64,000 bases of DNA from Candidatus Poribacteria bacterium (GTDB lineage: Bacteria > Poribacteria > WGA-4E > WGA-3G). The position numbers were made by a program, and so were the translations under genes. The stretch lies in the NCBI GenBank assembly GCA_022821965.1, contig JAJECN010000049.1, forward strand, positions 1-64,000. The letters are read 5' to 3'. The notes under the pieces are model-generated. The model was not told the origin of the DNA. It saw only the letters and a list, made by a program, of their open reading frames with translations, and made no database searches. Shown here piece by piece: positions 1-64,000 of this stretch. Each line of letters starts with the position of its first letter. Position 1 is the first letter of the stretch.

Positions 1-1
1 G

Positions 2-318
2 CCTACCCCTAAAAATTCAGCCGCGCAGGCACAGCAGGCTGCCCCTAAAAGTTCAACGGGTGATACGCAAGCGCAGCAGCAGGCTGCCGCTGGAGGTTCA
101 ACGGGTAATACACAAGGTTCAACGGGTAACACATCCCCTGCCGCTGGAGGTTCAACGGGTAATACAGATGCCCCTGAAGGTCCAACAGGCAATACGCAAG
201 CGCAGCAGGCTGCCCCTGAAGGTTCAACAGGTAACACATCCCCTGGAGGTTCAACGGGTAATACATCCCCTACCCCTGGAGGTTCAACGGGTAATACACA
301 AGGAACGCCGCCTTCGGG
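2..318 (+). repeat. Degenerate minisatellite inside the coding frame (GGTTCAACGGGTAATACA units)
   Basis: Around eight copies of a GGTTCAACGGGTAATACA-like 18-mer are separated by proline/alanine/glutamine-rich spacers of multiples of three bases, encoding G-S-T-G-N-T linkers. One further copy lies at about 1751-1768. Frame is preserved throughout, so this is a protein linker array, not a CRISPR. Confidence 0.8.
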
Positions 319-2590
319 CACCACTAACACACCTGCCGGGGGCACCACTGAACCTGTTAAGCGGTCAGATTTAGTTGTTTCGATACCAGTCATAAGCAAA
401 ACAGTCTTAGATTCCGGTGAATCTTTTACAATGTCTGTTACTGTTGAAAATACAGGTGAAAGTTTATCACCTGAGACAATACTGAGATATTATCGCGGTT
501 CTTATGTTGGCGTGAGTGGGACAGAAGTTGGTAAAAAGACCTTGAGTCCGATCGCAGCGATGGGCACAAGCGATGTGAGCATCGAACTCACCGCGCCAGA
601 TACCCCTGGCACCTATCTTTACTATGCGTGTATAAGTAGCGTTACAGGTGTGAGCAATACGGGTAACATTTGCACACCTAACTCTGTCGAGCTCACAGTA
701 TTGATACCATCAATGGCAATGGCAGACTTTGATATCAACCTATCGAGACCTCATTATCCCCGGGCCATCAGCTCTGGTGCGAGCATAACATTTACTGCTA
801 CGGTTTCGGAGGATGGGAATCCAGTGTCAGGCCAAACAGTGACGTTTACCGTAGCACCGGACGCTAAGTTTACGGCCGATGAGTTTGCGTCGTTAAGTCC
901 CACAAGCGCGACAACTGACAGCAACGGGCAGGCACAAACGACGCTATCGATTACGGGTGATACACCCGCCTACCAGTATAGAGTCAAAGCGGAGCTTGCC
1001 AACGGCCAAAGTGATTCTTATTCGATGCCTGTTGGTGTTGCGTCAGAAGGGGCCCTGCTAAGTCTATCCGTAAGTTCGGGCACCTACAATGCCGGTGAAT
1101 CGGTTCCTGTTACTTTCTCGCTCCGTAAAGGTCCGACGAACATATCAGGTCGAACAGTGACGTTTAGCCTGAGTCCGGACAATGGGACTGCGTCGTTAAG
1201 TCCCACAAGCGCGACAACCGATAGCAATGGAGAGGCCCGGACGAAAGTAATACTGGGGAGTAATGCCTCAGGGAGATACAAGGTCACGGCGACATTGAAC
1301 GATGGTAAATCTGTAAGCAGCTCAACTGGGTCAGTTCTTAACTCAAGATTATCATCAGGCCCTCGCGTCGACATGCGTATTGATGATGGTGCTCTCCTGC
1401 TCAATCCAGGTGGGAGCAGAACGTTTACTGCTATTGTGCAGAAAAATGGGTTTGTATCAGGTCAAACGGTGACGTTTAGCGTGAGTCCAAATGATGGGAC
1501 TGTGACGCTGAGTTCTACGACAGGAACAACCGATAGCAAGGGAGAGGCGAGTACCACGTTGATTACGGGGAGCGATTCCTCCGGATCGTACACGGTCACA
1601 GCGACGCTGGACAATGGTCAATCTGTAAGTTACTCTGCGACAATTGGAACATCATCGCCGCCCCCAACCGACCCGAACCTGGGTCCCTCCGTAGAGATCA
1701 AGCCACCGGAAGTCGTGCAGATTTCGCAGGAACAGCAAATTGCCCCTGGAGATTCAACGGGTAATACACAAGGAACGCCGCCTTCGGCTTTAGGTGTTTC
1801 AATACCGGTCATAAGCAAAACAGTCTTAGATTCAGGTGAATCTTTTACAATGTCTGTTTCTGTTGAAAATACAGGTGGAAGTTTATCACCTGAGACAACA
1901 TTGAAATATTATCGCAGCTCTGCTGTTGGCGTGAGTGGGACAGAAGTTGGTAAAAAAACCGTGAGTCCAATCGCGGCAATGGGCACAAGCGATGTGAGCA
2001 TCGAACTCAGCGCGCCAGATGCGCCCGGCACCTATCTTTACTATGCGTGTGTAAGTAGCGTTACAGGTGTGAGCAATACGGGTAACATTTGCACACCTAA
2101 CTCTGTCGAGCTCACGGTGCGGGGAAAGCCACAAGACACGCCAGGCGCGCCGTCGGTGGTTGAGATGAAGTTTACCGCTGCGCAGATAGACGACATTGAG
2201 GCACAGATTGAGTTGTTGGCGGCAAAAAATGATCGGTCGCCTGCGGCGATGCAAACATTGGCGTATCTTCGGAGTCTGATAGCGGTGGCACGTCCAGAGC
2301 AGACGCAGCTCCTCGCCAACTATCCAAATCCGTTTAACCCTGAGACGTGGATTCCTTATCAGTTGGCAGCGGCGGCGAATGTCACACTCACCATCTACGA
2401 CATAAATGGACAAGTGGTTCGGCAGTTGGCACTCGGACATCAGGCTGCGGGGATATATCAGAGTCGTAGCCGTGCGGCGTATTGGGATGGGAGAAATGCG
2501 TTCGGTGAACCTGTCGCAAGTGGTCTATATTTCTATACTTTGACAGCAGGCGACTTTACCGCAACACGTAAGATGCTGATACGCAAATAG
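2..2590 (+). CDS. Large secreted Ig-repeat surface protein with T9SS-type C-terminal sorting domain (5' end outside window)
   Basis: The frame is open from base 2 to the TAG at 2588 (862 visible residues), so ATG 431 is internal and the true start lies left of the window. Visible order: a low-complexity linker with about eight (S/P)TG(N/D)T units (residues 1-110); an adhesion-like beta domain (about 125-233); three bacterial Ig-like domains with a repeated SGQTVTF...SPTSATTDSNG pattern (about 240-550); a second copy of the first beta domain (about 598-705); a helical linker; and a last ~85-residue beta domain starting LANYPNPFNPETWIPY and ending ATRKMLIRK. The last domain matches FlgD-like/type IX secretion sorting domains, so the protein is probably exported by a T9SS-like route and anchored at the cell surface. 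A very similar C-terminus is found on the WD40 protein at 16660. Repeat units are nearly identical in DNA, so the copy number may vary. Function beyond a surface or adhesive role is inferred. Confidence 0.85.
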   Translation, partial: PTPKNSAAQAQQAAPKSSTGDTQAQQQAAAGGSTGNTQGSTGNTSPAAGGSTGNTDAPEGPTGNTQAQQAAPEGSTGNTSPGGSTGNTSPTPGGSTGNTQGTPPSGTTNTPAGGTTEPVKRSDLVVSIPVISKTVLDSGESFTMSVTVENTGESLSPETILRYYRGSYVGVSGTEVGKKTLSPIAAMGTSDVSIELTAPDTPGTYLYYACISSVTGVSNTGNICTPNSVELTVLIPSMAMADFDINLSRPHYPRAISSGASITFTATVSEDGNPVSGQTVTFTVAPDAKFTADEFASLSPTSATTDSNGQAQTTLSITGDTPAYQYRVKAELANGQSDSYSMPVGVASEGALLSLSVSSGTYNAGESVPVTFSLRKGPTNISGRTVTFSLSPDNGTASLSPTSATTDSNGEARTKVILGSNASGRYKVTATLNDGKSVSSSTGSVLNSRLSSGPRVDMRIDDGALLLNPGGSRTFTAIVQKNGFVSGQTVTFSVSPNDGTVTLSSTTGTTDSKGEASTTLITGSDSSGSYTVTATLDNGQSVSYSATIGTSSPPPTDPNLGPSVEIKPPEVVQISQEQQIAPGDSTGNTQGTPPSALGVSIPVISKTVLDSGESFTMSVSVENTGGSLSPETTLKYYRSSAVGVSGTEVGKKTVSPIAAMGTSDVSIELSAPDAPGTYLYYACVSSVTGVSNTGNICTPNSVELTVRGKPQDTPGAPSVVEMKFTAAQIDDIEAQIELLAAKNDRSPAAMQTLAYLRSLIAVARPEQTQLLANYPNPFNPETWIPYQLAAAANVTLTIYDINGQVVRQLALGHQAAGIYQSRSRAAYWDGRNAFGEPVASGLYFYTLTAGDFTATRKMLIRK
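377..698 (+). repeat. ~322-bp direct repeat, copy 1 (pairs with 1796-2117)
   Basis: Bases 377-698 and 1796-2117 align without gaps at an offset of 1419 and are nearly identical in DNA. They encode the same beta domain (V-I-S-K-T-V-L-D-S-G-E-S-F... to ...N-S-V-E-L-T-V). The high DNA identity points to recent duplication or gene conversion inside the gene. Confidence 0.85.
1796..2117 (+). repeat. ~322-bp direct repeat, copy 2
   Basis: Second copy of the 377-698 unit, lying just before the helical linker and the sorting domain. It is preceded, like copy 1, by a GATTCAACGGGTAATACACA-type linker unit and the same 'ACGCCGCCTTCGG' segment. Confidence 0.85.
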
Positions 2591-2756
2591 TATCAAATGA
2601 CCATAGGATAGCTGGGATGCTGATGTTTATTAGCTTCCCGGCACTCGTTGATGAGTGGGTTGAGTTGGGTTCGCTGGTATCTTCTTGAACCTCATTGAGT
2701 GTCAGCTGATCCTCAACCGACAGGGTGTGTAAACATTTTGTCAAAGTGTCCCCTCC

Positions 2757-2790
2757 TTGTAGGAGTGAGTTTGACTCGCGACTCCTACAA
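2757..2790. repeat. Extragenic palindrome, 10-bp stem
   Basis: TTGTAGGAGT (2757-2766) pairs exactly with ACTCCTACAA (2781-2790). The loop itself contains GAGT-TTG-ACTC, making a second small stem. It lies about 170 bp past the surface-protein stop and is not followed by a T-run on the + strand, so it looks like a REP-like element rather than a terminator. Confidence 0.55.
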
Positions 2791-2826
2791 AAACACACTA
2801 TGCCCTTGGTGGTCAAGGAAGTCTCT

Positions 2827-2892
2827 TTGCTCCAGCGGAGCAATATGTCTATAGAAAAGCGTCCCTGAAGTGCCCGCACTCCAGCGGAGTGC
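2827..2892. repeat. Pair of CTCCAGCGGAG hairpin elements
   Basis: TTGCTCC-AGC-GGAGCAA (2827-2843) and GCACTCC-AGC-GGAGTGC (2876-2892) share the core CTCCAGCGGAG, and each is followed within a few bases by TATGT. The flanking stem bases differ but both keep pairing, which is compensatory change typical of a mobile or structured extragenic repeat. Confidence 0.5.
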
Positions 2893-3025
2893 TATGTAAA
2901 CATACCTAACAGCGGCATCCTTCTGGCGTTTCATAGTAACCTTCACGAAGAGAGTGTTGGTGATGCAAATACATCTACCTGTTAGGTTAACTCATGGGGT
3001 CATTTGATACAAACTATAAATAGGG

Positions 3026-3043
3026 GGTTGCGAATTCGCAACC
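3026..3043. repeat. 18-bp perfect palindrome upstream of the 3078 gene
   Basis: GGTTGCGAATTCGCAACC reads the same on both strands. A related copy, TTGCGAACTCGCAACC, starts at 3456 just past the 3078-3449 gene, and a shorter relative, GGTTGCATTGCAACC, lies at 13194-13208. Confidence 0.6.
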
Positions 3044-3077
3044 TATAACTGACAAAGATAAGGTTTCAACGAGACTT

Positions 3078-3449
3078 ATGAACGTTTTTGTCCGTCTGGT
3101 AACTGGTATCGTGTATGTGCAAATTGTGGTGCTTATAGGATTCTTGGTGTTTTTATGCTTCCGAACGCGGTCAAAGGGTTTGATATGGGTCACCGCGGCA
3201 CTGCTTCTCATTAAACTCCAAGCACTCAACCATATTGTCGCTGTAGTTCGCAATATAGTATATGCGGGGGCTGGTGAGACATGGACGCCTGGTCTCGACG
3301 TAAGGGACGAGAAATTGTACCGAAATTTGGATATCGCCATAATAATCAGTGGTATAGAAGTCGTGTTAGGCTACAGTTTATGTCTGCTCGGTGCATTTCT
3401 CATCTACAAAGAGTGGCGACAGGGAAAGTTTCGCCACCTCGAACCTTAA
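3078..3449 (+). CDS. Small multi-pass membrane protein, unknown function
   Basis: A 123-residue protein with three hydrophobic segments: about residues 5-26 (VRLVTGIVYVQIVVLIGFLV), 36-57 and 91-112, with a short basic C-terminus (KEWRQGKFRHLEP). I do not recognise the family. No clear Shine-Dalgarno precedes the ATG; GACAAAGATAAGG is the best purine stretch, about 10 bases up. It is bracketed by two related palindromes (3026 and 3456), so it may have arrived as a small cassette. Its neighbours give no functional hint. Confidence 0.55.
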   Translation: MNVFVRLVTGIVYVQIVVLIGFLVFLCFRTRSKGLIWVTAALLLIKLQALNHIVAVVRNIVYAGAGETWTPGLDVRDEKLYRNLDIAIIISGIEVVLGYSLCLLGAFLIYKEWRQGKFRHLEP

Positions 3450-3455
3450 CTTGAC

Positions 3456-3478
3456 TTGCGAACTCGCAACCGACAACT
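3456..3478. repeat. Imperfect copy of the GGTTGCGAATTCGCAACC palindrome
   Basis: TTGCGAACTCGCAACCGACAACTCA resembles the 3026 copy plus its right flank (CTATAACTGAC). The two copies bracket the 3078-3449 gene. Confidence 0.5.
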
Positions 3479-3693
3479 CACCTTGTGGACAATACACTCC
3501 AACTCGGTAATACCCTTCAACTCAAGGACATTCGTGAACGGCTTGACATCCCGAAGGTTGATGAACGCGATATATCACGAACAAACTCGCTGATTTATGG
3601 CCTTCTCTTTCATTTAAAGGCTGACGGATATGTTGTCCATAACGTCGGAATTGGATTCCTTGATAGCAAAACCTAACACGGTAGCAATGAAAA

Positions 3694-3882
3694 TCACAGT
3701 CCACCCTTTAAGTGAGTAGGAAAACACCCCCGGCGCGGATTTAGCAATGTATAGTCTGTATCATCCAGTAAATGAACCATCTGTTGTTGCCAATCAGGGC
3801 AATTCGTGATGCCACCAGCGAGGTAAACGCTTTTATACAAGACGTGTTGAGAATATGAGTGTGGGGCTTCTATATATTGCAT
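3694..3882 (-). pseudogene. Truncated nucleoside 2-deoxyribosyltransferase-like relic
   Basis: The 62-residue frame contains VYLAGGITNCPDWQQQM and TLLNPRRGCF. These match the N-terminal half of the nucleoside 2-deoxyribosyltransferase-like family (FLAGxI...WQ...NPRR), whose members are usually about 130-160 residues with a catalytic Glu in the second half. Here the frame stops right after NPRRGCF and no second half is visible downstream on the minus strand (3400-3690). I read it as a broken gene next to repeats; a very short functional protein is less likely. Confidence 0.55.
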
Positions 3883-3909
3883 GAATAAAGCCTTTTATTT
3901 TTAGAATGA

Positions 3910-3930
3910 GGGGCAAACATGACTTGCCCC
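3910..3930 (-). terminator. Terminator-like hairpin downstream of the first LamG gene
   Basis: GGGGCAA (3910-3916) pairs with TTGCCCC (3924-3930) around a 7-base loop, 67 bases past the stop of the minus-strand LamG gene ending at 3997. The tract after the stem on the minus strand is not a strong T-run, so the terminator call is tentative. Confidence 0.4.
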
Positions 3931-3996
3931 TGTAGTATAAGAGAAAGACAATCAAAAGCACATGGAATTGTAACGATGTCACCAGAGTAAAGACAC

Positions 3997-4785
3997 TTAC
4001 CAAGCCTTTTTGATTTGTGCCCAGCGGGTTGCGAGTTTTCCCTGGGGTTGCACAGGAAGACCTTCCGCTTCAAAGATTTGTTCAACTTCGCCCGCCGAGA
4101 GGGCTTTGCTATAAATCATGACCTCGTCGATGATGCCGACAAAACCACCATCGCCTGCTTTGCCGATCTCGGTTTCTGAACCGCCGGTTGTCATAGGACC
4201 GTTGTAGTTCTGTTCTTTCTCTAATTCACCATCAACATAGAGTTGCATCTCTTTCTTATTCACGACACCCACCATGTGGTGCCATTCACCTTTTTTGAAG
4301 GCTGCGGCACCAAAACCACCATCGCCTTGCCATCCGGGTGTGACAATGAATTCCATTTCTTGTCCAGCATTTCTGCCGTCAAACCGCAACGCCCAACCGT
4401 TAACATCACGCTGTGCAACAATCGTTCCACAACATCCAGCGACAACGCCTTTGACAGGGCTATCACTGTCAGCATTCACCCAAGCGACAACGCTCATCTC
4501 TTCCGCACCCGCAAATTCTAACGAAGCGGTGCCTGGAATGTGGACGAAATTCTCGCCGTTAAATTCGAGTGCTTTTCCAACTTTGCCAGCAACTGGCTTC
4601 GGGTTCCCATCAAGTTCACCATCGTTGTCGCCCAACACATCTTCTACTTTACCACCGGCGACAGTTCCTTCATCAAAGGACCAGTAACTTACGACACCCT
4701 CTAATGGGAGTTGTGCGTCCGTTAAAGGGGAGACTATAAAAAGGCACGCGATGAATAGAATTGATACTGATATTCTTAGTAACAT
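3997..4785 (-). CDS. Exported LamG/concanavalin A-like domain protein
   Basis: A 262-residue protein with an N-terminal signal peptide (MLLRISVSILFIACLFIVSP..., cleavage near residue 24) and one LamG/ConA-like lectin domain. It begins YWSFDEG (about residue 35) and contains GKALEFNGENFV, MSVVAWVNAD, WHHMVGVV and DEVMIYSKALSAGEVEQIF, the standard order of the LamG jelly-roll. The last 20 residues, after the domain, are a short tail with GKLATRWAQIKKAW. Such domains bind glycans or other surface ligands, and no catalytic residues can be assigned. The neighbour at 5002 is a paralogue on the same strand with the same tail pattern. Confidence 0.85.
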   Translation of the reverse strand: MLLRISVSILFIACLFIVSPLTDAQLPLEGVVSYWSFDEGTVAGGKVEDVLGDNDGELDGNPKPVAGKVGKALEFNGENFVHIPGTASLEFAGAEEMSVVAWVNADSDSPVKGVVAGCCGTIVAQRDVNGWALRFDGRNAGQEMEFIVTPGWQGDGGFGAAAFKKGEWHHMVGVVNKKEMQLYVDGELEKEQNYNGPMTTGGSETEIGKAGDGGFVGIIDEVMIYSKALSAGEVEQIFEAEGLPVQPQGKLATRWAQIKKAW

Positions 4786-4963
4786 GTAATTTTTATCTCC
4801 TTGTGTTTAGATTGACATGAGTTGCTACTTACAATATTTAGACAGACATACACCGTTTTTGATTGAAAATACATGGATTTTTTTAATTCTGGTGTTCCGC
4901 GGTGTCCTGTCTCTATGATTCTTGTTTCTTTTCTATAAGGGGTAAACTTAGGTTAGGGAAAGG

Positions 4964-4991
4964 GGCGGGCAAGCATTGAGCATCACCCGCC
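4964..4991 (-). terminator. Hairpin downstream of the second LamG gene
   Basis: GGCGGG (4964-4969) pairs with CCCGCC (4986-4991). Read on the minus strand, it follows the stop of the 5002 gene by about 10 bases and is followed by CCTTTCCC. It is GC-rich with only a weak T-tract. Confidence 0.4.
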
Positions 4992-5001
4992 TACGATCCA
5001 A

Positions 5002-5805
5002 TTAATATTGCTGTTTAACGTTTGCCCAAGTTGTTGAGAGTTTGCCCTCAGGTTCGACTGGTGTCAAAAGCAATGCGGAAAGTCCTTTGTCCATCATCGT
5101 CTGAATCTCATCGGCAGTTAAAGCGACATTGAAGATAGCAACTTCGTCAATAAGTGCATCGCCGAATCTGCCATCACAACAGGTATCTCTACCGATAAAA
5201 AGTTCTCCATCGTCAGCATCGAGTGGATCGGTATTGATTTCCATTGTGCTTTCTGCTACGCCGTCAATATAGATATTCCACTCACCGGTAGCACTGTCGA
5301 AAGTGGTGGTGTAGAGATGCCAATCAGTAATGTCAGCCGGTCCGACTTCACCGTCGCGCCAGCCACCGGGTTTGTTCCAGCATCCGCCGTTACAAATCGG
5401 CCATGAGACGTTTTTGGTACCTGCGTTGGGATGGATGATATACGCATTCCGTTTTTCGACCATCCAACCGTGCTGATTCCAGTCATCTGTCATGCTTTTA
5501 ACCCATAGCGAGACGGTAATGGCATCAGTCGGATTTACGTGTGCTGGGACTTCGACGTAGGCACTTGAACCATTGAGTTCCAGCCCCGAACCAAACACGC
5601 CACTCACCCATACTGGATCACCGACCAACGCGGCATCAAGCCCACTGTTGGACGAGTCTGCAGCAGTGTCACCGCTTCCTTCATCGAACAGCCAGAGTCC
5701 TGTTAGCGTGTCTATCCCAAGTTGTGCGGGAGCAGGGTTGACGAACAAGCAGACGCTCAAGATTAAACTGAAGCCTACAAAGGTTAATCGTGTTATAAGT
5801 TTCAT
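5002..5805 (-). CDS. Exported LamG/concanavalin A-like domain protein
   Basis: A 267-residue paralogue of the 3997 gene. The signal peptide runs about residues 1-27 (ends NPAPAQ). The LamG domain runs from LWLFDEGSGDTAADSS (about 38) through GLELNGSSAYVEV, ITVSLWVKS and HLYTTTFDSATGEWNIYIDG to DEVAIFNVALTADEIQTMM (about 240). It carries extra Cys pairs (NGGCW, DTCCDGRFG) also seen as CCG in its neighbour. The tail PEGKLSTTWANVKQQY resembles the neighbour's GKLATRWAQIKKAW, suggesting a shared terminal signal. The start has AGGAGAT a few bases upstream on the minus strand. It probably acts outside the cytoplasm in carbohydrate or matrix binding. Confidence 0.85.
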   Translation of the reverse strand: MKLITRLTFVGFSLILSVCLFVNPAPAQLGIDTLTGLWLFDEGSGDTAADSSNSGLDAALVGDPVWVSGVFGSGLELNGSSAYVEVPAHVNPTDAITVSLWVKSMTDDWNQHGWMVEKRNAYIIHPNAGTKNVSWPICNGGCWNKPGGWRDGEVGPADITDWHLYTTTFDSATGEWNIYIDGVAESTMEINTDPLDADDGELFIGRDTCCDGRFGDALIDEVAIFNVALTADEIQTMMDKGLSALLLTPVEPEGKLSTTWANVKQQY

Positions 5806-5963
5806 GCGGATCTCCTAATATATTTAGATATTTGCGTCTACAAACCGAATTTAACATGTTTGTGAGACGTGTTTAAGCCTAAGTCTGACTTATTATGCCA
5901 CGAAATTGAACGGGTGTCAATCAAATTTTTGGGCGGTAAAGGTGGTTGGCGATTTTCCAAATC

Positions 5964-6012
5964 TGCCCAATTTTGTGCAATTTGGTATAAAGTATGCCCA
6001 ATTTTGTGCAAT
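5964..6012. promoter_or_regulatory. Two exact 18-bp direct repeats at 31-bp spacing (operator-like)
   Basis: TGCCCAATTTTGTGCAAT occurs at 5964-5981 and again at 5995-6012. A 31-bp period is close to three helical turns, so both copies would face the same side of the DNA. They lie 120-170 bp upstream of the 6135 promoter and downstream of the divergent LamG start at 5805. Binding by a regulator is inference. Confidence 0.4.
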
Positions 6013-6134
6013 GTTTTCTGGACATTTCGCGAGAACTCCGATGGGTTGGATATTATTTAGATAGGCATGAAATTTGCTACGTTTTCAAAGTGAACGTCCC
6101 TTTGGATTTTACTACAGGGCTATTTGGTTTTCGG

Positions 6135-6164
6135 TTGACATAAATTGTTAGGGCGTGATATTAT
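6135..6164 (+). promoter_or_regulatory. Sigma70-like promoter for the YCF48-like gene
   Basis: TTGACA at 6135-6140, then 18 bases, then TATTAT at 6159-6164. Predicted transcription start is near 6171, giving a leader of about 155 bases. Confidence 0.6.
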
Positions 6165-6327
6165 ATAGGATAAGACGAAGCGTGTAGACTTCAGTTCATA
6201 GTTCTTAAAGAGTATATCGCATTACCTAAAGCGAAGGGCATTGTTTGCAAGCCCATTTTAAAATGTAAGAAGGAGGCTGGCGTACATTCCACACCGAAAA
6301 AGGTGGGTTTCGACGCTGTGAAATCTA

Positions 6328-8190
6328 ATGAAACTGAGAGGGCAGATATTATCTATTTTGGTAATCATGCTACTGCTTGCCGCTGCACCGTTCGCGCTTG
6401 CACAAAAAACATGGGTGACGGTGAGTGAATCTAAGTGGCAGGCTACCTTTTCCGATGTCTTTTTTGTAGACGCACAACACGGATGGATTGTCGGTAGTAA
6501 GGCAACAATTTTACATACTACTGATGGTGGGCAGACATGGAATCAACAACCGCTACCACTTGAGGCTGAGTTAAAGAAAGTCCGCTTTATCAATCCACAA
6601 ATTGGCTGGGCTGTTGGTGAAAATGGCACGGTGTTAAAGACCACCGATGGTGGGCAAACATGGATGAAAAAGAATACAGGCACCCGCACGGCACTGTTAG
6701 GGGTCTCTTTTGCTGATGATAAACACGGCTGGGCAAGTGGAGATGGTGGACTTATCATCGGTACGAAAAACGGTGGGACAACATGGGAAAAACAGTCTAT
6801 TGACACCAATAACACAATTGAAGGTATCCACTTTGTGAGTCCACAGGTCGGTTGGGCGGCAGGTGGTGGTGGAACACTCCTTCATACAAATGACGGTGGC
6901 CAGACCTGGGGATTCCAGACAAGTGCAACAGTCAACACACTGGATGCCATCTTCATGCTAAGTGATAAAGCAGGATGGGCTGTTGGTGCCGGTGGTGCTG
7001 TTGTCGCAACGGTTGACGGTGCCAGTTGGACGGTTCAAGAGAGCAGCGTCCCAAATTCTAACGGCATGCCTGAACCGGTTTGGGATGTCCACTTTGCTGA
7101 TGAAAATGTGGGTATCGCTGCTGCGGAATTCGGTGTAATCCTACGGACAATGGATGGTGGGAAAACGTGGGCACCGCTTGAACCTCGACCCGTTGCTGCT
7201 CGCCTCCAAGGCGTTCACATGCTTAGCCCGACCGAAGCGTGGATTGTCGGCGATAAGGCAACGATCCTCCACACCACAGATGGTGGTGAAACATGGGATG
7301 TTGTCTCAAATGCCAACGAACTTCGTGCTGTCCATTTTCATAATGATATGCTCGGCTGGGCAGTCGGTTTGGCAGGGAGCGTTTTGCACACCAACGATGG
7401 CGGTGAAACATGGAGACCTCAAAATAGTGGGAATGTCTTTGAACTTTTCGGCGTTGGGTTCGTTAATGAAAACAGAGGTTATATTGTTGGGAGCAATGCG
7501 GCGTTGGCTGAAACACTGGACGGCGGAAAAACTTGGGGAGACCTCAGCGATCCGGGCGATGAAGGCCACGGCACCGCGGAACGAATTAAGTTTGAAGGGG
7601 ATATGAGTTGGCTAAGTGCCATGGGTTCCTACGCCATGAGTTTCGGTGCCCCAACACACGCGTGGGCGGTAGGTGAAATGGCGAGGGTTATGCACACGAA
7701 GGATGGTGGTCAAACTTGGAGGAATCAAGATGGTGCTGCTATGTTCGTCAATCTGTATGGGGCTCATTTCATCAATGAAAATGTAGGTTGGGTTGTCGGA
7801 GACGCTGGCACTATCTCGAAAACTACGGATGGTGGGCTAACTTGGACACCTATTTCGCAAGGACCAACGTGGAACGATGTTCACGCTATAGACGAACAGA
7901 CGGCGTGGGTAGCTGGCGAACAAGGGGCTATTATGGCGACAAAGGATGGCGGTGTAACATGGATTGACCAAACAGTTCCTACGCAAGCCAATCTTAATGC
8001 TATTTTGTTCCGAGATGCCAACGAAGGTTGGGCAGTTGGAGAAGGTGGAACGATTCTTTATACCTCTGACGGTGGTGTAACATGGTTGATACAGCAGTCG
8101 CCGACGATGAGTAATCTGCGCGATCTCGTCCAAACGCCAAGTGGTCAGCTCTGGGCAATTGGGGATGCCACAACCATTATCCGCTATTAG
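6328..8190 (+). CDS. Exported YCF48-like beta-propeller protein with 14 repeats
   Basis: A 620-residue protein with a signal peptide (MKLRGQILSILVIMLLLAAAPFALAQ) followed only by repeats of about 42 residues carrying GW(I/A)VG...(I/V)LHTTDGGQTW. I count 13 full units and a final partial one (LWAIGDATTIIRY), fitting two seven-bladed propellers. The motif is that of the YCF48/HCF136 photosynthesis-assembly and BNR-repeat superfamily. In non-photosynthetic bacteria such proteins are exported and of unknown role; structural binding or assembly is likely. It stands alone behind its own promoter, and the TolC-family gene follows 84 bp later. Confidence 0.85.
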   Translation: MKLRGQILSILVIMLLLAAAPFALAQKTWVTVSESKWQATFSDVFFVDAQHGWIVGSKATILHTTDGGQTWNQQPLPLEAELKKVRFINPQIGWAVGENGTVLKTTDGGQTWMKKNTGTRTALLGVSFADDKHGWASGDGGLIIGTKNGGTTWEKQSIDTNNTIEGIHFVSPQVGWAAGGGGTLLHTNDGGQTWGFQTSATVNTLDAIFMLSDKAGWAVGAGGAVVATVDGASWTVQESSVPNSNGMPEPVWDVHFADENVGIAAAEFGVILRTMDGGKTWAPLEPRPVAARLQGVHMLSPTEAWIVGDKATILHTTDGGETWDVVSNANELRAVHFHNDMLGWAVGLAGSVLHTNDGGETWRPQNSGNVFELFGVGFVNENRGYIVGSNAALAETLDGGKTWGDLSDPGDEGHGTAERIKFEGDMSWLSAMGSYAMSFGAPTHAWAVGEMARVMHTKDGGQTWRNQDGAAMFVNLYGAHFINENVGWVVGDAGTISKTTDGGLTWTPISQGPTWNDVHAIDEQTAWVAGEQGAIMATKDGGVTWIDQTVPTQANLNAILFRDANEGWAVGEGGTILYTSDGGVTWLIQQSPTMSNLRDLVQTPSGQLWAIGDATTIIRY

Positions 8191-8274
8191 GTGCTATCTA
8201 CATAACAGGGTGGGCGGGTTCCTATGTCCGCTCATCTTCATAATTTGATTTGCGTATAGGAGGACACAACTGCG

Positions 8275-9675
8275 ATGAATCTATTACGGTTCTGTCACTT
8301 TATCCGTGCCGGAACCTTTCTATTCCTTCTCATAAATCTCTCCGCTGTAGCACAAGAACCGCAGGTTTTGACCTTAGAGAAAAGTATTGAGATTGCTAAA
8401 CAGAACAATCTTGACATTCAGAGTGCTGAGCAGAACCTTGAAACTGCTAAGGCGCAAGTTCGTACAGCACGCGCGGGACTCTTGCCAAGAATTACAGCGA
8501 ACGGTAATTACACCTATTTTAAAGATATACAAAAATCGGTCATTCAAGCCGATGGCGGGTTTGGTTTCCCAATGCCGGGCGGAGAAATGGACGAGATGCC
8601 TCCGCCGAGTGCCGATAATGAGTCTGACTTAATTGAATTGGAGTTTGGTGCACATCACAATGTTCAAGGGACAGTGAATCTAACACAACCTATCTTCGCG
8701 TGGGGACGATACTACTACGGCTATCAAGCTGCGAAACTCAACTATCAGGCAATGCAGCGTAGTGTTGATGTCGCTTATAATCAGCTCCGCTTAGACGTAT
8801 CTGAGGCGTTTTATGGTGCACTGGTCGCCCAGGAGTTCGTCAGAGTCGCGCAACAAACCGTCGCGTTGGTTGAAAAACAACTCGGAATCGCGGAGGCATC
8901 GCTTAATGTAGGGGCTGCGACTAACTTCGATGTGCTTCGTGCCAAAGTCCAACTTGCAAACGCCAAATCACAACTCATTCGTGCGGAGAACGGGGTCCAA
9001 ACCGCTAAAAACGCCTATAAGACAGTCCTTAACCTCCCACTCGCTGAGAAAATATCGGTTGAAGGCACACTTGAAATTCCAGACAACTATAAAATCTTGG
9101 CGTTAGATCTTGATGGACTCATACAACGAGCACTTGCGAACCGTCCTGAAATGCACCGCACGCAATTCAGTGAGTCTGCTGCCCAAAAACAGATTGACAT
9201 TGCCAAAACGCGAAGTCGTCCAGACCTCGCTCTCTTCTCAAACTATCAAATTTCACAGAATGAAAGACTTACCGAAATGAATAGGATTTGGAGTGTCGGT
9301 TTCCAAATCAACATCCCAATTTTCGATGGGTTTGCAGCGAGCGCAGCTGTCCAACAGAGTGAGTCTGCTTTAAAGCAGGTTCAGTTAGGTGGAAATCAAG
9401 TCAAAATTGGTGTCGAATTTGAGGTGCGTGCCGCCTATCTGAATCTTCGGGGTGCGCAGGCACTTATTGATGTCCAACGCGAGGCAGTTGCCCAAGCACA
9501 AGAAAGCGTACGCATTGCCAATCTCCAATTTCAGAATGGGATCATTACCACAGTTGCCTTGACCGACACGCAAATCGCACTCGCACAAGCGGAAGTCAAC
9601 CGCCTACAGGCGCATCACGATTATGTCGTCGGTTTGGCGAGATTGGAAAAAGCGATCGGACAAACACTTCAATAA
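8275..9675 (+). CDS. TolC-family outer-membrane efflux protein
   Basis: A 466-residue protein with a signal peptide (about 1-26, ending VAQ) and the tandem outer-membrane-efflux (OEP) repeat: LTLEKSIEIAKQNNLDIQSAEQNLETAKAQ near the start, and a second half from PEMHRTQF through VGFQINIPIFDGF, then LQFQNGIITTVALTDTQIALAQAEVNRL. It would form the trimeric exit duct of a tripartite pump or type I secretion system. AGGAGG lies 14 bases before the ATG. The next gene is a periplasmic adaptor, but no RND, ABC or MFS pump subunit follows in the window. Confidence 0.9.
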   Translation: MNLLRFCHFIRAGTFLFLLINLSAVAQEPQVLTLEKSIEIAKQNNLDIQSAEQNLETAKAQVRTARAGLLPRITANGNYTYFKDIQKSVIQADGGFGFPMPGGEMDEMPPPSADNESDLIELEFGAHHNVQGTVNLTQPIFAWGRYYYGYQAAKLNYQAMQRSVDVAYNQLRLDVSEAFYGALVAQEFVRVAQQTVALVEKQLGIAEASLNVGAATNFDVLRAKVQLANAKSQLIRAENGVQTAKNAYKTVLNLPLAEKISVEGTLEIPDNYKILALDLDGLIQRALANRPEMHRTQFSESAAQKQIDIAKTRSRPDLALFSNYQISQNERLTEMNRIWSVGFQINIPIFDGFAASAAVQQSESALKQVQLGGNQVKIGVEFEVRAAYLNLRGAQALIDVQREAVAQAQESVRIANLQFQNGIITTVALTDTQIALAQAEVNRLQAHHDYVVGLARLEKAIGQTLQ

Positions 9676-9701
9676 ACATTTGGGTTTTGTAGTCTCAAAA
9701 A

Positions 9702-9782
9702 ATGAAACACAGATACTTGGAATCTAAAACAGATGCAAATTTCGATGCGTTCCTAAAACATCGGTTGAAGGGAGAAAAATAA
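9702..9782 (+). CDS. Possible 26-residue leader peptide between tolC-like and adaptor genes
   Basis: ATG 9702 to TAA 9780-9782 encodes MKHRYLESKTDANFDAFLKH followed by RLKGEK. Its stop is one base before the TTG of the adaptor gene, so translation could be coupled, and its last codons contain the adaptor's AAGGGAG ribosome site. No homology is recognised. It may be chance. Confidence 0.25.
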   Translation: MKHRYLESKTDANFDAFLKHRLKGEK

Positions 9783-9783
9783 A

Positions 9784-11391
9784 TTGAAGAAAGTACTGGT
9801 TGTCATTGTCATAGTATTAGCGATAGCAGCGATTATTGCGATGCCTCGGTTTCTGAAACCAGAAAAACCTGAAACCCTGGAAACTGCCACCACGGTGCTT
9901 AAACCGGTAGAAGTTATAAAAGCAAAGCGCGGAGAGATTCGTTCGGAACTTGAATTGTCTGGAACTATTCAAGCGGAGTCCCAAATTAGCGTCTTCCCTA
10001 AAATAGCCGGTCGTCTTGTTGTTTTAAGTGTAGATGAAGGAGACAGCGTAGAAAAGGGAGCACCTCTTGCGACTGTGGAGCACGAGGAATTGGAACTCGC
10101 AGTGCAGCAGGCGGAGGCAACACTCGAAGCGGCAGAAACCGCTTATTCACAGGCGAAACAACTCGCTGAAGTCCGTGTACATTCGCAGGTCGCGCAAGCG
10201 AAAGCACAGCTTCACGCTGCAGAGGTCGCGCTACAACAGGTCGTCGATCTCTCTGAAATCCGCGCCGTCACGCAGATAGAGCAAGCGCAAGCGGCGTTGG
10301 AGTCTCTCGTTGCGAATCTTCAGAAAATTAAAAGCGGTGCCCGTGACGAAGATCGGCGGCAGGCACAAGCAGGCTTGAGTCAAGCCGATGCGAACCTTAA
10401 GAATGCCAGAAGCAATCACGAGCGGATGATGCAACTCTTCCAAAATGGTGCGATTAGCCAGCAATCGCTCGAAAGTGCGAAGACGCAGTTAGATATTGCT
10501 GTCGCACAGCATAAGATTGCTACCGAGCAACTTCAACTGATCGATAACGGTGCACGCACCGAAGACATCCAAGCAATGGAGGCACAGGTTCAGCAAGCGG
10601 AAGCCTCCTTACGATTGGCACAAACACAAGCCACTACAAAAACGTGGGAGAAGGACATTGAACTTGCACGTTCCCAAGTCGAAACTGCACGTGCAGCGTT
10701 CTCCTCTGCTGAAGCCTTAGAGACTGCGAAAAGTTGGGAAGCAGAGATTACATCGGCGAAAACGGTTCGCACGCAGGCACATGTTGCACTCAAACTGGCA
10801 CAGAAACGCCTGAGAGATGCCACCATTCACGCCCCGATTTCTGGTGTTATCTCTAAACGCCACTTGGATTTGGGTGGCATGGCACTTCCAGCGGCACCGC
10901 TTTTCGAGATTGTCAATATTGATACTGTCAAAGCCACTGTTGATGTGATTGAAGCCCATTTGAACCAGTTGGCACTCAATCAGCAGGCATTGATAGAGGT
11001 TGACGGTATAAGTGCCCAGATGTCCGGTAGTGTTGTTTTTATCAGTCCGACTTTGATACCAACCCGTCGCACAGCGACCGCTGAAATCGGCATTGACAAC
11101 CCAGATGGAACTCTTAAACCCGGGATGTTCGCAAAGGTTACCATCCCGACAAAGGTCCATGCGGATGCGATTCTGATCTCGCGTGCTTCTCTCATTGAGG
11201 ATGCTGAGACAAAGGCGCAAAACGTTTTCGTTATTGAAAACGGAATAAGCCAACGTCGTGCTGTGGAAATAGGGCTTTTACGTGATGGTGAGGTTGAAGT
11301 TCTCAGCGGACTTATGGAAGGTGAAGCCGTCGTCGTTGCTGGACAACATTCTCTGAAACAGGGCGAGAGCGTTAGGGTCGTCAATCCTTAG
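9784..11391 (+). CDS. Periplasmic adaptor (HlyD/RND MFP family)
   Basis: A 535-residue protein starting at TTG 9784 with AAGGGAG 10 bases upstream. It has an N-terminal membrane anchor (about residues 4-22), the first half of a biotinyl-lipoyl domain (SGTIQAESQISVFPKIAGRLVVLSVDEGDSVEKGAPL, about 59-95), a long helical hairpin rich in Gln/Ala (about 97-340), the second lipoyl half (ATIHAPISGVISKRHLDLGGMA, about 345-366) and beta-barrel/membrane-proximal domains to the end. The hairpin is longer than in most RND adaptors. It should dock with the upstream TolC-like duct, and its pump partner is not encoded nearby. Confidence 0.88.
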   Translation: MKKVLVVIVIVLAIAAIIAMPRFLKPEKPETLETATTVLKPVEVIKAKRGEIRSELELSGTIQAESQISVFPKIAGRLVVLSVDEGDSVEKGAPLATVEHEELELAVQQAEATLEAAETAYSQAKQLAEVRVHSQVAQAKAQLHAAEVALQQVVDLSEIRAVTQIEQAQAALESLVANLQKIKSGARDEDRRQAQAGLSQADANLKNARSNHERMMQLFQNGAISQQSLESAKTQLDIAVAQHKIATEQLQLIDNGARTEDIQAMEAQVQQAEASLRLAQTQATTKTWEKDIELARSQVETARAAFSSAEALETAKSWEAEITSAKTVRTQAHVALKLAQKRLRDATIHAPISGVISKRHLDLGGMALPAAPLFEIVNIDTVKATVDVIEAHLNQLALNQQALIEVDGISAQMSGSVVFISPTLIPTRRTATAEIGIDNPDGTLKPGMFAKVTIPTKVHADAILISRASLIEDAETKAQNVFVIENGISQRRAVEIGLLRDGEVEVLSGLMEGEAVVVAGQHSLKQGESVRVVNP

Positions 11392-11457
11392 TGTTCCTTG
11401 TTGATGTTAGTGAGCATTGAAATAGAAAGGTTTTACACGAACTGTTTAAGAAAGTGG

Positions 11458-11486
11458 TTGATAAATTAACGAAGTTAGCGTAATAT
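11458..11486 (+). promoter_or_regulatory. Sigma70-like promoter upstream of the GHMP kinase gene
   Basis: TTGATA (11458-11463), 17 bases, TAATAT (11481-11486). Predicted start of transcription is near 11493, about 100 bases before the gene. Confidence 0.55.
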
Positions 11487-11594
11487 GGTGTAACAAACGT
11501 ATATTATCTTCGTGACACTGCGGATATTTCAAAGAGACGTGCCGGGTCAAGAGAGTCTGGGCGAGACCTGTTTTATTAGGTTTCCGTTCTGAGT

Positions 11595-13169
11595 TTGAAA
11601 AAGGAGTTGCCAGTAGCATCAATCACTACAGAGGAGTTCTGGCTGAAAAGACAGATGAAAGTTGAACAACTCCACGGTCCCAGAGTGAAATCCTTTCAGG
11701 TTCTTGAGCTGGAGTATCTTTTACAAGAGGATTCCCCTGAGATTTTCTTTTCCTTTGGTTTACAGAGGGGTGGACACGTGTTTGTCACCTGCGCCCCAGC
11801 GAGGCTCGACATTATGGGCGGTATCGCTGACTACTGCGGCGCGAATGTCTTTGAAATGACGCTCAACCGGACCGCAATCGCCGCGTGCCAAGCCAGAGAG
11901 GATAGAAATCTCTGTGCTGTTACACTCCGCGTGGGGAGTCAGTTCAAACCTAACGTTCATCTGTCGCTTGATAGTTTCTATACCGATGGCACTCTCAAAA
12001 CGTATTCACAGGTTCAAGAACATTTCAAGGAAGAACCGGGAACTGAGTGGGCAGGATACGTACTCGGCGCGTTTTACGTGCTTCTCAAGGAAGGAAAGAT
12101 AGATCAATTTCCGCACGGTGCCACAATAGTTATCAAAAGTAATATTCCGGTTGGTGGTGGTGTTGCGTCCTCTGCAGCTGTTGAAGTCGCTGCGTTGATG
12201 GCAATTGATCGACTCTATGGTTTAGAGTTAAGCGCGCTGGAAATAGCGCGCCTCGCACAAATCGTTGAGAATCGTGTTGTTGGTGCTCCATGTGGTATCA
12301 TGGATCAGGTGACCGCTGCTGCAGGCACGTCAACAAAGATTCTCTCGATTCTCTGTCAACCCGACAAAATCCTTGAGTCGGTCTCGTGTCCGTCAAATGT
12401 GAGTTTTGTCGGCATCTATACGAGAGTACACAGGAGCACAACGAGCACTGCCTATATTGACACGCGCACCGGGGCTTTTATGGGGTTGACTATCCTCAAA
12501 GCGGCTTTTTCATCGGAAGCTGAACTCGGTTCAGCGGAGGGCGACCGTGCTCAAAAAATATCCGAGGCGTTAGCAGATAACTATCTATGCAATCTTTCTG
12601 TAGAGGTATTTCGCGAGCAGTGTGAGCACTTGTTGCCTGAACAGATGCATGGTGCAGAATTTCTTGAGAAGTACGCGGAAACTGTTGATACTGTTACGCA
12701 GGTTGACCCGCAGAAAGTGTATCCTATCAGGAGTCGAGTACAGCACGCAGTTTACGAAAACGCGCGGGTCAAACGATTTATTGCCGCTATAAAAAACGCC
12801 GATAAGGATCCAGATAACATACAGGATTACCTTAGAGAAGCCGGTAGCCTTATGTACGAATCGAATGCCAGTTACCGCGATCTGGCAGGACTCGGTTCAC
12901 TCGAAGTTGATGGACTGGTTAGCATTGCACAGAAAATTGGGGAGCAAGGGGGTATCTACGGTGCTAAAATTACAGGTGGCGGCGGCGGTGGTACTGTTGC
13001 CCTGCTCTGTCACGGTAATGTGGAGAACTCCCTGACACAAATCCTCGCGGCTTACAAACTTGCTTGGGGAATCGATGGCGAACTCATCCGCGGTGGCACC
13101 GCTGGCGCGTTTGAATTTGGTCATATCCTCTGGGAATTGAAAGAACTTGAACCACCTACACATTTTTAA
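11595..13169 (+). CDS. GHMP-family sugar kinase, L-arabinokinase/galactokinase-like
   Basis: A 524-residue kinase. CAPARLDIMGGIADYCGANV (from about residue 66) matches the APGRLDLMGGIADYSG sugar-binding motif of plant L-arabinokinase-type proteins. IPVGGGVASSAAVEVAAL (about 184-201) is the GHMP ATP-binding motif, VVGAPCGIMDQVTAAAG (about 228-244) is the arabino/galactokinase motif, and GAKITGGGGGGTVALL (about 456-471) is motif 3. It likely phosphorylates an aldose at C1 with ATP; the exact sugar is not readable. The start may be TTG 11595 or ATG 11655 (residue 21); neither has an ideally placed ribosome site. It is transcribed alone from the 11458 promoter. Confidence 0.8.
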   Translation: MKKELPVASITTEEFWLKRQMKVEQLHGPRVKSFQVLELEYLLQEDSPEIFFSFGLQRGGHVFVTCAPARLDIMGGIADYCGANVFEMTLNRTAIAACQAREDRNLCAVTLRVGSQFKPNVHLSLDSFYTDGTLKTYSQVQEHFKEEPGTEWAGYVLGAFYVLLKEGKIDQFPHGATIVIKSNIPVGGGVASSAAVEVAALMAIDRLYGLELSALEIARLAQIVENRVVGAPCGIMDQVTAAAGTSTKILSILCQPDKILESVSCPSNVSFVGIYTRVHRSTTSTAYIDTRTGAFMGLTILKAAFSSEAELGSAEGDRAQKISEALADNYLCNLSVEVFREQCEHLLPEQMHGAEFLEKYAETVDTVTQVDPQKVYPIRSRVQHAVYENARVKRFIAAIKNADKDPDNIQDYLREAGSLMYESNASYRDLAGLGSLEVDGLVSIAQKIGEQGGIYGAKITGGGGGGTVALLCHGNVENSLTQILAAYKLAWGIDGELIRGGTAGAFEFGHILWELKELEPPTHF

Positions 13170-13193
13170 CGAATAGTTATCAGTGCTCAGGGG

Positions 13194-13208
13194 GGTTGCA
13201 TTGCAACC
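13194..13208. repeat. GGTTGCA-T-TGCAACC palindrome
   Basis: A seven-base inverted repeat around a single base, related to the 3026 and 3456 elements. It lies in the 152-bp gap before the first DUF6785 gene. Confidence 0.45.
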
Positions 13209-13284
13209 TTTCGGCTTTCGGAACGACTCTGCGGATCAATGTGCTATTTCTGTAAGAAGCATATTCAATGACCCGAAGTCCACC

Positions 13285-13313
13285 GATTGCTGACGGCTGA
13301 TAGCCGACTGCTG
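13285..13313. repeat. Dispersed GCTGATNRCTGA-type intergenic repeat
   Basis: GATTGCTGACGGCTGATAGCCGACTGCTG belongs to a loose family of short intergenic sequences also seen at 33421-33439, 39841-39866 and, reversed, 47308-47338. All lie outside genes. Confidence 0.4.
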
Positions 13314-13321
13314 TAAAGAAA

Positions 13322-15292
13322 GTGAAAATGGAGCAAAATTTAGACAGGCAAGACCAGCACCGTGGCATCGGTGTCACATGGCGCGCTATACTTATTGCTA
13401 TTTTCTTAATCCCGCCTAACGTCTTTTGGGTTATTGAAGTTGAGTGTGTCTGGCATTCTGGGCACCCAACGACCATCTCCCTGTTCTGGAACGTCGTTCT
13501 CAACATCTTTTTCCTGATCTTGATAAATCTCTTCCTGAAGCGTGTCGCGCCACGATCTGCGCTAACGCAAGGTGAGTTAATCACTATCTACGCGATGCTC
13601 TCTATCGCGTCTGGCTTGGCTGGTCATGATACATTAGCCTTGACAATTCCAGCACTCCCGCACGCCTTCTGGTTCGCAACAATTGAGAACGATTGGGCGG
13701 ATATGTTTCACACTTATATCCCGCAACATCTTGTTGTCGCGGATAGAGAGATTATCCGTGGGTTTTATGAGGGGAATACACCCTTTTATAACGCCAAAAT
13801 TGGAGGGGCATGGATAAAGCCGACCTTGTGGTGGACATCGTTGATTATTGCCCTTGGTACCATCATGATCAACATGAATGTGCTGATTCGGAAGCAGTGG
13901 ACAGAACACGAGAAACTATCGTACCCTATCATCCAACTTCCGATGGCAATTACAGAGGGTGGCGGGGCCGCGAAGCTTTTCCGAAATCGTATTCTATGGT
14001 ATGGGTTTATCATCGCTGCGGCACTGAATGTTTGGCACGGTTTGGCACACTTCTTTCCAGTACTTCCGGACTTCAGCGTCCGTCATAATGCTCGTAATTG
14101 GGGCACATTTTTTACCGAAAAACCGTGGAACGCTGTCGGGGGTATCCCTGTACCGCTCTACCCGTTTGTAATCGGCTTAGGATTCCTTTTACCACTCGAT
14201 CTCTCTTTTTCTATGTGGTTTTTCTACCTGTTTGAGAAAGTCCAGCGAGTTGCTGGTAGTGCGCTCGCTATCCCAGCCCCCTTTCCGTATGGTAGCGAAC
14301 AATCCATTGGGGGATGGATGGCGATCTTTGTCATTGCACTGCTCGTAACGCGCAGGCACCTTGCAAACGTTGCCCGCACCGTCTTCGGAATGTCCGGCGG
14401 TATTGACGATTCACAAGAACCGATCCGTTACCGTACAGCACTCTTGCTCATTGTTATTGCCGGTCTTTTTATTGTCTGGTTCTGTTTAAAGGCTGGCATG
14501 ACGCTCCCAATTATTCTGCCTTTCTTCGCGTTTTTCTTTGCCATTTCCTTAGCAATTACACGTGTACGCGCGGAACTCGGTCCGCCCGCGCATGAAATGG
14601 CAGGCATGTGTAACGCGCAGCAGTTTTTAGTCAATATCCTTGGAACACGTCGCATCGGACCAAACAACCTGACCGTTTTCCCCTACTTCTGGTTCTTCAG
14701 TGGGCGCGGGTACCGCGAACATATTATGCCACACCAGCTGGAAGCCTTCAAAATGGCGGAACGGACGAACATGAATACCAAGCGATTAGTCCTTGCGATG
14801 GTTATTGCTGTCGTCTTGGGTTCGCTCGCGTCGTTCTGGGCAACTCTCAGTGAACTCTATCGACTCGGCGGTGCAATTACGGGTGCAGGCGGCGGTATTG
14901 GACCCTCTGTTGGGCATATCGGTCAATTCGGCTGGCTTGCCGGTCTGTTTGCTTTCCCACGTGACCCAGACATCACCGCGATGGGCTTCATGGCAGGTGG
15001 CATGGGCTTCACCTTCTTCCTCATGGTGATGCGGATGCGCTTTATTTGGTGGCCCCTCCATCCTGCGGGTTATCCTATCTCCATGACTGGCGGCGTTGGC
15101 TATTTTTGGAGTTGTCTCGTTATCAGTAGTTTTCTTAAATGGCTGGCACTCCGGTTCGGGGGACCGGGGACCTACCGAACAATGGTCTTCTTCTTTTTCG
15201 GTGTTATTCTCGGTGAATACTGTGTTGGTGCGTTCTGGAGTGTTTTAAGCGTCATTATTCGTGAACCTATCTACGATTTCGCGCCGGGGTAG
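13322..15292 (+). CDS. DUF6785-type multi-pass membrane protein
   Basis: A 656-residue polytopic protein with about 12-14 hydrophobic segments, starting at GTG 13322 or ATG 13328. Signature stretches shared with the two minus-strand paralogues (31244 and 33483) include VTWRAILIAIFLIPPNVFW, TQGELITIYAMLSIASGLAGHD, FFTEKPWNAVGG, ITRVRAELGPPAHEM and an AGYPISMTGG loop near the end. The family is, to my knowledge, uncharacterised (DUF6784/DUF6785). The architecture resembles oligopeptide-type transporters, so a transport role is plausible but unproven. It is clearly more diverged than the two tandem copies are from each other. Confidence 0.75.
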   Translation: MKMEQNLDRQDQHRGIGVTWRAILIAIFLIPPNVFWVIEVECVWHSGHPTTISLFWNVVLNIFFLILINLFLKRVAPRSALTQGELITIYAMLSIASGLAGHDTLALTIPALPHAFWFATIENDWADMFHTYIPQHLVVADREIIRGFYEGNTPFYNAKIGGAWIKPTLWWTSLIIALGTIMINMNVLIRKQWTEHEKLSYPIIQLPMAITEGGGAAKLFRNRILWYGFIIAAALNVWHGLAHFFPVLPDFSVRHNARNWGTFFTEKPWNAVGGIPVPLYPFVIGLGFLLPLDLSFSMWFFYLFEKVQRVAGSALAIPAPFPYGSEQSIGGWMAIFVIALLVTRRHLANVARTVFGMSGGIDDSQEPIRYRTALLLIVIAGLFIVWFCLKAGMTLPIILPFFAFFFAISLAITRVRAELGPPAHEMAGMCNAQQFLVNILGTRRIGPNNLTVFPYFWFFSGRGYREHIMPHQLEAFKMAERTNMNTKRLVLAMVIAVVLGSLASFWATLSELYRLGGAITGAGGGIGPSVGHIGQFGWLAGLFAFPRDPDITAMGFMAGGMGFTFFLMVMRMRFIWWPLHPAGYPISMTGGVGYFWSCLVISSFLKWLALRFGGPGTYRTMVFFFFGVILGEYCVGAFWSVLSVIIREPIYDFAPG

Positions 15293-15410
15293 AAAATTGT
15301 AAAGTGTGCTAAAATGCCTAAGGTTGACAGGGCAATCAGACAATAACTTGCAAATTTAGTTTCACTTTTAAACTTAAAAATTCTATCTCGTCGATAATTA
15401 TTTAGAATTT

Positions 15411-16469
15411 ATGATAAAATTTCGACTGATTTACCTCTATCTTTTAATAGCGAGTTTGATTCCAGTGATGACGTGCATCGCTGCTGATGAAGGCGCGCAT
15501 ACCGCCGAATTTCTCAGCCACGGTGTAGGGGCACGGGCTTTGGGTATGGGAAGCGCGTTCGTCGCTATTGCTGACGATGCAACCGCTACTTACTGGAACC
15601 CCGCCGGACTTACCAAAGTCAAAAAGCATAGTTTTTCCGCCATGTATTCCGATACCTTTAGCACAGGAGATGGAGGTTGGTTGAGCAGGGGATTGGTTAC
15701 CTATAATTTCCTTAACTACGTCTATCAGATTGAAGATATTGGCAGCCTCGGTTTGAGCTGGATTCGACTCGGTGTTGATGATATACCGCGCACGACCTTC
15801 ATTGATGTCAACAATAACGGCTTCCTCGGCGATTTTCAGGACAAAAACGGCAACGGCATCAAAGATGAGGGTGAACCTTTTATCGACAAACCTGAAGTCG
15901 CTGAGTATTTCAGTAATACGGATAACGCCCTCCTCATCTCTTATGCCCGCCAGGTCCACCCGATGGTATCTGTCGGCGGCAACCTCAAGCTCCTCAACCA
16001 ATCGATTTTTGAGAACAGCGGAAACGGTTTCGGTATTGACATCGGTCTGATTGCGGAACCCTACGAAGGTATCCGAGTCGGGGCAATGTTGTTGGATGCG
16101 ACAGGCACGCAAGTCCGCTGGGATACTCCTGAAAAGCCGACATTTACCCGTACGCGCCGACTCCGATTCGGCGCAGCTTACCATTTTACTGTTCCGCGCC
16201 TCGGTAAAGGGGCGATTGGGGCGGATTTTGAAACCGACCAAGCGGATCTGGACATAGGTGGTGGCGGCGGAGGACTTGTCCCACGCGTTGGCGCGGAATA
16301 TTGGCTTTTCAATACCCTCGCACTCCGTGGTGGCTGGAATGGACATGGACTGTCGGCAGGTGCCGGACTCCGCTTACGGGTAAATGCCATGTCGTTTTTT
16401 GTCAACTACGCTTTCAATACCCACACCTTGGGCGGTTCGCAACGCATCTCTGTTTCTGGAGAGTTTTAA
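15411..16469 (+). CDS. PorV/PorQ-family outer-membrane beta-barrel protein
   Basis: A 352-residue protein with a signal peptide (about 1-24) and the family opening AEFLSHGVGARALGMGSAFV-AIADDATATYWNPAGL (about 29-65), followed by amphipathic strands to a C-terminal Phe (ISVSGEF), as expected of a 14-strand FadL-like barrel. PorV shuttles type IX secretion cargo to the surface attachment complex and PorQ is its paralogue. Here it sits between two cargo-like proteins bearing sorting domains. Unusual: an acidic loop DVNNNGFLGDFQDKNGNGIK (about 127-146) resembles two calcium-binding DxNxxG loops. No Shine-Dalgarno precedes the ATG. Confidence 0.8.
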   Translation: MIKFRLIYLYLLIASLIPVMTCIAADEGAHTAEFLSHGVGARALGMGSAFVAIADDATATYWNPAGLTKVKKHSFSAMYSDTFSTGDGGWLSRGLVTYNFLNYVYQIEDIGSLGLSWIRLGVDDIPRTTFIDVNNNGFLGDFQDKNGNGIKDEGEPFIDKPEVAEYFSNTDNALLISYARQVHPMVSVGGNLKLLNQSIFENSGNGFGIDIGLIAEPYEGIRVGAMLLDATGTQVRWDTPEKPTFTRTRRLRFGAAYHFTVPRLGKGAIGADFETDQADLDIGGGGGGLVPRVGAEYWLFNTLALRGGWNGHGLSAGAGLRLRVNAMSFFVNYAFNTHTLGGSQRISVSGEF

Positions 16470-16659
16470 TAGCAACATAATATTTTGAGGTTATACCATA
16501 AGACTTATTGAGATAGAACTTTAGAATGCGATTTGCACGCCAATCAATTTTAATAACTTATTAGGACTTACGCAATTTTCTTACCAACAGCGACGACTAC
16601 ACGCTGCTGGCGAGGAAGCTGCGTAAATTCTGCTTATAACAAAAAGGAGATTTGAATTC

Positions 16660-19218
16660 ATGAAAACAGCATTTTTTTCTCTGTTGACAATTCTTTGTGT
16701 GATAACTCTATTTTTCTCTTACAACAGTTTTGCGGAAGATTCACCACAATGGCATCTGCCTGAAGGTGCCACTGCGCGTCTTGGTAAAGGCTGGTTGTAT
16801 GAAATTCAGTATTCACCCGATGGCACCCGGTTTGCCGCTGCAGGTACTCTCGGCGTTTGGATTTATGATACCGCAACTAACGAAGAAATATCGCTCTTTC
16901 CCGGATACGGGGTTGGCGTTTCGGCATTAGCATACTCTCCCGATGGAAACCTACTCGCCAGTGGAAGTGCCAACGGGACCATCCGCTTGTGGGATACTAA
17001 AACGGGTGAGGTCTTACACACCCTTGATGACCACTACAGGAGCGTCCGCAGCCTCGTTTTCAATTCTGATGGGTCTGTACTCGCAAGTGGCAGCAGAGAT
17101 GATACGATCCGTCTGTGGGACCCCGACACCGGCGAACTCCTGAAAACGCTTGAGGGTCATACGGAAGGTATCAATAGTCTCGCTTTTAGTTCTGATGATG
17201 GCACGATTATCAGTGCAAGTCGAGACGATACCATCGGTATATGGGATGTTGCTACCGGGGTGCTACAGCAAACGCTTGAGGAACATCGAGATAATGTCGC
17301 GAGTGTTGTCATCAGCCCTGATGGGGCAACTCTTGCCAGTGGTGATTTGAACGCGATTATCCACCTATGGGATACAACGACCTGGACAATCAGAGAGACG
17401 CTTCTTGGACATACGTCTCATATCTATGATCTGAAATTTAGTCCAGACGGTAGTATTCTGGCGAGTGCAGGTGAGGATGACACCGTACGATTATGGGATG
17501 CTGCCACAGGCGACCCCTTAAACATGCTTTCCGATCATACTGCTGATGTCTTTGGACTTGCTTTCACGCCAGATGGATCGGTGCTTACCAGTGGGGCATG
17601 GGATGCTTCAATACGTTCGTGGAATCCTGTAACAGGCGAACATCTGGAAACTATCACAGGGCATACGGATGCTGTTGTGAGTGTTACCTTTAGTGCTGAT
17701 GGCAGGATCCTTGCCACCCGGAGTTGGGATAAAACCATCCGACTCTGGGATGCCGATACAGGTGAACTTCGGCATACCCTCATTGGGCACCAAGATGATG
17801 TTGACGTTGTTGTCTTTGCCCCTGATGGCAGAACGCTTGCCAGTGGAAGTCAAGACAATACCGTCCGTTTATGGGATGCTATTACGGGTGAACACGTAAA
17901 GACGCTCAGAGGACATTATTCCTATCTGATAAGTCTTGCGTTCAGTCCGGATGGGAGTATCTTGGCGAGTGGTAGTGAGGATGACAGCATCCGTTTGTGG
18001 GATGTTGCTACAGGTCAATATATCGGAGGGTTGTGGGAGCATGAAGCAGGGGTCGAAACGCTTGCGTTTAGTCCCGATGGGAGTATGCTTGCGAGCGGCA
18101 GTCGGGATAATACCATTCGATTGTGGGATGTCGAAACGCTTGAGGTGCTCCACACGATCACTGAATTTGAGGATGATGTGTGGACGGTTGCCTTCAGTCC
18201 AGATGGAAAGAAGCTTGCAAGTGGTGGTGGCGATAAGGTCTCCTTATGGGATGTTGCTACGGCAGAACTTCTACAGACATTTCGTAGACCCATTGCTCGC
18301 GAAATACCAGTAGACGCACCGGAAGAATTGACTGGGGATGTGCCTACAGACCTTCCGGCAAATGCGACAAGTATTGTTTTTAGCCCTGATGCTAAAGTCC
18401 TTGTCAGTGGAAGTTACGACAGAACCATCCGCTTGTGGAACATTGCCACAGGCGAACAGCTTAGAACATTTGAAGGACATTCATATTCTATTACGAGTGT
18501 CGCTGTTAGTCCTGGTAGTACCACGATTGCGAGCGGCAGTGTCGACGGAACAGTCCTCTTATGGGCGTTTCCTGACGTAATGATTGCCACCGCGGTTTTG
18601 GGCGACCTGAATGGCGACGGTATTGTCAATATCCAAGATATAGTGCTGATTGCGGCGAGTGTAGGAGCGTCTGGTGAGAACGATGCGGACTTGAACGGCG
18701 ATGGTATTGTCAACGAGCAAGATCTCGTTCTGATTGCAAATGCATTCGGGAATGCTGCGGGGGCACCTTCTGCCCACGCGTTATCGCCAGCACAAGTGGA
18801 ACAATGGTTACGTCTCGCCAAACGAGAAGCGGCACGAACGATCCAAACTTCAAACTTCCCGGATCGTTTCTCCTATGAACGCGGAATTCTGGTACTGGGA
18901 CAGCTTTTGAGAACGTTGGCTCCACAAGAAACAGTATTGCTTGCTAACTATCCGAATCCGTTTAACCCAGAGACATGGATACCGTATCAATTGGCAGAAT
19001 CTGCCGATGTTAGCATTTCTGTCTATTCTGCGGATGGAAAACTGGTTCGGACGTTGGAATTAGGGCATCAGCCAGTGGGTATCTATGAATCTCGGATCCG
19101 TGCGGCGTATTGGGATGGACGCAATGCAGTGGGTGAACAGGTTGCAAGTGGCGTGTATTTCTATACGCTTACTGCCGGAGAATATACAGCCACGCGTAAA
19201 ATGTTGATTCTGAAGTAA
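16660..19218 (+). CDS. Exported WD40-dockerin protein with T9SS-type sorting domain
   Basis: An 852-residue protein with a signal peptide (about 1-26) and 14 WD40 units ending (T/S)(I/V)RLWD-type (about residues 40-650), fitting two seven-bladed propellers. Next come two dockerin-like calcium loops, DLNGDGIVNIQDIVLIAASV and DLNGDGIVNEQDLVLIANAF (about 648-690), a helical linker and the sorting domain LANYPNPFNPETWIPYQLA...ATRKMLILK (about 765-852). The sorting domain is nearly the same as that of the 2-2590 protein. AAAGGAG stands 13 bases before the ATG. WD40 domains usually occur in the cytoplasm, so a secreted form suggests an extracellular binding scaffold. It is followed by a strong terminator. 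Confidence 0.88.
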   Translation: MKTAFFSLLTILCVITLFFSYNSFAEDSPQWHLPEGATARLGKGWLYEIQYSPDGTRFAAAGTLGVWIYDTATNEEISLFPGYGVGVSALAYSPDGNLLASGSANGTIRLWDTKTGEVLHTLDDHYRSVRSLVFNSDGSVLASGSRDDTIRLWDPDTGELLKTLEGHTEGINSLAFSSDDGTIISASRDDTIGIWDVATGVLQQTLEEHRDNVASVVISPDGATLASGDLNAIIHLWDTTTWTIRETLLGHTSHIYDLKFSPDGSILASAGEDDTVRLWDAATGDPLNMLSDHTADVFGLAFTPDGSVLTSGAWDASIRSWNPVTGEHLETITGHTDAVVSVTFSADGRILATRSWDKTIRLWDADTGELRHTLIGHQDDVDVVVFAPDGRTLASGSQDNTVRLWDAITGEHVKTLRGHYSYLISLAFSPDGSILASGSEDDSIRLWDVATGQYIGGLWEHEAGVETLAFSPDGSMLASGSRDNTIRLWDVETLEVLHTITEFEDDVWTVAFSPDGKKLASGGGDKVSLWDVATAELLQTFRRPIAREIPVDAPEELTGDVPTDLPANATSIVFSPDAKVLVSGSYDRTIRLWNIATGEQLRTFEGHSYSITSVAVSPGSTTIASGSVDGTVLLWAFPDVMIATAVLGDLNGDGIVNIQDIVLIAASVGASGENDADLNGDGIVNEQDLVLIANAFGNAAGAPSAHALSPAQVEQWLRLAKREAARTIQTSNFPDRFSYERGILVLGQLLRTLAPQETVLLANYPNPFNPETWIPYQLAESADVSISVYSADGKLVRTLELGHQPVGIYESRIRAAYWDGRNAVGEQVASGVYFYTLTAGEYTATRKMLILK

Positions 19219-19243
19219 TCTGTTCCGAAACATAGAAATTTCT

Positions 19244-19282
19244 TAGGGGAAGGCTGCTAAGCCTTCCCCTATTTTTTCTTTC
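19244..19282 (+). terminator. Strong rho-independent terminator
   Basis: TAGGGGAAGGCT (19244-19255) pairs perfectly with AGCCTTCCCCTA (19260-19271) around a GCTA loop and is followed by TTTTTTCTTTCT. It closes the WD40-dockerin gene. Confidence 0.92.
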
Positions 19283-19399
19283 TAAAAGTGCCTCCATTGA
19301 TGTGTAACAACGAAAATGTACGCTTTTCGAGAGTGGCTCATTATAGTTCAATCATTTTTTGAATATTTTCGATCAAAGCACTGGACAATGGAGGAATGA

Positions 19400-20752
19400 A
19401 TGACTTTCAGTTTATTATTTACTTCTGTAATTTCTGCAGTAACAGAGACCGAAACGGATGCCCCCAAAATCCGATTAGACTTTGAGGGTGAATCTTTCTC
19501 AACGGAACAGGAATCCAAAAACCTGAAAACTTGCTCGCATAACTTGACAGAAATTGGCAAGGCACTCCAAGCCTATGAAAAAGAACATGATGATTTCCCA
19601 GAGTGGCTTTCAGAACTTCATCCAAAGTTTTTGACAAATCCCAACGTATTGGTCTGTCCCGCAGATGAAGATCAAGGGGTGCCAATTTTGCCCTATGACA
19701 CAGATCCGAATTTACCGGTAAGTTACAATTATGATTGTGACCCAGAATATTATCAGCGATGGATGAGAAATGAACGCAATGTATATGCCGATGCTAACCC
19801 CATTGTTCGATGTCCACATCACGCAAACCGCGATTCAGATTCTACATTATTGTCAAATTTGTATTTAAATTTAAGTTTTTCCAACACCATTTACTTATCG
19901 GAAGCAGATTGGAAGAAACATCCGATAAAAATGTACGGTGGAATTGAAGCAGCAATCGCTGGATATGAGAGTGCCCTTCAGCGTGTCCCGGAAGACCCAA
20001 ATTTCTTCAATCTCTATTCTGAGCTTATTCGTCTCTATGTTAGAGCTGAACGAGGTAATGATGCTGAAAGCCTCATTGATAACTTCAAATCCATCATGAA
20101 ACCACATGATGAAGACATCATGCGGTTCCGAGACTATTGGACCCTTGTTGACATGCTAAGGGTAGTTGGTAAGCATCAAGAGGCACTTCAACTTCTACAA
20201 CATCTTGAAAAGACCGAACAGAAGAATCCTTTTAGAACAAGCATCTTCAGGGAAATCGCGATGATTCATGAAGAACAAGGCAACGCTAAACTTGCAAAAA
20301 CGTATTTTCTCAAGGCTGATTCAAGGTTGGAGATGATTGGGAAGTCTGCACCTAACTTCTCAGCAATAGACATTGATGGCAGTCCGATTTCGCTCAAGGA
20401 CTATCATGGGAAAGTCGTTTTACTCGATTTTTGGGCAACCACATGCGGTCCGTGTATCGGGGAAATGCCTAACGTGAAAAAGGTCTACGATGCCTATAAA
20501 GATGTGGGATTTGATGTAATCGGAGTTAACCTTGACACTGATGAAGCGGACCTACATGAATTTCTAAAAGTGTGTGACCTTCCTTGGCGACAGATCTTCG
20601 GTGGACAGGATAGTCCTCTAAAAAAACTGTATCGTGTTCGCGGTATTCCATCACCGTGGCTTATGGATAAGGAAGGGAAGGTAATTTCGTATCAAGCCAG
20701 AGGCGCGGCACTAAAAAAAATGGTGGCGGAAGCAGTGAAAGAGAAATCATAG
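19400..20752 (+). CDS. TlpA-like thioredoxin protein fused to a pseudopilin-type tip domain and TPR-like region
   Basis: A 450-residue protein with GGAGG six bases before the ATG. The N-terminus has a weak hydrophobic stretch (2-14). Residues about 35-140 (CSHNLTEIGKALQAYEKEHD...FPEWLSELHP...VLVCPAD) resemble the C-terminal head of DUF1559/type II pseudopilin-like proteins. Residues about 180-305 look like helical TPR repeats. Residues about 312-450 are a TlpA/AhpC-like redoxin: GKSAPNFSAIDIDGSPISL, then WATTCGPC with CXXC cysteines 349 and 352, and GIPSPWLMDKEG with the cis-Pro. It probably acts as an exported thiol-disulfide reductant, but the substrate is unknown. It ends 19 bp from the convergent gene at 20772. 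Confidence 0.75.
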   Translation: MTFSLLFTSVISAVTETETDAPKIRLDFEGESFSTEQESKNLKTCSHNLTEIGKALQAYEKEHDDFPEWLSELHPKFLTNPNVLVCPADEDQGVPILPYDTDPNLPVSYNYDCDPEYYQRWMRNERNVYADANPIVRCPHHANRDSDSTLLSNLYLNLSFSNTIYLSEADWKKHPIKMYGGIEAAIAGYESALQRVPEDPNFFNLYSELIRLYVRAERGNDAESLIDNFKSIMKPHDEDIMRFRDYWTLVDMLRVVGKHQEALQLLQHLEKTEQKNPFRTSIFREIAMIHEEQGNAKLAKTYFLKADSRLEMIGKSAPNFSAIDIDGSPISLKDYHGKVVLLDFWATTCGPCIGEMPNVKKVYDAYKDVGFDVIGVNLDTDEADLHEFLKVCDLPWRQIFGGQDSPLKKLYRVRGIPSPWLMDKEGKVISYQARGAALKKMVAEAVKEKS

Positions 20753-20771
20753 GGAGATGAGGAACGGTATT

Positions 20772-21968
20772 TTACGCAAGTGGAGGTTGCTCAAAAACCT
20801 TTTCAGTTCCTACCTCAATCTGTACAGGAGATAAATATGGACGAATAGCTTCCGTATTTACCTTCACACCGAGTCCAGGTAGCTCCTTTACCCTTACCAT
20901 TCCATCGGATTCGACTGGAAAAGGTTCTGTTACCAATCGTTGCGACAATTCCGAGCCCGCCGCTGGGTATTCTAATAGATTGAAATCGGGGTTCGTTGCA
21001 AAGACGTGGAGTGCCGCGGCAAGGCTCAGGTGGCTCTTAAAGGTGTGGTTGACGTACTGGGTGCCGTGCTCCTCCGCAAGTTGACGTACTTGGAAGGAAG
21101 GCATAATCCCGCCGATACGTCCCGCATCAATCTGTACGAACTGAATGCCACCGTGGACGATGATATCTTCTGCCATTCGGTAGGTATTGGATCCTTCACC
21201 CGCTGCGATAGGAACAGATGGGTTCTTTTTCGTTAGCGAACCATAAGCATCAATGGCATCGGGGGCAAGTGGTTCTTCCAGCCATGTTGGCGAAAATTGT
21301 GCAAATGCCTCAGCACGCTGGTAAGCCGTTTCATGATCCGTGCCCCAAACGACACCTGCATCAATCATAATTTGGGCATCTGTGCCCATGCCTTCGCGTG
21401 CTGCTTGCACAAGTGCGATGTCGTTTGTTTCACCGAATTTACCCATCGGACCCCATCCAAACTTTGCAGCACGATACCCTCGTTCGCGCAACCCTACTGC
21501 GATCTGATAGGTTGCTGCCGGTGTGTCGCCGAAAAGGACGGAGGCATACGGCAGTTTGGGGTGTGCCATCTCAGATGTGTTTGACAACTCGGCGAGGAGA
21601 CGGTAAACCGGTTTTTCAGACTTCTGCCCGATAACATCCCATAGGGCGATTTCGGCACCACTATAGGCGTGCTCTATCTGTTGAATGTCCAATCCATTCC
21701 GCAGCACCTTTTCACTGAGTCGAAGCACATCGTCAAGACTATCGAGTGTCTCACCGATTAAAGAGGTGCGAATATTAATAATATTGCCGTGCGACATCGG
21801 ACAGCAATAAACGGTGAGGCTTACTAACGGCGAGGCATCACATTCGCCCCAACCTTCAAGCCCTATATCCGTGCGAACCCGAACCAAAAGGGTGTCTTGG
21901 GTGCCATCCGCCGCGGTTGTGATGTTGGGCATCCGTAAATAGAACGGATCAACTGCGGTGATTTTCAT
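20772..21968 (-). CDS. Mandelate racemase/muconate lactonizing enzyme-family (enolase superfamily) protein
   Basis: ATG at 21968 gives a 398-residue protein beginning MKITAVDPFYLRM, as usual for the family; the frame extends to 22019 but the extra 17 residues are basic and non-conserved. It has an N-terminal capping domain and a TIM barrel with likely Mg ligands in MIDAGVVW (Asp), WLEEPL (Glu) and AAGEG (Glu); GYRAAKFGWG is the second-strand region and NHTFKSH a later His-containing strand. It would abstract an alpha-carboxylate proton from a sugar acid or similar; the substrate is not readable. Its start overlaps the end of the 21949 gene by 20 bases, so the two are probably cotranscribed. 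Confidence 0.82.
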   Translation of the reverse strand: MKITAVDPFYLRMPNITTAADGTQDTLLVRVRTDIGLEGWGECDASPLVSLTVYCCPMSHGNIINIRTSLIGETLDSLDDVLRLSEKVLRNGLDIQQIEHAYSGAEIALWDVIGQKSEKPVYRLLAELSNTSEMAHPKLPYASVLFGDTPAATYQIAVGLRERGYRAAKFGWGPMGKFGETNDIALVQAAREGMGTDAQIMIDAGVVWGTDHETAYQRAEAFAQFSPTWLEEPLAPDAIDAYGSLTKKNPSVPIAAGEGSNTYRMAEDIIVHGGIQFVQIDAGRIGGIMPSFQVRQLAEEHGTQYVNHTFKSHLSLAAALHVFATNPDFNLLEYPAAGSELSQRLVTEPFPVESDGMVRVKELPGLGVKVNTEAIRPYLSPVQIEVGTEKVFEQPPLA

Positions 21969-22512
21969 TTGCTTCCGGTGTGTCCCCTTCCGATTGCGCG
22001 TTATCTTCTCTGGAAACAACTGGAGAGATTGTAGCGTCTATTTGTTGAACTCGCTGAACTGATAGAGCGCGCGCCGCTGAGATAAGAAACCATCCAAATA
22101 AACCTGCTCCTGCGCCGATACACATCGCTATTGCAGCCCCTCTTGGTGTTGCAATCCGATCTACAGTCTCTTGGCTGAGTTCGCATGAGAGGTTCTTGAT
22201 GTGGCTGACAGCAACTATCCGTTTCTCACCATCTTGGATGTACTCAATAGTCGGTGCTGTGTCGCCTCCCATTTTAATATCGGTGCTTCCTGACGGTGTG
22301 TTAATCTCAATTACATTGTCCCCTTGATCGCCTATCCAACGCGCTTTTAACCCCTTTATGCCGTCTTCATCGCGGATCGGTTCAACGCGTGTACGGTAGA
22401 GGGCACTTCCCAAAAGATTTATGGCGATGTCTTTAGATTTTGCTAAGGCGTTTCCCAACTTTTCTGAATTCACGTTTTTCTCCAATCGTTTTGATCTCCA
22501 CGTCTTATGCAA
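21949..22512 (-). CDS. Hypothetical membrane-anchored protein
   Basis: A 187-residue protein of unrecognised family. The N-terminal half is soluble and mixed (GNALAKSKDIAINLLGSALY; IEINTPSGSTDIKMGG). One strong hydrophobic segment lies at about residues 128-150 (AAIAMCIGAGAGLFGWFLIS), followed by an acidic tail of about 35 residues (SREDNAQSEGDTPEANENHRS). It overlaps the start of the enolase-superfamily gene by 20 bases. A start at 22512 is assumed; the basic first 13 residues may not be translated. Confidence 0.5.
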   Translation of the reverse strand: MHKTWRSKRLEKNVNSEKLGNALAKSKDIAINLLGSALYRTRVEPIRDEDGIKGLKARWIGDQGDNVIEINTPSGSTDIKMGGDTAPTIEYIQDGEKRIVAVSHIKNLSCELSQETVDRIATPRGAAIAMCIGAGAGLFGWFLISAARALSVQRVQQIDATISPVVSREDNAQSEGDTPEANENHRS

Positions 22513-22940
22513 GAGATACGCGGGGATCGGTTTCGGTTCTTTGCCCTAATCCGATTAAGCAATTATAGCGGAAATTCTTTTGAATGTCAAGACCCGTTCA
22601 ATCATTAGGTCGGACTATTTATGGTAGGTTTAGGATTGCCTATATATTATAGACGATGAGTTTGCGGGCACTCACAAGCGGAAGAAATCCGAAGAAATAT
22701 CCAAGCAAAAACCTCCTATAAAATGTCTACGTATTTTCATAATTCATCGTAAATATTTTCATCGCTGCGGAAAAAAACTATTGACGAATCAAACATTTTG
22801 TGCAAAAATATAAAGAGCGTTATACCTGAAAGTAGATATTTATTGAATACATTACAAGCAGAGGTTAGCCCTCTGCAAGTATCCAGCGTCACCACGAATC
22901 CATTTTGTATAACAAACATCGTGCGAAGAGGAGTTCTCAC
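22513..22940. other. AT-rich divergent intergenic region
   Basis: A gap of 428 bp between divergent genes. No coding frame with a ribosome site was found except the upstream extension of the 22941 gene. TTGACG at 22781-22786 with an AT-rich block after it (AAATAT 22806, TATAAA 22809) is a weak promoter candidate for the rightward gene, but spacing is poor (19-22 bases). Nothing else is supported. Confidence 0.4.
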
Positions 22941-23609
22941 ATGCAGAACGACCCAGTTTTATCAAAAGATCAAACACCTTATGAACGACAAATTCCGCTA
23001 TTTCCATTACAGGTAGTCTTATTTCCTGGCGGATTTTTGCCACTGCATATCTTTGAACAGCGGTACCGGACGATGATTAAATTCTGCTTAGAACATGAGT
23101 CTGAATTCGGAGTTGTGCTCATCAAGGAAGGGGAAGAAACAGGCGAAACAGCTGTTCCGTGTGATGTCGGCACGGCTGTCCGAATCCTTCATGTTGAACA
23201 TTTGGATGATGGCCGCATGCATATTGTCACCGCTGGTGAATACCGATTCCAGATTCTGGAAATTCAGGAACATCTCTCCTATCTCACCGGTCGGGTACGA
23301 ATGTTAGATGATTTGGAGACAGAGGTCGAATCGGTCCCGGAATCACTTACGGCACAAACCGAAGAGTTATATAAAGCGTATGAAACGTTATCGAGTCGTT
23401 TGATTTTCGCTTGGAGTCCACCTGAAGAACAGCCGGATGATCCAAGAGAACTCGCCTACCAAGTCGGGATACGGCTGCGTATTTCGCTGAAAGAAAAACA
23501 GACCTTGTTAGAGACAATTCCGTTAGAACAACTCCTCACACGCGAAATCGAAATACTGACGGACCAGAATCGGCGGATCGCCTTTCAACTGGCAGCGCAG
23601 AACAATTAA
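22941..23609 (+). CDS. Lon-protease N-terminal (substrate-binding) domain protein
   Basis: ATG 22941, with AGAGGAG about eight bases upstream, is preferred over the in-frame ATG 22905. The 222-residue protein contains only the Lon N-terminal-like domain: IPLFPLQVVLFPGGFLPLHIFEQRYRTM near the start, FGVVLIKEG, VGTAVRILHVEHLDDGRMHIVTAG, then a helical C-terminal part ending LLTREIEILTDQNRRIAFQL. ATPase and Ser-Lys protease domains are absent. Stand-alone forms are widespread and of uncertain function, possibly binding misfolded proteins. Confidence 0.85.
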   Translation: MQNDPVLSKDQTPYERQIPLFPLQVVLFPGGFLPLHIFEQRYRTMIKFCLEHESEFGVVLIKEGEETGETAVPCDVGTAVRILHVEHLDDGRMHIVTAGEYRFQILEIQEHLSYLTGRVRMLDDLETEVESVPESLTAQTEELYKAYETLSSRLIFAWSPPEEQPDDPRELAYQVGIRLRISLKEKQTLLETIPLEQLLTREIEILTDQNRRIAFQLAAQNN

Positions 23610-23610
23610 A

Positions 23611-23693
23611 GCGTCGCGATTGTGTTGTGCGGAGTTGGCAGACCTCCTATTTAAGATGCTCGTCCCTACAACACACAATCCTATCTGCAACGC
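23611..23693. repeat. Imperfect inverted repeat between two genes
   Basis: GATTGTGTTGT (23618-23628) faces ACAACACACAATC (23668-23680) with a two-base bulge, bounded by GCGT (23611) and ACGC (23690), with an inner GGAG/CTCC stem. It resembles a small extragenic element with terminal inverted repeats. No T-run, so probably not a terminator. Confidence 0.4.
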
Positions 23694-23702
23694 AATAACA
23701 TA

Positions 23703-24311
23703 ATGGCACTAAAAGCACCTGTTCACCAATTTACTGAGACGCAGTCAATTCAAATTACACGTCGGGATTTCCTCTACGTTAGCAATATCCTGTCGGTTTT
23801 CCGGCTATTCACGGTACCGTTCATCTTTTACTTCATTTACAATGCCCAATGGCTATCCGCAATTGTTTGTGGTGCTATCGCCGTTATTAGTGACCTGTTA
23901 GATGGGTTCTTCGCTCGGCATTTAAAACAGCACACTCAGCTCGGTTATATATTAGATCCAGTTGCGGACAAGCTTGCACTAACCGCTGGAATTTTTGCGC
24001 TTGTGCTATCGAAATCCGAGTTTCCTAAGTGGGCATTCGCTATTATTGTTGTTCGTGATGTTTCGATTGTACTCGGCAACCTTGTCTTGGCGTATAAGGC
24101 GAAAATAATCACGCGCTCTAATCTTTGGGGCAAATGTACCAGTTTCTTTCTGTCTATTGTTGTGATGTTTTATCTGCTTCGACCGATAGTGCCGCGCTTA
24201 CCAGCCAAGATTGAATTTTACAGTCTTTGCTTGGCGTTGGTATTTGTTTTTATCTCAACGGTGAGTTATGCTCGCCACATGTTCCGCGTGTTAGAAACAC
24301 AGAGTCGCTAA
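23703..24311 (+). CDS. CDP-alcohol phosphatidyltransferase (phosphatidylglycerophosphate synthase-like)
   Basis: A 202-residue integral membrane protein with about five or six membrane segments. It has the complete CDP-alcohol motif D-x2-D-G-x2-A-R-x8-G-x3-D-x3-D in SDLLDGFFARHLKQHTQLGY followed by ILDPVADKL (about residues 63-91). It swaps CMP of CDP-diacylglycerol for an alcohol, most likely glycerol-3-phosphate in phospholipid synthesis. N-terminus: about 20 soluble residues before NILSVFRLFTVPFIFYFIY. No obvious Shine-Dalgarno. Confidence 0.85.
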   Translation: MALKAPVHQFTETQSIQITRRDFLYVSNILSVFRLFTVPFIFYFIYNAQWLSAIVCGAIAVISDLLDGFFARHLKQHTQLGYILDPVADKLALTAGIFALVLSKSEFPKWAFAIIVVRDVSIVLGNLVLAYKAKIITRSNLWGKCTSFFLSIVVMFYLLRPIVPRLPAKIEFYSLCLALVFVFISTVSYARHMFRVLETQSR

Positions 24312-24405
24312 TAACCCCCAATGGAACTTCGGAAAGACTTAGTAACAACGATCCCAATACCTTGGGACGCTGTTTTCATATCCATGTGAATGAGGAAGCA
24401 CCCTG

Positions 24406-25326
24406 ATGGCTTACAAAGAACTCGCAACGAGGAAACCTTTTATTGTTAACAAAAACTTGGGCAGTGCTGTTGAGGTTGAACCCGAAGAATTAACAATGGC
24501 TAATGCCGACGGCGTTCCGGTCACTGTCCCGACGCAGAAACAGAAATACGACTTTGATCGAAACGGTTGGCTCCTGATTCCAAGCGTTTTGTCTGATACT
24601 GATATTGCAGAGATGCGTGAATTTTGTCAACGTCTGCACGAGGCACCGGAAGGTATCCGTGAACCGGAACGTTGTACCCTCGGTGGTCCACTTCAAAAAC
24701 TCGCGGATCACCCAATTGTTGTTGGCTTTCTAAATGAATTTTTGGCATATCCGCCCGCTGCAAGTGAAGACTGTTACGGATTTCGGCTCGAGGAAACAGC
24801 AGCTTTTTTCGGGGACATGCCATCACATACTGCAGCGCAATCAGTGCTTCACAAGGGAAATGGATTGTTCCGCTTACCCGGGGATTCTCACCTCTATCGG
24901 TGTGTTCCGGGACGCGGTTGGAGCGGGTTGACGCGTGCTATATGGGAATTAACTGAAGTCACCGTCCAGACAAACAGAATCCGTTTCATCACAGGAAGCC
25001 ACAAAGCCGCGTATCCAGTGCCAGAAGCCGTACAGGACTTGAATTCGTCGCTCTGGGAGACTTATGAATGTCCTCCCGGTTCCCTCATTCTTTTCACGGA
25101 ATCTATGACGCAGACGCACGTTCAGTCCAGTGCTACCGAACGAGTTTCTGTCTCGAATTTATACAATACGGTGGCGAGCCGTTGGTCGAATTGGCTACCC
25201 CATCCACAACTTCTCGAAGCGATGCCTCCGAAACGCCAGACCCTTTTTCGGGAAGCCTATGCGGGTGGCAATGTGGTCAACGGAGATTTTAATCAACGCA
25301 CATCCGCCTATCCCGCGGAAGTCTAA
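24406..25326 (+). CDS. Phytanoyl-CoA dioxygenase-family protein, diverged copy
   Basis: A 306-residue paralogue of the next gene. It shares YDFDRNGWLLIPSVL, CTLGGPLQKLADHPIVVGFLN, GNGLFRLPGDSHLY, IWELTEV and ITGSHKAAYP. The PhyH fold is an Fe(II)/2-oxoglutarate oxygenase. The position of the distal metal-binding His found in the neighbour (EALTHS) reads ESMTQTH, with Gln 236 and a His two residues later. The conserved GGT loop before the SHK motif is also lost (VQTNRIRFITGSHK). It may be inactive or use a shifted ligand. GAGGAAG precedes the ATG; the paralogue follows 27 bp downstream. Confidence 0.75.
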   Translation: MAYKELATRKPFIVNKNLGSAVEVEPEELTMANADGVPVTVPTQKQKYDFDRNGWLLIPSVLSDTDIAEMREFCQRLHEAPEGIREPERCTLGGPLQKLADHPIVVGFLNEFLAYPPAASEDCYGFRLEETAAFFGDMPSHTAAQSVLHKGNGLFRLPGDSHLYRCVPGRGWSGLTRAIWELTEVTVQTNRIRFITGSHKAAYPVPEAVQDLNSSLWETYECPPGSLILFTESMTQTHVQSSATERVSVSNLYNTVASRWSNWLPHPQLLEAMPPKRQTLFREAYAGGNVVNGDFNQRTSAYPAEV

Positions 25327-25353
25327 CCGTTTGAAGGTGTAAGGAGATATCTG

Positions 25354-26223
25354 ATGGAAAAAGAAATGAACAGCGGTCAACAACCTTGGCTTGGTGCGTT
25401 GTTACCACTGGATGTATGTGAATTGCCTACTCGCAATGGCGACGGTTTATCTATTCCTGAGTTAACACCTGAACAACGGTACGCTTTTGATACCCACGGT
25501 TGGTTTTTGGTACCGGAGGTATTTACCGGCTCGGAGCTCAAAGAGATGCGCGATTTCGGTTATCGTCTCCACCACGACCCAGAATCTATCCCAGAGTATG
25601 AACGGAGTCCTGTCGGCGGTCCTCTCCAGAAATTGATTGACCACCCGCTTGTTGTTTCGCTTCTCAACGAATTCACGGCGCATCCAGCTGTAACGGGTCC
25701 AGAACGCTACGGTTTTGCTGTTGAAAGTGCAAGCCTCTTTTACCGCGCACCGGGCATGGGACGGTTTGGACCACACAACGGCAACGGACTGCTTCGCTTT
25801 CCGGGTGATGTTCACTACTACAACGCTTTCCCCGGCAAAGGTTATAGTCCGCACACCCGTATTGTATGGGAACTAAACGAGGTCAAAAAGGGACAAGGAG
25901 GCACGCTCTTGGTGACCGGCAGTCACAAATCGGTTTACACAGCACCTTCTGACATCCAAGATCCCAACTCTGATATTTGGAGCACTTACGGATGTCCGGG
26001 CGGGTCGTTGCTCTTTTTCACAGAGGCACTCACCCACAGTGCCACGGAGTGGACAAATACTGAAAACGACAGGATCGCTGTCTTTAACCTGTATAGTCCG
26101 GTTGATAGCGGTTTCGCGAAGGTTTATAAGCCGCATCCAAAACTCCTCGCTGCAATGCCACCGATCCGGCAGACGCTGTTCCGGGACAGGCATGTTGTGG
26201 ACAAGGTTAATGGCACGTCATAG
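25354..26223 (+). CDS. Phytanoyl-CoA dioxygenase-family protein
   Basis: A 289-residue PhyH-fold protein with AAGGAG nine bases before the ATG. Features: YAFDTHGWFLVPEVF, GGPLQKLIDHPLVVSLLNEF, GNGLLRFPGDVHYYNAFPG, VWELNEVKKGQGGTLLVTGSHK and the distal His 228 in FFTEALTHSATEW, then the family's Arg-containing strand (NDRIAVFNLYSP). It is predicted to hydroxylate a small organic substrate with O2 and 2-oxoglutarate. The first metal-ligand pair (HxD) is not clearly present, as in many environmental members. It is probably in an operon with the preceding paralogue. Confidence 0.78.
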   Translation: MEKEMNSGQQPWLGALLPLDVCELPTRNGDGLSIPELTPEQRYAFDTHGWFLVPEVFTGSELKEMRDFGYRLHHDPESIPEYERSPVGGPLQKLIDHPLVVSLLNEFTAHPAVTGPERYGFAVESASLFYRAPGMGRFGPHNGNGLLRFPGDVHYYNAFPGKGYSPHTRIVWELNEVKKGQGGTLLVTGSHKSVYTAPSDIQDPNSDIWSTYGCPGGSLLFFTEALTHSATEWTNTENDRIAVFNLYSPVDSGFAKVYKPHPKLLAAMPPIRQTLFRDRHVVDKVNGTS

Positions 26224-26740
26224 AAATGCAAAGGAAAAACCAATGGCTGATAACAACAATTTTAACGAACTTCTCATACATAACTTATACCTTACCTAAT
26301 TGAATAACTTTCATATCTATATGTATTTTGAAAGTTAACATATAGTATATTTATAATTCACAGATTTGTCTTATGTGTCTTCAAAGTTGCCAACGCCTTC
26401 GACTTCTATCACCTTAGAGGACGCGATGACGTGTCGAATTCACCACAGAAATTTGACCGATTTAACCGCCCATGAAATTTTCAAAATTGCTTCTCATCCC
26501 TTTGGTGGCTTAGGTTATCGGTCAATTTTGAGAGAATCTAAAATTCTGTAGTTTTCTGTGGTAGCTGATGTTTCGTTGTTTTTTCACCACTAAGTTCATA
26601 AAGCGGATAGATATTTTCGGTGCTGTGTCCGAAACGTTCTAAATCGTCCTTATCAGACGACTGCTTCGGTGTTCTTCTTGCGGTCTTAAAAATGTTCTGA
26701 TGCCTATTTTCTCATATAAATCTCTGAAATGGAGTAAATT
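26224..26740. other. Intergenic region with a possible 18-codon remnant, otherwise nothing seen
   Basis: After the PhyH gene, AAGGAAAAACCAATG (ATG at 26243) opens an 18-residue frame (MADNNNFNELLIHNLYLT, TAA 26297), which may be the stub of a deleted gene. The rest (26300-26740) is AT-rich. A frame at 26366-26551 has no ribosome site and no recognisable content. TGGAGTAAATT just before 26741 serves the sulfatase start. Confidence 0.45.
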
Positions 26741-28120
26741 ATGTCTACAGAACAACCAAATGTTCTCTGGATTTACGGCGAAGATCTCTCCCCGGATCTC
26801 GGCTGTTACGGCACACCCGCCGTGAAAACACCAAACGTTGATCGACTCGCATCGGAGGGCACTCGTTATACCAATGCGTTTGTCACATGTCCGGTCTGTT
26901 CACCGAGTCGCTCCGCACTCATCACGGGCACGTATCAGACACACTTTGATGCACACAACCATCGGAGCAACCGCGATAAGCCGCTGCGAGCGGATATGAA
27001 ACTCATCACTGATTGTTTCCGGGAGGCAGGCTATTTTACGTGCAATAGTCCGGGACCGCCATACGATCGTCCCGGAAAGACCGATTTTAACTTTCAGCGC
27101 GAACAGCCCTTTGATGGTATTGACTGGAGTGAACGCGCTGATGGACAACCCTTTTACGCACAAATCAACATTCCAGACACACACCGCGTCTTCAAGCCGG
27201 ATCCAGAACGTCCCATTTTCCCTAAGAATGTTGAATTACCGCCTTACTATCCAGACCACCCGCTGACTCGGAAAGATTGGGCACTTTATCTTGAAAGCAT
27301 TCAGATTTTGGATAGGAAAGTCGGGCAGATTCTCAAACGACTGGATGATGAGGGGCTCTCGGATAATACCATCATATTTTTCATGAGCGACCACGGACGG
27401 GCACATATCCGTTGCAAGCAGTTTCTCTATGATGGCGGCACCCATATTCCACTCATCGTTCGATGGCCCGGACACGTTGAACCCAGTGCTGTTGACGACA
27501 GACTTATTAGCGGTGTTGATTTCGCACCGACAACCCTATCCCTCACCGGTGTTGGCATTCCTGATTTTATGCAAGGTCACGTTTTCCTCGGTTCAGACGC
27601 GACATCGCGCGATGCTATTTTCGCAGCACGAGATCGGTGTGATGGAACGGACGATAGGATCCGGTGCATCCGGACGCACCGCTATAAACTGATTCGCAAT
27701 TATCACCCTGAACGTCCCTATATGCAGTTCAACGGTTACAAGAAGCAGCAGTATCCGCTTTGGAGTTTGATGCCGCTGTTATCTGCAAACGACGAGTTAT
27801 CTTCTGCGCAACAGCATTTCATGCAACAGACACGTCCGACTGAGGAGTTGTATGATCTGGAGGCGGATCCGTATGAAATTAATAACCTTGCTACGGATCC
27901 ACAGTCCGATGCCGTGCGAAGCGAACTCGTCGCGCAACTTGATGCATGGATGGCGGAGACAGGAGACATGGGCGAGATTCCTGAATCTACAGAGGTTACT
28001 ACGTATTGGGATGAAAACATGGCGGAAAAGTTCCAAGAGTCCATGGAGAAGCGGGGACTCTCACACGATATAAGCGATGCAGATTACGTCGCATGGTGGG
28101 AAAACCACCTATTGACGTGA
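26741..28120 (+). CDS. Type I sulfatase (formylglycine-dependent)
   Basis: A 459-residue sulfatase of the alkaline-phosphatase superfamily. It opens NVLWIYGEDLSPDLGCYG (calcium-binding Asp/Glu) and has TCPVCSPSRSALITG with the C-x-P-S-R motif whose Cys is converted to formylglycine. FFMSDHGRAHIRCKQFLYDG carries the DH metal ligands and GGTHIPLIVRWPG the substrate-side motif. It has no signal peptide, so it is probably cytoplasmic unless exported otherwise. It likely removes sulfate from glycans or other organic sulfates. It forms a run with the glycosidase-like gene (25 bp later) and an isomerase-like gene, suggesting joint use of a sulfated carbohydrate. Confidence 0.9.
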   Translation: MSTEQPNVLWIYGEDLSPDLGCYGTPAVKTPNVDRLASEGTRYTNAFVTCPVCSPSRSALITGTYQTHFDAHNHRSNRDKPLRADMKLITDCFREAGYFTCNSPGPPYDRPGKTDFNFQREQPFDGIDWSERADGQPFYAQINIPDTHRVFKPDPERPIFPKNVELPPYYPDHPLTRKDWALYLESIQILDRKVGQILKRLDDEGLSDNTIIFFMSDHGRAHIRCKQFLYDGGTHIPLIVRWPGHVEPSAVDDRLISGVDFAPTTLSLTGVGIPDFMQGHVFLGSDATSRDAIFAARDRCDGTDDRIRCIRTHRYKLIRNYHPERPYMQFNGYKKQQYPLWSLMPLLSANDELSSAQQHFMQQTRPTEELYDLEADPYEINNLATDPQSDAVRSELVAQLDAWMAETGDMGEIPESTEVTTYWDENMAEKFQESMEKRGLSHDISDADYVAWWENHLLT

Positions 28121-28144
28121 GGACATACGAAACGGAGGTTTCCA

Positions 28145-29380
28145 ATGAACAACACGCTCTACGGACACGGTGATGGGTTTCTCACAAAGGATGGACAGCG
28201 GCTCTTTCCGATCGGGTTTTATGAGCACCCTTCCGAGGATGACGCACTTAGAGATATGGCGGAAGCAGGCGTTAACCTCGTTCTATGTGGTAACGAAGAG
28301 TCACTTGATCACGCACAGGCACATGGGATGCAGGGCTGGGTCCCGCTCGGTCTTCAGTCCGGTGCGACACCCGAATTTCAGGAACGCATCCGAACCCTCG
28401 CTGAACACCCCGCACTCGCTGTGTGGGAAGGGCCAGATGAGGTGGTATGGAGTTTTACCGCCTATAGCGGTCTCTGGAAACAAGATCAGTTAGCAGTGTT
28501 CCCAAATAAGGGTGAATGGTGGATGCAAACGCCGCTCGCTATTGAATACTCTGAAGGACGCGCAGCTGAGATTATGCCTAAGATGCGGGAGGCTATTGAG
28601 TTCATCCGCAGTGTTGATCCATACAATCGGCAGATTTGGATAAACGAGGCACGCGACAGCGATCTGAAGTTCGTCCGACAATACATTGACTGTGTGGACA
28701 TCACTGGATGCGACGATTATCCGATTCGACCAGAGGGGCGTCCTGCTATTCGTCTGGCTGATTCTACAGACCGTTGGAGACAGGTTGGCAAAGGCAGACC
28801 GGTATGGATGGTGCTTCAAGGATTTACATGGAACGATTTGAGTGATGGGGACACCGACATCATTGCGTTTCCCAGCTTTGCTGAGTCGCGCCTGATGGCG
28901 TATGCTTGTATTGCACATGGGGCGAGAGGTATTCTGTATTGGGGTTCCAGTTATATGAAGTCTGAGGGAAAAGAAGCGTTTCGGAAATCGCTTTACGCTT
29001 TAACGAGTGAACTCGCCACGCTTCAACCTTTCCTTACAGCACCGGTGGAGCAGTATGTCACAGTGCGAGAAATTGATGACGGACGCACCGATATACCTCC
29101 TCCTGTTTCGGCACGCGGTGTGAGCGTTACGGCTCGTAGAATCGGACGCGAATGGCTCATTGTCCTCGTTAATGAAGATGAGCATTCTCACATGGGAGTA
29201 GAAATTGCCGGGTTAGATGCCCTCAATGGCACCGAGTTTGTAGAACTCTACGGTGAGGAGGAAACGACTATATCCGAAGGAGCATTCGTGACGCGGATGC
29301 TTCCTTTTGAAGTCAAACTCTTTGCAACACACCGAAAATGGGAGACCGCTCAGCGGGAGGGTAGAGAATTTGCAGAATAG
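28145..29380 (+). CDS. Glycosidase-like TIM-barrel protein, family uncertain
   Basis: A 411-residue protein with GGAGG eight bases before the ATG. Residues 1-330 follow a clan GH-A-like pattern: GFLTKDGQRLFPIGFYEH at the start, a strand ending AVWEGPDEV (Glu at the position of an acid/base candidate), IWINEAR, DITGCDDYPI, GKGRPVWMVLQGF and ARGILYWGSS near the end of the barrel. A beta domain follows (residues about 335-400). No exact glycoside hydrolase family is recognised and no signal peptide is visible. It lies between the sulfatase and the isomerase-like protein and is probably cotranscribed with both. Confidence 0.65.
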   Translation: MNNTLYGHGDGFLTKDGQRLFPIGFYEHPSEDDALRDMAEAGVNLVLCGNEESLDHAQAHGMQGWVPLGLQSGATPEFQERIRTLAEHPALAVWEGPDEVVWSFTAYSGLWKQDQLAVFPNKGEWWMQTPLAIEYSEGRAAEIMPKMREAIEFIRSVDPYNRQIWINEARDSDLKFVRQYIDCVDITGCDDYPIRPEGRPAIRLADSTDRWRQVGKGRPVWMVLQGFTWNDLSDGDTDIIAFPSFAESRLMAYACIAHGARGILYWGSSYMKSEGKEAFRKSLYALTSELATLQPFLTAPVEQYVTVREIDDGRTDIPPPVSARGVSVTARRIGREWLIVLVNEDEHSHMGVEIAGLDALNGTEFVELYGEEETTISEGAFVTRMLPFEVKLFATHRKWETAQREGREFAE

Positions 29381-30179
29381 CATGAAGGAACGCTTCGGAT
29401 TTGATGCACCAAAACACAAGCCTATCGAGGAATCGATCCAATGGGCGGCGGAGAATGGGTTTGGGTATATTGATTTCCAAGCCGATGTCCCTCCGAATGA
29501 CATCGCTTCGTTTGATACGGCACGCGTCCGCAGGGTGCGCGACCTGTGTGAAACACACGGGATTGCTATTGGCATCCACCCGTCTTCCGCAATCAACAAC
29601 GCCGAATATGTACCACTCATGTCTGAGGCGGTCGATGGTTACCTCTACGCGAACTTAGAACTGGCACAACGACTTGGATGTGGTTGGATCATCGGGCATG
29701 GTGGGTATCATTTCGGAGATGTCGCCCAACGCCGAGACGCTGCGATTGAACGTATACAACGCTTACTCAAGCGAGCAGAACAAGCAGAGATAGTCGTTTT
29801 CTTTGAAAACCACAACCGAGAACCAGAGCATGCCGAAATCCATTACATCCCCCATAACGTTGAAGAGACGCATTGGTTTTTCGATGCGATTCGTTCCCCT
29901 TATCTCAAGTGGGCGTTCAATGTGGCGCACGGACATCTCGTACCGGAAGGGTGGCAAGGCTTTTTAGATGCGTTCGGTGTGGAGAATATCGGTCAGGTTC
30001 GCCTCAATGATAATACCGGTGAATATGAAATCCATCTCGTTCCCGGTGAAGGGACGATTGATTTCGCAGACCTGTTTGCGCAGTTGAATGGACGTGGCTA
30101 TGAGGGTTGGTTTAGTCTTGGCTTCGGGGACGATGCAGATAAAGTGCGTGTGCGGGATGAATTTGCTCGGTACTTGTAA
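29370..30179 (+). CDS. Sugar phosphate isomerase/epimerase-like TIM barrel
   Basis: TTG 29370 is chosen because GGGAGG ends 9 bases upstream; ATG 29382 is the alternative, and the frame also extends back to 29307 inside the preceding gene. About 269 residues with the AP-endonuclease-2/xylose-isomerase-like barrel: FGYIDFQADVP, HGIAIGIHPSSA, CGWIIGHGG, IVVFFENHNRE (metal-binding Glu), LKWAFNVAHGH and EIHLVPGEGTIDFADLFAQL. Such proteins isomerise or epimerise sugars or related polyols with a divalent metal. It overlaps the stop of the upstream gene by 11 bases, so the two are translationally coupled. Confidence 0.78.
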   Translation: MQNSMKERFGFDAPKHKPIEESIQWAAENGFGYIDFQADVPPNDIASFDTARVRRVRDLCETHGIAIGIHPSSAINNAEYVPLMSEAVDGYLYANLELAQRLGCGWIIGHGGYHFGDVAQRRDAAIERIQRLLKRAEQAEIVVFFENHNREPEHAEIHYIPHNVEETHWFFDAIRSPYLKWAFNVAHGHLVPEGWQGFLDAFGVENIGQVRLNDNTGEYEIHLVPGEGTIDFADLFAQLNGRGYEGWFSLGFGDDADKVRVRDEFARYL

Positions 30180-30218
30180 GAGCGATTTCCTGATAGCGTC
30201 TCTGCCCTGTGCAAGGTC

Positions 30219-30944
30219 TTAGTGGTTACTCCGCAGGCGGTCAAGTTCGGCGCGCAGGTGTGCAGCTTCCGCCTCCGCTGCCTCTGCGCGTGCTTCTGCT
30301 TCCTGGCGTGCGATAACCTCCTGATCTGCGCGGGTTTCTGCTGCTTCCTCCGGTGTCTGAAGCCACCGTCTTGTGGCAGGATCATAAAACTGTAAAGCGT
30401 CTGGCTGCAGGTGCAACTCTAAACCGAGCACTGCGGAATGAATGCCCCCATCTGCCGCTTGGGGAACCGGTTGATACCTGCTGTCTACTAAGGTAAACCC
30501 CATCAGCGGGGCAGGTAAATATAAACCCTCTATATCACACAAGAAATAGTCGGTAATCCCTAAGGCCTCGTAAATCCGCATTTTCTCCCCTAAGTCCTTT
30601 TGGTAGGTGCTTTCACTCGCTAACTCCATCACGAAATTAGGCGGTTTTTCCTCCTGCCAAACGAGATACGTCCGACGCGCCTTCTGACCTATCCCGAAAG
30701 AGACCAGGACATCCGGGGACACGACTTTCCGCGGATCCCCCTGGACATAATACATCAGCAGATCGCCAGAGACATACACCTCTGGGTTATCCTTAAAAAA
30801 CGCTTCAAGCATCCGGAGGATCCGCATCAGAACACGTCTATGATCATCACTCGCTGCCATAGGTTGACCATCCGTTTCTGGATAAAGACTGCTTTCTTGG
30901 GTCAGGGCATAACCGAGGTGCCCACCCTTTTCGGACATCGCCAT
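30219..30944 (-). CDS. Uma2-family (DUF820) PD-(D/E)XK nuclease-like protein
   Basis: A 241-residue protein with the Uma2/DUF820 fold: DLLMYYVQGDPRKVVSPDVLVSF (active-site Asp), FVMELASESTYQKDLGEKMRIYEALGITDYFLCD (Glu/Ser and Lys positions), then a long Ala/Glu/Arg coiled coil (about 195-241). The family is expanded in several environmental phyla and its cellular function is unsettled despite the restriction-endonuclease fold. It is transcribed alone, convergent with the isomerase-like gene 39 bp away. Confidence 0.85.
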   Translation of the reverse strand: MAMSEKGGHLGYALTQESSLYPETDGQPMAASDDHRRVLMRILRMLEAFFKDNPEVYVSGDLLMYYVQGDPRKVVSPDVLVSFGIGQKARRTYLVWQEEKPPNFVMELASESTYQKDLGEKMRIYEALGITDYFLCDIEGLYLPAPLMGFTLVDSRYQPVPQAADGGIHSAVLGLELHLQPDALQFYDPATRRWLQTPEEAAETRADQEVIARQEAEARAEAAEAEAAHLRAELDRLRSNH

Positions 30945-31157
30945 GCCTGTTCTCCTTGTTAAATGCCTTGTTGGGTATAGGTGTTTCTGCTTTTTTATTC
31001 CCGCTGGCTATACCCAAAGTGTAACCTTTCGCTTGATATGGACATTCAGTTCTCTATTTCTCACTATTTATATTATACCCGAGTTTCGCAAGGACTGTAA
31101 AGCCTTTTTTCGGTATGAACTGGGGCATTCAGTTTAATGAGACATTTTGCACCAGCA

Positions 31158-31183
31158 CGGTTAGGAAACTGGGTTTCCTACCG
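31158..31183. repeat. Inverted repeat CGGTTAGGAAAC / GTTTCCTACCG
   Basis: TAGGAAAC (31162-31169) pairs with GTTTCCTA (31173-31180) around TGG, and the outer CGG/CCG also pair around one extra T. It lies between the Uma2 gene start and the end of the minus-strand DUF6785 gene. It looks like a dispersed extragenic hairpin. Confidence 0.45.
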
Positions 31184-31243
31184 CGGGGCAGTGGAAGTGC
31201 CTATTAACGTAAGTCAAGATTTATTATGCCGTAAAATGAGAAC

Positions 31244-33190
31244 TTAACGATAGAATGAATAAACGGACACACCCCAAATCAGTCGGATCAGTACCCACGT
31301 ACCACCGACAATAAATTGCCCAAGAATTAACCCCAAGAAAAGTGGTAACACTCGGTGGTAAAGGCGGATGCCCCCGAACCGCAAGATTAGATTCTTAATT
31401 GCCCAACTGATTAGCACGGAAAACCAGAGCCAACCGAATGTCCACATACTACTCGCCACTGCGTAACCGGTCGGATGAAAAGGGAACATTGGAAAACGGG
31501 TACGCAACCACCATAGCAACCCTGTGAACAGAAATCCGACACCCATAAACGTCACCGCAGGGATGTTCGTTTCTGTCGGATAATAGAGCCACGAGCGGAG
31601 CCTGTGATAGCCCCCGCTACCCAAGCCCGGATTCGCACCTATGTTATAGGAAACCACAAGATACGCCCAAAATGAGGCGAGGATTCCGAAAAAAACGCCA
31701 CACATCAGTGCTATTACCATTCTCCGAGCGCGCATGTTTGCCACTTCCACAAGTTTAAACCCTTCCAGTGTATGTGGCATCGGATGTGCGCGATACCCAC
31801 GATTGAACGCGTAATAGAGGGACATCATCGTTAGACTTGGCGGTGGAATCATACGTGAACCGAGCGAGTCAAGAATAAACTGCCGTGGGTTTGCCACAAA
31901 CATCTCATGTGTCGGTGGTCCAACCTCCGCGCGTACCCGTGTAATGCCTAACGCGAGAAGATAATAGATAGCAAAATACAACGCGATCATCCAAATTGCC
32001 ATCCCACCGCGGTTTGAAAAGATAAAAAGGAAAAGAATACCACCTATCAACCCTGCCAATGGCCACCGATAATCTGTTGTATCTTGCATTTCAGATGGAA
32101 GATTCTCGCCTCTCTTTCCTGTTAAATTTCTAAACATCCCATAGAAATGCTTACGTCCACCGTAGAGCGCAAAACAGGCGATCGCCAGATACGCACCGAC
32201 CCCTTGCGGTCCATCGTAAGGAAACCCTGGCAAAACCTGTAGCCCCATCGCACTCCCCAAGACGCGCTCCCCTTTCCAGAACAGATAGAAAAACCAGAGC
32301 GAAAAGGACATCTCTAATGGCATTAAAAATGCAAGCCCGACACCGAATGACAGGATATAGACAGGGGTCCAGCCGATTGCGTTCCACGGTTTTTCAGTGA
32401 AATAGATGCCAAGGTCTGCCTTTCGGACCGGTATCTCTGGGAAGGTTGGAAAGAACGCGTGGATACCGTTAATCAGATCAATGCTCGCTGCAATCGCGAA
32501 GCCTGCCCAGAACATCTTATTTTTGAAGAGTCGTCCGTCTGAGTAGGTCATCTCTATCGGCAGGCGGACGATCGGATAGGTAAGCCGCTCCCGATCAATC
32601 CACTGCTTACGGAGGAGCAGATCGATGCAAATCATAACCCAAATCAGGACAGAGAGGAAAATCGTCCACCATAAAATCGGTTCCCACCATGCTGCCAGAT
32701 ACCTTGGCGTATAAAAGGTTGTATCGCCGTCATAGAAATCTTGCAGCACAGACAGATCGCTGAGAGTCATCCAATTCGGCAGGTATCGCCAGAAAAGTTG
32801 TTGCCATTCATTTTCAGGTGTAGCGAACCAGAAGCCGTTCGGGATAACAGGCACAACGGTCTGCATCATATCGTGTCCTGCGATCGCTGAGGAGATTGAG
32901 AGGATCGAATAGATAGTGAGCAGTTCCCCTTGACGGAACGCGAAGCGAGGAAGCAGCAGTTTCAGCAAGAAATTGAGACATGTCAGCACCACGAGTGTTA
33001 CGACGACGTTGTAAATTAGCGACATTGTCGTTGGCAAAGTACTCCAGTAACGAAGGTGGTTTGCCATAATGAAATAGGTGTTCGGCGGGATGAGTATGAT
33101 ACCGAGTAGAATTGCGCGAAAGGTAACGCCTGGATGTCCAGACTGCGGTGTTTCTTGAAGATTTGAGGGATGTATTGATGTATTTGTCAT
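31244..33190 (-). CDS. DUF6785-type multi-pass membrane protein, tandem copy B
   Basis: ATG 33190 gives 648 residues beginning MTNTSIHPSNLQETPQSGHPG, aligning with the start of copy A (MARTPKHSSNPQETPQPGHPG); the frame extends to 33238 without conservation. About 12-14 membrane segments, with VTFRAILLGIILIPPNTYFI, RQGELLTIYSILSISSAIAG, YFTEKPWNAIGWTPV, ITRVRAEVGPPTHEMF, and the end WVLIRLIWGVSVYSFYR. It is nearly identical to copy A over long stretches, in DNA as well as protein, marking a recent tandem duplication or gene conversion. Transport is plausible but unproven. Confidence 0.75.
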   Translation of the reverse strand: MTNTSIHPSNLQETPQSGHPGVTFRAILLGIILIPPNTYFIMANHLRYWSTLPTTMSLIYNVVVTLVVLTCLNFLLKLLLPRFAFRQGELLTIYSILSISSAIAGHDMMQTVVPVIPNGFWFATPENEWQQLFWRYLPNWMTLSDLSVLQDFYDGDTTFYTPRYLAAWWEPILWWTIFLSVLIWVMICIDLLLRKQWIDRERLTYPIVRLPIEMTYSDGRLFKNKMFWAGFAIAASIDLINGIHAFFPTFPEIPVRKADLGIYFTEKPWNAIGWTPVYILSFGVGLAFLMPLEMSFSLWFFYLFWKGERVLGSAMGLQVLPGFPYDGPQGVGAYLAIACFALYGGRKHFYGMFRNLTGKRGENLPSEMQDTTDYRWPLAGLIGGILFLFIFSNRGGMAIWMIALYFAIYYLLALGITRVRAEVGPPTHEMFVANPRQFILDSLGSRMIPPPSLTMMSLYYAFNRGYRAHPMPHTLEGFKLVEVANMRARRMVIALMCGVFFGILASFWAYLVVSYNIGANPGLGSGGYHRLRSWLYYPTETNIPAVTFMGVGFLFTGLLWWLRTRFPMFPFHPTGYAVASSMWTFGWLWFSVLISWAIKNLILRFGGIRLYHRVLPLFLGLILGQFIVGGTWVLIRLIWGVSVYSFYR

Positions 33191-33482
33191 GCCTTCAGCG
33201 GTATATCTTTGTGGATGTCTTTGTTTTTTGTAACGCAAATTGTATGAAGATTGGATACTTAAATCGGTACTTTCGGTTTTCCACCATGATTGTCTTGAAA
33301 TCTCGCCTTATGATGTTAGGTTTCACTCGGTTTTTGGATATATGGCGGCATATTGGATTTGATGCATATTTAGAATCCCATATCAGACTTCTTGATTTCG
33401 TTCAACCCAACCTACGGCACTAACTGCTGATAACTAATCATCCTGCAAATCCTTGAATCCTGAAAATCTTGGTTCAGACAAT

Positions 33483-35429
33483 TTACCGATAGAACGAATA
33501 AACGGATACACCCCAGATAAGCCGAATCAGCACCCAAGTCCCACCCACAATGAATTGCCCAAGTATTAGCCCTAAGAAGAGCGGTAACACCCGATGATAG
33601 AGCCGAATGCCGCCGAACCTCAAGATCAGGTTTTTGATCGCCCAACTGATTAGCACGGAAAACCAGAGCCAACCGAAGGTCAACGTACTACTTGCGACCG
33701 CATAGCCAGTCGGATGAAATGGAAACATCGGAAAACGCTTGCGTAGCCACCACAGAAATCCTGTAAACAGAAACCCGACACCCATAAATGTTACCGCGGG
33801 GATGTTTGTTTCTGTTGGATAATAGAGCCATGATCGGAGCATGTTATAACCGCCCTTTACCACCCACGGATTCGCACCGTTCTTGTAGGCAACCGCCAGA
33901 TACGCCCAGAATGAAGCAAGGATGCCGAAAAAGACACCGCACATCATCGCCACTACCATCCGCCTTACACGCATGTTCGCCACTTCCACAAGTTTAAAAC
34001 CTTCCAATGTATGTGGCATTGGATGTGCGCGATAGCCACGATTGAACGCGAAGTAGAGCGACATCATCGTTAAACTCTGCGGTGGAATCATACGCGAACC
34101 AAGCGAGTCCAGAATAAACTGCCGCGGGTTTGCCACAAACATTTCATGGGTTGGGGGGCCAACCTCCGCCCGGACCCGTGTAATCCCCAGAGCAAGGAGA
34201 TAATAGATAGCAAAGTACAACGCTATCATCCAAATTGCCATCCCCCCGCGGTTTGAAAAGATATAGAGAAAAAGGACACCACCTATCAACCCTGCCAGGG
34301 GCCACCGGTAATCCGTTGTATCTTGTATTTCAGATGGAAGATGCGCACCTTTCTTTTCAGTCAAGTTTCTAAACATTGCATAGAAATGCTTACGTCCGCC
34401 GTAGAGCGCAAAACAGGCGATCGCCAGATACGCGCCGACCCCTTGCGGTCCATCGTACGGAAATCCCGGCAAAGCCTGTAACCCCATCGCACTTCCCAAG
34501 ACGCGCTCACCTTTCCAGAACAGGTAAAAGAACCAAAGCGAAAAGGACATCTCTAATGGCATTAAAAAGGCAAGTCCGACACCGAATGAGAGGATATAAA
34601 CGGGGGTCCAGCCGATTGCGCTCCACGGTTTTTCAGTGAAATAGATGCCAAGGTCTGCCTTTCGGACCGGTATCTCTGGGAAAGTTGGAAAGAACGCGTG
34701 GATGCCGTTAATCAGGTCAATGCTCGCTGCAATAGCGAAGCCTGCCCACAGCATCTTGTTTTTAAACAGTCGTCCGTCTGAGTGCGTCATCTCTATTGGC
34801 AAACGGACGATTGGATAGGTGAGCCGTTCCCGTTCGATCCACTGCTTCCGAAGCAATAGATCGATGCATATCATCACCCATATCAGGACGGACAGAAAGA
34901 TCGTCCACCATAAAACCGGTTCCCACCAAGCCGCCAGATACCGCGTCGAGTAAAAAGAAGCATCGCCGTCGTAAAAATCTTGCAGGATCGACAAATCGCT
35001 AAGTGTCATCCAACTCGGCAGATGCCGCCAAAAAAGTTGTTGCCATTCGTTTTCAAGCGTGGCAAACCAGAAGCCGTTTGGAATCACAGGCACAAGGGTC
35101 TGCATCATATCGTGTCCTGCGATCGCCGAAGAGATTGAGAGAATGACGTAGGTGGTGAGCAATTCTCCCTGTTTGAGTGCTAAGCGCGGCAGCAGCCGTT
35201 TGACCAGAAAATTTAGGCATGTCAGCACCACCAGTGTCACCACTACGTTGTAAATTAGCGATATCGTTGTCGGCAGTGTACTCCGGTAACGCAGATGGTT
35301 CGCCATAATAAAATAGGTGTTCGGTGGGATAAGTATAATACCGAGTAGGATTGCACGGAAGGTAACGCCTGGGTGTCCAGGCTGCGGTGTTTCTTGAGGA
35401 TTGGATGAATGTTTTGGTGTGCGCGCCAT
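33483..35429 (-). CDS. DUF6785-type multi-pass membrane protein, tandem copy A
   Basis: 648 residues, upstream member of the minus-strand pair and the same length as copy B. Conserved blocks: VTFRAILLGIILIPPNTYFI, HDMMQTLVPVIPNGFWFA, LLRKQWIERERLTYPIVRLP, ITRVRAEVGPPTHEMF and FRGYRAHPMPHTLEG-type loops. The copies differ most at the far N-terminus, in a loop after EKKGAHLPSE, and around the AYKNGANPWVVKGGYN loop. The spacer between the copies is 292 bp and contains no gene. A third, more distant homologue is at 13322. Confidence 0.75.
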   Translation of the reverse strand: MARTPKHSSNPQETPQPGHPGVTFRAILLGIILIPPNTYFIMANHLRYRSTLPTTISLIYNVVVTLVVLTCLNFLVKRLLPRLALKQGELLTTYVILSISSAIAGHDMMQTLVPVIPNGFWFATLENEWQQLFWRHLPSWMTLSDLSILQDFYDGDASFYSTRYLAAWWEPVLWWTIFLSVLIWVMICIDLLLRKQWIERERLTYPIVRLPIEMTHSDGRLFKNKMLWAGFAIAASIDLINGIHAFFPTFPEIPVRKADLGIYFTEKPWSAIGWTPVYILSFGVGLAFLMPLEMSFSLWFFYLFWKGERVLGSAMGLQALPGFPYDGPQGVGAYLAIACFALYGGRKHFYAMFRNLTEKKGAHLPSEIQDTTDYRWPLAGLIGGVLFLYIFSNRGGMAIWMIALYFAIYYLLALGITRVRAEVGPPTHEMFVANPRQFILDSLGSRMIPPQSLTMMSLYFAFNRGYRAHPMPHTLEGFKLVEVANMRVRRMVVAMMCGVFFGILASFWAYLAVAYKNGANPWVVKGGYNMLRSWLYYPTETNIPAVTFMGVGFLFTGFLWWLRKRFPMFPFHPTGYAVASSTLTFGWLWFSVLISWAIKNLILRFGGIRLYHRVLPLFLGLILGQFIVGGTWVLIRLIWGVSVYSFYR

Positions 35430-35596
35430 ATCTTTAATAACGTGTGTTGGGGTTTTTAGAATTTAAGTTAAAATCTAAAAAAGAGAGGTGCTACTGGAGG
35501 ATTTTCGGCGGAACTTGCCTGCCGAGACTGGTTATATCTTATCACATTTTTGGGAGCAAAATCAACACTTCTTTCAGTAAAACGTACACGTCCAGA

Positions 35597-36346
35597 TTAA
35601 GGATACATCTGTTTAAGCAGAACGGGGAAAAGCACGGAAAATAGCAGACAAAACAGTCCGATATTCCATATCCACAGGTGCGTTGGATCTGCACTGAGGA
35701 TTGATAGTAAGGCACATAGAGGACTCATTGCAGCTAACATCGGAATTGTGTCGAATGGCGGAAACGGAACGAGTGGAAAAAAGGTGATGAAGAGGATAAA
35801 CCCATAACTTATACTCTTCGCACGGAGCGGAGGATTCCATATACCAAAACCGATGCCGATGAACGCGAAAAAGATACAACTTACCAATAGCACCGCGCCG
35901 CATTTCACCAATTGCGGCACTGCCAAACCACCTATGTAACTTGAGAGTGCCAGTAGTGGAATCGTCAACCAGATTCCCCATACCGCCCAAATGACAACAG
36001 CACTCAGTTTACCTGCCAAGATTTGCCAATTTGCCAACGGCGTTAGGGCAAGCAGGGATCCGTTTCCGCTACCCTCATGTAAGCGCGCTTTGTGGATATG
36101 TTCTGTATGCCAAGCTTCAATTGCATGCCTCGGCACCCAAAATTGGATAACGAAAAGGGCAATGATGAAAAGCGTATACGCCTGTTTTCCGACATCGACT
36201 GCAATCCCTGTCCGACGGTGGGCATAGAATTCAACTGTCGCTACAAACAATAGCAATGCGAGAATGCATAGCACTAAAAACTGGATACGCCGATATTTGA
36301 CGGAATTGCTATAACAACGCAGCTCTTTGAGAATGATGGTTAGCAT
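35597..36346 (-). CDS. ABC-2-type permease-like membrane protein (orphan)
   Basis: A 249-residue protein with about six hydrophobic segments: one at 22-42 (RIQFLVLCILALLLFVATVEF), another at 56-74, a soluble loop with EAWHTEHIHKARLHEGSGNGSLLALTPLANWQILAGK (about 77-113), then four further segments. The loop pattern 'E...LALTPL...ILAGKL' resembles ABC-2 type permeases such as those paired with NosF/CcmA-like ATPases. No ATPase gene lies beside it, so the assignment is moderate. The start at 36346 has no strong ribosome site; the neighbours are unrelated. Confidence 0.55.
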   Translation of the reverse strand: MLTIILKELRCYSNSVKYRRIQFLVLCILALLLFVATVEFYAHRRTGIAVDVGKQAYTLFIIALFVIQFWVPRHAIEAWHTEHIHKARLHEGSGNGSLLALTPLANWQILAGKLSAVVIWAVWGIWLTIPLLALSSYIGGLAVPQLVKCGAVLLVSCIFFAFIGIGFGIWNPPLRAKSISYGFILFITFFPLVPFPPFDTIPMLAAMSPLCALLSILSADPTHLWIWNIGLFCLLFSVLFPVLLKQMYP

Positions 36347-36440
36347 AATGTTACGGACACGACCTCCGCAAGTTTCCTATCTTTACTCTCGTAAGTGCGA
36401 TCTCACGTTGTTGCGAACCGATGACGCTTAGGGATTTTCA

Positions 36441-36469
36441 TTGACAGGTTTTTCTGAAACTGTTATCTT
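36441..36469 (+). promoter_or_regulatory. Sigma70-like promoter for the Gfo/Idh/MocA gene
   Basis: TTGACA (36441-36446), 17 bases, TATCTT (36464-36469). The predicted transcript start near 36476 leaves a leader of about 53 bases containing AGGAGG before ATG 36529. Confidence 0.6.
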
Positions 36470-36528
36470 CAGTGTAAGCGAGACACATAAGATACCGAAT
36501 GTTTTATAGCTCACTCAGGAGGCTTTCC

Positions 36529-37719
36529 ATGTCCAAACTCAATATTGCTTTGGTTGGTGCTGGACGGCGCGGCAGTGGCGCGCATCTGCCTGTTATTGCA
36601 AAACTTAAAGATATTTACAATCTCGTCGCCGTTTGCGATATAGACGAGGAAGCAGCAACGCGCTACGCCAAAGAATACGGAGCAACGCCGTACACGAATG
36701 TCCGAGATCTCGTCGCTCATGAAAACCTTGATGTCGTTGATATTACTGTGCCGGGGGTCGCACATCATGCTGTTGCGTGCTTTATGGCAGATGCTGGCGT
36801 TCATATTCTCTGTGAAACCCCTATCGCCGTCACGCTCCGTACAAGCGACCTGATGATTGAAAGTGCCAAAGCGAATGATGTCAAACTTGAGATCGCCGAA
36901 AACTATTACCGTGCACCGCGAGAACGGTTTCTGTCAAAGGTTATTGAAGCGGATGTTATCGGCGATGTCGGTCGAATTTACCGCATCTTCTACGAAGGCG
37001 GTTATCATGGAATGAGTATGCTCCGACTCCGTGCGGGTGGTGAACCGGCATCTGCACTCGGTATTACACAAACGACCCCTGTGATTCCCATTATCGACCG
37101 GATGAAACGGCATCATACCAGCGAAAGGTGGAGTCTCGGTTTCATTGAATTCGACAACAATGCGACGGCTCTCATGGTCTACTCCAACGTCATACATGCC
37201 CGATCTTTGGGACGCGGACAAACCGGTATTTCACAGATTGACGGTAGCAAAGGCACTATTGTCGGTGAGGATATCTACGTGACACCTGCGGACGAATTAG
37301 AATCTGGCGCGAAAGGCATCGCTTACCGCCCTAAACGCTCCATGATTGATGTTGATGGTGTTGACGTGATTGAGAATATCTCATTAGAACTTCCCGATCA
37401 GACCGTCACGTGGGAAAACCCGCTCAAGAACTATCCACTCTCCGAGGGGCAGATTGCCGTGGCTGATGAACTCCTCAGCATTTCCACGGCTGTGCTTAAC
37501 AATACAGAACCCGAATACGGGGCAGCACTCGCTCGGCAGGACCAAGAGATGAACATCTCAATGAGTGAATCTGGCAATCGCAGCAAAGAGACCATCACGT
37601 TCCCGCTGACGGAGTTGACCGAAACGGAGCGTAGCACCCACGAGAGTTATCAACAACAACACGGGCATCCGATTGAAGACATTGAAGCCGGGATTGATAC
37701 ATTCTTCCCACGCCGCTAA
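36529..37719 (+). CDS. Gfo/Idh/MocA-family oxidoreductase with altered EKP motif
   Basis: ATG 36529, with AGGAGG eight bases upstream, is chosen over the in-frame ATG 36499. 396 residues. N-terminal Rossmann fold: LNIALVGAGRRGSGAHLPVI (residues 4-23). The second domain holds the GRIYRIFYEGGYHG and WSLGFIEF strands. Family members use NAD(P) to oxidise or isomerise sugars and have a Lys in the E-K-P motif that binds substrate; here the motif reads CETPIA (E96-T97-P98), so the catalytic Lys is absent. It may be a non-catalytic or reassigned member. It is monocistronic behind the 36441 promoter. Confidence 0.8.
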   Translation: MSKLNIALVGAGRRGSGAHLPVIAKLKDIYNLVAVCDIDEEAATRYAKEYGATPYTNVRDLVAHENLDVVDITVPGVAHHAVACFMADAGVHILCETPIAVTLRTSDLMIESAKANDVKLEIAENYYRAPRERFLSKVIEADVIGDVGRIYRIFYEGGYHGMSMLRLRAGGEPASALGITQTTPVIPIIDRMKRHHTSERWSLGFIEFDNNATALMVYSNVIHARSLGRGQTGISQIDGSKGTIVGEDIYVTPADELESGAKGIAYRPKRSMIDVDGVDVIENISLELPDQTVTWENPLKNYPLSEGQIAVADELLSISTAVLNNTEPEYGAALARQDQEMNISMSESGNRSKETITFPLTELTETERSTHESYQQQHGHPIEDIEAGIDTFFPRR

Positions 37720-37886
37720 TATCATAGCACGTTATGTGAGAGAATTCAAATGTTTTCGCCGATGGCAAGACGGTTCAACTTTCCGCTTGTAAGTTGTGGG
37801 AATGGTGTGCTTGTAAAGGCTTTTTTAATCCGAGGTGCTTGGTTTAGAATCCTGCTTTCAAATGTCAGCGATTTATAAAAAATTAA

Positions 37887-37915
37887 TTGCCAACACGTCA
37901 ATTTTATGCTATACT
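37887..37915 (+). promoter_or_regulatory. Sigma70-like promoter of the tat operon
   Basis: TTGCCA (37887-37892), 17 bases, TATACT (37910-37915), about 48 bases before tatA with AAAGGAGG in between. Confidence 0.65.
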
Positions 37916-37963
37916 TTAGATAGCAAGCAAATTGCCATATCTCATCAAAGGAGGGATAAAGAC

Positions 37964-38179
37964 ATGGGTGGAATCGGCGGAATGGAGATATTTATAATCC
38001 TTGTGGCTGCACTTGTCATTTTCGGACCGAAAAAGTTGCCGGAAATGGGACGTTCGCTTGGAAAGGCTATCCGAGAATTTAAGAGTGCTGGTAACGATCT
38101 CCAGGATGAATTGACAAAAGCAGCAAATGAAATAGATAAAGAAAAAGATCCAAACATCAAGCCTCCGAACCCCTCTTAA
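37964..38179 (+). CDS. tatA: Twin-arginine translocase subunit TatA/TatE
   Basis: ATG 37964 follows AAAGGAGGGATAAAGAC. The frame's upstream extension to 37835 spans the promoter and is not coding. 71 residues: a short N-terminal transmembrane helix (MEIFIILVAALVIFG, about 7-21), the hinge FGPKKLPEMGRSLG, then an amphipathic helix and an acidic/basic tail. TatA oligomers form the channel for folded proteins carrying RR signals. It is followed 26 bp later by tatC, and no separate tatB is present, the minimal TatAC arrangement. Confidence 0.92.
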   Translation: MGGIGGMEIFIILVAALVIFGPKKLPEMGRSLGKAIREFKSAGNDLQDELTKAANEIDKEKDPNIKPPNPS

Positions 38180-38205
38180 TCACGAATCTCGCGACGGGAC
38201 GCACT

Positions 38206-39027
38206 ATGGAATCTAACGAAGTTGCAATGACCTTCTGGGAACATCTTGAGGAGCTCCGGCGGCGAATTATTATCTCTGCTATCGCAATCGCCGTTTTTAC
38301 GGTGTTATGTTTATCTTTTAGTGGACCCATTGAGAAGGTTGTTATGTTCCCGTTGGGGACTTCGATGAATACACTGATTGCGAACGCTATTGATGCCACA
38401 GTGGGTTCTGAGGGGTCAACGTTAGGTTTTTTCGCAATCGCTTTGCGTGCTGGAACCTCCAGCGTCAACGCTGAGCTCATGAAAGTCGGTCCCTTAGAAG
38501 GTATCATGGCATACCTGAAATTGGGGATTACTGCCGGTATTTTGCTGGCACTACCGATAATCATTTATCAGGCTTGGGCATTCATTTTTCCGGCGTTGAA
38601 TCGTGAGGAGCGGCGATTCGCCGTGCCGCTTTTTCTAATTATCGTCGTGTTTTTCACCATCGGCACTGTTTTCGCCTATTTTATTGTTGTACCTGTAATC
38701 TTACATTTCTCTGCACAACTGTTCCCACAGATGCCGAATAGATGGGATTTGGAAAATTATATAAACCTTGTAACGAAGTTAATCTTAGGATTCGGTATCG
38801 CGTTTGAGTTGCCAATAGTAATGGCATTTCTGTCCCGGATCGGTGTGATTGACGCACGGGGCTTCCGTGAAAAACAGAACTATGCGTTGTTGGGGATCTG
38901 TGTGATGTCAGCCCTATTGACCCCTGCAGATCCGTGGTCAATGCTGCTGATGGCAATACCACTCTTTCTTTTATATCAACTCGGTATTTTCTTCGCTTAC
39001 CTCGTTGAAAAGGAGTCTGAAATATAA
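38206..39027 (+). CDS. tatC: Twin-arginine translocase subunit TatC
   Basis: 273 residues beginning MESNEVAMTFWEHLEELRRRIIIS, the family's cytoplasmic N-terminus with H-L-x-E-L-R-x-R for RR-signal recognition. It has six membrane helices and the conserved blocks YQAWAFIFPALNREERR and FGIAFELPIVMAFLSRIGV. A longer-than-usual first periplasmic loop (about residues 45-105) is present, as in several non-proteobacterial TatC. The stop codon TAA overlaps the ATG of the next gene by one base. Confidence 0.93.
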   Translation: MESNEVAMTFWEHLEELRRRIIISAIAIAVFTVLCLSFSGPIEKVVMFPLGTSMNTLIANAIDATVGSEGSTLGFFAIALRAGTSSVNAELMKVGPLEGIMAYLKLGITAGILLALPIIIYQAWAFIFPALNREERRFAVPLFLIIVVFFTIGTVFAYFIVVPVILHFSAQLFPQMPNRWDLENYINLVTKLILGFGIAFELPIVMAFLSRIGVIDARGFREKQNYALLGICVMSALLTPADPWSMLLMAIPLFLLYQLGIFFAYLVEKESEI

Positions 39028-39800
39028 TGGCTAAGGAGCCTTTACAGCAACAACTCGCTTTGCTCTATCAGTTACAAACGCGCGACCAAGAACTCTTGTC
39101 AATGCAAGAGAAACTTCAAACTATCCCGCGTCAGATTGAACAATTGGCGGCGGAGGTCCAGCGGTATGAGGAAGATATTGAAGCAAAATCAGCAGAGCTC
39201 GCGGAGACAGAAAGAGTGCAGCGGTCCAAGAACGCTGAGATTGAAATGAACAGTGTTCAACGCGAAAAGTATAGAGACGAACAGCGAACTGTCACCTCAA
39301 ACGAAGCATATACCGCCTTGGAACGACAAATCGAATTTCTTGATGAGCAAGACGGAGCAGCTGAGGACGTTATATTGACTCTTATGGAAGAGAGCGACCG
39401 TCTGAAGGAAGAATTGACGGAACTGGAAGTTGAGATCAACAAGGAAAAAGAGAAAACGGCTGCCGAAACTGAACAACTTCAACAAGAACTGCACGCCTTA
39501 AAAGCTGGAAGAGATGAGAAGTTAAAACAGCGGAAAGCGTTTCTTCCGAAAGTTGACAAGGAACTCAGAGACGAATACCACCGCTGGATGAAGGCGCAGC
39601 TTGCAGCCCGATCGAGTGCCGTGCGAACACAAGCCGGTTTCGTCGCCTTGGAGGAGAATGGCACCTGTGGCAGCTGCCGTATTGCTATTCAACCGCAGAC
39701 GCTCAAAGAGGCTCAAAAGTATGAGAAGCAGGTTTACTGTTCAAGTTGTAAAAGGCTACTCTACATCGAGCCTGCCGAATCTGATGCTGAATCCTCATAG
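39027..39800 (+). CDS. Coiled-coil protein with C4-type zinc ribbon (DUF164 family)
   Basis: 257 residues: a long coiled coil (about 1-185; QLYQLQTRDQELLSMQEKL and later K/E-rich heptads) followed by the zinc ribbon NGTCGSCRIAIQP...VYCSSCKRLLY (Cys pairs at about 213/216 and 237/240). Members of this widespread family are thought to bind nucleic acids or act in secretion/flagellar contexts; its role here is unknown. It starts on the last base of the tatC stop, so it is translationally coupled to the tat operon. Confidence 0.85.
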   Translation: MAKEPLQQQLALLYQLQTRDQELLSMQEKLQTIPRQIEQLAAEVQRYEEDIEAKSAELAETERVQRSKNAEIEMNSVQREKYRDEQRTVTSNEAYTALERQIEFLDEQDGAAEDVILTLMEESDRLKEELTELEVEINKEKEKTAAETEQLQQELHALKAGRDEKLKQRKAFLPKVDKELRDEYHRWMKAQLAARSSAVRTQAGFVALEENGTCGSCRIAIQPQTLKEAQKYEKQVYCSSCKRLLYIEPAESDAESS

Positions 39801-39840
39801 GGTGGGTATACATCTACAGGTGAGGATTGAAATCTACCGC

Positions 39841-39866
39841 TTTGCTGATTGCTGATAACTGACGAC
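39841..39866. repeat. Dispersed TTGCTGATTGCTGATAACTG repeat
   Basis: TTTGCTGATTGCTGATAACTGACGAC lies in the gap before the cupin gene and matches the family at 13285, 33421 and 47308 (reversed). Confidence 0.4.
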
Positions 39867-39905
39867 TATAACAACATATATCTAAACAGGAGGCATTCAC
39901 AACCA

Positions 39906-40232
39906 ATGCCCTTTTTTGTTATTGATGAGCAACCCGAAAAGCAGGTTTTTGAAGGAGCAAGTATTCGGACACTTCACGGCGAAAAACTGATGATGTCCTT
40001 TGTGAACCTACAACCCCATAGTGTCGTTGCCGAACATAGCCATCCCCATGAACAGATGGGAATGGTACTTGAGGGAACATTTGAGCTCTCCATTGATGGA
40101 GACTCCCGGATACTCAAAAAGGGTGACGCTTACCTTATCCCTTCCAATGTGAAGCACAGCGCGAAGGCTTTTGAAGAGCCTGCTGTCGCACTTGATATCT
40201 TTAGTCCGCCACGCGAAGATTATAAATCATGA
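39906..40232 (+). CDS. Cupin-domain protein
   Basis: ATG 39906 with AGGAGG 11 bases upstream; 108 residues. A single conserved-barrel cupin: motif 1 HSVVAEHSHPHEQMGMVLEG (metal-binding His/His/Glu-type ligands) and motif 2 KKGDAYLIPSNVKHS. Small cupins of this kind bind a metal and act in sugar or aromatic metabolism, or as sensors. Its ATGA end overlaps pgeF by four bases, so the two genes are coupled. Confidence 0.87.
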   Translation: MPFFVIDEQPEKQVFEGASIRTLHGEKLMMSFVNLQPHSVVAEHSHPHEQMGMVLEGTFELSIDGDSRILKKGDAYLIPSNVKHSAKAFEEPAVALDIFSPPREDYKS

Positions 40233-40984
40233 AGTTGTATCGCCCGATTCAGGAACTTCAAATGACCGACGTTGTCACTGCTGGTATTAGTCTACGCCAT
40301 GGTGGTGTTAGTCGTGCCCCTTATACGTCCTTGAATCTTGCTGAGCATGTCGGTGATGATGAGAGTGCCGTTGCAGCTAATAGGGATATGCTCTTTCAAC
40401 AAGCCAATTTAAAGAATCTACACTATTGCTGTCAAATTCATAGTGCTTCCGTCATAGATATAGATAACGGGGCAGGAACGATACCAGAGGATCCCCCGGA
40501 AGCAGATGCACTTGTTTCTACCGATCGCGAAACTGCTTTAGGCATTTTTACTGCGGATTGCGTCCCTATTTTCATTTTAGATCACGCGACCCCTGCTATC
40601 GGTATCGCGCACGCTGGCTGGAGGGGTACCTTTGCCCGAATTGCCGTAAATACGCTCGCACAAATGAAAGCGAGTTTCGGAACTCTTGCTACAAACTGTC
40701 AGATTCATTTGGGTCCCTCTATCCAAAAATGTTGCTATACGGTTAGCACGGAGTTGCTCGATCAATTTGCAGAACGTTTCGGTAGCACCGTACACGATGG
40801 CAAAAACCTGAGTCTGCAAGATGCCAACCTTAACCAATTGGTTGAAGCAGGCTTACCTCCCACCTCCATTTCAGTGTCTCCACTTTGCACCGCTTGTCGC
40901 ACGGATCTCTTTTATTCACATCGGGCTGAGAACGGACGAACAGGTAGGATGCTCTCATTTATCCAACTTAATGCCGGGAGCTGA
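40229..40984 (+). CDS. pgeF: Peptidoglycan editing factor PgeF (YfiH/laccase-domain family)
   Basis: 251 residues of the multicopper-polyphenol-oxidase/YfiH family. It has the zinc-binding residues in HSASV, TADCVPIFI and HAGWRGTF, plus IHLGPSIQKCCYTV and the end CTACRTDLFYSHRAENGRTGRMLSFI. Homologues remove mis-incorporated residues from peptidoglycan precursors or act on purine nucleosides. It overlaps the cupin gene by four bases. Confidence 0.9.
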   Translation: MKLYRPIQELQMTDVVTAGISLRHGGVSRAPYTSLNLAEHVGDDESAVAANRDMLFQQANLKNLHYCCQIHSASVIDIDNGAGTIPEDPPEADALVSTDRETALGIFTADCVPIFILDHATPAIGIAHAGWRGTFARIAVNTLAQMKASFGTLATNCQIHLGPSIQKCCYTVSTELLDQFAERFGSTVHDGKNLSLQDANLNQLVEAGLPPTSISVSPLCTACRTDLFYSHRAENGRTGRMLSFIQLNAGS

Positions 40985-41088
40985 AGTCTATCCTATAACT
41001 ACTGGCTTGTTGGACGCGATCTCCACTTCGATTTTATCTATTCCAATCCCGTTTTCCGTTGGAAGAACAAATCCTCGAAATGAAAAAT

Positions 41089-41117
41089 TTGCATCTCGTC
41101 TAAAAATATGGTATTAT
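41089..41117 (+). promoter_or_regulatory. Sigma70-like promoter before the 41278-46681 gene run
   Basis: TTGCAT (41089-41094), 17 bases, TATTAT (41112-41117), in the 293-bp gap after pgeF. The leader to ATG 41278 is about 155 bases. Confidence 0.5.
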
Positions 41118-41277
41118 TAATGACAAAATACAGCGATCTTATCGTATTGCCTACCGCTGTAACTTCGCTGGATTTGTAACGTTATTTTCCTTGAGACATT
41201 CCAACTTGTTTAGGTGCAATAATTCCTTCAAATTCGTTATTGGGCGGTGATTTGACACATAACTGGAGAAATTGAAG

Positions 41278-41556
41278 ATGCGCGTGCTCTTCGCAATATT
41301 ATCAGTTATTACAGGCATCATCGGGTTTGTTTTTATTGTGGGGGGTATTCGGCATCCTTCAAAATATCAGAAGGTTTTGTCGGAAAACGTGAGCGCGGCA
41401 CAGGTCACGCAGGTTTATACGGAAGCAACGCATGAGATAGTCGTTGGTATTGGTGTTGTTAGTATAGCCGTTCTAATCGCCGTTATCGGTATATTCTTTC
41501 ACGTGAGCAAGCCTTTAAGTCCAGATACGCAATCAACAGACGATCCTGAAAACTGA
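41278..41556 (+). CDS. Small two-helix membrane protein
   Basis: ATG 41278 with GGAG ten bases upstream is preferred to TTG 41272. About 92 residues with two hydrophobic helices, residues 3-24 (VLFAILSVITGIIGFVFIVG) and about 62-83 (VGIGVVSIAVLIAVIGIFF), joined by a soluble segment that may be extracytoplasmic (RHPSKYQKVLSENVSAAQVTQVYTEATHE). Family not recognised. It opens the yggS-proC-yggT run. Confidence 0.6.
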   Translation: MRVLFAILSVITGIIGFVFIVGGIRHPSKYQKVLSENVSAAQVTQVYTEATHEIVVGIGVVSIAVLIAVIGIFFHVSKPLSPDTQSTDDPEN

Positions 41557-41629
41557 CGAGTCCTTTGATTTGAACCAATTTTGGAATTAAGATGCTTCGG
41601 GGTTGCAGGACTAAATGGGGACGTGCTAA

Positions 41630-42358
41630 GTGAACTCGATTGTCGATAATCTCTCCAGTATCAATGAACGTATTGCCAACGCGGCTGAACGGAGTAGACG
41701 TACACCGGATTCAATAAAACTCGTTGCTGTCACAAAGGGGCGTTCAGTACCAGAAATTCAGGCGGTTCTCGCCGCCGGTGCTACAGACATCGGGGAAAAC
41801 CGAGTGCAAGAGGCGCGACAGAAGTACACGCCAGTCAATGCATTCATAGATGCTTCAGGTGCTGCTTCCAGTGATAAAACCTACCGTTGGCATCTCGTTG
41901 GACATTTGCAGAGAAATAAGGTTAAAACCGCATTAGAGATGTTTTCGCTGATTCATTCAGTTGACAGTTTGCGGCTTTTGGCAGAAATAGCACGCCGGTC
42001 TGAAGAACGATCACAACAGACCGATGTTTTAATTCAGGTAAATACAACTCGCGAGGAAAGTAAATACGGATTGGCAGCAGATGATTTACTTCAGTTCATT
42101 GAAGACGCACAAGCATATCCGGCGGCGCGCATCGTTGGATTGATGACAATGGGACAGTTAACGCCTTCACCGGACGCGAACCGTCCCGCTTTTGCTTTGC
42201 TGAGATCGCTTGCTGAAAAGATAGAAATCCAAAAGTTCCCCAGGGTTACCATGCAATATCTCTCGATGGGAATGACGAATGATTTTGAGGTTGCCGTTCA
42301 AGAGGGGGCGAATCTCGTTAGAATTGGCAGGGCGATCTTCGAGTTTTCAAAGGAATAA
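41630..42358 (+). CDS. yggS: YggS-family PLP-binding protein
   Basis: 242 residues from GTG 41630. A PLP-binding TIM barrel of the YggS/PROSC family: SIKLVAVTKGRSVPEIQAVL with the PLP Lys, IGENRVQEARQKY, WHLVGHLQRNKVKTAL, IHSVDSLRLL, LIQVNTTREESKYG and the final LSMGMTNDFEVAVQEGANLVRIGRAIF. It maintains vitamin B6 homeostasis. It is followed by proC and yggT, the order seen in many bacteria. Confidence 0.93.
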   Translation: MNSIVDNLSSINERIANAAERSRRTPDSIKLVAVTKGRSVPEIQAVLAAGATDIGENRVQEARQKYTPVNAFIDASGAASSDKTYRWHLVGHLQRNKVKTALEMFSLIHSVDSLRLLAEIARRSEERSQQTDVLIQVNTTREESKYGLAADDLLQFIEDAQAYPAARIVGLMTMGQLTPSPDANRPAFALLRSLAEKIEIQKFPRVTMQYLSMGMTNDFEVAVQEGANLVRIGRAIFEFSKE

Positions 42359-42366
42359 TTAAAAAT

Positions 42367-43167
42367 ATGCGATTAGGTGTAATAGGCGTTGGAAAGATGG
42401 GAGGCATTATCGTTCGGAGTATTGCAGACACGGTGTTTCCCGCAAAGCAGATTTGGGTTACTGACCTTGATAGTGCCCTTGTAAAGCAGCTCTGCGATGA
42501 AAAAGGGACTAACAGCACAAGCGATATTGCTGCCTTGGTGGAAGAGGCGCAGGTTATTCTCTGTGCTGTCACGCCTGGGGCAGTCCCATACGTCTTGCCA
42601 CAGGTCGCGCGCACCTTATCGACATCGCAATGGCTCATCAGTATAGCTGCCGGTGTTACGACCGCGACGCTTGAATCCTATTTTGATACCGCACCGCCGA
42701 TTGTTCGGGTAATGCCAAATATCTCAGCATCGGTAGGTGCTGCGATCTCAGTGCTAACGGCTGGTAGTGCGGTGAATCCAGAACACCTTGAAATAGCACA
42801 GCGAATTTTTGATGCCTGCGGGACCTCCTTGGTTATGGATGAACACCATCTTGATGCTGTCACCGGGGTGAGTGGCAGCGGCCCCGCCTATGTTGCGCTT
42901 TTCATTGAAGCGTTGGCGGATGCGGGTGTTCATGTCGGTTTACCTCGTGCCGATGCGCAAAAACTCGCCACCCATACAGTTTTAGGTGCAGCTACGATGT
43001 TGGCTGAAACACAAGAACATCCAGCAGTCCTCAAAAATCGTGTTACCACACCAGGCGGAACAACTGCAGCCGGGCTTCATGCATTAGAACAGGGTGGTTT
43101 GCGGGCAACTCTTACGGAAGCCATCCTCGCTGCAACTGCGCGAGCAAAAGAACTCGGTAACGCATAG
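42367..43167 (+). CDS. proC: Pyrroline-5-carboxylate reductase
   Basis: 266 residues. Rossmann start MRLGVIGVGKMGGIIVRSI, middle ILCAVTPGAVPYVLPQVA and IVRVMPNISASVGAAISVL, and the family signature GSGPAYVALFIEALADAGVHVGLPRADA...TTPGGTTAAGLHALEQGG (about 176-245). It catalyses the last step of proline synthesis using NAD(P)H. It starts eight bases after yggS. Confidence 0.95.
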   Translation: MRLGVIGVGKMGGIIVRSIADTVFPAKQIWVTDLDSALVKQLCDEKGTNSTSDIAALVEEAQVILCAVTPGAVPYVLPQVARTLSTSQWLISIAAGVTTATLESYFDTAPPIVRVMPNISASVGAAISVLTAGSAVNPEHLEIAQRIFDACGTSLVMDEHHLDAVTGVSGSGPAYVALFIEALADAGVHVGLPRADAQKLATHTVLGAATMLAETQEHPAVLKNRVTTPGGTTAAGLHALEQGGLRATLTEAILAATARAKELGNA

Positions 43168-43192
43168 TTTTGTGAGGTCCTTTTAAAAAATT

Positions 43193-43456
43193 ATGGAAAT
43201 GCTTGCTTGGTTTGTTAGTGAAGTGCTTGAAATTTACATCATAGTGGTTTTCGCGAATACGCTGCTGTCTTGGTTCGTTTTTAGCACACAAAATTCAGTC
43301 GTTAGGCAACTATACTGGTGGACGGGTCGTATCGTAGATCCTGTTTTAAATCCGATTCGGAATGTGATTGGACCGATGACTCGGAATTTTGGTATTGACA
43401 TTTCACCTTTTGTGCTGATTATTCTGTTACAGTTTATATCTTGGGCACTCTGGTAA
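43193..43456 (+). CDS. yggT: YggT-family membrane protein
   Basis: 87 residues with two hydrophobic segments (about 6-27 and 62-85), connected by WFVFSTQNSVVRQLYWWTGRIVDPVLNPIRNVI, the YggT/YlmG signature (DPxLxPIR). Family members influence membrane or division-site organisation. It follows proC by 25 bases. Confidence 0.9.
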   Translation: MEMLAWFVSEVLEIYIIVVFANTLLSWFVFSTQNSVVRQLYWWTGRIVDPVLNPIRNVIGPMTRNFGIDISPFVLIILLQFISWALW

Positions 43457-43459
43457 TCA

Positions 43460-43591
43460 GTGGATAGGTGTGCTAATCTGTTTGAAGTCGTAAAAAATTG
43501 GGAGGCGGCTGGCACAAAAAAGCATAATCTTAGTAGCGATCCGTTTGTCGAACTGACGAGCGATCCAGAAACAACAGTCCGAAAAATATGA
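43460..43591 (+). CDS. Possible 43-residue protein coupled to the IleRS-like gene
   Basis: GTG 43460 to TGA 43589-43591 encodes a hydrophilic peptide (NLFEVVKNWEAAGTKKHNLS in the middle). Its stop overlaps the ATG of the next gene as ATGA, a typical coupling arrangement, and it begins four bases past the yggT stop, so a coding gap-filler is plausible. It is not recognised as the yggU or divIVA genes often found here. The ribosome site is weak. Confidence 0.4.
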   Translation: MDRCANLFEVVKNWEAAGTKKHNLSSDPFVELTSDPETTVRKI

Positions 43592-46197
43592 AGAAACGAA
43601 ATTCCACCACAAAAAGCACGACGCGTAAACGGGGTAAAACCACGAGGTCAAGCGAGAAACCTCAGTTGGCAGACCGTAGAAAAGAAAAAGCTGTTCTGGA
43701 AACTTGGTCGAATGTCAATGTATATCCCCTCGTGACGAAGAAAGCCAGTGCTGTAGGGAACAAAACAGCGAAAGGGAGTGCTGCGCAGCGACACGATTCC
43801 TCTCAAACGGAAACCTACGTCCTCCGCGAGATGCCCGCCTCAGTTCATGCCCTCACTCTCAATACCCTTTGTAGAAAAGTTTGTCAAGACATCTTCCTTA
43901 AAGCAGCGTTAATGCAAGGACATCAAGTCATATACGTACCCGCATGGGAGACCTATCCTCTCTGGATTGAGGAGTCCGTCATTGCTGCCGCCAAATCTAA
44001 AGAACCAATCAAATTATCAGTTCTTCGGAAACGTTGCCGGGCAAGACACAAACAGGAATTAGAGGTTCAGAAGGAAAAATTCCATCAACTCGGTATCTTT
44101 GCGGATTGGGATGCTTCCCAGAAAACCCTCGAATCTCGACAGGAAGCGAGACTCATCGCCCTTATTAGTCGGCTCCGAGACTCTGACTACTTACACGATC
44201 TACCGCAACTGAGTCCGTGGTGTCCTAAGTGCACTGTCCCAATTAATGAGGCGAACCTCGTACAAATGCCTACACGCGCTTTGAATAGTTACGTAAAATT
44301 TCCTTTCACGCTTGGGTTAGAGGAATTTGGCATTGACGTTTTCTTTTGTCTCCAGATGCCACATCTTTGGGAAATAGCAGGGATTGTTGAACTCGGGATT
44401 ACCGACAATGTTACGTATTTGCTTACCCAATGGAAGGATGAATATCTCCTTTTTTCGGAACCGCAGTTTGAACATTTTATGAAACACCTTCCAAAGAGGC
44501 AGTCCAGACCGAAACTTATCAAAGAAATCAAAGCCTCTGAACTTGCGCAATGTGCTGTAGCGCATCCGCTCTTTCCATCAAAAGACTTGAAGATCAGACT
44601 GATTCCTGAGACCCTGGTGACAAATACTACCCACGATAAATTAACATCCTCCTTAGAATCCGGCGTTATGCCCCTAAATCCGGCGCATCATCAACCCAGT
44701 TACAACATCGCCCAAGCGTTAGAAATGAATGCTACGCCTGTTTTTGATGAAACTGGAAGATTCACTGAGGAAGCAGGGCAATTGTGTGGCTTGTACCTCT
44801 TTGATGCCGAGAACTTTATTGTTCCGCAGTTGGAAAGATGTGGATACCTCCTCAAGACACGGAACGACGAAATGCCTGAACCTCACTGTCCTCGCTGTCA
44901 GGAACTGGCTGTTTTTCGACCGTGTTCAAAGTGGGTGTTCTCTATCTCCGAAAACCACGCCACTGTCCAGTTACTCAACGCCCAAGAGTATTGGGACAAT
45001 TACGGCGACACCGAGCATAAAGGTATTCAAGATGTACAAAACGCTGTTCTCAATTTCGGAGGCTTGCCAGTTTCAGCGCAACGCCAGTGGGGGATGCCGC
45101 TTCCGATTCTCCTCTGCGACCAGTGTGATCAACCGCTCACCGATAAGAATACACTCAATGCAATCCGGAATTCTATACAGCGGGGATTTGAATTTTGGTT
45201 CCGATTGAGTGTTGAGGAGCTTTTACCGGCGGATACACGATGTCTGAACTGTAATTCAAGTGACTTTCGTAAAGAGGCTACCCTCATTGATAGCCATTTT
45301 GCCAATTTGCTTCAGATCATTGACAACTCTGACTTCAAGAAACCACTCGGTGGACACACCAGTGTCATGTTTGTCCCGCAGACGGATATAGCCGATTCTA
45401 AATGGACAGAATGGTTGGCAGAAATCAGTGTCATCTCTGCTGCACTTAGCAGAAGTCGCCCAATTAAAGAAAGTCAACCCTTTAAGCAACTAAAGCTTAA
45501 CACAATGCCAGAAGTTGACAGCGAAATAGACGTGGAAGACGCATTTCTCAACAAATATCCGGCTGATGTGGTTCGCCTCGTCGCAATAACTCCCAATGTC
45601 GGGACGGAACAGGTGGACCAAAAACAACTTGAAAAACTCGCAAAAGATTACTCGGTTCAATACCAGCTGCTCCAGGGACTATTGGAAAATATAAGCGATT
45701 GCCTCTCCGATTTTCTACAAAGTCAAAACAAGGCGGAGCTGAAAGGTTCATCGGCTACGGGCAAAATTGCTTCAACAGATTCATTGGCAATCACCGTTAC
45801 CGCTCAGTTTTTACAGGAAGTGCAGCAGGCGTATCAGGAGGCAAATTTTTGTGAAATGTGGACAATATTAACGGATTTCTGTGAGAGTGATCTTCGTTTT
45901 TACGTCGGTACTGTAAAATCATGTCCTGCTGAAACGCGACACGCAGCACAAGCTACCTTGTCGCAAATCGGGACTGCACTCCTGCAACGCTTCGCACCCT
46001 TGACTCCTTTTTTCGCGGAACATTTCTATCCGCTCATTTCTACAGAAGGTGTGGTCGGTAACCATAGCATTTTTCAGAAAAATTGGCACCTACTCTCGCC
46101 TGTTGATGGGCAAACCTTGCACATTTCCGATATAGAAACGGATGATGCAAAAGCGGAATGGGAGGTGCTCAAAAACACCTATGATGCAAAGTCCTAA
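43588..46197 (+). CDS. Isoleucyl-tRNA synthetase-like pseudoenzyme (HIGH and KMSKS lost)
   Basis: 869 residues. The backbone is IleRS: LCRKVCQDIFLKAALMQGH (after the HIGH site), WCPKC (Cys 212/215), FDETGRFTEEAGQLCGLYLF, CPRC (434/437), RQWGMPLPILLCDQC (510/513), ELLPADTRCLNCNSSDFRKE (552/555) and an anticodon-binding helical domain. Catalytic signatures are gone. HIGH reads H87-A-L-T, the editing motif WTTTPWTLPAN becomes LQMPHLWEIAG, GHGEEDY becomes AHHQPSYN, and the KMSKS region reads KLNTMPEV. The first ~35 residues are a Lys/Arg/Ser/Thr extension. All four CxxC pairs and the frame remain, which argues for a retained protein. It occupies the usual ileS place directly before lspA. It could bind tRNA or regulate; it should not aminoacylate by the normal mechanism. 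A working IleRS must be elsewhere. Confidence 0.8.
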   Translation: MKKRNSTTKSTTRKRGKTTRSSEKPQLADRRKEKAVLETWSNVNVYPLVTKKASAVGNKTAKGSAAQRHDSSQTETYVLREMPASVHALTLNTLCRKVCQDIFLKAALMQGHQVIYVPAWETYPLWIEESVIAAAKSKEPIKLSVLRKRCRARHKQELEVQKEKFHQLGIFADWDASQKTLESRQEARLIALISRLRDSDYLHDLPQLSPWCPKCTVPINEANLVQMPTRALNSYVKFPFTLGLEEFGIDVFFCLQMPHLWEIAGIVELGITDNVTYLLTQWKDEYLLFSEPQFEHFMKHLPKRQSRPKLIKEIKASELAQCAVAHPLFPSKDLKIRLIPETLVTNTTHDKLTSSLESGVMPLNPAHHQPSYNIAQALEMNATPVFDETGRFTEEAGQLCGLYLFDAENFIVPQLERCGYLLKTRNDEMPEPHCPRCQELAVFRPCSKWVFSISENHATVQLLNAQEYWDNYGDTEHKGIQDVQNAVLNFGGLPVSAQRQWGMPLPILLCDQCDQPLTDKNTLNAIRNSIQRGFEFWFRLSVEELLPADTRCLNCNSSDFRKEATLIDSHFANLLQIIDNSDFKKPLGGHTSVMFVPQTDIADSKWTEWLAEISVISAALSRSRPIKESQPFKQLKLNTMPEVDSEIDVEDAFLNKYPADVVRLVAITPNVGTEQVDQKQLEKLAKDYSVQYQLLQGLLENISDCLSDFLQSQNKAELKGSSATGKIASTDSLAITVTAQFLQEVQQAYQEANFCEMWTILTDFCESDLRFYVGTVKSCPAETRHAAQATLSQIGTALLQRFAPLTPFFAEHFYPLISTEGVVGNHSIFQKNWHLLSPVDGQTLHISDIETDDAKAEWEVLKNTYDAKS

Positions 46198-46681
46198 GAA
46201 AGGTACATGGCAAACGCTCCTACCCTTAATTGGCGTAGCGATTCCAGTGTTAATACTGGATTGGGTGAGCAAATGGCTCGTACAAACCTATATAACTTAC
46301 GTTACAGAGGTAATTCCGATTATCCCGGGTTTTTTCAACCTTCGGCACGATAGAAATCCAGGGGCAGCTTTTGGCGTACTTTCCGGACATAGGTTTTTGC
46401 TGATTCTCATTACGATTGTTGCTTTAGTGTTCATTTTCGCCTATTATCTTCGTTTCAGGGAGAGCCGTTGGATGCAAGTCGCACTCGGGTTTTTACTTGG
46501 AGGTGCCGTTGGAAACTTTATTGATCGGCTCTATTTGGGTGAGGTCGTCGATTTTCTCCAGTTCGGTATAGCCAGCAAAGGGCTCTTTTGGCCAACCTTC
46601 AACGTCGCTGATATTTCTGTGTGTATTGGTGCAGGCATGCTAATTGTTTACCTTTTCAGGAACCGTGATCAAGCCCAGTAA
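46181..46681 (+). CDS. lspA: Lipoprotein signal peptidase (signal peptidase II)
   Basis: ATG 46181, with GGAGG 15 bases upstream, fits the family start better than ATG 46142 (56 bases into the preceding gene). About 166 residues, four membrane helices. Catalytic aspartates lie in NFIDRLYLGEVVDF and FNVADISVCIG; RHDRNPGAAFGVLSG is the conserved NxGAAFG motif. It cleaves lipoprotein precursors after lipid attachment; a candidate substrate is the lipoprotein at 52908. It overlaps the IleRS-like gene end by 17 bases. Confidence 0.92.
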   Translation: MMQSPKKGTWQTLLPLIGVAIPVLILDWVSKWLVQTYITYVTEVIPIIPGFFNLRHDRNPGAAFGVLSGHRFLLILITIVALVFIFAYYLRFRESRWMQVALGFLLGGAVGNFIDRLYLGEVVDFLQFGIASKGLFWPTFNVADISVCIGAGMLIVYLFRNRDQAQ

Positions 46682-46730
46682 ACTTAACGCCATGAGATAT
46701 AATACAATTTTTTGTATAGGAGGGTAATTC

Positions 46731-47300
46731 GTGTGTAAATTGAGTGTGCAATTGTTCCTATTGAGTATAGCTCTTCTTTCTATCGTAGCAGTTCCACACG
46801 CGACAGCGCAAATTCATACAGAACATTCGCCAGACGAAACAGAACACGAAGAACCAGAGGTATACAGTGAAAGTGCTTTACGTCGGTTTGAGATCATCAC
46901 GTTGAGTTCCCTACCGTTTACGGCTATTCACAGTTACGCGATAATGCGTGGTGTGAAAATGTTTCGTGAGAATCAATTCGCTCCTGAGTTGACACCGCAG
47001 GATTATCGTATTATTGGCATCGGTGCTGTCTCGTTATCTTTATTCATTGGTGTATGGGATTGGTGGCATACCCGCCATGTTGATCGGTCGGCACCACGTG
47101 TGCCAGAACCACAAACACCCCCACCCGTTGAAGATGAGGAACCCGTGGAGGGGACACTCGCGAGACTGTCCGAAGCGAGTCCGTATACAGCGAGATATAG
47201 AGGTAGGTCTTTGGAAGACTCCATAAATAAGGAACTGAATGGTTGGGCAAATGAACGCCCTGCCGGTTTCGCTGTACCGTTCATTCAAATTCGCTTCTAA
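46731..47300 (+). CDS. Hypothetical exported protein with one internal membrane helix
   Basis: 189 residues from GTG 46731, placed eight bases after AGGAGGG. Signal peptide about 1-27 (VQLFLLSIALLSIVAVPHATA). Then an acidic His/Glu-rich segment (HTEHSPDETEHEEPEV), a region ALRRFEIITLSSLPFTAIHSY and a hydrophobic helix about 101-116 (YRIIGIGAVSLSLFIGVWDW). The C-terminus has a Pro-rich stretch (RVPEPQTPPPVEDEEP) and ends FAVPFIQIRF. Family not recognised; cell-envelope location is likely. It stands between lspA and fmt. Confidence 0.55.
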   Translation: MCKLSVQLFLLSIALLSIVAVPHATAQIHTEHSPDETEHEEPEVYSESALRRFEIITLSSLPFTAIHSYAIMRGVKMFRENQFAPELTPQDYRIIGIGAVSLSLFIGVWDWWHTRHVDRSAPRVPEPQTPPPVEDEEPVEGTLARLSEASPYTARYRGRSLEDSINKELNGWANERPAGFAVPFIQIRF

Positions 47301-47307
47301 GATAGCC

Positions 47308-47338
47308 ATCAGCAATTAGCAGTCAGTTATCAGCAAGA
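47308..47338. repeat. Dispersed intergenic repeat, reverse orientation
   Basis: CATCAGCAATTAGCAGTCAGTTATCAGCAAG is the reverse complement of the GCTGATAACTGACTGCTGAT-type family seen at 13285, 33421 and 39841. Confidence 0.4.
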
Positions 47339-47429
47339 GAACTCTGATTTATCAGAAAATCTCTTTGCTGAAGATTTCCGACGGTTTCCGGTAGCCATTC
47401 TTCTGAAAGCCTACAGTCGAGTTAAAAAA

Positions 47430-48371
47430 ATGCGCATTCTCTTTATGGGTACCAGCGAGTTTGCTGTTCCAGCACTCAAAGCGCTTATCTCCCACAAATT
47501 TGAACTCATAGGGCTTGTTACACAACCTGACCGACCGAGCGGACGCGGGAAACGCCTCAGTCCGCCACCTGTCAAAGTCATCGCTGCAGAACACAATATA
47601 CCGGTTTATCAACCTGAAAAGGTAAGAGAACCAGATTTTGTAAAAATCCTTAAACGTCTCACACCAGATGTAAGTGTTGTCGCAGCCTTCGGCCAATTGT
47701 TGCCCCAGACCGTTTTGGATGTTCCACCGTGTGGGACTATCAATTTGCATCCCTCTCTTCTTCCAAAGTATCGCGGTGCCGCCCCGATTCAGTGGGCATT
47801 GATGAATGGTGAAGCCGAAACGGGTGTGACACTTATGTTATTAGATGCAGGCGAGGATACCGGTGATATTATTTCTGCAGACCGAGTCCCGATCCGAGAT
47901 GAGGATACCGCTTTTACATTGACGGAACAGTTAGCACAACTCGGCGCAGATCAACTCGTCCGATGTCTCTCCGATATGCCAAATGAGGGACCACCATCGG
48001 CGATTCCACAGAACCACGCCGAAGCAACCCACGCCCCGCGTCTGACAAAGGAGACGGGACACATTGATTGGAATCGACCAGCGACGACAATTCACAATCT
48101 TGTCAGAGGCACAGCAATCTGGCCCGGTGCTTATACTTTCTTTCGAGAGGAACTTCGACTCAAGGTTATCCGTTGTCAACCACTCCCGCTGACACTTGCT
48201 GCACAACCGGGGACGCTTGAAATAGTTGACAGACAGAAACTCATCGTTGTTACAGGGGAAGGAACGCTCCAGTTATTAGAAATTCAACCTGCGACCAAAA
48301 AAGTTATGGAAGCGTCCGATTTTATCAACGGTTATCAATTGCAAACGGGCGAGCAATTTTTGACATTATAG
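47430..48371 (+). CDS. fmt: Methionyl-tRNA formyltransferase
   Basis: 313 residues. MRILFMGTSEFAVPALKALI at the start, PDRPSGRGKRLSPPPVK, INLHPSLLPKYRGAAPIQWALMNGE with the formyl-folate and catalytic region (Asn/His/Asp), TGVTLMLLDAGEDTGDII, and a C-terminal OB-like tRNA-binding domain (from about 207, LTKETGHIDWNRPATTIHNLVRGTAIWPGA). It formylates initiator Met-tRNA. It is followed two bases later by the PASTA gene; fmt-PASTA-rpe proximity occurs in other bacteria. Confidence 0.95.
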   Translation: MRILFMGTSEFAVPALKALISHKFELIGLVTQPDRPSGRGKRLSPPPVKVIAAEHNIPVYQPEKVREPDFVKILKRLTPDVSVVAAFGQLLPQTVLDVPPCGTINLHPSLLPKYRGAAPIQWALMNGEAETGVTLMLLDAGEDTGDIISADRVPIRDEDTAFTLTEQLAQLGADQLVRCLSDMPNEGPPSAIPQNHAEATHAPRLTKETGHIDWNRPATTIHNLVRGTAIWPGAYTFFREELRLKVIRCQPLPLTLAAQPGTLEIVDRQKLIVVTGEGTLQLLEIQPATKKVMEASDFINGYQLQTGEQFLTL

Positions 48372-48373
48372 TT

Positions 48374-49351
48374 ATGAATAGCCTTAATGATACCCTATTT
48401 GCGATATTCAAAGTTTCGTTATACTTCCTAATTATCTTCGGTATAATTGCCGTGTTAGCCATTTTCGTTATTATTCCGACTTGGGTCAGGACTGAGGAGG
48501 TGCTTGTCCCAAATATTACCGGCAAAACCTACTATGAAGCCGTGCGGATCCTTGATAATGTAGGTCTTCGACCGGATAAGACGATTCAGGAGGCGAGTAG
48601 TGACGCACCCAAGGGTGAAATCGTCTCACAAAATCCACAGGCGAACTTTAGAATAAAATCGTATCAGCCGGTTAAGATTACAGTCAGCATCGGATCGGAA
48701 TTAGCTCCTGTTCCGTCTGTCATTGGAAAATTGAGGGAGGATGCGCTTGATACCCTCACAACTGCAGGTTTTCGTCCAAATCGGATTGCTTTTGTCCATT
48801 CCGAAAATTATCAGCAAGATACCGTCATCGCGCAAACCCCGCCAGAAGGGGGTGGCCAACGGCGCGGAAGTCCGGTTAATCTTTTGATAAGCCGCGGACC
48901 CACACCACAATTCATTGAACTTCCGAACTTCCAGGGTCAGCCTGCTGCTGATGTCCTCGTCGAACTCGAATCGGTTGGACTAAACGTTGAAACCAAATAT
49001 AGTTCTCACCCCAGAATCCCTGAAGGCGCAATTATTGCCCACGAACCGCCAGGGGACGTGATGATAAAAACTGGGGACTTAATCCTCCTTGAAATTAGTG
49101 GTGTGCAAGGATCGACGGGGGATATCGGAAGATTACTACCTTTCGAGCACTCGGTCGGTGAAGGAGGAGAGATCTCTCGTCAGGTTAGAATTGTTGTGAT
49201 TGATGACTACGGTGAACGCACTGTCGTCAATCAACGCTACGCCCCCGGCACAGTGATTAATTTGGAACAGAAAGGGTTCCGCGTTTTCGGCAAAACACGG
49301 GTGCTCGTCTATGAAGATGGCGAAAAGCTGCCTGAAATCCTTTATAGATAG
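48374..49351 (+). CDS. Membrane-anchored PASTA-domain protein
   Basis: 325 residues. One N-terminal transmembrane helix (about 12-36, VSLYFLIIFGIIAVLAIFVIIP) then three PASTA domains, about 40-103 (VPNITGKTYYEAVRILDNVG), 104-173 and 174-240, and an unassigned C-terminal part to RQVRIVVIDDYGERTVVNQR and the end. PASTA domains bind peptidoglycan fragments and usually sit on kinases or PBPs; here no kinase or transpeptidase domain is attached. It is probably a cell-wall-binding envelope protein, translated with fmt. Confidence 0.88.
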   Translation: MNSLNDTLFAIFKVSLYFLIIFGIIAVLAIFVIIPTWVRTEEVLVPNITGKTYYEAVRILDNVGLRPDKTIQEASSDAPKGEIVSQNPQANFRIKSYQPVKITVSIGSELAPVPSVIGKLREDALDTLTTAGFRPNRIAFVHSENYQQDTVIAQTPPEGGGQRRGSPVNLLISRGPTPQFIELPNFQGQPAADVLVELESVGLNVETKYSSHPRIPEGAIIAHEPPGDVMIKTGDLILLEISGVQGSTGDIGRLLPFEHSVGEGGEISRQVRIVVIDDYGERTVVNQRYAPGTVINLEQKGFRVFGKTRVLVYEDGEKLPEILYR

Positions 49352-49374
49352 GACTCAATCGAAGGAGTGTCCCA

Positions 49375-50034
49375 ATTCTTAACCCTAAAATTGCGCCCTC
49401 ATTGCTCGCTGCAGATTTTAGTCGCCTTGGTCAAGAGGTGAGTCGGATCGTTGATGCTGGGGCGGATATGCTTCACTTCGATGTGATGGACGGTGAATTT
49501 GTCCCTAACTTTGGTATTAGTCCACCCTTTATTGCTGCTGTTCGTCAAATAACCCAAGTCCCATTTGATGTCCACATCATGGTGACGCATCCACTCCGTT
49601 ATATCAGTGCGCTTGTCACCGCAGGTGCGGATCTCATTACGTTTCACATCGAAAGTGATGATGCACCGGATGACGTGATTTCGGCGATTAAAGCGCAGGG
49701 CGTTAAGCCGGGTTTAGCACTCTCACCGAAAACGCCGATCTCTGCAGTCACGCCGTATCTTTCAGATATTGACTTAATCCTACCGATGAGTGTTGAACCG
49801 GGATTTGGGGGGCAAGCCTTTCAGCCGAGCACCCTTGAAAAGATAGCGGAATTGCGGCAAATCATCCAGGAGTTGGATCTACAACTTGACATCTCCGTTG
49901 ACGGTGGTGTAACGACAGAAATTGCCCCTCTCGCTATTGAGCAAGGGGCAACAATTCTCGTCGCAGGAACGGCTATCTTCCGCAGTCAGCAACCAGAAGC
50001 AGTTATTGAACAACTTCGCATGGGGGCAATCTAA
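49375..50034 (+). CDS. rpe: Ribulose-phosphate 3-epimerase, probably starting at ATT
   Basis: The protein is a typical RPE barrel: PSLLAADFSRLGQEV, DMLHFDVMDGEFVPNFGISP, PFDVHIMVTHP, LALSPKTPI, ILPMSVEPGFGGQAF and ISVDGGVTTEIAPLAIEQGA. The first common start codon is TTG 49402, which would remove the conserved N-terminal strand K-I-A-P-S. In-frame ATT at 49375, seven bases after AAGGAG, restores it (ILNPKIAPSLLAAD, 219 residues). No ATG, GTG or TTG in frame lies between. It interconverts ribulose-5-P and xylulose-5-P. Confidence 0.9.
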   Translation: MLNPKIAPSLLAADFSRLGQEVSRIVDAGADMLHFDVMDGEFVPNFGISPPFIAAVRQITQVPFDVHIMVTHPLRYISALVTAGADLITFHIESDDAPDDVISAIKAQGVKPGLALSPKTPISAVTPYLSDIDLILPMSVEPGFGGQAFQPSTLEKIAELRQIIQELDLQLDISVDGGVTTEIAPLAIEQGATILVAGTAIFRSQQPEAVIEQLRMGAI

Positions 50035-50049
50035 GGCGTTGCTCACAAG

Positions 50050-50784
50050 ATGCACACTTTCTATGTTCCTCCCTCTCAGATCCAATCTCATATTGCTACG
50101 ATTACTGGTTCGGAACATCACCATCTCCGTAATGTCCTCCGCACAACGCCAGGTGAGACTATCCGAATTATTGATGGGCAAGGGAATGTCTATACCGCGG
50201 AAGTGCTTGGGACGGACACAAATCGATCTTTAAGCGATGTCCGAATCCTCACCCACGAATTTTACGCAAAGCCACCACTTTCGCTCACCCTGTTTCAAAG
50301 TCTTCCTAAAAACGATAAGATGGAACTGATTCTCCAAAAAACGACGGAACTCGGAATCACACAGATTGTGCCGATGCACTCAGCGCATGCTCTACAAAAA
50401 CCGAGTCAGAATCGATATGAAAGGTGGCATCGTGTTGTTGTCTCTGCCACAAAGCAGTGTAAACGCGCGTGGTTGCCTGAGTTATGCAGCCCGCAGACGT
50501 TTGATGCATCTCTTGCACAACTCGAAAAGTTTTCACTTTGCTTGTTATTCATCAGTCCGAATCATAGTGGAGGATCACAGACACAGCATATCAAGACAGT
50601 TTTGCGCAGGGTTCCCGACCCTACCACTGTCGCGCTTTTTGTTGGACCGGAGGGTGGCTTTTCTGATCAAGAAGTCACTACTTTGGTTGATAGCGGATGC
50701 ATCCCTGTGACACTCGGGGCAAACATCTTACGGACAGAAACCGCTGCAATTGTAGCCGTTGCCGTAACTGCCTATGAATACTAA
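50050..50784 (+). CDS. rsmE: 16S rRNA (uracil-1498-N3)-methyltransferase
   Basis: 244 residues of the RsmE/SPOUT family: a PUA-like N-terminus (HTFYVPPSQIQSHIATITGSEHHHLRNVLR) and the SPOUT knot with LFQSLPKNDKMELILQKTTE, LFVGPEGGFSDQEV and LGANILRTETAAIVAV (SAM-binding knot). It begins 15 bases after rpe and ends the conserved block. Confidence 0.94.
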   Translation: MHTFYVPPSQIQSHIATITGSEHHHLRNVLRTTPGETIRIIDGQGNVYTAEVLGTDTNRSLSDVRILTHEFYAKPPLSLTLFQSLPKNDKMELILQKTTELGITQIVPMHSAHALQKPSQNRYERWHRVVVSATKQCKRAWLPELCSPQTFDASLAQLEKFSLCLLFISPNHSGGSQTQHIKTVLRRVPDPTTVALFVGPEGGFSDQEVTTLVDSGCIPVTLGANILRTETAAIVAVAVTAYEY

Positions 50785-50831
50785 CTGTAAGCGTAATTCC
50801 CAAATCACAACGCGCTACGCTAAAAAAGTCA

Positions 50832-50860
50832 TTGACAAACTTCGCTGTTTTTTATAAAAT
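50832..50860 (+). promoter_or_regulatory. Sigma70-like promoter almost abutting the M20 gene start
   Basis: TTGACA (50832-50837), 17 bases, TAAAAT (50855-50860). The expected transcript start is around 50867, one or two bases before ATG 50869, so the mRNA should be leaderless or nearly so. Confidence 0.6.
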
Positions 50861-50868
50861 TCCGAACT

Positions 50869-51993
50869 ATGGATGCAAAAGAATTGACCAAAACCCTCAT
50901 CGGGTATAATACAGTAAGTCCCCTCAGCAACGTTGAAGTTATGGATTTTCTGACGGGAACGTTGGAATCCATCGGTTGTGAGGTAGAGCGGGTTGAATAC
51001 AAGGATCCAGCGGGTGTACTGAAAGTGAATCTGATCGGTCGTAAAGGACCGGAGAACGGTGAACGCGGACTTGCACTACTTGGGCATATAGACACTGTCC
51101 CTGCTATCGGTTGGTCGATGGATCCGTTTGAGGCGCGGATTGCTGATGACAGAATGTACGGCAGAGGCAGTTGCGATATGAAAGGCAGCGTCGCTTGTAT
51201 GATTGAGGTCGCGGCGCACTACGCTGACTCTGACTTGTCGGCACCCCTGTACGTCGTCATCACTGCTGATGAAGAGGTGGGCTACCTCGGGGCAACAGCG
51301 GTTGCCGAAAAGTCGCAGATGTTCAAAAAGCACGGCTTTCCGAAGTATGGGGTCGTCGGTGAACCGACAGAACTCCATGCGGTATATGCCCACAAAGGAA
51401 CTGTCCGCTTTACTGCCACAGCCCACGGGCGTGCAGCACACAGCAGTACAGGCGAAGGTGACAACGCGAATCTAAAGTTAATTCCATTTCTTGCAGAAAT
51501 GCGGGATATTTATCAAGAGTTGACAACCGATACCCAGTATTTCAACGATGAATTCACACCGGCTTTTACGGATTGGAATATCACTATCAGTGATGGCGAG
51601 TGTCCAGGGAATATTACTTCGCCGTTAAGCGTGTGTTGTATCAATTACCGTCCAATGCCGGGGGACAATTCGCAGGAATGGATAGACCGCGCGCGTGACT
51701 CGGCTGAAAAGCATGGGTTAATATTCGATTTGTATATTGATGCGCCTCCGGTACGCACGCCACCCGATGCGGAGATTATCCAAGCAGCACTTGAAATAAC
51801 CGGCGAAACTGAACCCCAAACCGTCGCCTATGGTACCGATGCTGCCGTCTTCGCACAGCACATGGAGACCGTCGTTATCGGACCTGGCAGTATTCTACAG
51901 GCGCATACAGTGGATGAGTGGATGGCGTTGGACCAATTCCCACAAGGCGTTTCAATCTTTAGTCAATTTGTGAAGCGGTTTTGTGTGGCTTAG
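50869..51993 (+). CDS. M20-family metallopeptidase (ArgE/DapE/acetylornithine deacetylase-like)
   Basis: 374 residues. Zinc ligands: LLGHIDTVPAIGWS (His and Asp), GRGSCDMKG (bridging Asp), TADEEVGYLGA (catalytic Glu and ligand Glu), GEPTEL (Asp-position variant) and GPGSILQAHTVDEW (His). A dimerisation domain lies between (AHGRAAHSSTGEGDNAN). It hydrolyses N-acyl amino acids or small peptides, but the substrate is not readable. No Shine-Dalgarno; the promoter position suggests leaderless translation. Its 3' end overlaps moaE on the other strand by 35 bases. Confidence 0.87.
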   Translation: MDAKELTKTLIGYNTVSPLSNVEVMDFLTGTLESIGCEVERVEYKDPAGVLKVNLIGRKGPENGERGLALLGHIDTVPAIGWSMDPFEARIADDRMYGRGSCDMKGSVACMIEVAAHYADSDLSAPLYVVITADEEVGYLGATAVAEKSQMFKKHGFPKYGVVGEPTELHAVYAHKGTVRFTATAHGRAAHSSTGEGDNANLKLIPFLAEMRDIYQELTTDTQYFNDEFTPAFTDWNITISDGECPGNITSPLSVCCINYRPMPGDNSQEWIDRARDSAEKHGLIFDLYIDAPPVRTPPDAEIIQAALEITGETEPQTVAYGTDAAVFAQHMETVVIGPGSILQAHTVDEWMALDQFPQGVSIFSQFVKRFCVA

Positions 51994-52420
51994 GTGCATC
52001 GAAAAAAACAGCATCGGGTTTTACCCATTCCGCTTCGCCGTCTGCCCATACTTCACGCTTCCAGATAGGCACGATCTGTTTGAGGCGATCCATGGCGTAT
52101 CGACACGCTTCAAATCCGTCTTTGCGGTGCGGTGAAGCGACTGCGACTGCGACGCTTACCTCACCAATTTCTAATTTTCCGACACGGTGAACCATTGCGA
52201 CGCGGTCAATGCCCCACTGGTCTGAGATCTCTTGCGCGATCTCCGCCATCTTTTTCTCTGCCATCGGTGGGTATGCCTCGTATTCAAGGCATTTTACCGG
52301 TCTGCCATCAGTGTTGTTCCGAACCGTGCCGAGGAATAACACTACCGCACCAGCATCCGGTCCCTCGACCGCTTCACGTACTTCCTCGCCTGTAATGGTT
52401 TCGGTGATTATCTTAAACAT
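51959..52420 (-). CDS. moaE: Molybdopterin synthase catalytic subunit
   Basis: ATG 52420 (GTG 52423 also possible), with GGAGG just upstream inside moaD; about 153 residues. AGAVVLFLGTVRNNTDGRPV, LEYEAYPPMAEKKM, VAMVHRVGKLEIGEVSVAVAVASPHRKDGFEACRYAMDRLKQIVPIWKRE with the catalytic Lys in IWKRE. With MoaD it inserts the dithiolene sulfurs into molybdopterin. It is convergent with the M20 gene (35-bp overlap). Confidence 0.94.
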   Translation of the reverse strand: MFKIITETITGEEVREAVEGPDAGAVVLFLGTVRNNTDGRPVKCLEYEAYPPMAEKKMAEIAQEISDQWGIDRVAMVHRVGKLEIGEVSVAVAVASPHRKDGFEACRYAMDRLKQIVPIWKREVWADGEAEWVKPDAVFFDAPKPHKTASQID

Positions 52421-52667
52421 CACAGCCTCCCGTTACAGGCGGAATTAGGGCGACCTCGTCTCCCTCCGTGAGTTCGGTGTTTTCCGTGGCGTATTCCCAA
52501 TTGACAGACATTTGCATCACTTCATAAAACTCGGCGATTTCGGGCCATTCTTCCTCAAGGCGTTTTAATATCGTTCTTACGGTGGCACCGTCCGGAAGTT
52601 CCATCTCTTCTTCGGATCTATCTAACATTTCGTGGCATACGGCAAAGTATTTAACTGTGACGTTCAT
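52413..52667 (-). CDS. moaD: Molybdopterin synthase sulfur carrier subunit with three extra residues after Gly-Gly
   Basis: 84 residues with the beta-grasp fold: NVTVKYFAVCHEMLDRSEEEM, TVRTILKRLEEEWPEI, ELTEGDEVALIPPVTGG. MoaD is normally activated on a C-terminal Gly-Gly, but here the frame continues C-D-V before TAA. The DNA reads GGAGGC TGTGATG where GGAGGC TGATG would give a Gly-Gly stop overlapping the moaE start; the difference is one TG dinucleotide. Either the tail is trimmed by a protease, the subunit is inactive, or this is a sequence error. It overlaps moaE by eight bases. Confidence 0.88.
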   Translation of the reverse strand: MNVTVKYFAVCHEMLDRSEEEMELPDGATVRTILKRLEEEWPEIAEFYEVMQMSVNWEYATENTELTEGDEVALIPPVTGGCDV

Positions 52668-52814
52668 AACGATTCCTTTTCAACAGAGTTTTGGAGATTA
52701 ACAACATATCAATTACGTTAGAAGTATAACACAAAGTCGGTTATGAAACAACCGCTTATTATAATTGTGATTGAAAGACGCATCCGTTTTTCTCTGGGAT
52801 ACATTAAAATTGTG

Positions 52815-52843
52815 TTGATTTTTATCAGGCATTCAGGTATAAT
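52815..52843 (+). promoter_or_regulatory. Sigma70-like promoter for the lipoprotein gene
   Basis: TTGATT (52815-52820), 17 bases, TATAAT (52838-52843). The leader is about 58 bases and contains AGGAGG before ATG 52908. Confidence 0.7.
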
Positions 52844-52907
52844 AGAAACACTTGGGGTGAATCCGAATTCACCGGTTTGTGTTTGGACGTAACGCAGGAG
52901 GTAAACT

Positions 52908-53525
52908 ATGAAACCGAAAGCGATTTATTATTTCATTCTCGTTCTGCTTGCTGCTGGATTGATGGCTTGCGGCGGCGACACTGATGATACAGAAGCACCC
53001 GATGAGCAGACCCAGTCAACAGCGACAACACCCTCCGAAGCAACGCAGCCAGAGGTCGCCGCTGGAAGGGATATTGACTTTGCCGCTGAGGAGCAAGCGA
53101 TTCGCGATCTTTATGCGGTGTACGCTACTGCCCACGGCGACAAAGATACTGACACACTTGCAGAGGTTTGGCTCAGAAGTGAGGAGAGGGACGTTCTTAC
53201 CGCTTGGACTTTCTGGGCAGGTGCCTTTGAGAGGAATGTAGGATGGAAAGAAGTAACGAAGGCGTGGGATGGAATCTTCCGACTGCGCGGTGGGAAGATG
53301 GTGGTTGATATCACCTACATTGCTATTGATAGCAAAGGCAAAAAAGCCGTTTTGCGGGGGGCGTATAATTGGGGTAATCAGAAAGGCGATTTGATTTCCG
53401 CACTGAACAATGATGGCAAGGGTTGGAAGATCCGTTCGATTGATTATACTGATGGAAGGTTTGGAAAACAGGTGAAATACCTGATTGAGCCTGCCCATAC
53501 CTTTGGAGAAATTCCCGAAGAATAA
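52908..53525 (+). CDS. Lipoprotein with SnoaL/NTF2-like domain
   Basis: 205 residues, AGGAGG nine bases before the ATG. Lipoprotein signal with lipobox L-M-A-C (residues about 18-21, GLMACGGDTDD), an acidic/Thr-rich linker (about 22-50), then a NTF2-like fold: EEQAIRDLYAVYATAHGDKDTDTLAEVWL, VGWKEVTKAWDGIF, KGKKAVLRGAYNW and DGKGWKIRSIDYT. NTF2-like domains bind small ligands or act as enzymes; the function here is unknown. It is predicted to be LspA-processed and anchored in the outer or inner membrane. Confidence 0.82.
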   Translation: MKPKAIYYFILVLLAAGLMACGGDTDDTEAPDEQTQSTATTPSEATQPEVAAGRDIDFAAEEQAIRDLYAVYATAHGDKDTDTLAEVWLRSEERDVLTAWTFWAGAFERNVGWKEVTKAWDGIFRLRGGKMVVDITYIAIDSKGKKAVLRGAYNWGNQKGDLISALNNDGKGWKIRSIDYTDGRFGKQVKYLIEPAHTFGEIPEE

Positions 53526-53530
53526 ATTTG

Positions 53531-53591
53531 ACAGCAAGTTTTCGCTTGCAAGCAGCGCACAATTAACAGCAAGTTTTCGCTTGCAAGCAGC
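53531..53591 (+). repeat. 26-bp direct repeat just before folB
   Basis: ACAGCAAGTTTTCGCTTGCAAGCAGC-type unit occurs at 53531-53556 and 53566-53591 (35-bp period). Each copy contains the palindrome GCTTGCAAGC and a GCAAG/CTTGC stem. It fills the gap between the lipoprotein stop and the folB start, which lacks its own Shine-Dalgarno. Confidence 0.7.
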
Positions 53592-53598
53592 ACGAAAA

Positions 53599-53955
53599 AT
53601 GGACAAACTCATCCTCAAAGGCATTCGATTCCACGGCTACCACGGCGTTCCCGAAGCGGAGCGTCAAGTTGGTGGTCCTTATGAAATTGATGCGATCTTA
53701 GGATGTGCTCTTGCGAACCCCGGCAGTACAGACGCACTCGCTGACACAATCGATTACGCCGAAGTCGTCGCGCGTATCGTTGAGATCGGTACACAGCAAT
53801 CCTTCCAACTGATTGAGGCACTTGCTGAAAAAATAGCCGCAGTGATTTTGGAACAATTCGCTGTGGATGAGGTGCGTCTCACTGTCAAAAAACTAAATCC
53901 CCCCATAGAACAACCGATTGACTATTTTGCCGTTGAGATTTTTCGTAATGCATAG
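53599..53955 (+). CDS. folB: Dihydroneopterin aldolase
   Basis: ATG 53599, 118 residues. Starts MDKLILKGIRFHGYHGVPEAE (family motif with catalytic Glu), then VGGPYEIDAILGC, DTIDYAEVVARIVEIGTQQSFQLIEALAEKIAAVIL with Lys in the active site, and EVRLTVKKLNPPI. It cleaves dihydroneopterin to 6-hydroxymethyl-dihydropterin in folate synthesis. The ATG 53485 extension would run back through the preceding gene and is rejected. It overlaps the next gene by eight bases. Confidence 0.93.
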   Translation: MDKLILKGIRFHGYHGVPEAERQVGGPYEIDAILGCALANPGSTDALADTIDYAEVVARIVEIGTQQSFQLIEALAEKIAAVILEQFAVDEVRLTVKKLNPPIEQPIDYFAVEIFRNA

Positions 53956-55147
53956 ATTTTGTGTCGCTATCTGTTTCCTGTTAGTGTTAATAACAACCAC
54001 TGTTGTACAAGCCGGTGGTGAGAAAAAAACACTGTTTCCGGATTTGGCACAAGGTCTCCATCTCTATCGTTACGATTGGGATGTCGAGACGTGTGTGCTT
54101 TACGTTGTAGAGATGTCTCGTCATGAAGCGTCGCTGCATTTTGAAGTAATGCTCGCAAACGCGCAAGTGCTCGGTAAAGAGACCGTTCGTTCAATGGCAA
54201 ACCGTCGCACACAACGCGGAGACCGGCGTGTTCTCGTCGCAGTCAATGGTGGCTTCGGGGTTCTCGGTGACATGCGGGGTTACGGTGGTGTGTTAGAAAA
54301 CTTGCATATCCAAGACGGAGAACTGATCACACAGCCAACCGATACCGAGGCGTGCTTCGGCGTAACCGAATCAGGTGAGTTCTTAAGTACCCCGGTTCAA
54401 ATGAAAGCCAACCTACAAATAGGCACGCACACGCTCCCTCTCGGATGCATCAACCAACGACGACTTGATGGGTGTCAGGTGACGCTTTACACCCCACGAC
54501 TCGGTGAATCAACGCGCACCAACCGCCGCCGAGGCAGCGAGGTAATACTCAGCGGGCTTCCACTCCCTTTAACCCCAGATTATACACATGCCTACCGTGT
54601 AGAGAAAGTCTCACGCGATGGAAATAGCACGATTCCACAGGATGGGGCAGTCCTCTGGATTAACACACGCTTAAAGAATCCAAGTGTTTCTCAATTCAAT
54701 ACTGGGGCAGATGGTACGCTTACCCTCACCCTCTCACCCCCTGAGTGGAATCAAGTCCGACATGCTATTGGCGGACGGCTTCGGCTCCTCAAGGACGGGA
54801 AAATAAATGAAACAATTGCTGAGATGCACCACGCTGAAAAACGACATACACCCGGCAAACGCGCATCAGTGCTGAATCTCAGCCATGAGCCACGCACCGC
54901 ACTTGGCTATAATGCGGATAAACTCTTTTTAGTCGTCGCTGATGGACGGCAACCGAAATATAGCACAGGTTTGACACTTTACGAACTCGCCAGCATACTC
55001 ATTGAACTCGGTGCAACGGAAGCCATTAATCTCGATGGTGGCTCCTCCAGCACCTTTGTTGTTGACGGTGAAGTTATCAATAAACCTTCTGGACAGCAGG
55101 AGCGGGATGTTTTGAACGCTGTTTTTATCACAGCAGATGTCCAGTAG
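53948..55147 (+). CDS. Exported phosphodiester glycosidase-family (NAGPA-like) protein
   Basis: ATG 53948 gives a signal peptide (MHRFCVAICFLLVLITTTVVQA). About 399 residues. Conserved NAGPA-domain elements: RVLVAVNGGFGVLGDMRGYGG near residue 100, CFGVTESGEF, and the C-terminal block LYELASILIELGATEAINLDGGSSSTFVVDGEV...RDVLNAVFI. Homologues cleave N-acetylglucosamine-phosphodiester links or related cell-wall/exopolysaccharide phosphodiesters. It is coupled to folB and to the next exported protein. Confidence 0.88.
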   Translation: MHRFCVAICFLLVLITTTVVQAGGEKKTLFPDLAQGLHLYRYDWDVETCVLYVVEMSRHEASLHFEVMLANAQVLGKETVRSMANRRTQRGDRRVLVAVNGGFGVLGDMRGYGGVLENLHIQDGELITQPTDTEACFGVTESGEFLSTPVQMKANLQIGTHTLPLGCINQRRLDGCQVTLYTPRLGESTRTNRRRGSEVILSGLPLPLTPDYTHAYRVEKVSRDGNSTIPQDGAVLWINTRLKNPSVSQFNTGADGTLTLTLSPPEWNQVRHAIGGRLRLLKDGKINETIAEMHHAEKRHTPGKRASVLNLSHEPRTALGYNADKLFLVVADGRQPKYSTGLTLYELASILIELGATEAINLDGGSSSTFVVDGEVINKPSGQQERDVLNAVFITADVQ

Positions 55148-55175
55148 ATGCAACGGACAACCTCGGAGGCGTATC

Positions 55176-56225
55176 TTGAAAATAGCGAATAGGTTTCTAA
55201 TATTACTATCACTGCTCTTTTGCCCTATCTTAGTTGCCAATGCAGCGGATACTCCTAAACTGTTGGCGGCAGTCCCACTTTCCCAAACAGCGATTCAGTT
55301 ACGATTTGACGGGCAATTACAAGCAGAGGTCGCGGAAGACCTTGATAATTACCTAATTGCACCGGATGTCCAACTTGAATACGCGCTCCTCGATCAGCGA
55401 CTGAACCGCGTCCTGCTGCTCACGACCCCTTTAGAGGTGGGGAAAACCTATCGTCTTACGCTTCCAAATTCACAAACAGGCATCACGGTAACACTCTCAC
55501 CCGTAAACGAAATAACCTTTGGCACTGGTGACTCCGTTACATTCTCTGGCGGTTTGCAGGACACGACGCTTGTCGTCAATAAAGATCGAAAGACTCGCAA
55601 CGACAATGCCGGTGCGGAGCCAAACCTCTTCTGTAATCCGACAGGGAGTGTCTTTTTCGTCGCTTTTGATCTGTTTGATGCCTTTGAAGATATGGGGATT
55701 CGGGAGCCGACACAGGTCTTGGACGCGACGATAAGCCTGCATGTTCAGCAATCTGATACAGATGCTACGCAGACTGTGCTCTTCCGTCGTGTGCTGCTTC
55801 CGTGGAAAGAGGGCAGAGGGACATCGACACGCGCTGAAGACAACGAACTTACCTACAATAGTGCCTTGCATCGCAACCTGCCGTGGAATAAGTCCCCCGC
55901 ACAAGCGATGTTGGCAGGCATTGATGGCGACAATGAAAGCGATTACAACGGTTCGGAGGATGTCGCACATCGGATTGATGGAACGTGCGAAATTCAGGAA
56001 GCAGGGAAACGTTATACGTTTAAAAGTGAACTACTCACGGATGCGGTCCGCTTTTGGGTGGCGAACCCTGATTATAACTATGGGTATCTCTTCGCCTTGC
56101 GCGATGGCACCGCGCCAGTCGTTTTTTCTTCAAAAGAGGAAACTGATGAAAACCTGCGTCCGATGTTAACAATTCGCTACCAGACGGTAGATCGAAAAGG
56201 GAAAATACTAAAAGGTAACCAATAG
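55176..56225 (+). CDS. Exported protein with Ig-like segment and DNRLRE-like domain
   Basis: TTG 55176, six bases after CGGAGG, is preferred over ATG 55137 (which would add a basic stretch before the signal peptide). 349 residues. Signal peptide (ANRFLILLSLLFCPILVANA), an Ig-like fold typical of SbsA/Big_5 domains (AVPLSQTAIQLRFDGQLQAE...LEVGKTYRLTL), then a DNRLRE-type jelly-roll (SGGLQDTTLVVNKDRKTRND; VATQTVLFRRVLLPWKEGRG-like region; TDAVRFWVANPDYNYGYLF; NLRPMLTIRYQT). It is likely a surface or extracellular structural protein. Only 10 bases separate it from zorA. Confidence 0.75.
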   Translation: MKIANRFLILLSLLFCPILVANAADTPKLLAAVPLSQTAIQLRFDGQLQAEVAEDLDNYLIAPDVQLEYALLDQRLNRVLLLTTPLEVGKTYRLTLPNSQTGITVTLSPVNEITFGTGDSVTFSGGLQDTTLVVNKDRKTRNDNAGAEPNLFCNPTGSVFFVAFDLFDAFEDMGIREPTQVLDATISLHVQQSDTDATQTVLFRRVLLPWKEGRGTSTRAEDNELTYNSALHRNLPWNKSPAQAMLAGIDGDNESDYNGSEDVAHRIDGTCEIQEAGKRYTFKSELLTDAVRFWVANPDYNYGYLFALRDGTAPVVFSSKEETDENLRPMLTIRYQTVDRKGKILKGNQ

Positions 56226-56235
56226 AGAAAACTAT

Positions 56236-58572
56236 ATGAACGAATTTTTTGTACTACTATTTCCATGGCAGGAAACCCCCAACGATCAAATTTCAGACAT
56301 TTTTGTTTACGGTATACTTTTAGCCTTTATTATTCTATTGGCTATTTTCCTTTTGAAAACTATCCGTCGCGCCCGCTTAATTAGCAGTTTGGCTAATCAA
56401 GTAAATCAACATGGAGCACCTGCTAGACCGGAGGTTCTCCCTAAATTAAAAGAAGCGTTTGATCGTAATATCGAATTCGCTGAGGCGTGGCAGGAGTTTG
56501 AAAACTCACTTATTACACGCCAACGCCAACTACACGGAACACAAGAGGATATTGTATACAAAACGGACGAAGCATCACTTTTCTTTAGTGAAGACCGCTT
56601 GTTGGAACAGCATCTCAACCTCCGATTTTGGAATAGTGTTCCTGCTTTGTTGGTTGGTGTTGGAATTCTTGGTACTTTTGTCGGGTTGGTGTGGGGATTG
56701 ATACCCTTTTCTGGTATTGATTTCGCCCAGACATCTAAAATTCAGGAAGCAATTAAAAATCTCCTGTCAGGTGTGTCAACTGCGTTCGTTACCTCTGTTT
56801 GGGGAATGCTGACTTCACTTTTGTTCAATGGATTGGAAAAGTGGCGCGTTGGTAGTATGAGTGGCACACTTGCGGATCTGCAACAGGCACTTGATCAGTT
56901 ATTCACACTGACAACACAAGAAGAGATCTCATTTCGACAGGAGGATGAGCTTGCACAACAGACACAAGCACTCAAATCATTTTCGACAGACTTAGCGGAT
57001 AGAATTAAGATTGCGATGGATAATATTATGTCCGAAAGATTGGATAATTTGGATCAAGGTCTAACGCAATTACACGACCAGAGTGCTCGCAGCAGTCAGG
57101 AAATCGTCCAAGAACTTCACAACGTTCCTGAAGCACTCGGCGATGCTATCGCCAAACAATTAGAGCCGACCTTCAATGATCTGAATACAGCTGTTGAGGA
57201 GTTACGGAGAGAAAAAGAAGAATCTTCCACCGATGCTATCCAACAGTTGGTTGAAGAATTCCAAAAATCCCTTTCAGGATCAACAACAACACAAATGGAA
57301 ACCCTTGCTGAAACTGTTGGTAAAGCAAGCGAAAGTTTAATAACACTGCCTGAACAGTTGGCTAGTATGATGGTAGGTGTGCAGGAACAGGTTAACCAGA
57401 CCCATGGATTGCTATCGAAAACGTCTCAAAGCCAAGCAGAACAGATGAAAAACATGATGGAGGGAATGTTAAGTGCATTTCAAGAAGCAATTGATACACA
57501 TCAGGCAGGTTTGTCTAAGACAACTGATAGCGTAAACGAGGAAATGAAGCAAATCGCTAATGACATAAGAAATCTATTGGAATCGGCGGCAAATCGCACC
57601 GATGCACAGTTAGCGAAACGAATGGCGGATATAGAGACGACTTCTGCCCAAAGTCTTCAAGCGATGCAGACGATGATTACCGAGCTGCAACAGGCACTCA
57701 CTCAGAGTACTGCACAAACCACAGAAGAATCAAGTGTCATGATAACTCGGATGCGAGAACTTTTAGAATCATCGGCAAATCGTACTAATGAGCAGTTAGC
57801 ACAACGAATGGTAGATATGAAGAATGTTTCTGCCCAAAGTATCCAGATGCTTCAAACTACGATTGAAGAACTACAAGCATCGATGACTTCTACTGCTTCA
57901 CAAGTTACAAACAATTCAGAGGCTGTGACAAATCGGATGAATCAACTTGTAGATCAGAGCGCCTCCCATCTTGAAAGTATTTTCCAAACCGGGCAGGTGA
58001 GTGTTGGTGAACTCTTGAAGCAACAGTCAAATCAAATCAAGGAAGTCAACGCTCAGATGGACACCTCGCGGGAGACACTTGAAAAGGGTAGAGAGATGTT
58101 GAAGCAGATGGAGACAGGCGTAACAAGCGCATACGAATTGGTTGCAACGACTCGGACTTTATCAGATCAATTGGTAACAGCGGCAAACACACTTGAAGAT
58201 GGAGGTGAACGATTGATGGAAGCAAGCGATACTTTTAGTGAAGAAACCGCCGAATACCTCACGGCAAATCGTGAAACAATAAAACAGATTCAAAGCATAC
58301 ATCTTCAGTCGCTACAGTTGCTTAACGATTTTTCAAAACGCTTTGAAACGATTGATGCTGGTTTAAAGAGTATCTTTGAAGAAATTGAGGATGGCTTAAC
58401 AAACTACTCGACGAGTGCTAGCGATTCAATTAACACGTATCTCAATCAATTCTCAGAACAGTTAACTCAGGCATCAACTGCGCTTGCTGGTAGTGTTTCT
58501 GCACTTGATGATAGTGTTGAGGAATTGACAGATATGGCAGATGGGCTGACACGCCAGCGTGGAAATAGATAA
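56236..58572 (+). CDS. zorA: Zorya anti-phage system motor protein ZorA (MotA/TolQ/ExbB family)
   Basis: 778 residues with three membrane helices (about 21-42, 133-156, 178-198). The MotA/TolQ core FWNSVPALLVGVGILGTFVG and STAFVTSVWGMLTSLL is followed by a tail of about 570 residues, almost all coiled coil, ending EELTDMADGLTRQRGNR. The long tail behind a MotA core, with an OmpA-domain partner and zorC/zorD following, identifies ZorA. Known ZorA forms an ion-driven inner-membrane motor whose tail reaches into the cytoplasm to signal phage attack. A 62-residue unit containing LLES(A/S)ANRT(D/N)(A/E)QLA(K/Q)RM is repeated in tandem (about residues 445-565). The stop overlaps zorB by one base. 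Confidence 0.93.
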   Translation: MNEFFVLLFPWQETPNDQISDIFVYGILLAFIILLAIFLLKTIRRARLISSLANQVNQHGAPARPEVLPKLKEAFDRNIEFAEAWQEFENSLITRQRQLHGTQEDIVYKTDEASLFFSEDRLLEQHLNLRFWNSVPALLVGVGILGTFVGLVWGLIPFSGIDFAQTSKIQEAIKNLLSGVSTAFVTSVWGMLTSLLFNGLEKWRVGSMSGTLADLQQALDQLFTLTTQEEISFRQEDELAQQTQALKSFSTDLADRIKIAMDNIMSERLDNLDQGLTQLHDQSARSSQEIVQELHNVPEALGDAIAKQLEPTFNDLNTAVEELRREKEESSTDAIQQLVEEFQKSLSGSTTTQMETLAETVGKASESLITLPEQLASMMVGVQEQVNQTHGLLSKTSQSQAEQMKNMMEGMLSAFQEAIDTHQAGLSKTTDSVNEEMKQIANDIRNLLESAANRTDAQLAKRMADIETTSAQSLQAMQTMITELQQALTQSTAQTTEESSVMITRMRELLESSANRTNEQLAQRMVDMKNVSAQSIQMLQTTIEELQASMTSTASQVTNNSEAVTNRMNQLVDQSASHLESIFQTGQVSVGELLKQQSNQIKEVNAQMDTSRETLEKGREMLKQMETGVTSAYELVATTRTLSDQLVTAANTLEDGGERLMEASDTFSEETAEYLTANRETIKQIQSIHLQSLQLLNDFSKRFETIDAGLKSIFEEIEDGLTNYSTSASDSINTYLNQFSEQLTQASTALAGSVSALDDSVEELTDMADGLTRQRGNR

Positions 58573-59327
58573 TGCGAAGAACACCGTCTACATCCAAAAC
58601 CATCACAGATGAAAATCCTTTTAGTCTTTCGTTGGGTGACCTAATGGCAGGGCTATTGCTCATTTTTGTACTCGTGCTCTCTTTTGTCATGTTGGATTTG
58701 ATGGAGAAGGAGCAACGTGATGATGAAATTCAAAAAGTATTATTGAAAATTTTTACGGATTATGTAGAGTTACGTGGAAATTTGTACGTAGCTCTTGAAA
58801 GGGAATTTGAGGAAGACCTTGAGAAATGGAATGCTATCTTGGATCGTGAGACGCTTTCCGTTCGCTTCAGGGAGCCTACGGTGCTGTTTGCGCAAGGAGA
58901 AGACGAAGTTCAATTTGCCTTCAAGGAAATATTAGATGACTTTTTTCCGCGCTATATTCAAATTTTAAAACGCCCGGAATACATAGATGCCATCGCCGAA
59001 GTCCGGATTGAAGGTCACACATCAAGCGAATGGTCGGAAAATGTAAGTCCGGAAAAAGCATATATTCGCAACATGGAGTTATCACAGGACAGAACGAGAA
59101 GTGTCCTTGAATATGTCCTCCAGATACCCGAAATCCACAGAGATAGGGACTGGCTACAAGATCGCTTGACTGCTAACGGTTTATCCTCGAGCAAGTTGAT
59201 TACTTATCCAGATGGCACACAAAACAGAGGGGAATCAAGACGGGTAGAGTTTCGCGCACGGACAAACGCGGAAAAACAACTTGAAAAAATTAAAGAACTT
59301 GAGAACATTATTGGGGAAACACTATGA
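58572..59327 (+). CDS. zorB: Zorya system stator partner ZorB (OmpA/MotB domain)
   Basis: 251 residues. One membrane helix (about 23-42, GDLMAGLLLIFVLVLSFVML) with an Asp (D23) at the position of the ion-binding residue of MotB. Then a coiled linker and an OmpA-like peptidoglycan-binding domain (about 95-240) with VRIEGHTSSE and MELSQDRTRSVLEYVL. It anchors ZorA to the cell wall and completes the ion channel. Overlaps zorC by four bases (ATGA). Confidence 0.92.
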   Translation: MRRTPSTSKTITDENPFSLSLGDLMAGLLLIFVLVLSFVMLDLMEKEQRDDEIQKVLLKIFTDYVELRGNLYVALEREFEEDLEKWNAILDRETLSVRFREPTVLFAQGEDEVQFAFKEILDDFFPRYIQILKRPEYIDAIAEVRIEGHTSSEWSENVSPEKAYIRNMELSQDRTRSVLEYVLQIPEIHRDRDWLQDRLTANGLSSSKLITYPDGTQNRGESRRVEFRARTNAEKQLEKIKELENIIGETL

Positions 59328-60841
59328 ATTCCACTAAAAAATTGCTTCAATTTGAGTTTAATGCCGATTCTTTTGCGCGTCGTGCTCCCCAGGTAACAGC
59401 AATTCCGTCAGAGCGACTCGCTATTTTTAAAGAAATTATAGAAGATCAAGACGGAATCGGATCCGACTCGCCTAATCCAGAAAGTCTTCGCGAAACATAC
59501 CAACTCTTCATGAGCACTCCACTAAACAGGCTTTCCGCAGAATTTGACTCTCTCAGACGCACGCGGCAACTCGCTTGGGTGTTAACCTACTCTGAGAATG
59601 GGCTGCCTCGTATTGTAGATACACCAAGACTTCACAACGCACTTCAACTCATTGAAAAGTGTCTTCGCGTCAGGTCTATTCTCGGCATTTTCGATGCCTT
59701 AATGAAAACATCAGATATACCGAATGTGGGAATGTTACGCGCATCTCTTAAAAAGCATTTAACCGATTATACTGGGTCTGATAAACGTGTTCAGAAACTA
59801 AAAGCGAACATAGCATGGTATTGCGAAGAAAATAGCGCGACGCAGCTTGCAATGCACTTGTTGCGATCAGGAACGAAGCTGTCAGATGTCTGGACATATC
59901 TTGAATTGCGAGACCATACACATAGTTATCCATATTTTGGTGAAGTTGCAATGGCGTACACATCTCTTAACAATCAATTCGATCAAGATATGGTTTCTGA
60001 TATCATCGAGTTTGTTAAAAATCACAATAACGACAAAACAAGCCGGGGCGTTTTGTCCAAACTTATTGAACACCTTGGCATTGAAGCATCCGAAGTCTTA
60101 CGTCAACCCGTTCAATCCTATGCACTTCAAGAATGGCAAGATCCACGTATTGCTGGTGGAGATGTTCGTTGGCGAGACATATCTGATGAGGCACGGCAAA
60201 TCTTTATACGATGGATTACAAAAGAAGACCTGCGTTTCTTTTTTGATGTTGTTGCTAAGGCTTGCAATGACCCGAAATTTGCCTATCGTAAAGCTTTTTG
60301 GTTGGCGTATCTTGAACATATTTCCTTTTGTCGCCCAGTGTTGCGCAAAAACGCTGAACATCTTTTCCGCCATGATCCACAAGCTCTGCAATACTACCAA
60401 GATCGCCAACCAGCGGAGTTGAAAGGTGGTAGTAAAGACCAGCACGCTTTTATCATTCAGATGAAAAGGTATACATTTGTTGAGTTCAGCACAGCAGGGG
60501 CATGCTATGTTTACCACAACGCCGATCTCCCTTTTGAAGTGGGAGATTCAGAATACCATATGGACGAGTTACGTTTCCAACAACGGGCTGTACGTCGGGT
60601 GATTCACAGCGGCTCAGAGAATTATTCTTGGCAAAGTAAATTTGCATCGTGGTTAGAATATGAGATTAGGATTGAGGCGTTACGGAGTTATCAGTTGAAT
60701 GGTGAAAATTCAGTAGAAAGACACGTAAATTGCCCTAATGAGGAATGCAGACAAACATTGCGGATCCGCCGAGTGGCGAAAGGTTGGTTAAGAATTACTT
60801 GTCCTAAATGTAGGAATGTTTTTGGATACGAAGTAGAGTAG
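59324..60841 (+). CDS. zorC: Zorya system protein ZorC (EH-signature), with C-terminal zinc ribbon
   Basis: 505 residues. The EH-signature region (about 290-455) has WLAYLEHISFCRP, FVEFSTAGACYVYHNADLPF (Glu 387) and VIHSGSENYSWQSKFASWLE (His 428), preceded by a helical N-terminal region (about 60-280). Beyond it a compact Cys4 motif, NCPNEECRQTLR...ITCPKCRNVFG (Cys 470, 475, 493, 496), looks like a zinc ribbon, which I do not associate with standard ZorC. The other zor genes match type I Zorya in order. ZorC is thought to link motor signalling to DNA. zorD begins two bases after the stop. Confidence 0.88.
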   Translation: MNSTKKLLQFEFNADSFARRAPQVTAIPSERLAIFKEIIEDQDGIGSDSPNPESLRETYQLFMSTPLNRLSAEFDSLRRTRQLAWVLTYSENGLPRIVDTPRLHNALQLIEKCLRVRSILGIFDALMKTSDIPNVGMLRASLKKHLTDYTGSDKRVQKLKANIAWYCEENSATQLAMHLLRSGTKLSDVWTYLELRDHTHSYPYFGEVAMAYTSLNNQFDQDMVSDIIEFVKNHNNDKTSRGVLSKLIEHLGIEASEVLRQPVQSYALQEWQDPRIAGGDVRWRDISDEARQIFIRWITKEDLRFFFDVVAKACNDPKFAYRKAFWLAYLEHISFCRPVLRKNAEHLFRHDPQALQYYQDRQPAELKGGSKDQHAFIIQMKRYTFVEFSTAGACYVYHNADLPFEVGDSEYHMDELRFQQRAVRRVIHSGSENYSWQSKFASWLEYEIRIEALRSYQLNGENSVERHVNCPNEECRQTLRIRRVAKGWLRITCPKCRNVFGYEVE

Positions 60842-60843
60842 GT

Positions 60844-63800
60844 ATGATGTTTAACCTATTTCAAAAAAACAAATCAGAACTGCCGCAATTTAACTGGCAA
60901 GAAACATCAACAGGCATCCAGTTTACATCTCCAGTGGATAATCTTTCGCTGCTTGAGTACGCTAACGATTTGCAATCGGAAGCATACCAAACACAAGCTC
61001 AGTGGCTATTGCTGAAGGAACTGCTTGATAACGGTCAGGCAGAATTGTTAGATGTGGAGGTTCATATTCCGTTTGAGGAGATATGTCATCTTAATTCCAG
61101 TGAACAGGAACTGCTTGGTTTACCAGAGTTATATCCGTTTGAACTTGAAATCCGATCGGATGGTACTTTTAATCAGTCAGAGTTTCGGTACAACTATCAG
61201 TTCCTAAAATCTGATGGGAAGCCTTTGTATCCAGCCCGAATCGGTTGTGTGCTGCGTTTGACTGAAGAGTGGGCGTACCTCTTGACACAGGAACAGTTCA
61301 CCCTCTTAGAGGAATTAGACGCGTTCAATGCAAGAGGTGCTACAGATAAAAACTTTGCAACAAATCTGATTGAGTTTGCGAAGATTAAGGGACTTGCTAA
61401 AGAGACAGGAAGTGTATTGGATCATTATCTAAATCAGGAGGAAGTCGTTTCACCAAAAACCGTTCGCTTGCGCCTACGTGAATCCGGTGATAGTGTTGAA
61501 ATAATACCAGATGTAGCTGACGTTGACAGTGAAAGGCTTGAGAAGATATTCGATAAATTTCCAAAACCACAGACTACATACAATCTTTCTAAACCTGACG
61601 GTGGGTGTACTCGTGTTCTCTTTCAGGAAAATCAGAAGGAAACTTTACAAACCCTTAAGCACTATCGACGCGTCTCTCGTGAACAACTTGCAGAAATTGC
61701 GAAACAACCACAGTTGTACTTTGATCCAGAAGTTGTTGAACTCGATCCGACAGATGAAACACCATCTTTCAGTGAGCGTGTTCGTGAAATTGGTATCTAC
61801 CAACCGAGGGTTTATCCTTTCGTTTCGCCGTACAAAAGTGAGTGGATTCCTGGTTTTTTAATTGAGGATGAATCGGGAACACGAACAAAATTGCAGGTTA
61901 AAACCGAGGAGGAATTCGCGGATCTAAAGCAGACAATTCATGAGGCGAAGCGAACAGGGCAAAAGCAAATCAAATGGAAAGGACAAAAACTTCCTGTTTC
62001 TGATGTTGAAAGACATCTTCCATTCATTGAAAAACAGCTTAAACACCGAAAGAAACCGTCGCGTTCTGAAAGAGAAAAATCGGAGATCACAGTCTTAATC
62101 ATTGAGGAAAACATTGAAGACCCCAATTACGTTGAAAAAACGTCCAGTTCAGAAGTTGAAGAACCGTTTCGACATCTTCTGGAATCTACACCAAACTTAA
62201 AACAAAAAGTCAAACTACTACCTCACCAAGAAGAGGGACTTGCTTGGGCACAGCAGCTTTGGGAGAACAATTATCTCGGTGGATTACTTGCCGACGACAT
62301 GGGGCTCGGCAAAACACTACAAGTACTTTGCTTTCTGGAATGGCATCATGCAAAATACCGACTAAAAGAACCACAGCGGAAACCATATCTCATCGTTGCA
62401 CCAATTGCACTTTTAGAAAATTGGGCAGCGGAATATCCGAAGTTTTTTGAAAAAGGAACGTTGGAGTTTGTCACCTTATATGGGAAAGAACTACAAAACT
62501 TCAAATGTGAGCCATCTGATGTTGACAACCTTCAAATTCCAGACATTGAGGGAGCAGAACGACTTCAGGAATTACGTAAACGCCGTGGGGCACTTGATGT
62601 TAAACACCTTCAAGATGCTGATGTTGTGTTAACTACTTATGAGACTGTTCGCGACTTTCAATTGGACTTAGGTTTAATTCCGTGGGCAACCGTGGTTATT
62701 GATGAAGCACAACGCATCAAGACCCCGGGAGCACTTGTCACAAATGCGTTGAAAGCACTCAAGACCGATTTCCGTCTCGCTATGACAGGAACGCCTGTTG
62801 AAAACTCCTTGATGGATTTATGGTGTATCACGGACTTTGTAGCACCGGGCTATCTTGATAGCGCGAAGAACTTCAATAATGAATTTTGTCGACCCCTTAA
62901 AAATCCGGAAACTGATATTCGCGCCCTTGGTGATCGGATTCGCGAGCGTATCGGCGTTTACCTCAAAAGACGGCTAAAAACCGGTATTCTTGATGACCTG
63001 CCCGAAAAACACATTCACTATGAGGATTGTCGACAAGACATGCCCCTAATACAGGTAGAACGTTATCAAGCAGCTCTTCAATCTACGCAGGATGGTGGAT
63101 CAGACGGACCACAGCAGCGTAATCAAATCTTGCAAGTTCTGCACCAATTGCGCGATATTTCCGACCATCCTTTGTTAGCCGATTCTCAATGGGAAGATTT
63201 ACCTGTCGCCGAATTAATTGAACAATCAGCAAAGCTGACGGTGACAGTCCGATTGCTCGAAAAAATCCGTGCTGCTAACGAAAAGGTAATTTTGTTTGCA
63301 GAGCGTAGAAAAACGCAGCATCTTTTAGGACATGTTGTTCGTGAGTATTTCGGTTTGGAGGATGTCTCTATCGTTAACGGAGATACGCCTGGAAGCACAC
63401 AACGCGCAAATTCAATGAAAATGAGTCGCCAGCAAAGTGTAGATCGTTTCCAAACTTCTTCAGGTTTTAATGTCATCATTATGTCACCACTTGCCGCTGG
63501 TGTGGGGCTCAACATTACTGAAGCGAATCATGTCATTCACTATAGTCGCTGGTGGAACCCCGCTAAAGAGGATCAGGCAAGTGATAGGGTTTATCGTATT
63601 GGACAAAAGCGGCCAGTGCATATCTACCTACCAATGGCAACTCATCCTCAGTTTCAAACTTTTGATGTTATTCTGCACGAACTCCTCGAACGAAAACGCC
63701 AACTTTCACAAGGGACTCTGTTCCCAACCGAGCAAGCTGAAGTAACCCCGAAAGAGATTCTTGAAAAATTGCAGCCAATACCTGTTGATAATGACGAGAA

Positions 63801-64000
63801 TTCACCATTAACAATAGAAGATGTTGACAAGCTTGAGCCAAGATTTTTTGAAGTTTTTGTTGCTGCACTTTTTGATAAGCAAGGATATTATGTCGTATTA
63901 ACGCCCTATTCGGGGGACAAAGGTGCGGATGTCATTGCTCGTCAACATGGGAATGAAGCGGGTGGAGTACTGATACAGGCTAAGCATCGACGACAAGCAG
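60844..64000 (+). CDS. zorD: Zorya effector ZorD: SNF2 helicase with Mrr-like nuclease domain (3' end outside window)
   Basis: Open frame from ATG 60844 to the window end: 1052 codons without a stop. The N-terminal ~470 residues are unassigned. The helicase core starts near 460 with LPHQEEGLAWAQQLW, Walker A DDMGLGKT (484-491), DEAQ box (620-623), MTGTPVENSLMDLW and, near the end, PLAAGVGLNITEANHVIHYS with DQASDRVYRIGQKRPV. After a linker the residues FFEVFVAALFDKQGYYVVLT (about 1001-1020), GADVIA and LIQAKH match the Mrr-like restriction fold with Asp and Q-x-K catalytic residues. SNF2 plus Mrr is the type I ZorD layout. Probably only a few dozen residues are missing. Confidence 0.93.
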   Translation, partial: MMFNLFQKNKSELPQFNWQETSTGIQFTSPVDNLSLLEYANDLQSEAYQTQAQWLLLKELLDNGQAELLDVEVHIPFEEICHLNSSEQELLGLPELYPFELEIRSDGTFNQSEFRYNYQFLKSDGKPLYPARIGCVLRLTEEWAYLLTQEQFTLLEELDAFNARGATDKNFATNLIEFAKIKGLAKETGSVLDHYLNQEEVVSPKTVRLRLRESGDSVEIIPDVADVDSERLEKIFDKFPKPQTTYNLSKPDGGCTRVLFQENQKETLQTLKHYRRVSREQLAEIAKQPQLYFDPEVVELDPTDETPSFSERVREIGIYQPRVYPFVSPYKSEWIPGFLIEDESGTRTKLQVKTEEEFADLKQTIHEAKRTGQKQIKWKGQKLPVSDVERHLPFIEKQLKHRKKPSRSEREKSEITVLIIEENIEDPNYVEKTSSSEVEEPFRHLLESTPNLKQKVKLLPHQEEGLAWAQQLWENNYLGGLLADDMGLGKTLQVLCFLEWHHAKYRLKEPQRKPYLIVAPIALLENWAAEYPKFFEKGTLEFVTLYGKELQNFKCEPSDVDNLQIPDIEGAERLQELRKRRGALDVKHLQDADVVLTTYETVRDFQLDLGLIPWATVVIDEAQRIKTPGALVTNALKALKTDFRLAMTGTPVENSLMDLWCITDFVAPGYLDSAKNFNNEFCRPLKNPETDIRALGDRIRERIGVYLKRRLKTGILDDLPEKHIHYEDCRQDMPLIQVERYQAALQSTQDGGSDGPQQRNQILQVLHQLRDISDHPLLADSQWEDLPVAELIEQSAKLTVTVRLLEKIRAANEKVILFAERRKTQHLLGHVVREYFGLEDVSIVNGDTPGSTQRANSMKMSRQQSVDRFQTSSGFNVIIMSPLAAGVGLNITEANHVIHYSRWWNPAKEDQASDRVYRIGQKRPVHIYLPMATHPQFQTFDVILHELLERKRQLSQGTLFPTEQAEVTPKEILEKLQPIPVDNDENSPLTIEDVDKLEPRFFEVFVAALFDKQGYYVVLTPYSGDKGADVIARQHGNEAGGVLIQAKHRRQA

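Follow-up and report, generated by a model that had tools for sequence, protein, structure and literature searches.

A Poribacterial relative of isoleucyl-tRNA synthetase, very likely a pseudoenzyme kept under purifying selection at the ileS locus

Non-charging synthetase relatives and the Poribacterial locus

Pseudoenzymes derived from aminoacyl-tRNA synthetases (aaRS) are already known, among them HisZ, SLIMP and, as a partly inactive class I case, LeuRS-I (PMC9437257). The dead synthetase relatives treated in that work belong mostly to class II, or to class I while keeping tRNA binding or adenylation. HisZ is a bacterial aaRS relative that does not charge tRNA and has a regulatory role (PMC9437257). 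SLIMP, a conserved relative of mitochondrial SerRS in insects, has an ablated active site and occurs beside the active enzyme, and LeuRS-I of the Sulfolobaceae is a class Ia relative that no longer charges tRNA, likewise found beside an active one (PMC9437257). An IleRS homologue with a role outside translation, SbzA, has also been described (PMC12945691). As for IleRS2, a GXHH signature is reported to confer mupirocin hyper-resistance on this enzyme with mildly changed activity (PMC10485003).

The protein analysed here, pIleRS, resembles each of these systems in part. Unlike HisZ and SLIMP, it is of class I origin; moreover, the partner of HisZ is known (HisG), whereas no partner of pIleRS is known. 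SLIMP is eukaryotic, has retained the arm that binds tRNA and forms a dimer with the active subunit, while the tRNA-reading part of pIleRS is relaxed. LeuRS-I binds tRNA(Leu) and makes leucyl-adenylate (PMC9437257), but pIleRS lacks the adenylation motifs, and SbzA is modelled to use the old active-site residues His61, His64 and Lys608, none of which is present in pIleRS. With bacterial IleRS1 (TIGR00392; S. aureus 1ffy, P. megaterium 8c9e) pIleRS shares its lineage, its position before lspA and the order of Rossmann, CP1 and anticodon-binding domains; in contrast to IleRS1, it has lost all catalytic and editing motifs, carries a shortened KMSKS loop, scores far below the family cut-off and, in the main class, lacks the C-terminal domain. 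The novelty of pIleRS lies in its pattern of constraint, its class I origin and its single origin across a phylum. No paper linking Poribacteria and IleRS was found in the open-access literature searched.

The source genome is a Candidatus Poribacteria MAG (G000; 5.69 Mb, 62 contigs, 95% complete), from which a stretch of 64,000 nucleotides, referred to as the window, was analysed. The locus is composed as follows (window coordinates).

41630-42358, + strand: yggS, conserved neighbour upstream of pIleRS
42367-43167, + strand: proC, conserved neighbour upstream of pIleRS
43193-43456, + strand: yggT, conserved neighbour upstream of pIleRS
43588-46197, + strand: pIleRS open reading frame, IleRS1-derived pseudo-synthetase, 869 aa, ATG start, no internal stop
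43588-43809, + strand: N-terminal extension, residues 1-74, with a basic start (10 of the first 25 residues are K/R); evolves fast and is absent from other families
43810-44202, + strand: residues 75-205, former Rossmann core (first half), without HIGH and WDxHGLP; dN/dS about 0.06
44203-44922, + strand: residues 206-445, CP1 domain, formerly for editing; the fold persists without the threonine-rich motif and the editing Asp
44221-44232, + strand: CxxC C212/C215, first half of putative zinc site A
44887-44898, + strand: CxxC C434/C437, second half of putative zinc site A
45115-45126, + strand: CxxC C510/C513, putative zinc site B (first half), present in all 69 members covering it
45241-45252, + strand: CxxC C552/C555, putative zinc site B (second half), present in all 69 members covering it
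45253-45507, + strand: residues 556-640, former Rossmann core (second half), lacking WFDSG and near-invariant in the genus (FRKEATLID...KESQPFKQL)
45493-45537, + strand: former position of the KMSKS loop, shortened and unconserved
45790-46101, + strand: residues 735-838, remnant of the anticodon-binding helical domain, under relaxed constraint; there is no C-terminal tRNA-binding/zinc-ribbon region
46142 (or slightly later)-46681, + strand: lspA, lipoprotein signal peptidase, conserved neighbour overlapping the 3' end of pIleRS

Downstream of lspA, the interval 46731-47300 encodes a short protein of unknown function that is probably secreted or located in the membrane and is conserved at this position through the class.

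The match of pIleRS to the ileS model TIGR00392 (E 1.5e-61) reaches 208.7 bits and does not meet the cut-off of 621.4. The cut-offs of PF00133 (73.2 versus 22.7 bits) and of the anticodon-binding PF08264 (40.5 versus 25.1 bits) are passed, and the most similar chain of known structure is 1ffy, the S. aureus IleRS1 (E 6e-41). Together with the fold of CP1, the two Pfam matches satisfy the test for class Ia architecture, that is CP1 plus an anticodon-binding domain. No known RNA element, T-box included, was detected at gathering score in the region 38000-50000. Candidates for a pIleRS-specific promoter did not rise above chance, and terminator-like matches were few and unconvincing.

Lost motifs, retained cysteines and structure models

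Motifs were compared by alignment with E. coli IleRS. In the window protein, TLNT occupies the position of HIGH, WETYPLW that of WDCHGLP, MPHLW that of the threonine-rich TTTPW of CP1 and HFANL that of WFDSG, while the editing aspartate (Asp342) is replaced by serine and a shorter loop of unrelated sequence stands in place of the KMSKS loop. Across the family, neither histidine of HIGH was found in any of 67 full-length copies, no copy has KMSKS, and the combination of HIGH or GXHH with KMSKS is absent from the window protein and from every orthologue. The CP1 editing site fails its test as well, its threonines being gone in all copies and its Asp kept in only 14 of 67. Based on this loss of motifs, and in the absence of an activity assay, we infer that Ile-AMP synthesis, tRNA charging and Val-tRNA hydrolysis by the known mechanisms are not to be expected of pIleRS. 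Having failed the score, HIGH, KMSKS and editing-site tests, the protein is an IleRS1 by descent and not an IleRS by membership.

Of the 67 full-length orthologues, 65 retain all eight cysteines of the four CxxC pairs. The two exceptions (G037 and G040) have lost C215 and C437 together, one cysteine from each half of the same site, which is expected if C212, C215, C434 and C437 form one site. We take pIleRS to carry two Cys4 sites of the zinc type; metal binding is inferred from the pattern of cysteine conservation and has not been shown. Apart from these cysteines, the kept residues are mostly structural, comprising fold-defining Trp, Pro and Gly and a few Arg or Asp, and the few polar residues that are invariant across families are mostly structural or common to IleRS. 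The residues of the former active site are fixed within the genus and differ between families, so that the phylum as a whole shows no single new ligand pocket.

Most of what the original prediction had read from the sequence alone held. It placed an 869-codon frame at the ileS locus, after yggS-proC-yggT and before lspA, and counted four CxxC pairs, all of which was confirmed, as were the loss of KMSKS and the replacement of editing-site motifs. The IleRS architecture that it described is supported by the profile matches and the domain order. The loss of HIGH was confirmed too; the HALT assigned to it lies a few residues before the aligned TLNT, which changes nothing.

Structure prediction, proposed with the original prediction as a check, gave a mixed outcome. 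The AlphaFold2 models (12 sequences) were poor for both the full-length protein and the core (pLDDT 45 and 48, respectively). Since the Rossmann core was modelled with low confidence, no active-site geometry is claimed, and CP1 alone is usable. This domain was modelled confidently over its main part (block-mean pLDDT 76-92 in the core model) and superposes on IleRS editing domains of known structure with Z 15.4-15.6 and 3.3-3.8 Å. A Foldseek search with the full model ranked IleRS1 first; the global superposition was poor and was not used as evidence.

Active IleRS2, distribution and selection

An intact IleRS2 of 1048 aa, with KMSKS, TTTPW, WFDSG and HIGH in the GVHH form, is encoded on another contig of the source genome (C56). 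It is this enzyme, an IleRS2 of the GXHH kind (PMC10485003), that serves as the live IleRS of these genomes, and pIleRS branches apart from it. An IleRS2 with every motif was found in 48/48 Poribacteria genomes checked (G000:C56:23339-25852, L002; L108-L174). In six single-contig genomes the live IleRS and pIleRS lie on one contig, and an artefact of assembly or binning was therefore rejected.

Two further observations concern these active enzymes. The GVHH form, which is linked to mupirocin hyper-resistance, occurs in the IleRS2 of all 48 Poribacteria checked. Furthermore, the active IleRS of families f2 and f4 is apparently a mosaic (L119 from G041, L120 from G036, L127 from G044; compare L121 from G038, and L002). 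Its divergent catalytic core is 79-94% identical among the members themselves and 35-37% identical to the IleRS2 of the source genome, while the C-terminal domain of L119 and L120 is 60-62% identical to the resident Poribacterial IleRS2; the G038 enzyme (L121) combines a core of the f2/f4 type with another C-terminus. L119, L120, L121 and L127 carry AMHKS, EMHKS or PMHKS for KMSKS and FDCQGLW for WDxHGLP, together with GVHH and an intact TTTPW, and they seem to be the sole intact IleRS of their genomes.

Of 85 genomes of the phylum searched with a family profile, 75 yielded pIleRS at E 1e-100, as did 51 of the 56 of better quality. In addition to these 75, copies cut by contig ends adjoin lspA in G053 and in G061, the latter belonging to another class. 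The gene order proC-(yggT)-pIleRS-lspA holds down to 23-25% identity, including other families of the class. Where no profile match was obtained in G050, G055, G059, G060 and G068, the genomes are incomplete or, for G050, lspA was not found either. In three others (G036, G038 and G039), lspA directly follows yggT in an intact locus, representing clean secondary loss; hence pIleRS is not essential everywhere and some lineages can do without it. The G061 copy, which lacks KMSKS, still has a C-terminal zinc ribbon of the IleRS1 type, suggesting that loss of catalysis preceded loss of the C-terminal domain.

A tree of 40 proteins groups the pIleRS sequences without exception in one clade (SH-aLRT 95) that is sister to IleRS1 (99 for both together), and their branching resembles the taxonomy; this tree has long branches and was obtained by a quick search. 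Tree placement and synteny with the ileS-lspA locus together meet the test for descent from the IleRS1 lineage, and the tree gives pIleRS a single origin. Descent from IleRS2 or ValRS was rejected on the tree and the profile scores. One scan of named genomes returned close patterns only from Poribacteria; occurrence outside the phylum has not been properly tested.

Selection was assessed by pairwise Nei-Gojobori dN/dS within the genus, using only pairs of moderate dS because synonymous sites are saturated in distant pairs. For pIleRS the ratio ranges from 0.10 to 0.32 with a median of 0.14. Over the same 11 genomes, the medians are 0.153 for pIleRS, 0.090 for LspA, 0.070 for ProC and 0.056 for IleRS2. 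The two Rossmann halves of pIleRS give 0.056 and 0.051, against 0.023 and 0.036 in IleRS2, and CP1 gives 0.113 against 0.067. By contrast, the KMSKS region reaches 0.241 (0.051 in IleRS2), and the anticodon-binding domain, at 0.271 versus 0.060, is about 4.5 times more relaxed than its IleRS2 counterpart and is the most relaxed folded part of the protein. The dead core is thus constrained almost as strongly as a live one, whereas the parts that read the anticodon and close over ATP are relaxed. Active enzymes likewise show their lowest dN/dS in the core, and the domain pattern alone is no proof of a core function. No premature stop was found in pIleRS, against about 9-48 expected under neutral drift between single close pairs. 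Decay at the level of a strain was rejected on the phylum-wide distribution, the dN/dS values and the absence of stops.

Possible roles of pIleRS

We consider it very likely that pIleRS is a phylum-old pseudoenzyme kept under purifying selection rather than a product of strain decay. With its catalytic residues lost, purifying selection acting on it and an active counterpart present, it meets the test for an aaRS-derived pseudoenzyme, the lack of aminoacylation being inferred without an assay. The original prediction had favoured a new role over decay, and none of three results that would have refuted it was obtained: a second, intact IleRS is present, dN/dS is far below 1, and no homologue retains HIGH or KMSKS, their loss being phylum-wide.

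The account that we regard as likely overall is that of an ancient pseudoenzyme, in which IleRS1 was displaced by IleRS2 and kept for another job. In an ancestor of the Poribacteria, an IleRS2 would have taken over the charging of tRNA(Ile) from the bacterial-type ileS (IleRS1), the order of events being inferred; the catalytic and editing sites of IleRS1 would then have been lost, the protein being retained for a new and unknown task. More tentatively, and with less confidence than would make it our expectation, pIleRS may be a non-catalytic binding or scaffold protein acting through its remodelled former catalytic core, which may contact a protein partner, or RNA independently of the tRNA(Ile) anticodon. 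This role is inferred because the constrained part consists of the Rossmann core, the two Cys4 sites and the CP1 fold, while constraint is weak in the anticodon domain and the C-terminal tRNA domain has gone; there are no partner, expression or phenotype data. A bolder reading, for which the balance of evidence is still slightly unfavourable, is that a single conversion at the base of the phylum turned a class I synthetase into a non-catalytic protein working via its core and zinc sites and not via tRNA recognition. No class I precedent for such a use of core and zinc sites without tRNA recognition was found in the literature searched.

Among the alternatives, the original prediction had itself suggested tRNA binding or a partnership with the second IleRS. 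On this view pIleRS would bind tRNA(Ile) and help or regulate IleRS2 as a dead subunit, much as SLIMP, with its catalytic pocket ablated, supports charging by its active partner (PMC10570016). The descent of pIleRS from a tRNA(Ile)-binding protein, its recognisable anticodon-binding domain and its kept CP1 fold speak for it. However, the relaxation of the anticodon domain and the absence of the C-terminal domain argue against anticodon-reading binding of tRNA(Ile), leaving that suggestion less well supported, and IleRS2 looks self-sufficient, with all motifs in all genomes checked. Nor is there support for partnership in rate covariation, where the partial r of 0.22 with IleRS2 lies below the values for the neighbours ProC (0.47) and LspA (0.39), although the latter correlations may reflect the shared locus. 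Moreover, pIleRS persists in family f4, whose active IleRS has a divergent catalytic core of a different kind. In the absence of data on complex formation or tRNA binding, we judge a SLIMP-like role unlikely, yet not excluded.

New chemistry in the old pocket, for instance as an aminoacyl-tRNA-dependent transferase, would be in line with the existence of IleRS-derived transferases such as SbzA (PMC12945691) and with a dead core nearly as constrained within the genus as a live one. Nevertheless, it appears very unlikely, because the residues that SbzA is described as using, which belong to HIGH and KMSKS, have no counterpart in pIleRS; in addition, polar residues invariant between families are scarce and mostly structural or common to IleRS, and the neighbourhood is one of housekeeping and not of biosynthesis. 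A decaying relic kept only through translational coupling to lspA would be in keeping with the overlap of lspA with the 3' end of pIleRS in the genus and with the faster evolution of pIleRS relative to its neighbours. It is all but excluded by the domain-specific constraint, with a core dN/dS of 0.05, by cysteine pairs invariant over the phylum and by the survival of lspA without pIleRS in three genomes.

Under the favoured account of displacement and retention, pIleRS is a natural case of the fate of an old enzyme once a second takes its job. A full-length class I synthetase has lost all recognised chemistry and has kept its place at the ileS locus while a phylum diversified, with the strongest constraint in its dead core; core and tRNA-reading domain can thus be kept or relaxed separately. 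For annotation, proteins of this type match ileS models at an ileS locus and should not be counted as IleRS.

Separately, a plasmid of Variovorax sp. PBL-H6 (L132, 392-2935) encodes an 847-aa protein that resembles IleRS1, reads KYSKS and TTTPY and sits on a long branch. This protein is annotated merely as a class I tRNA ligase family protein and is possibly a specialised second IleRS.
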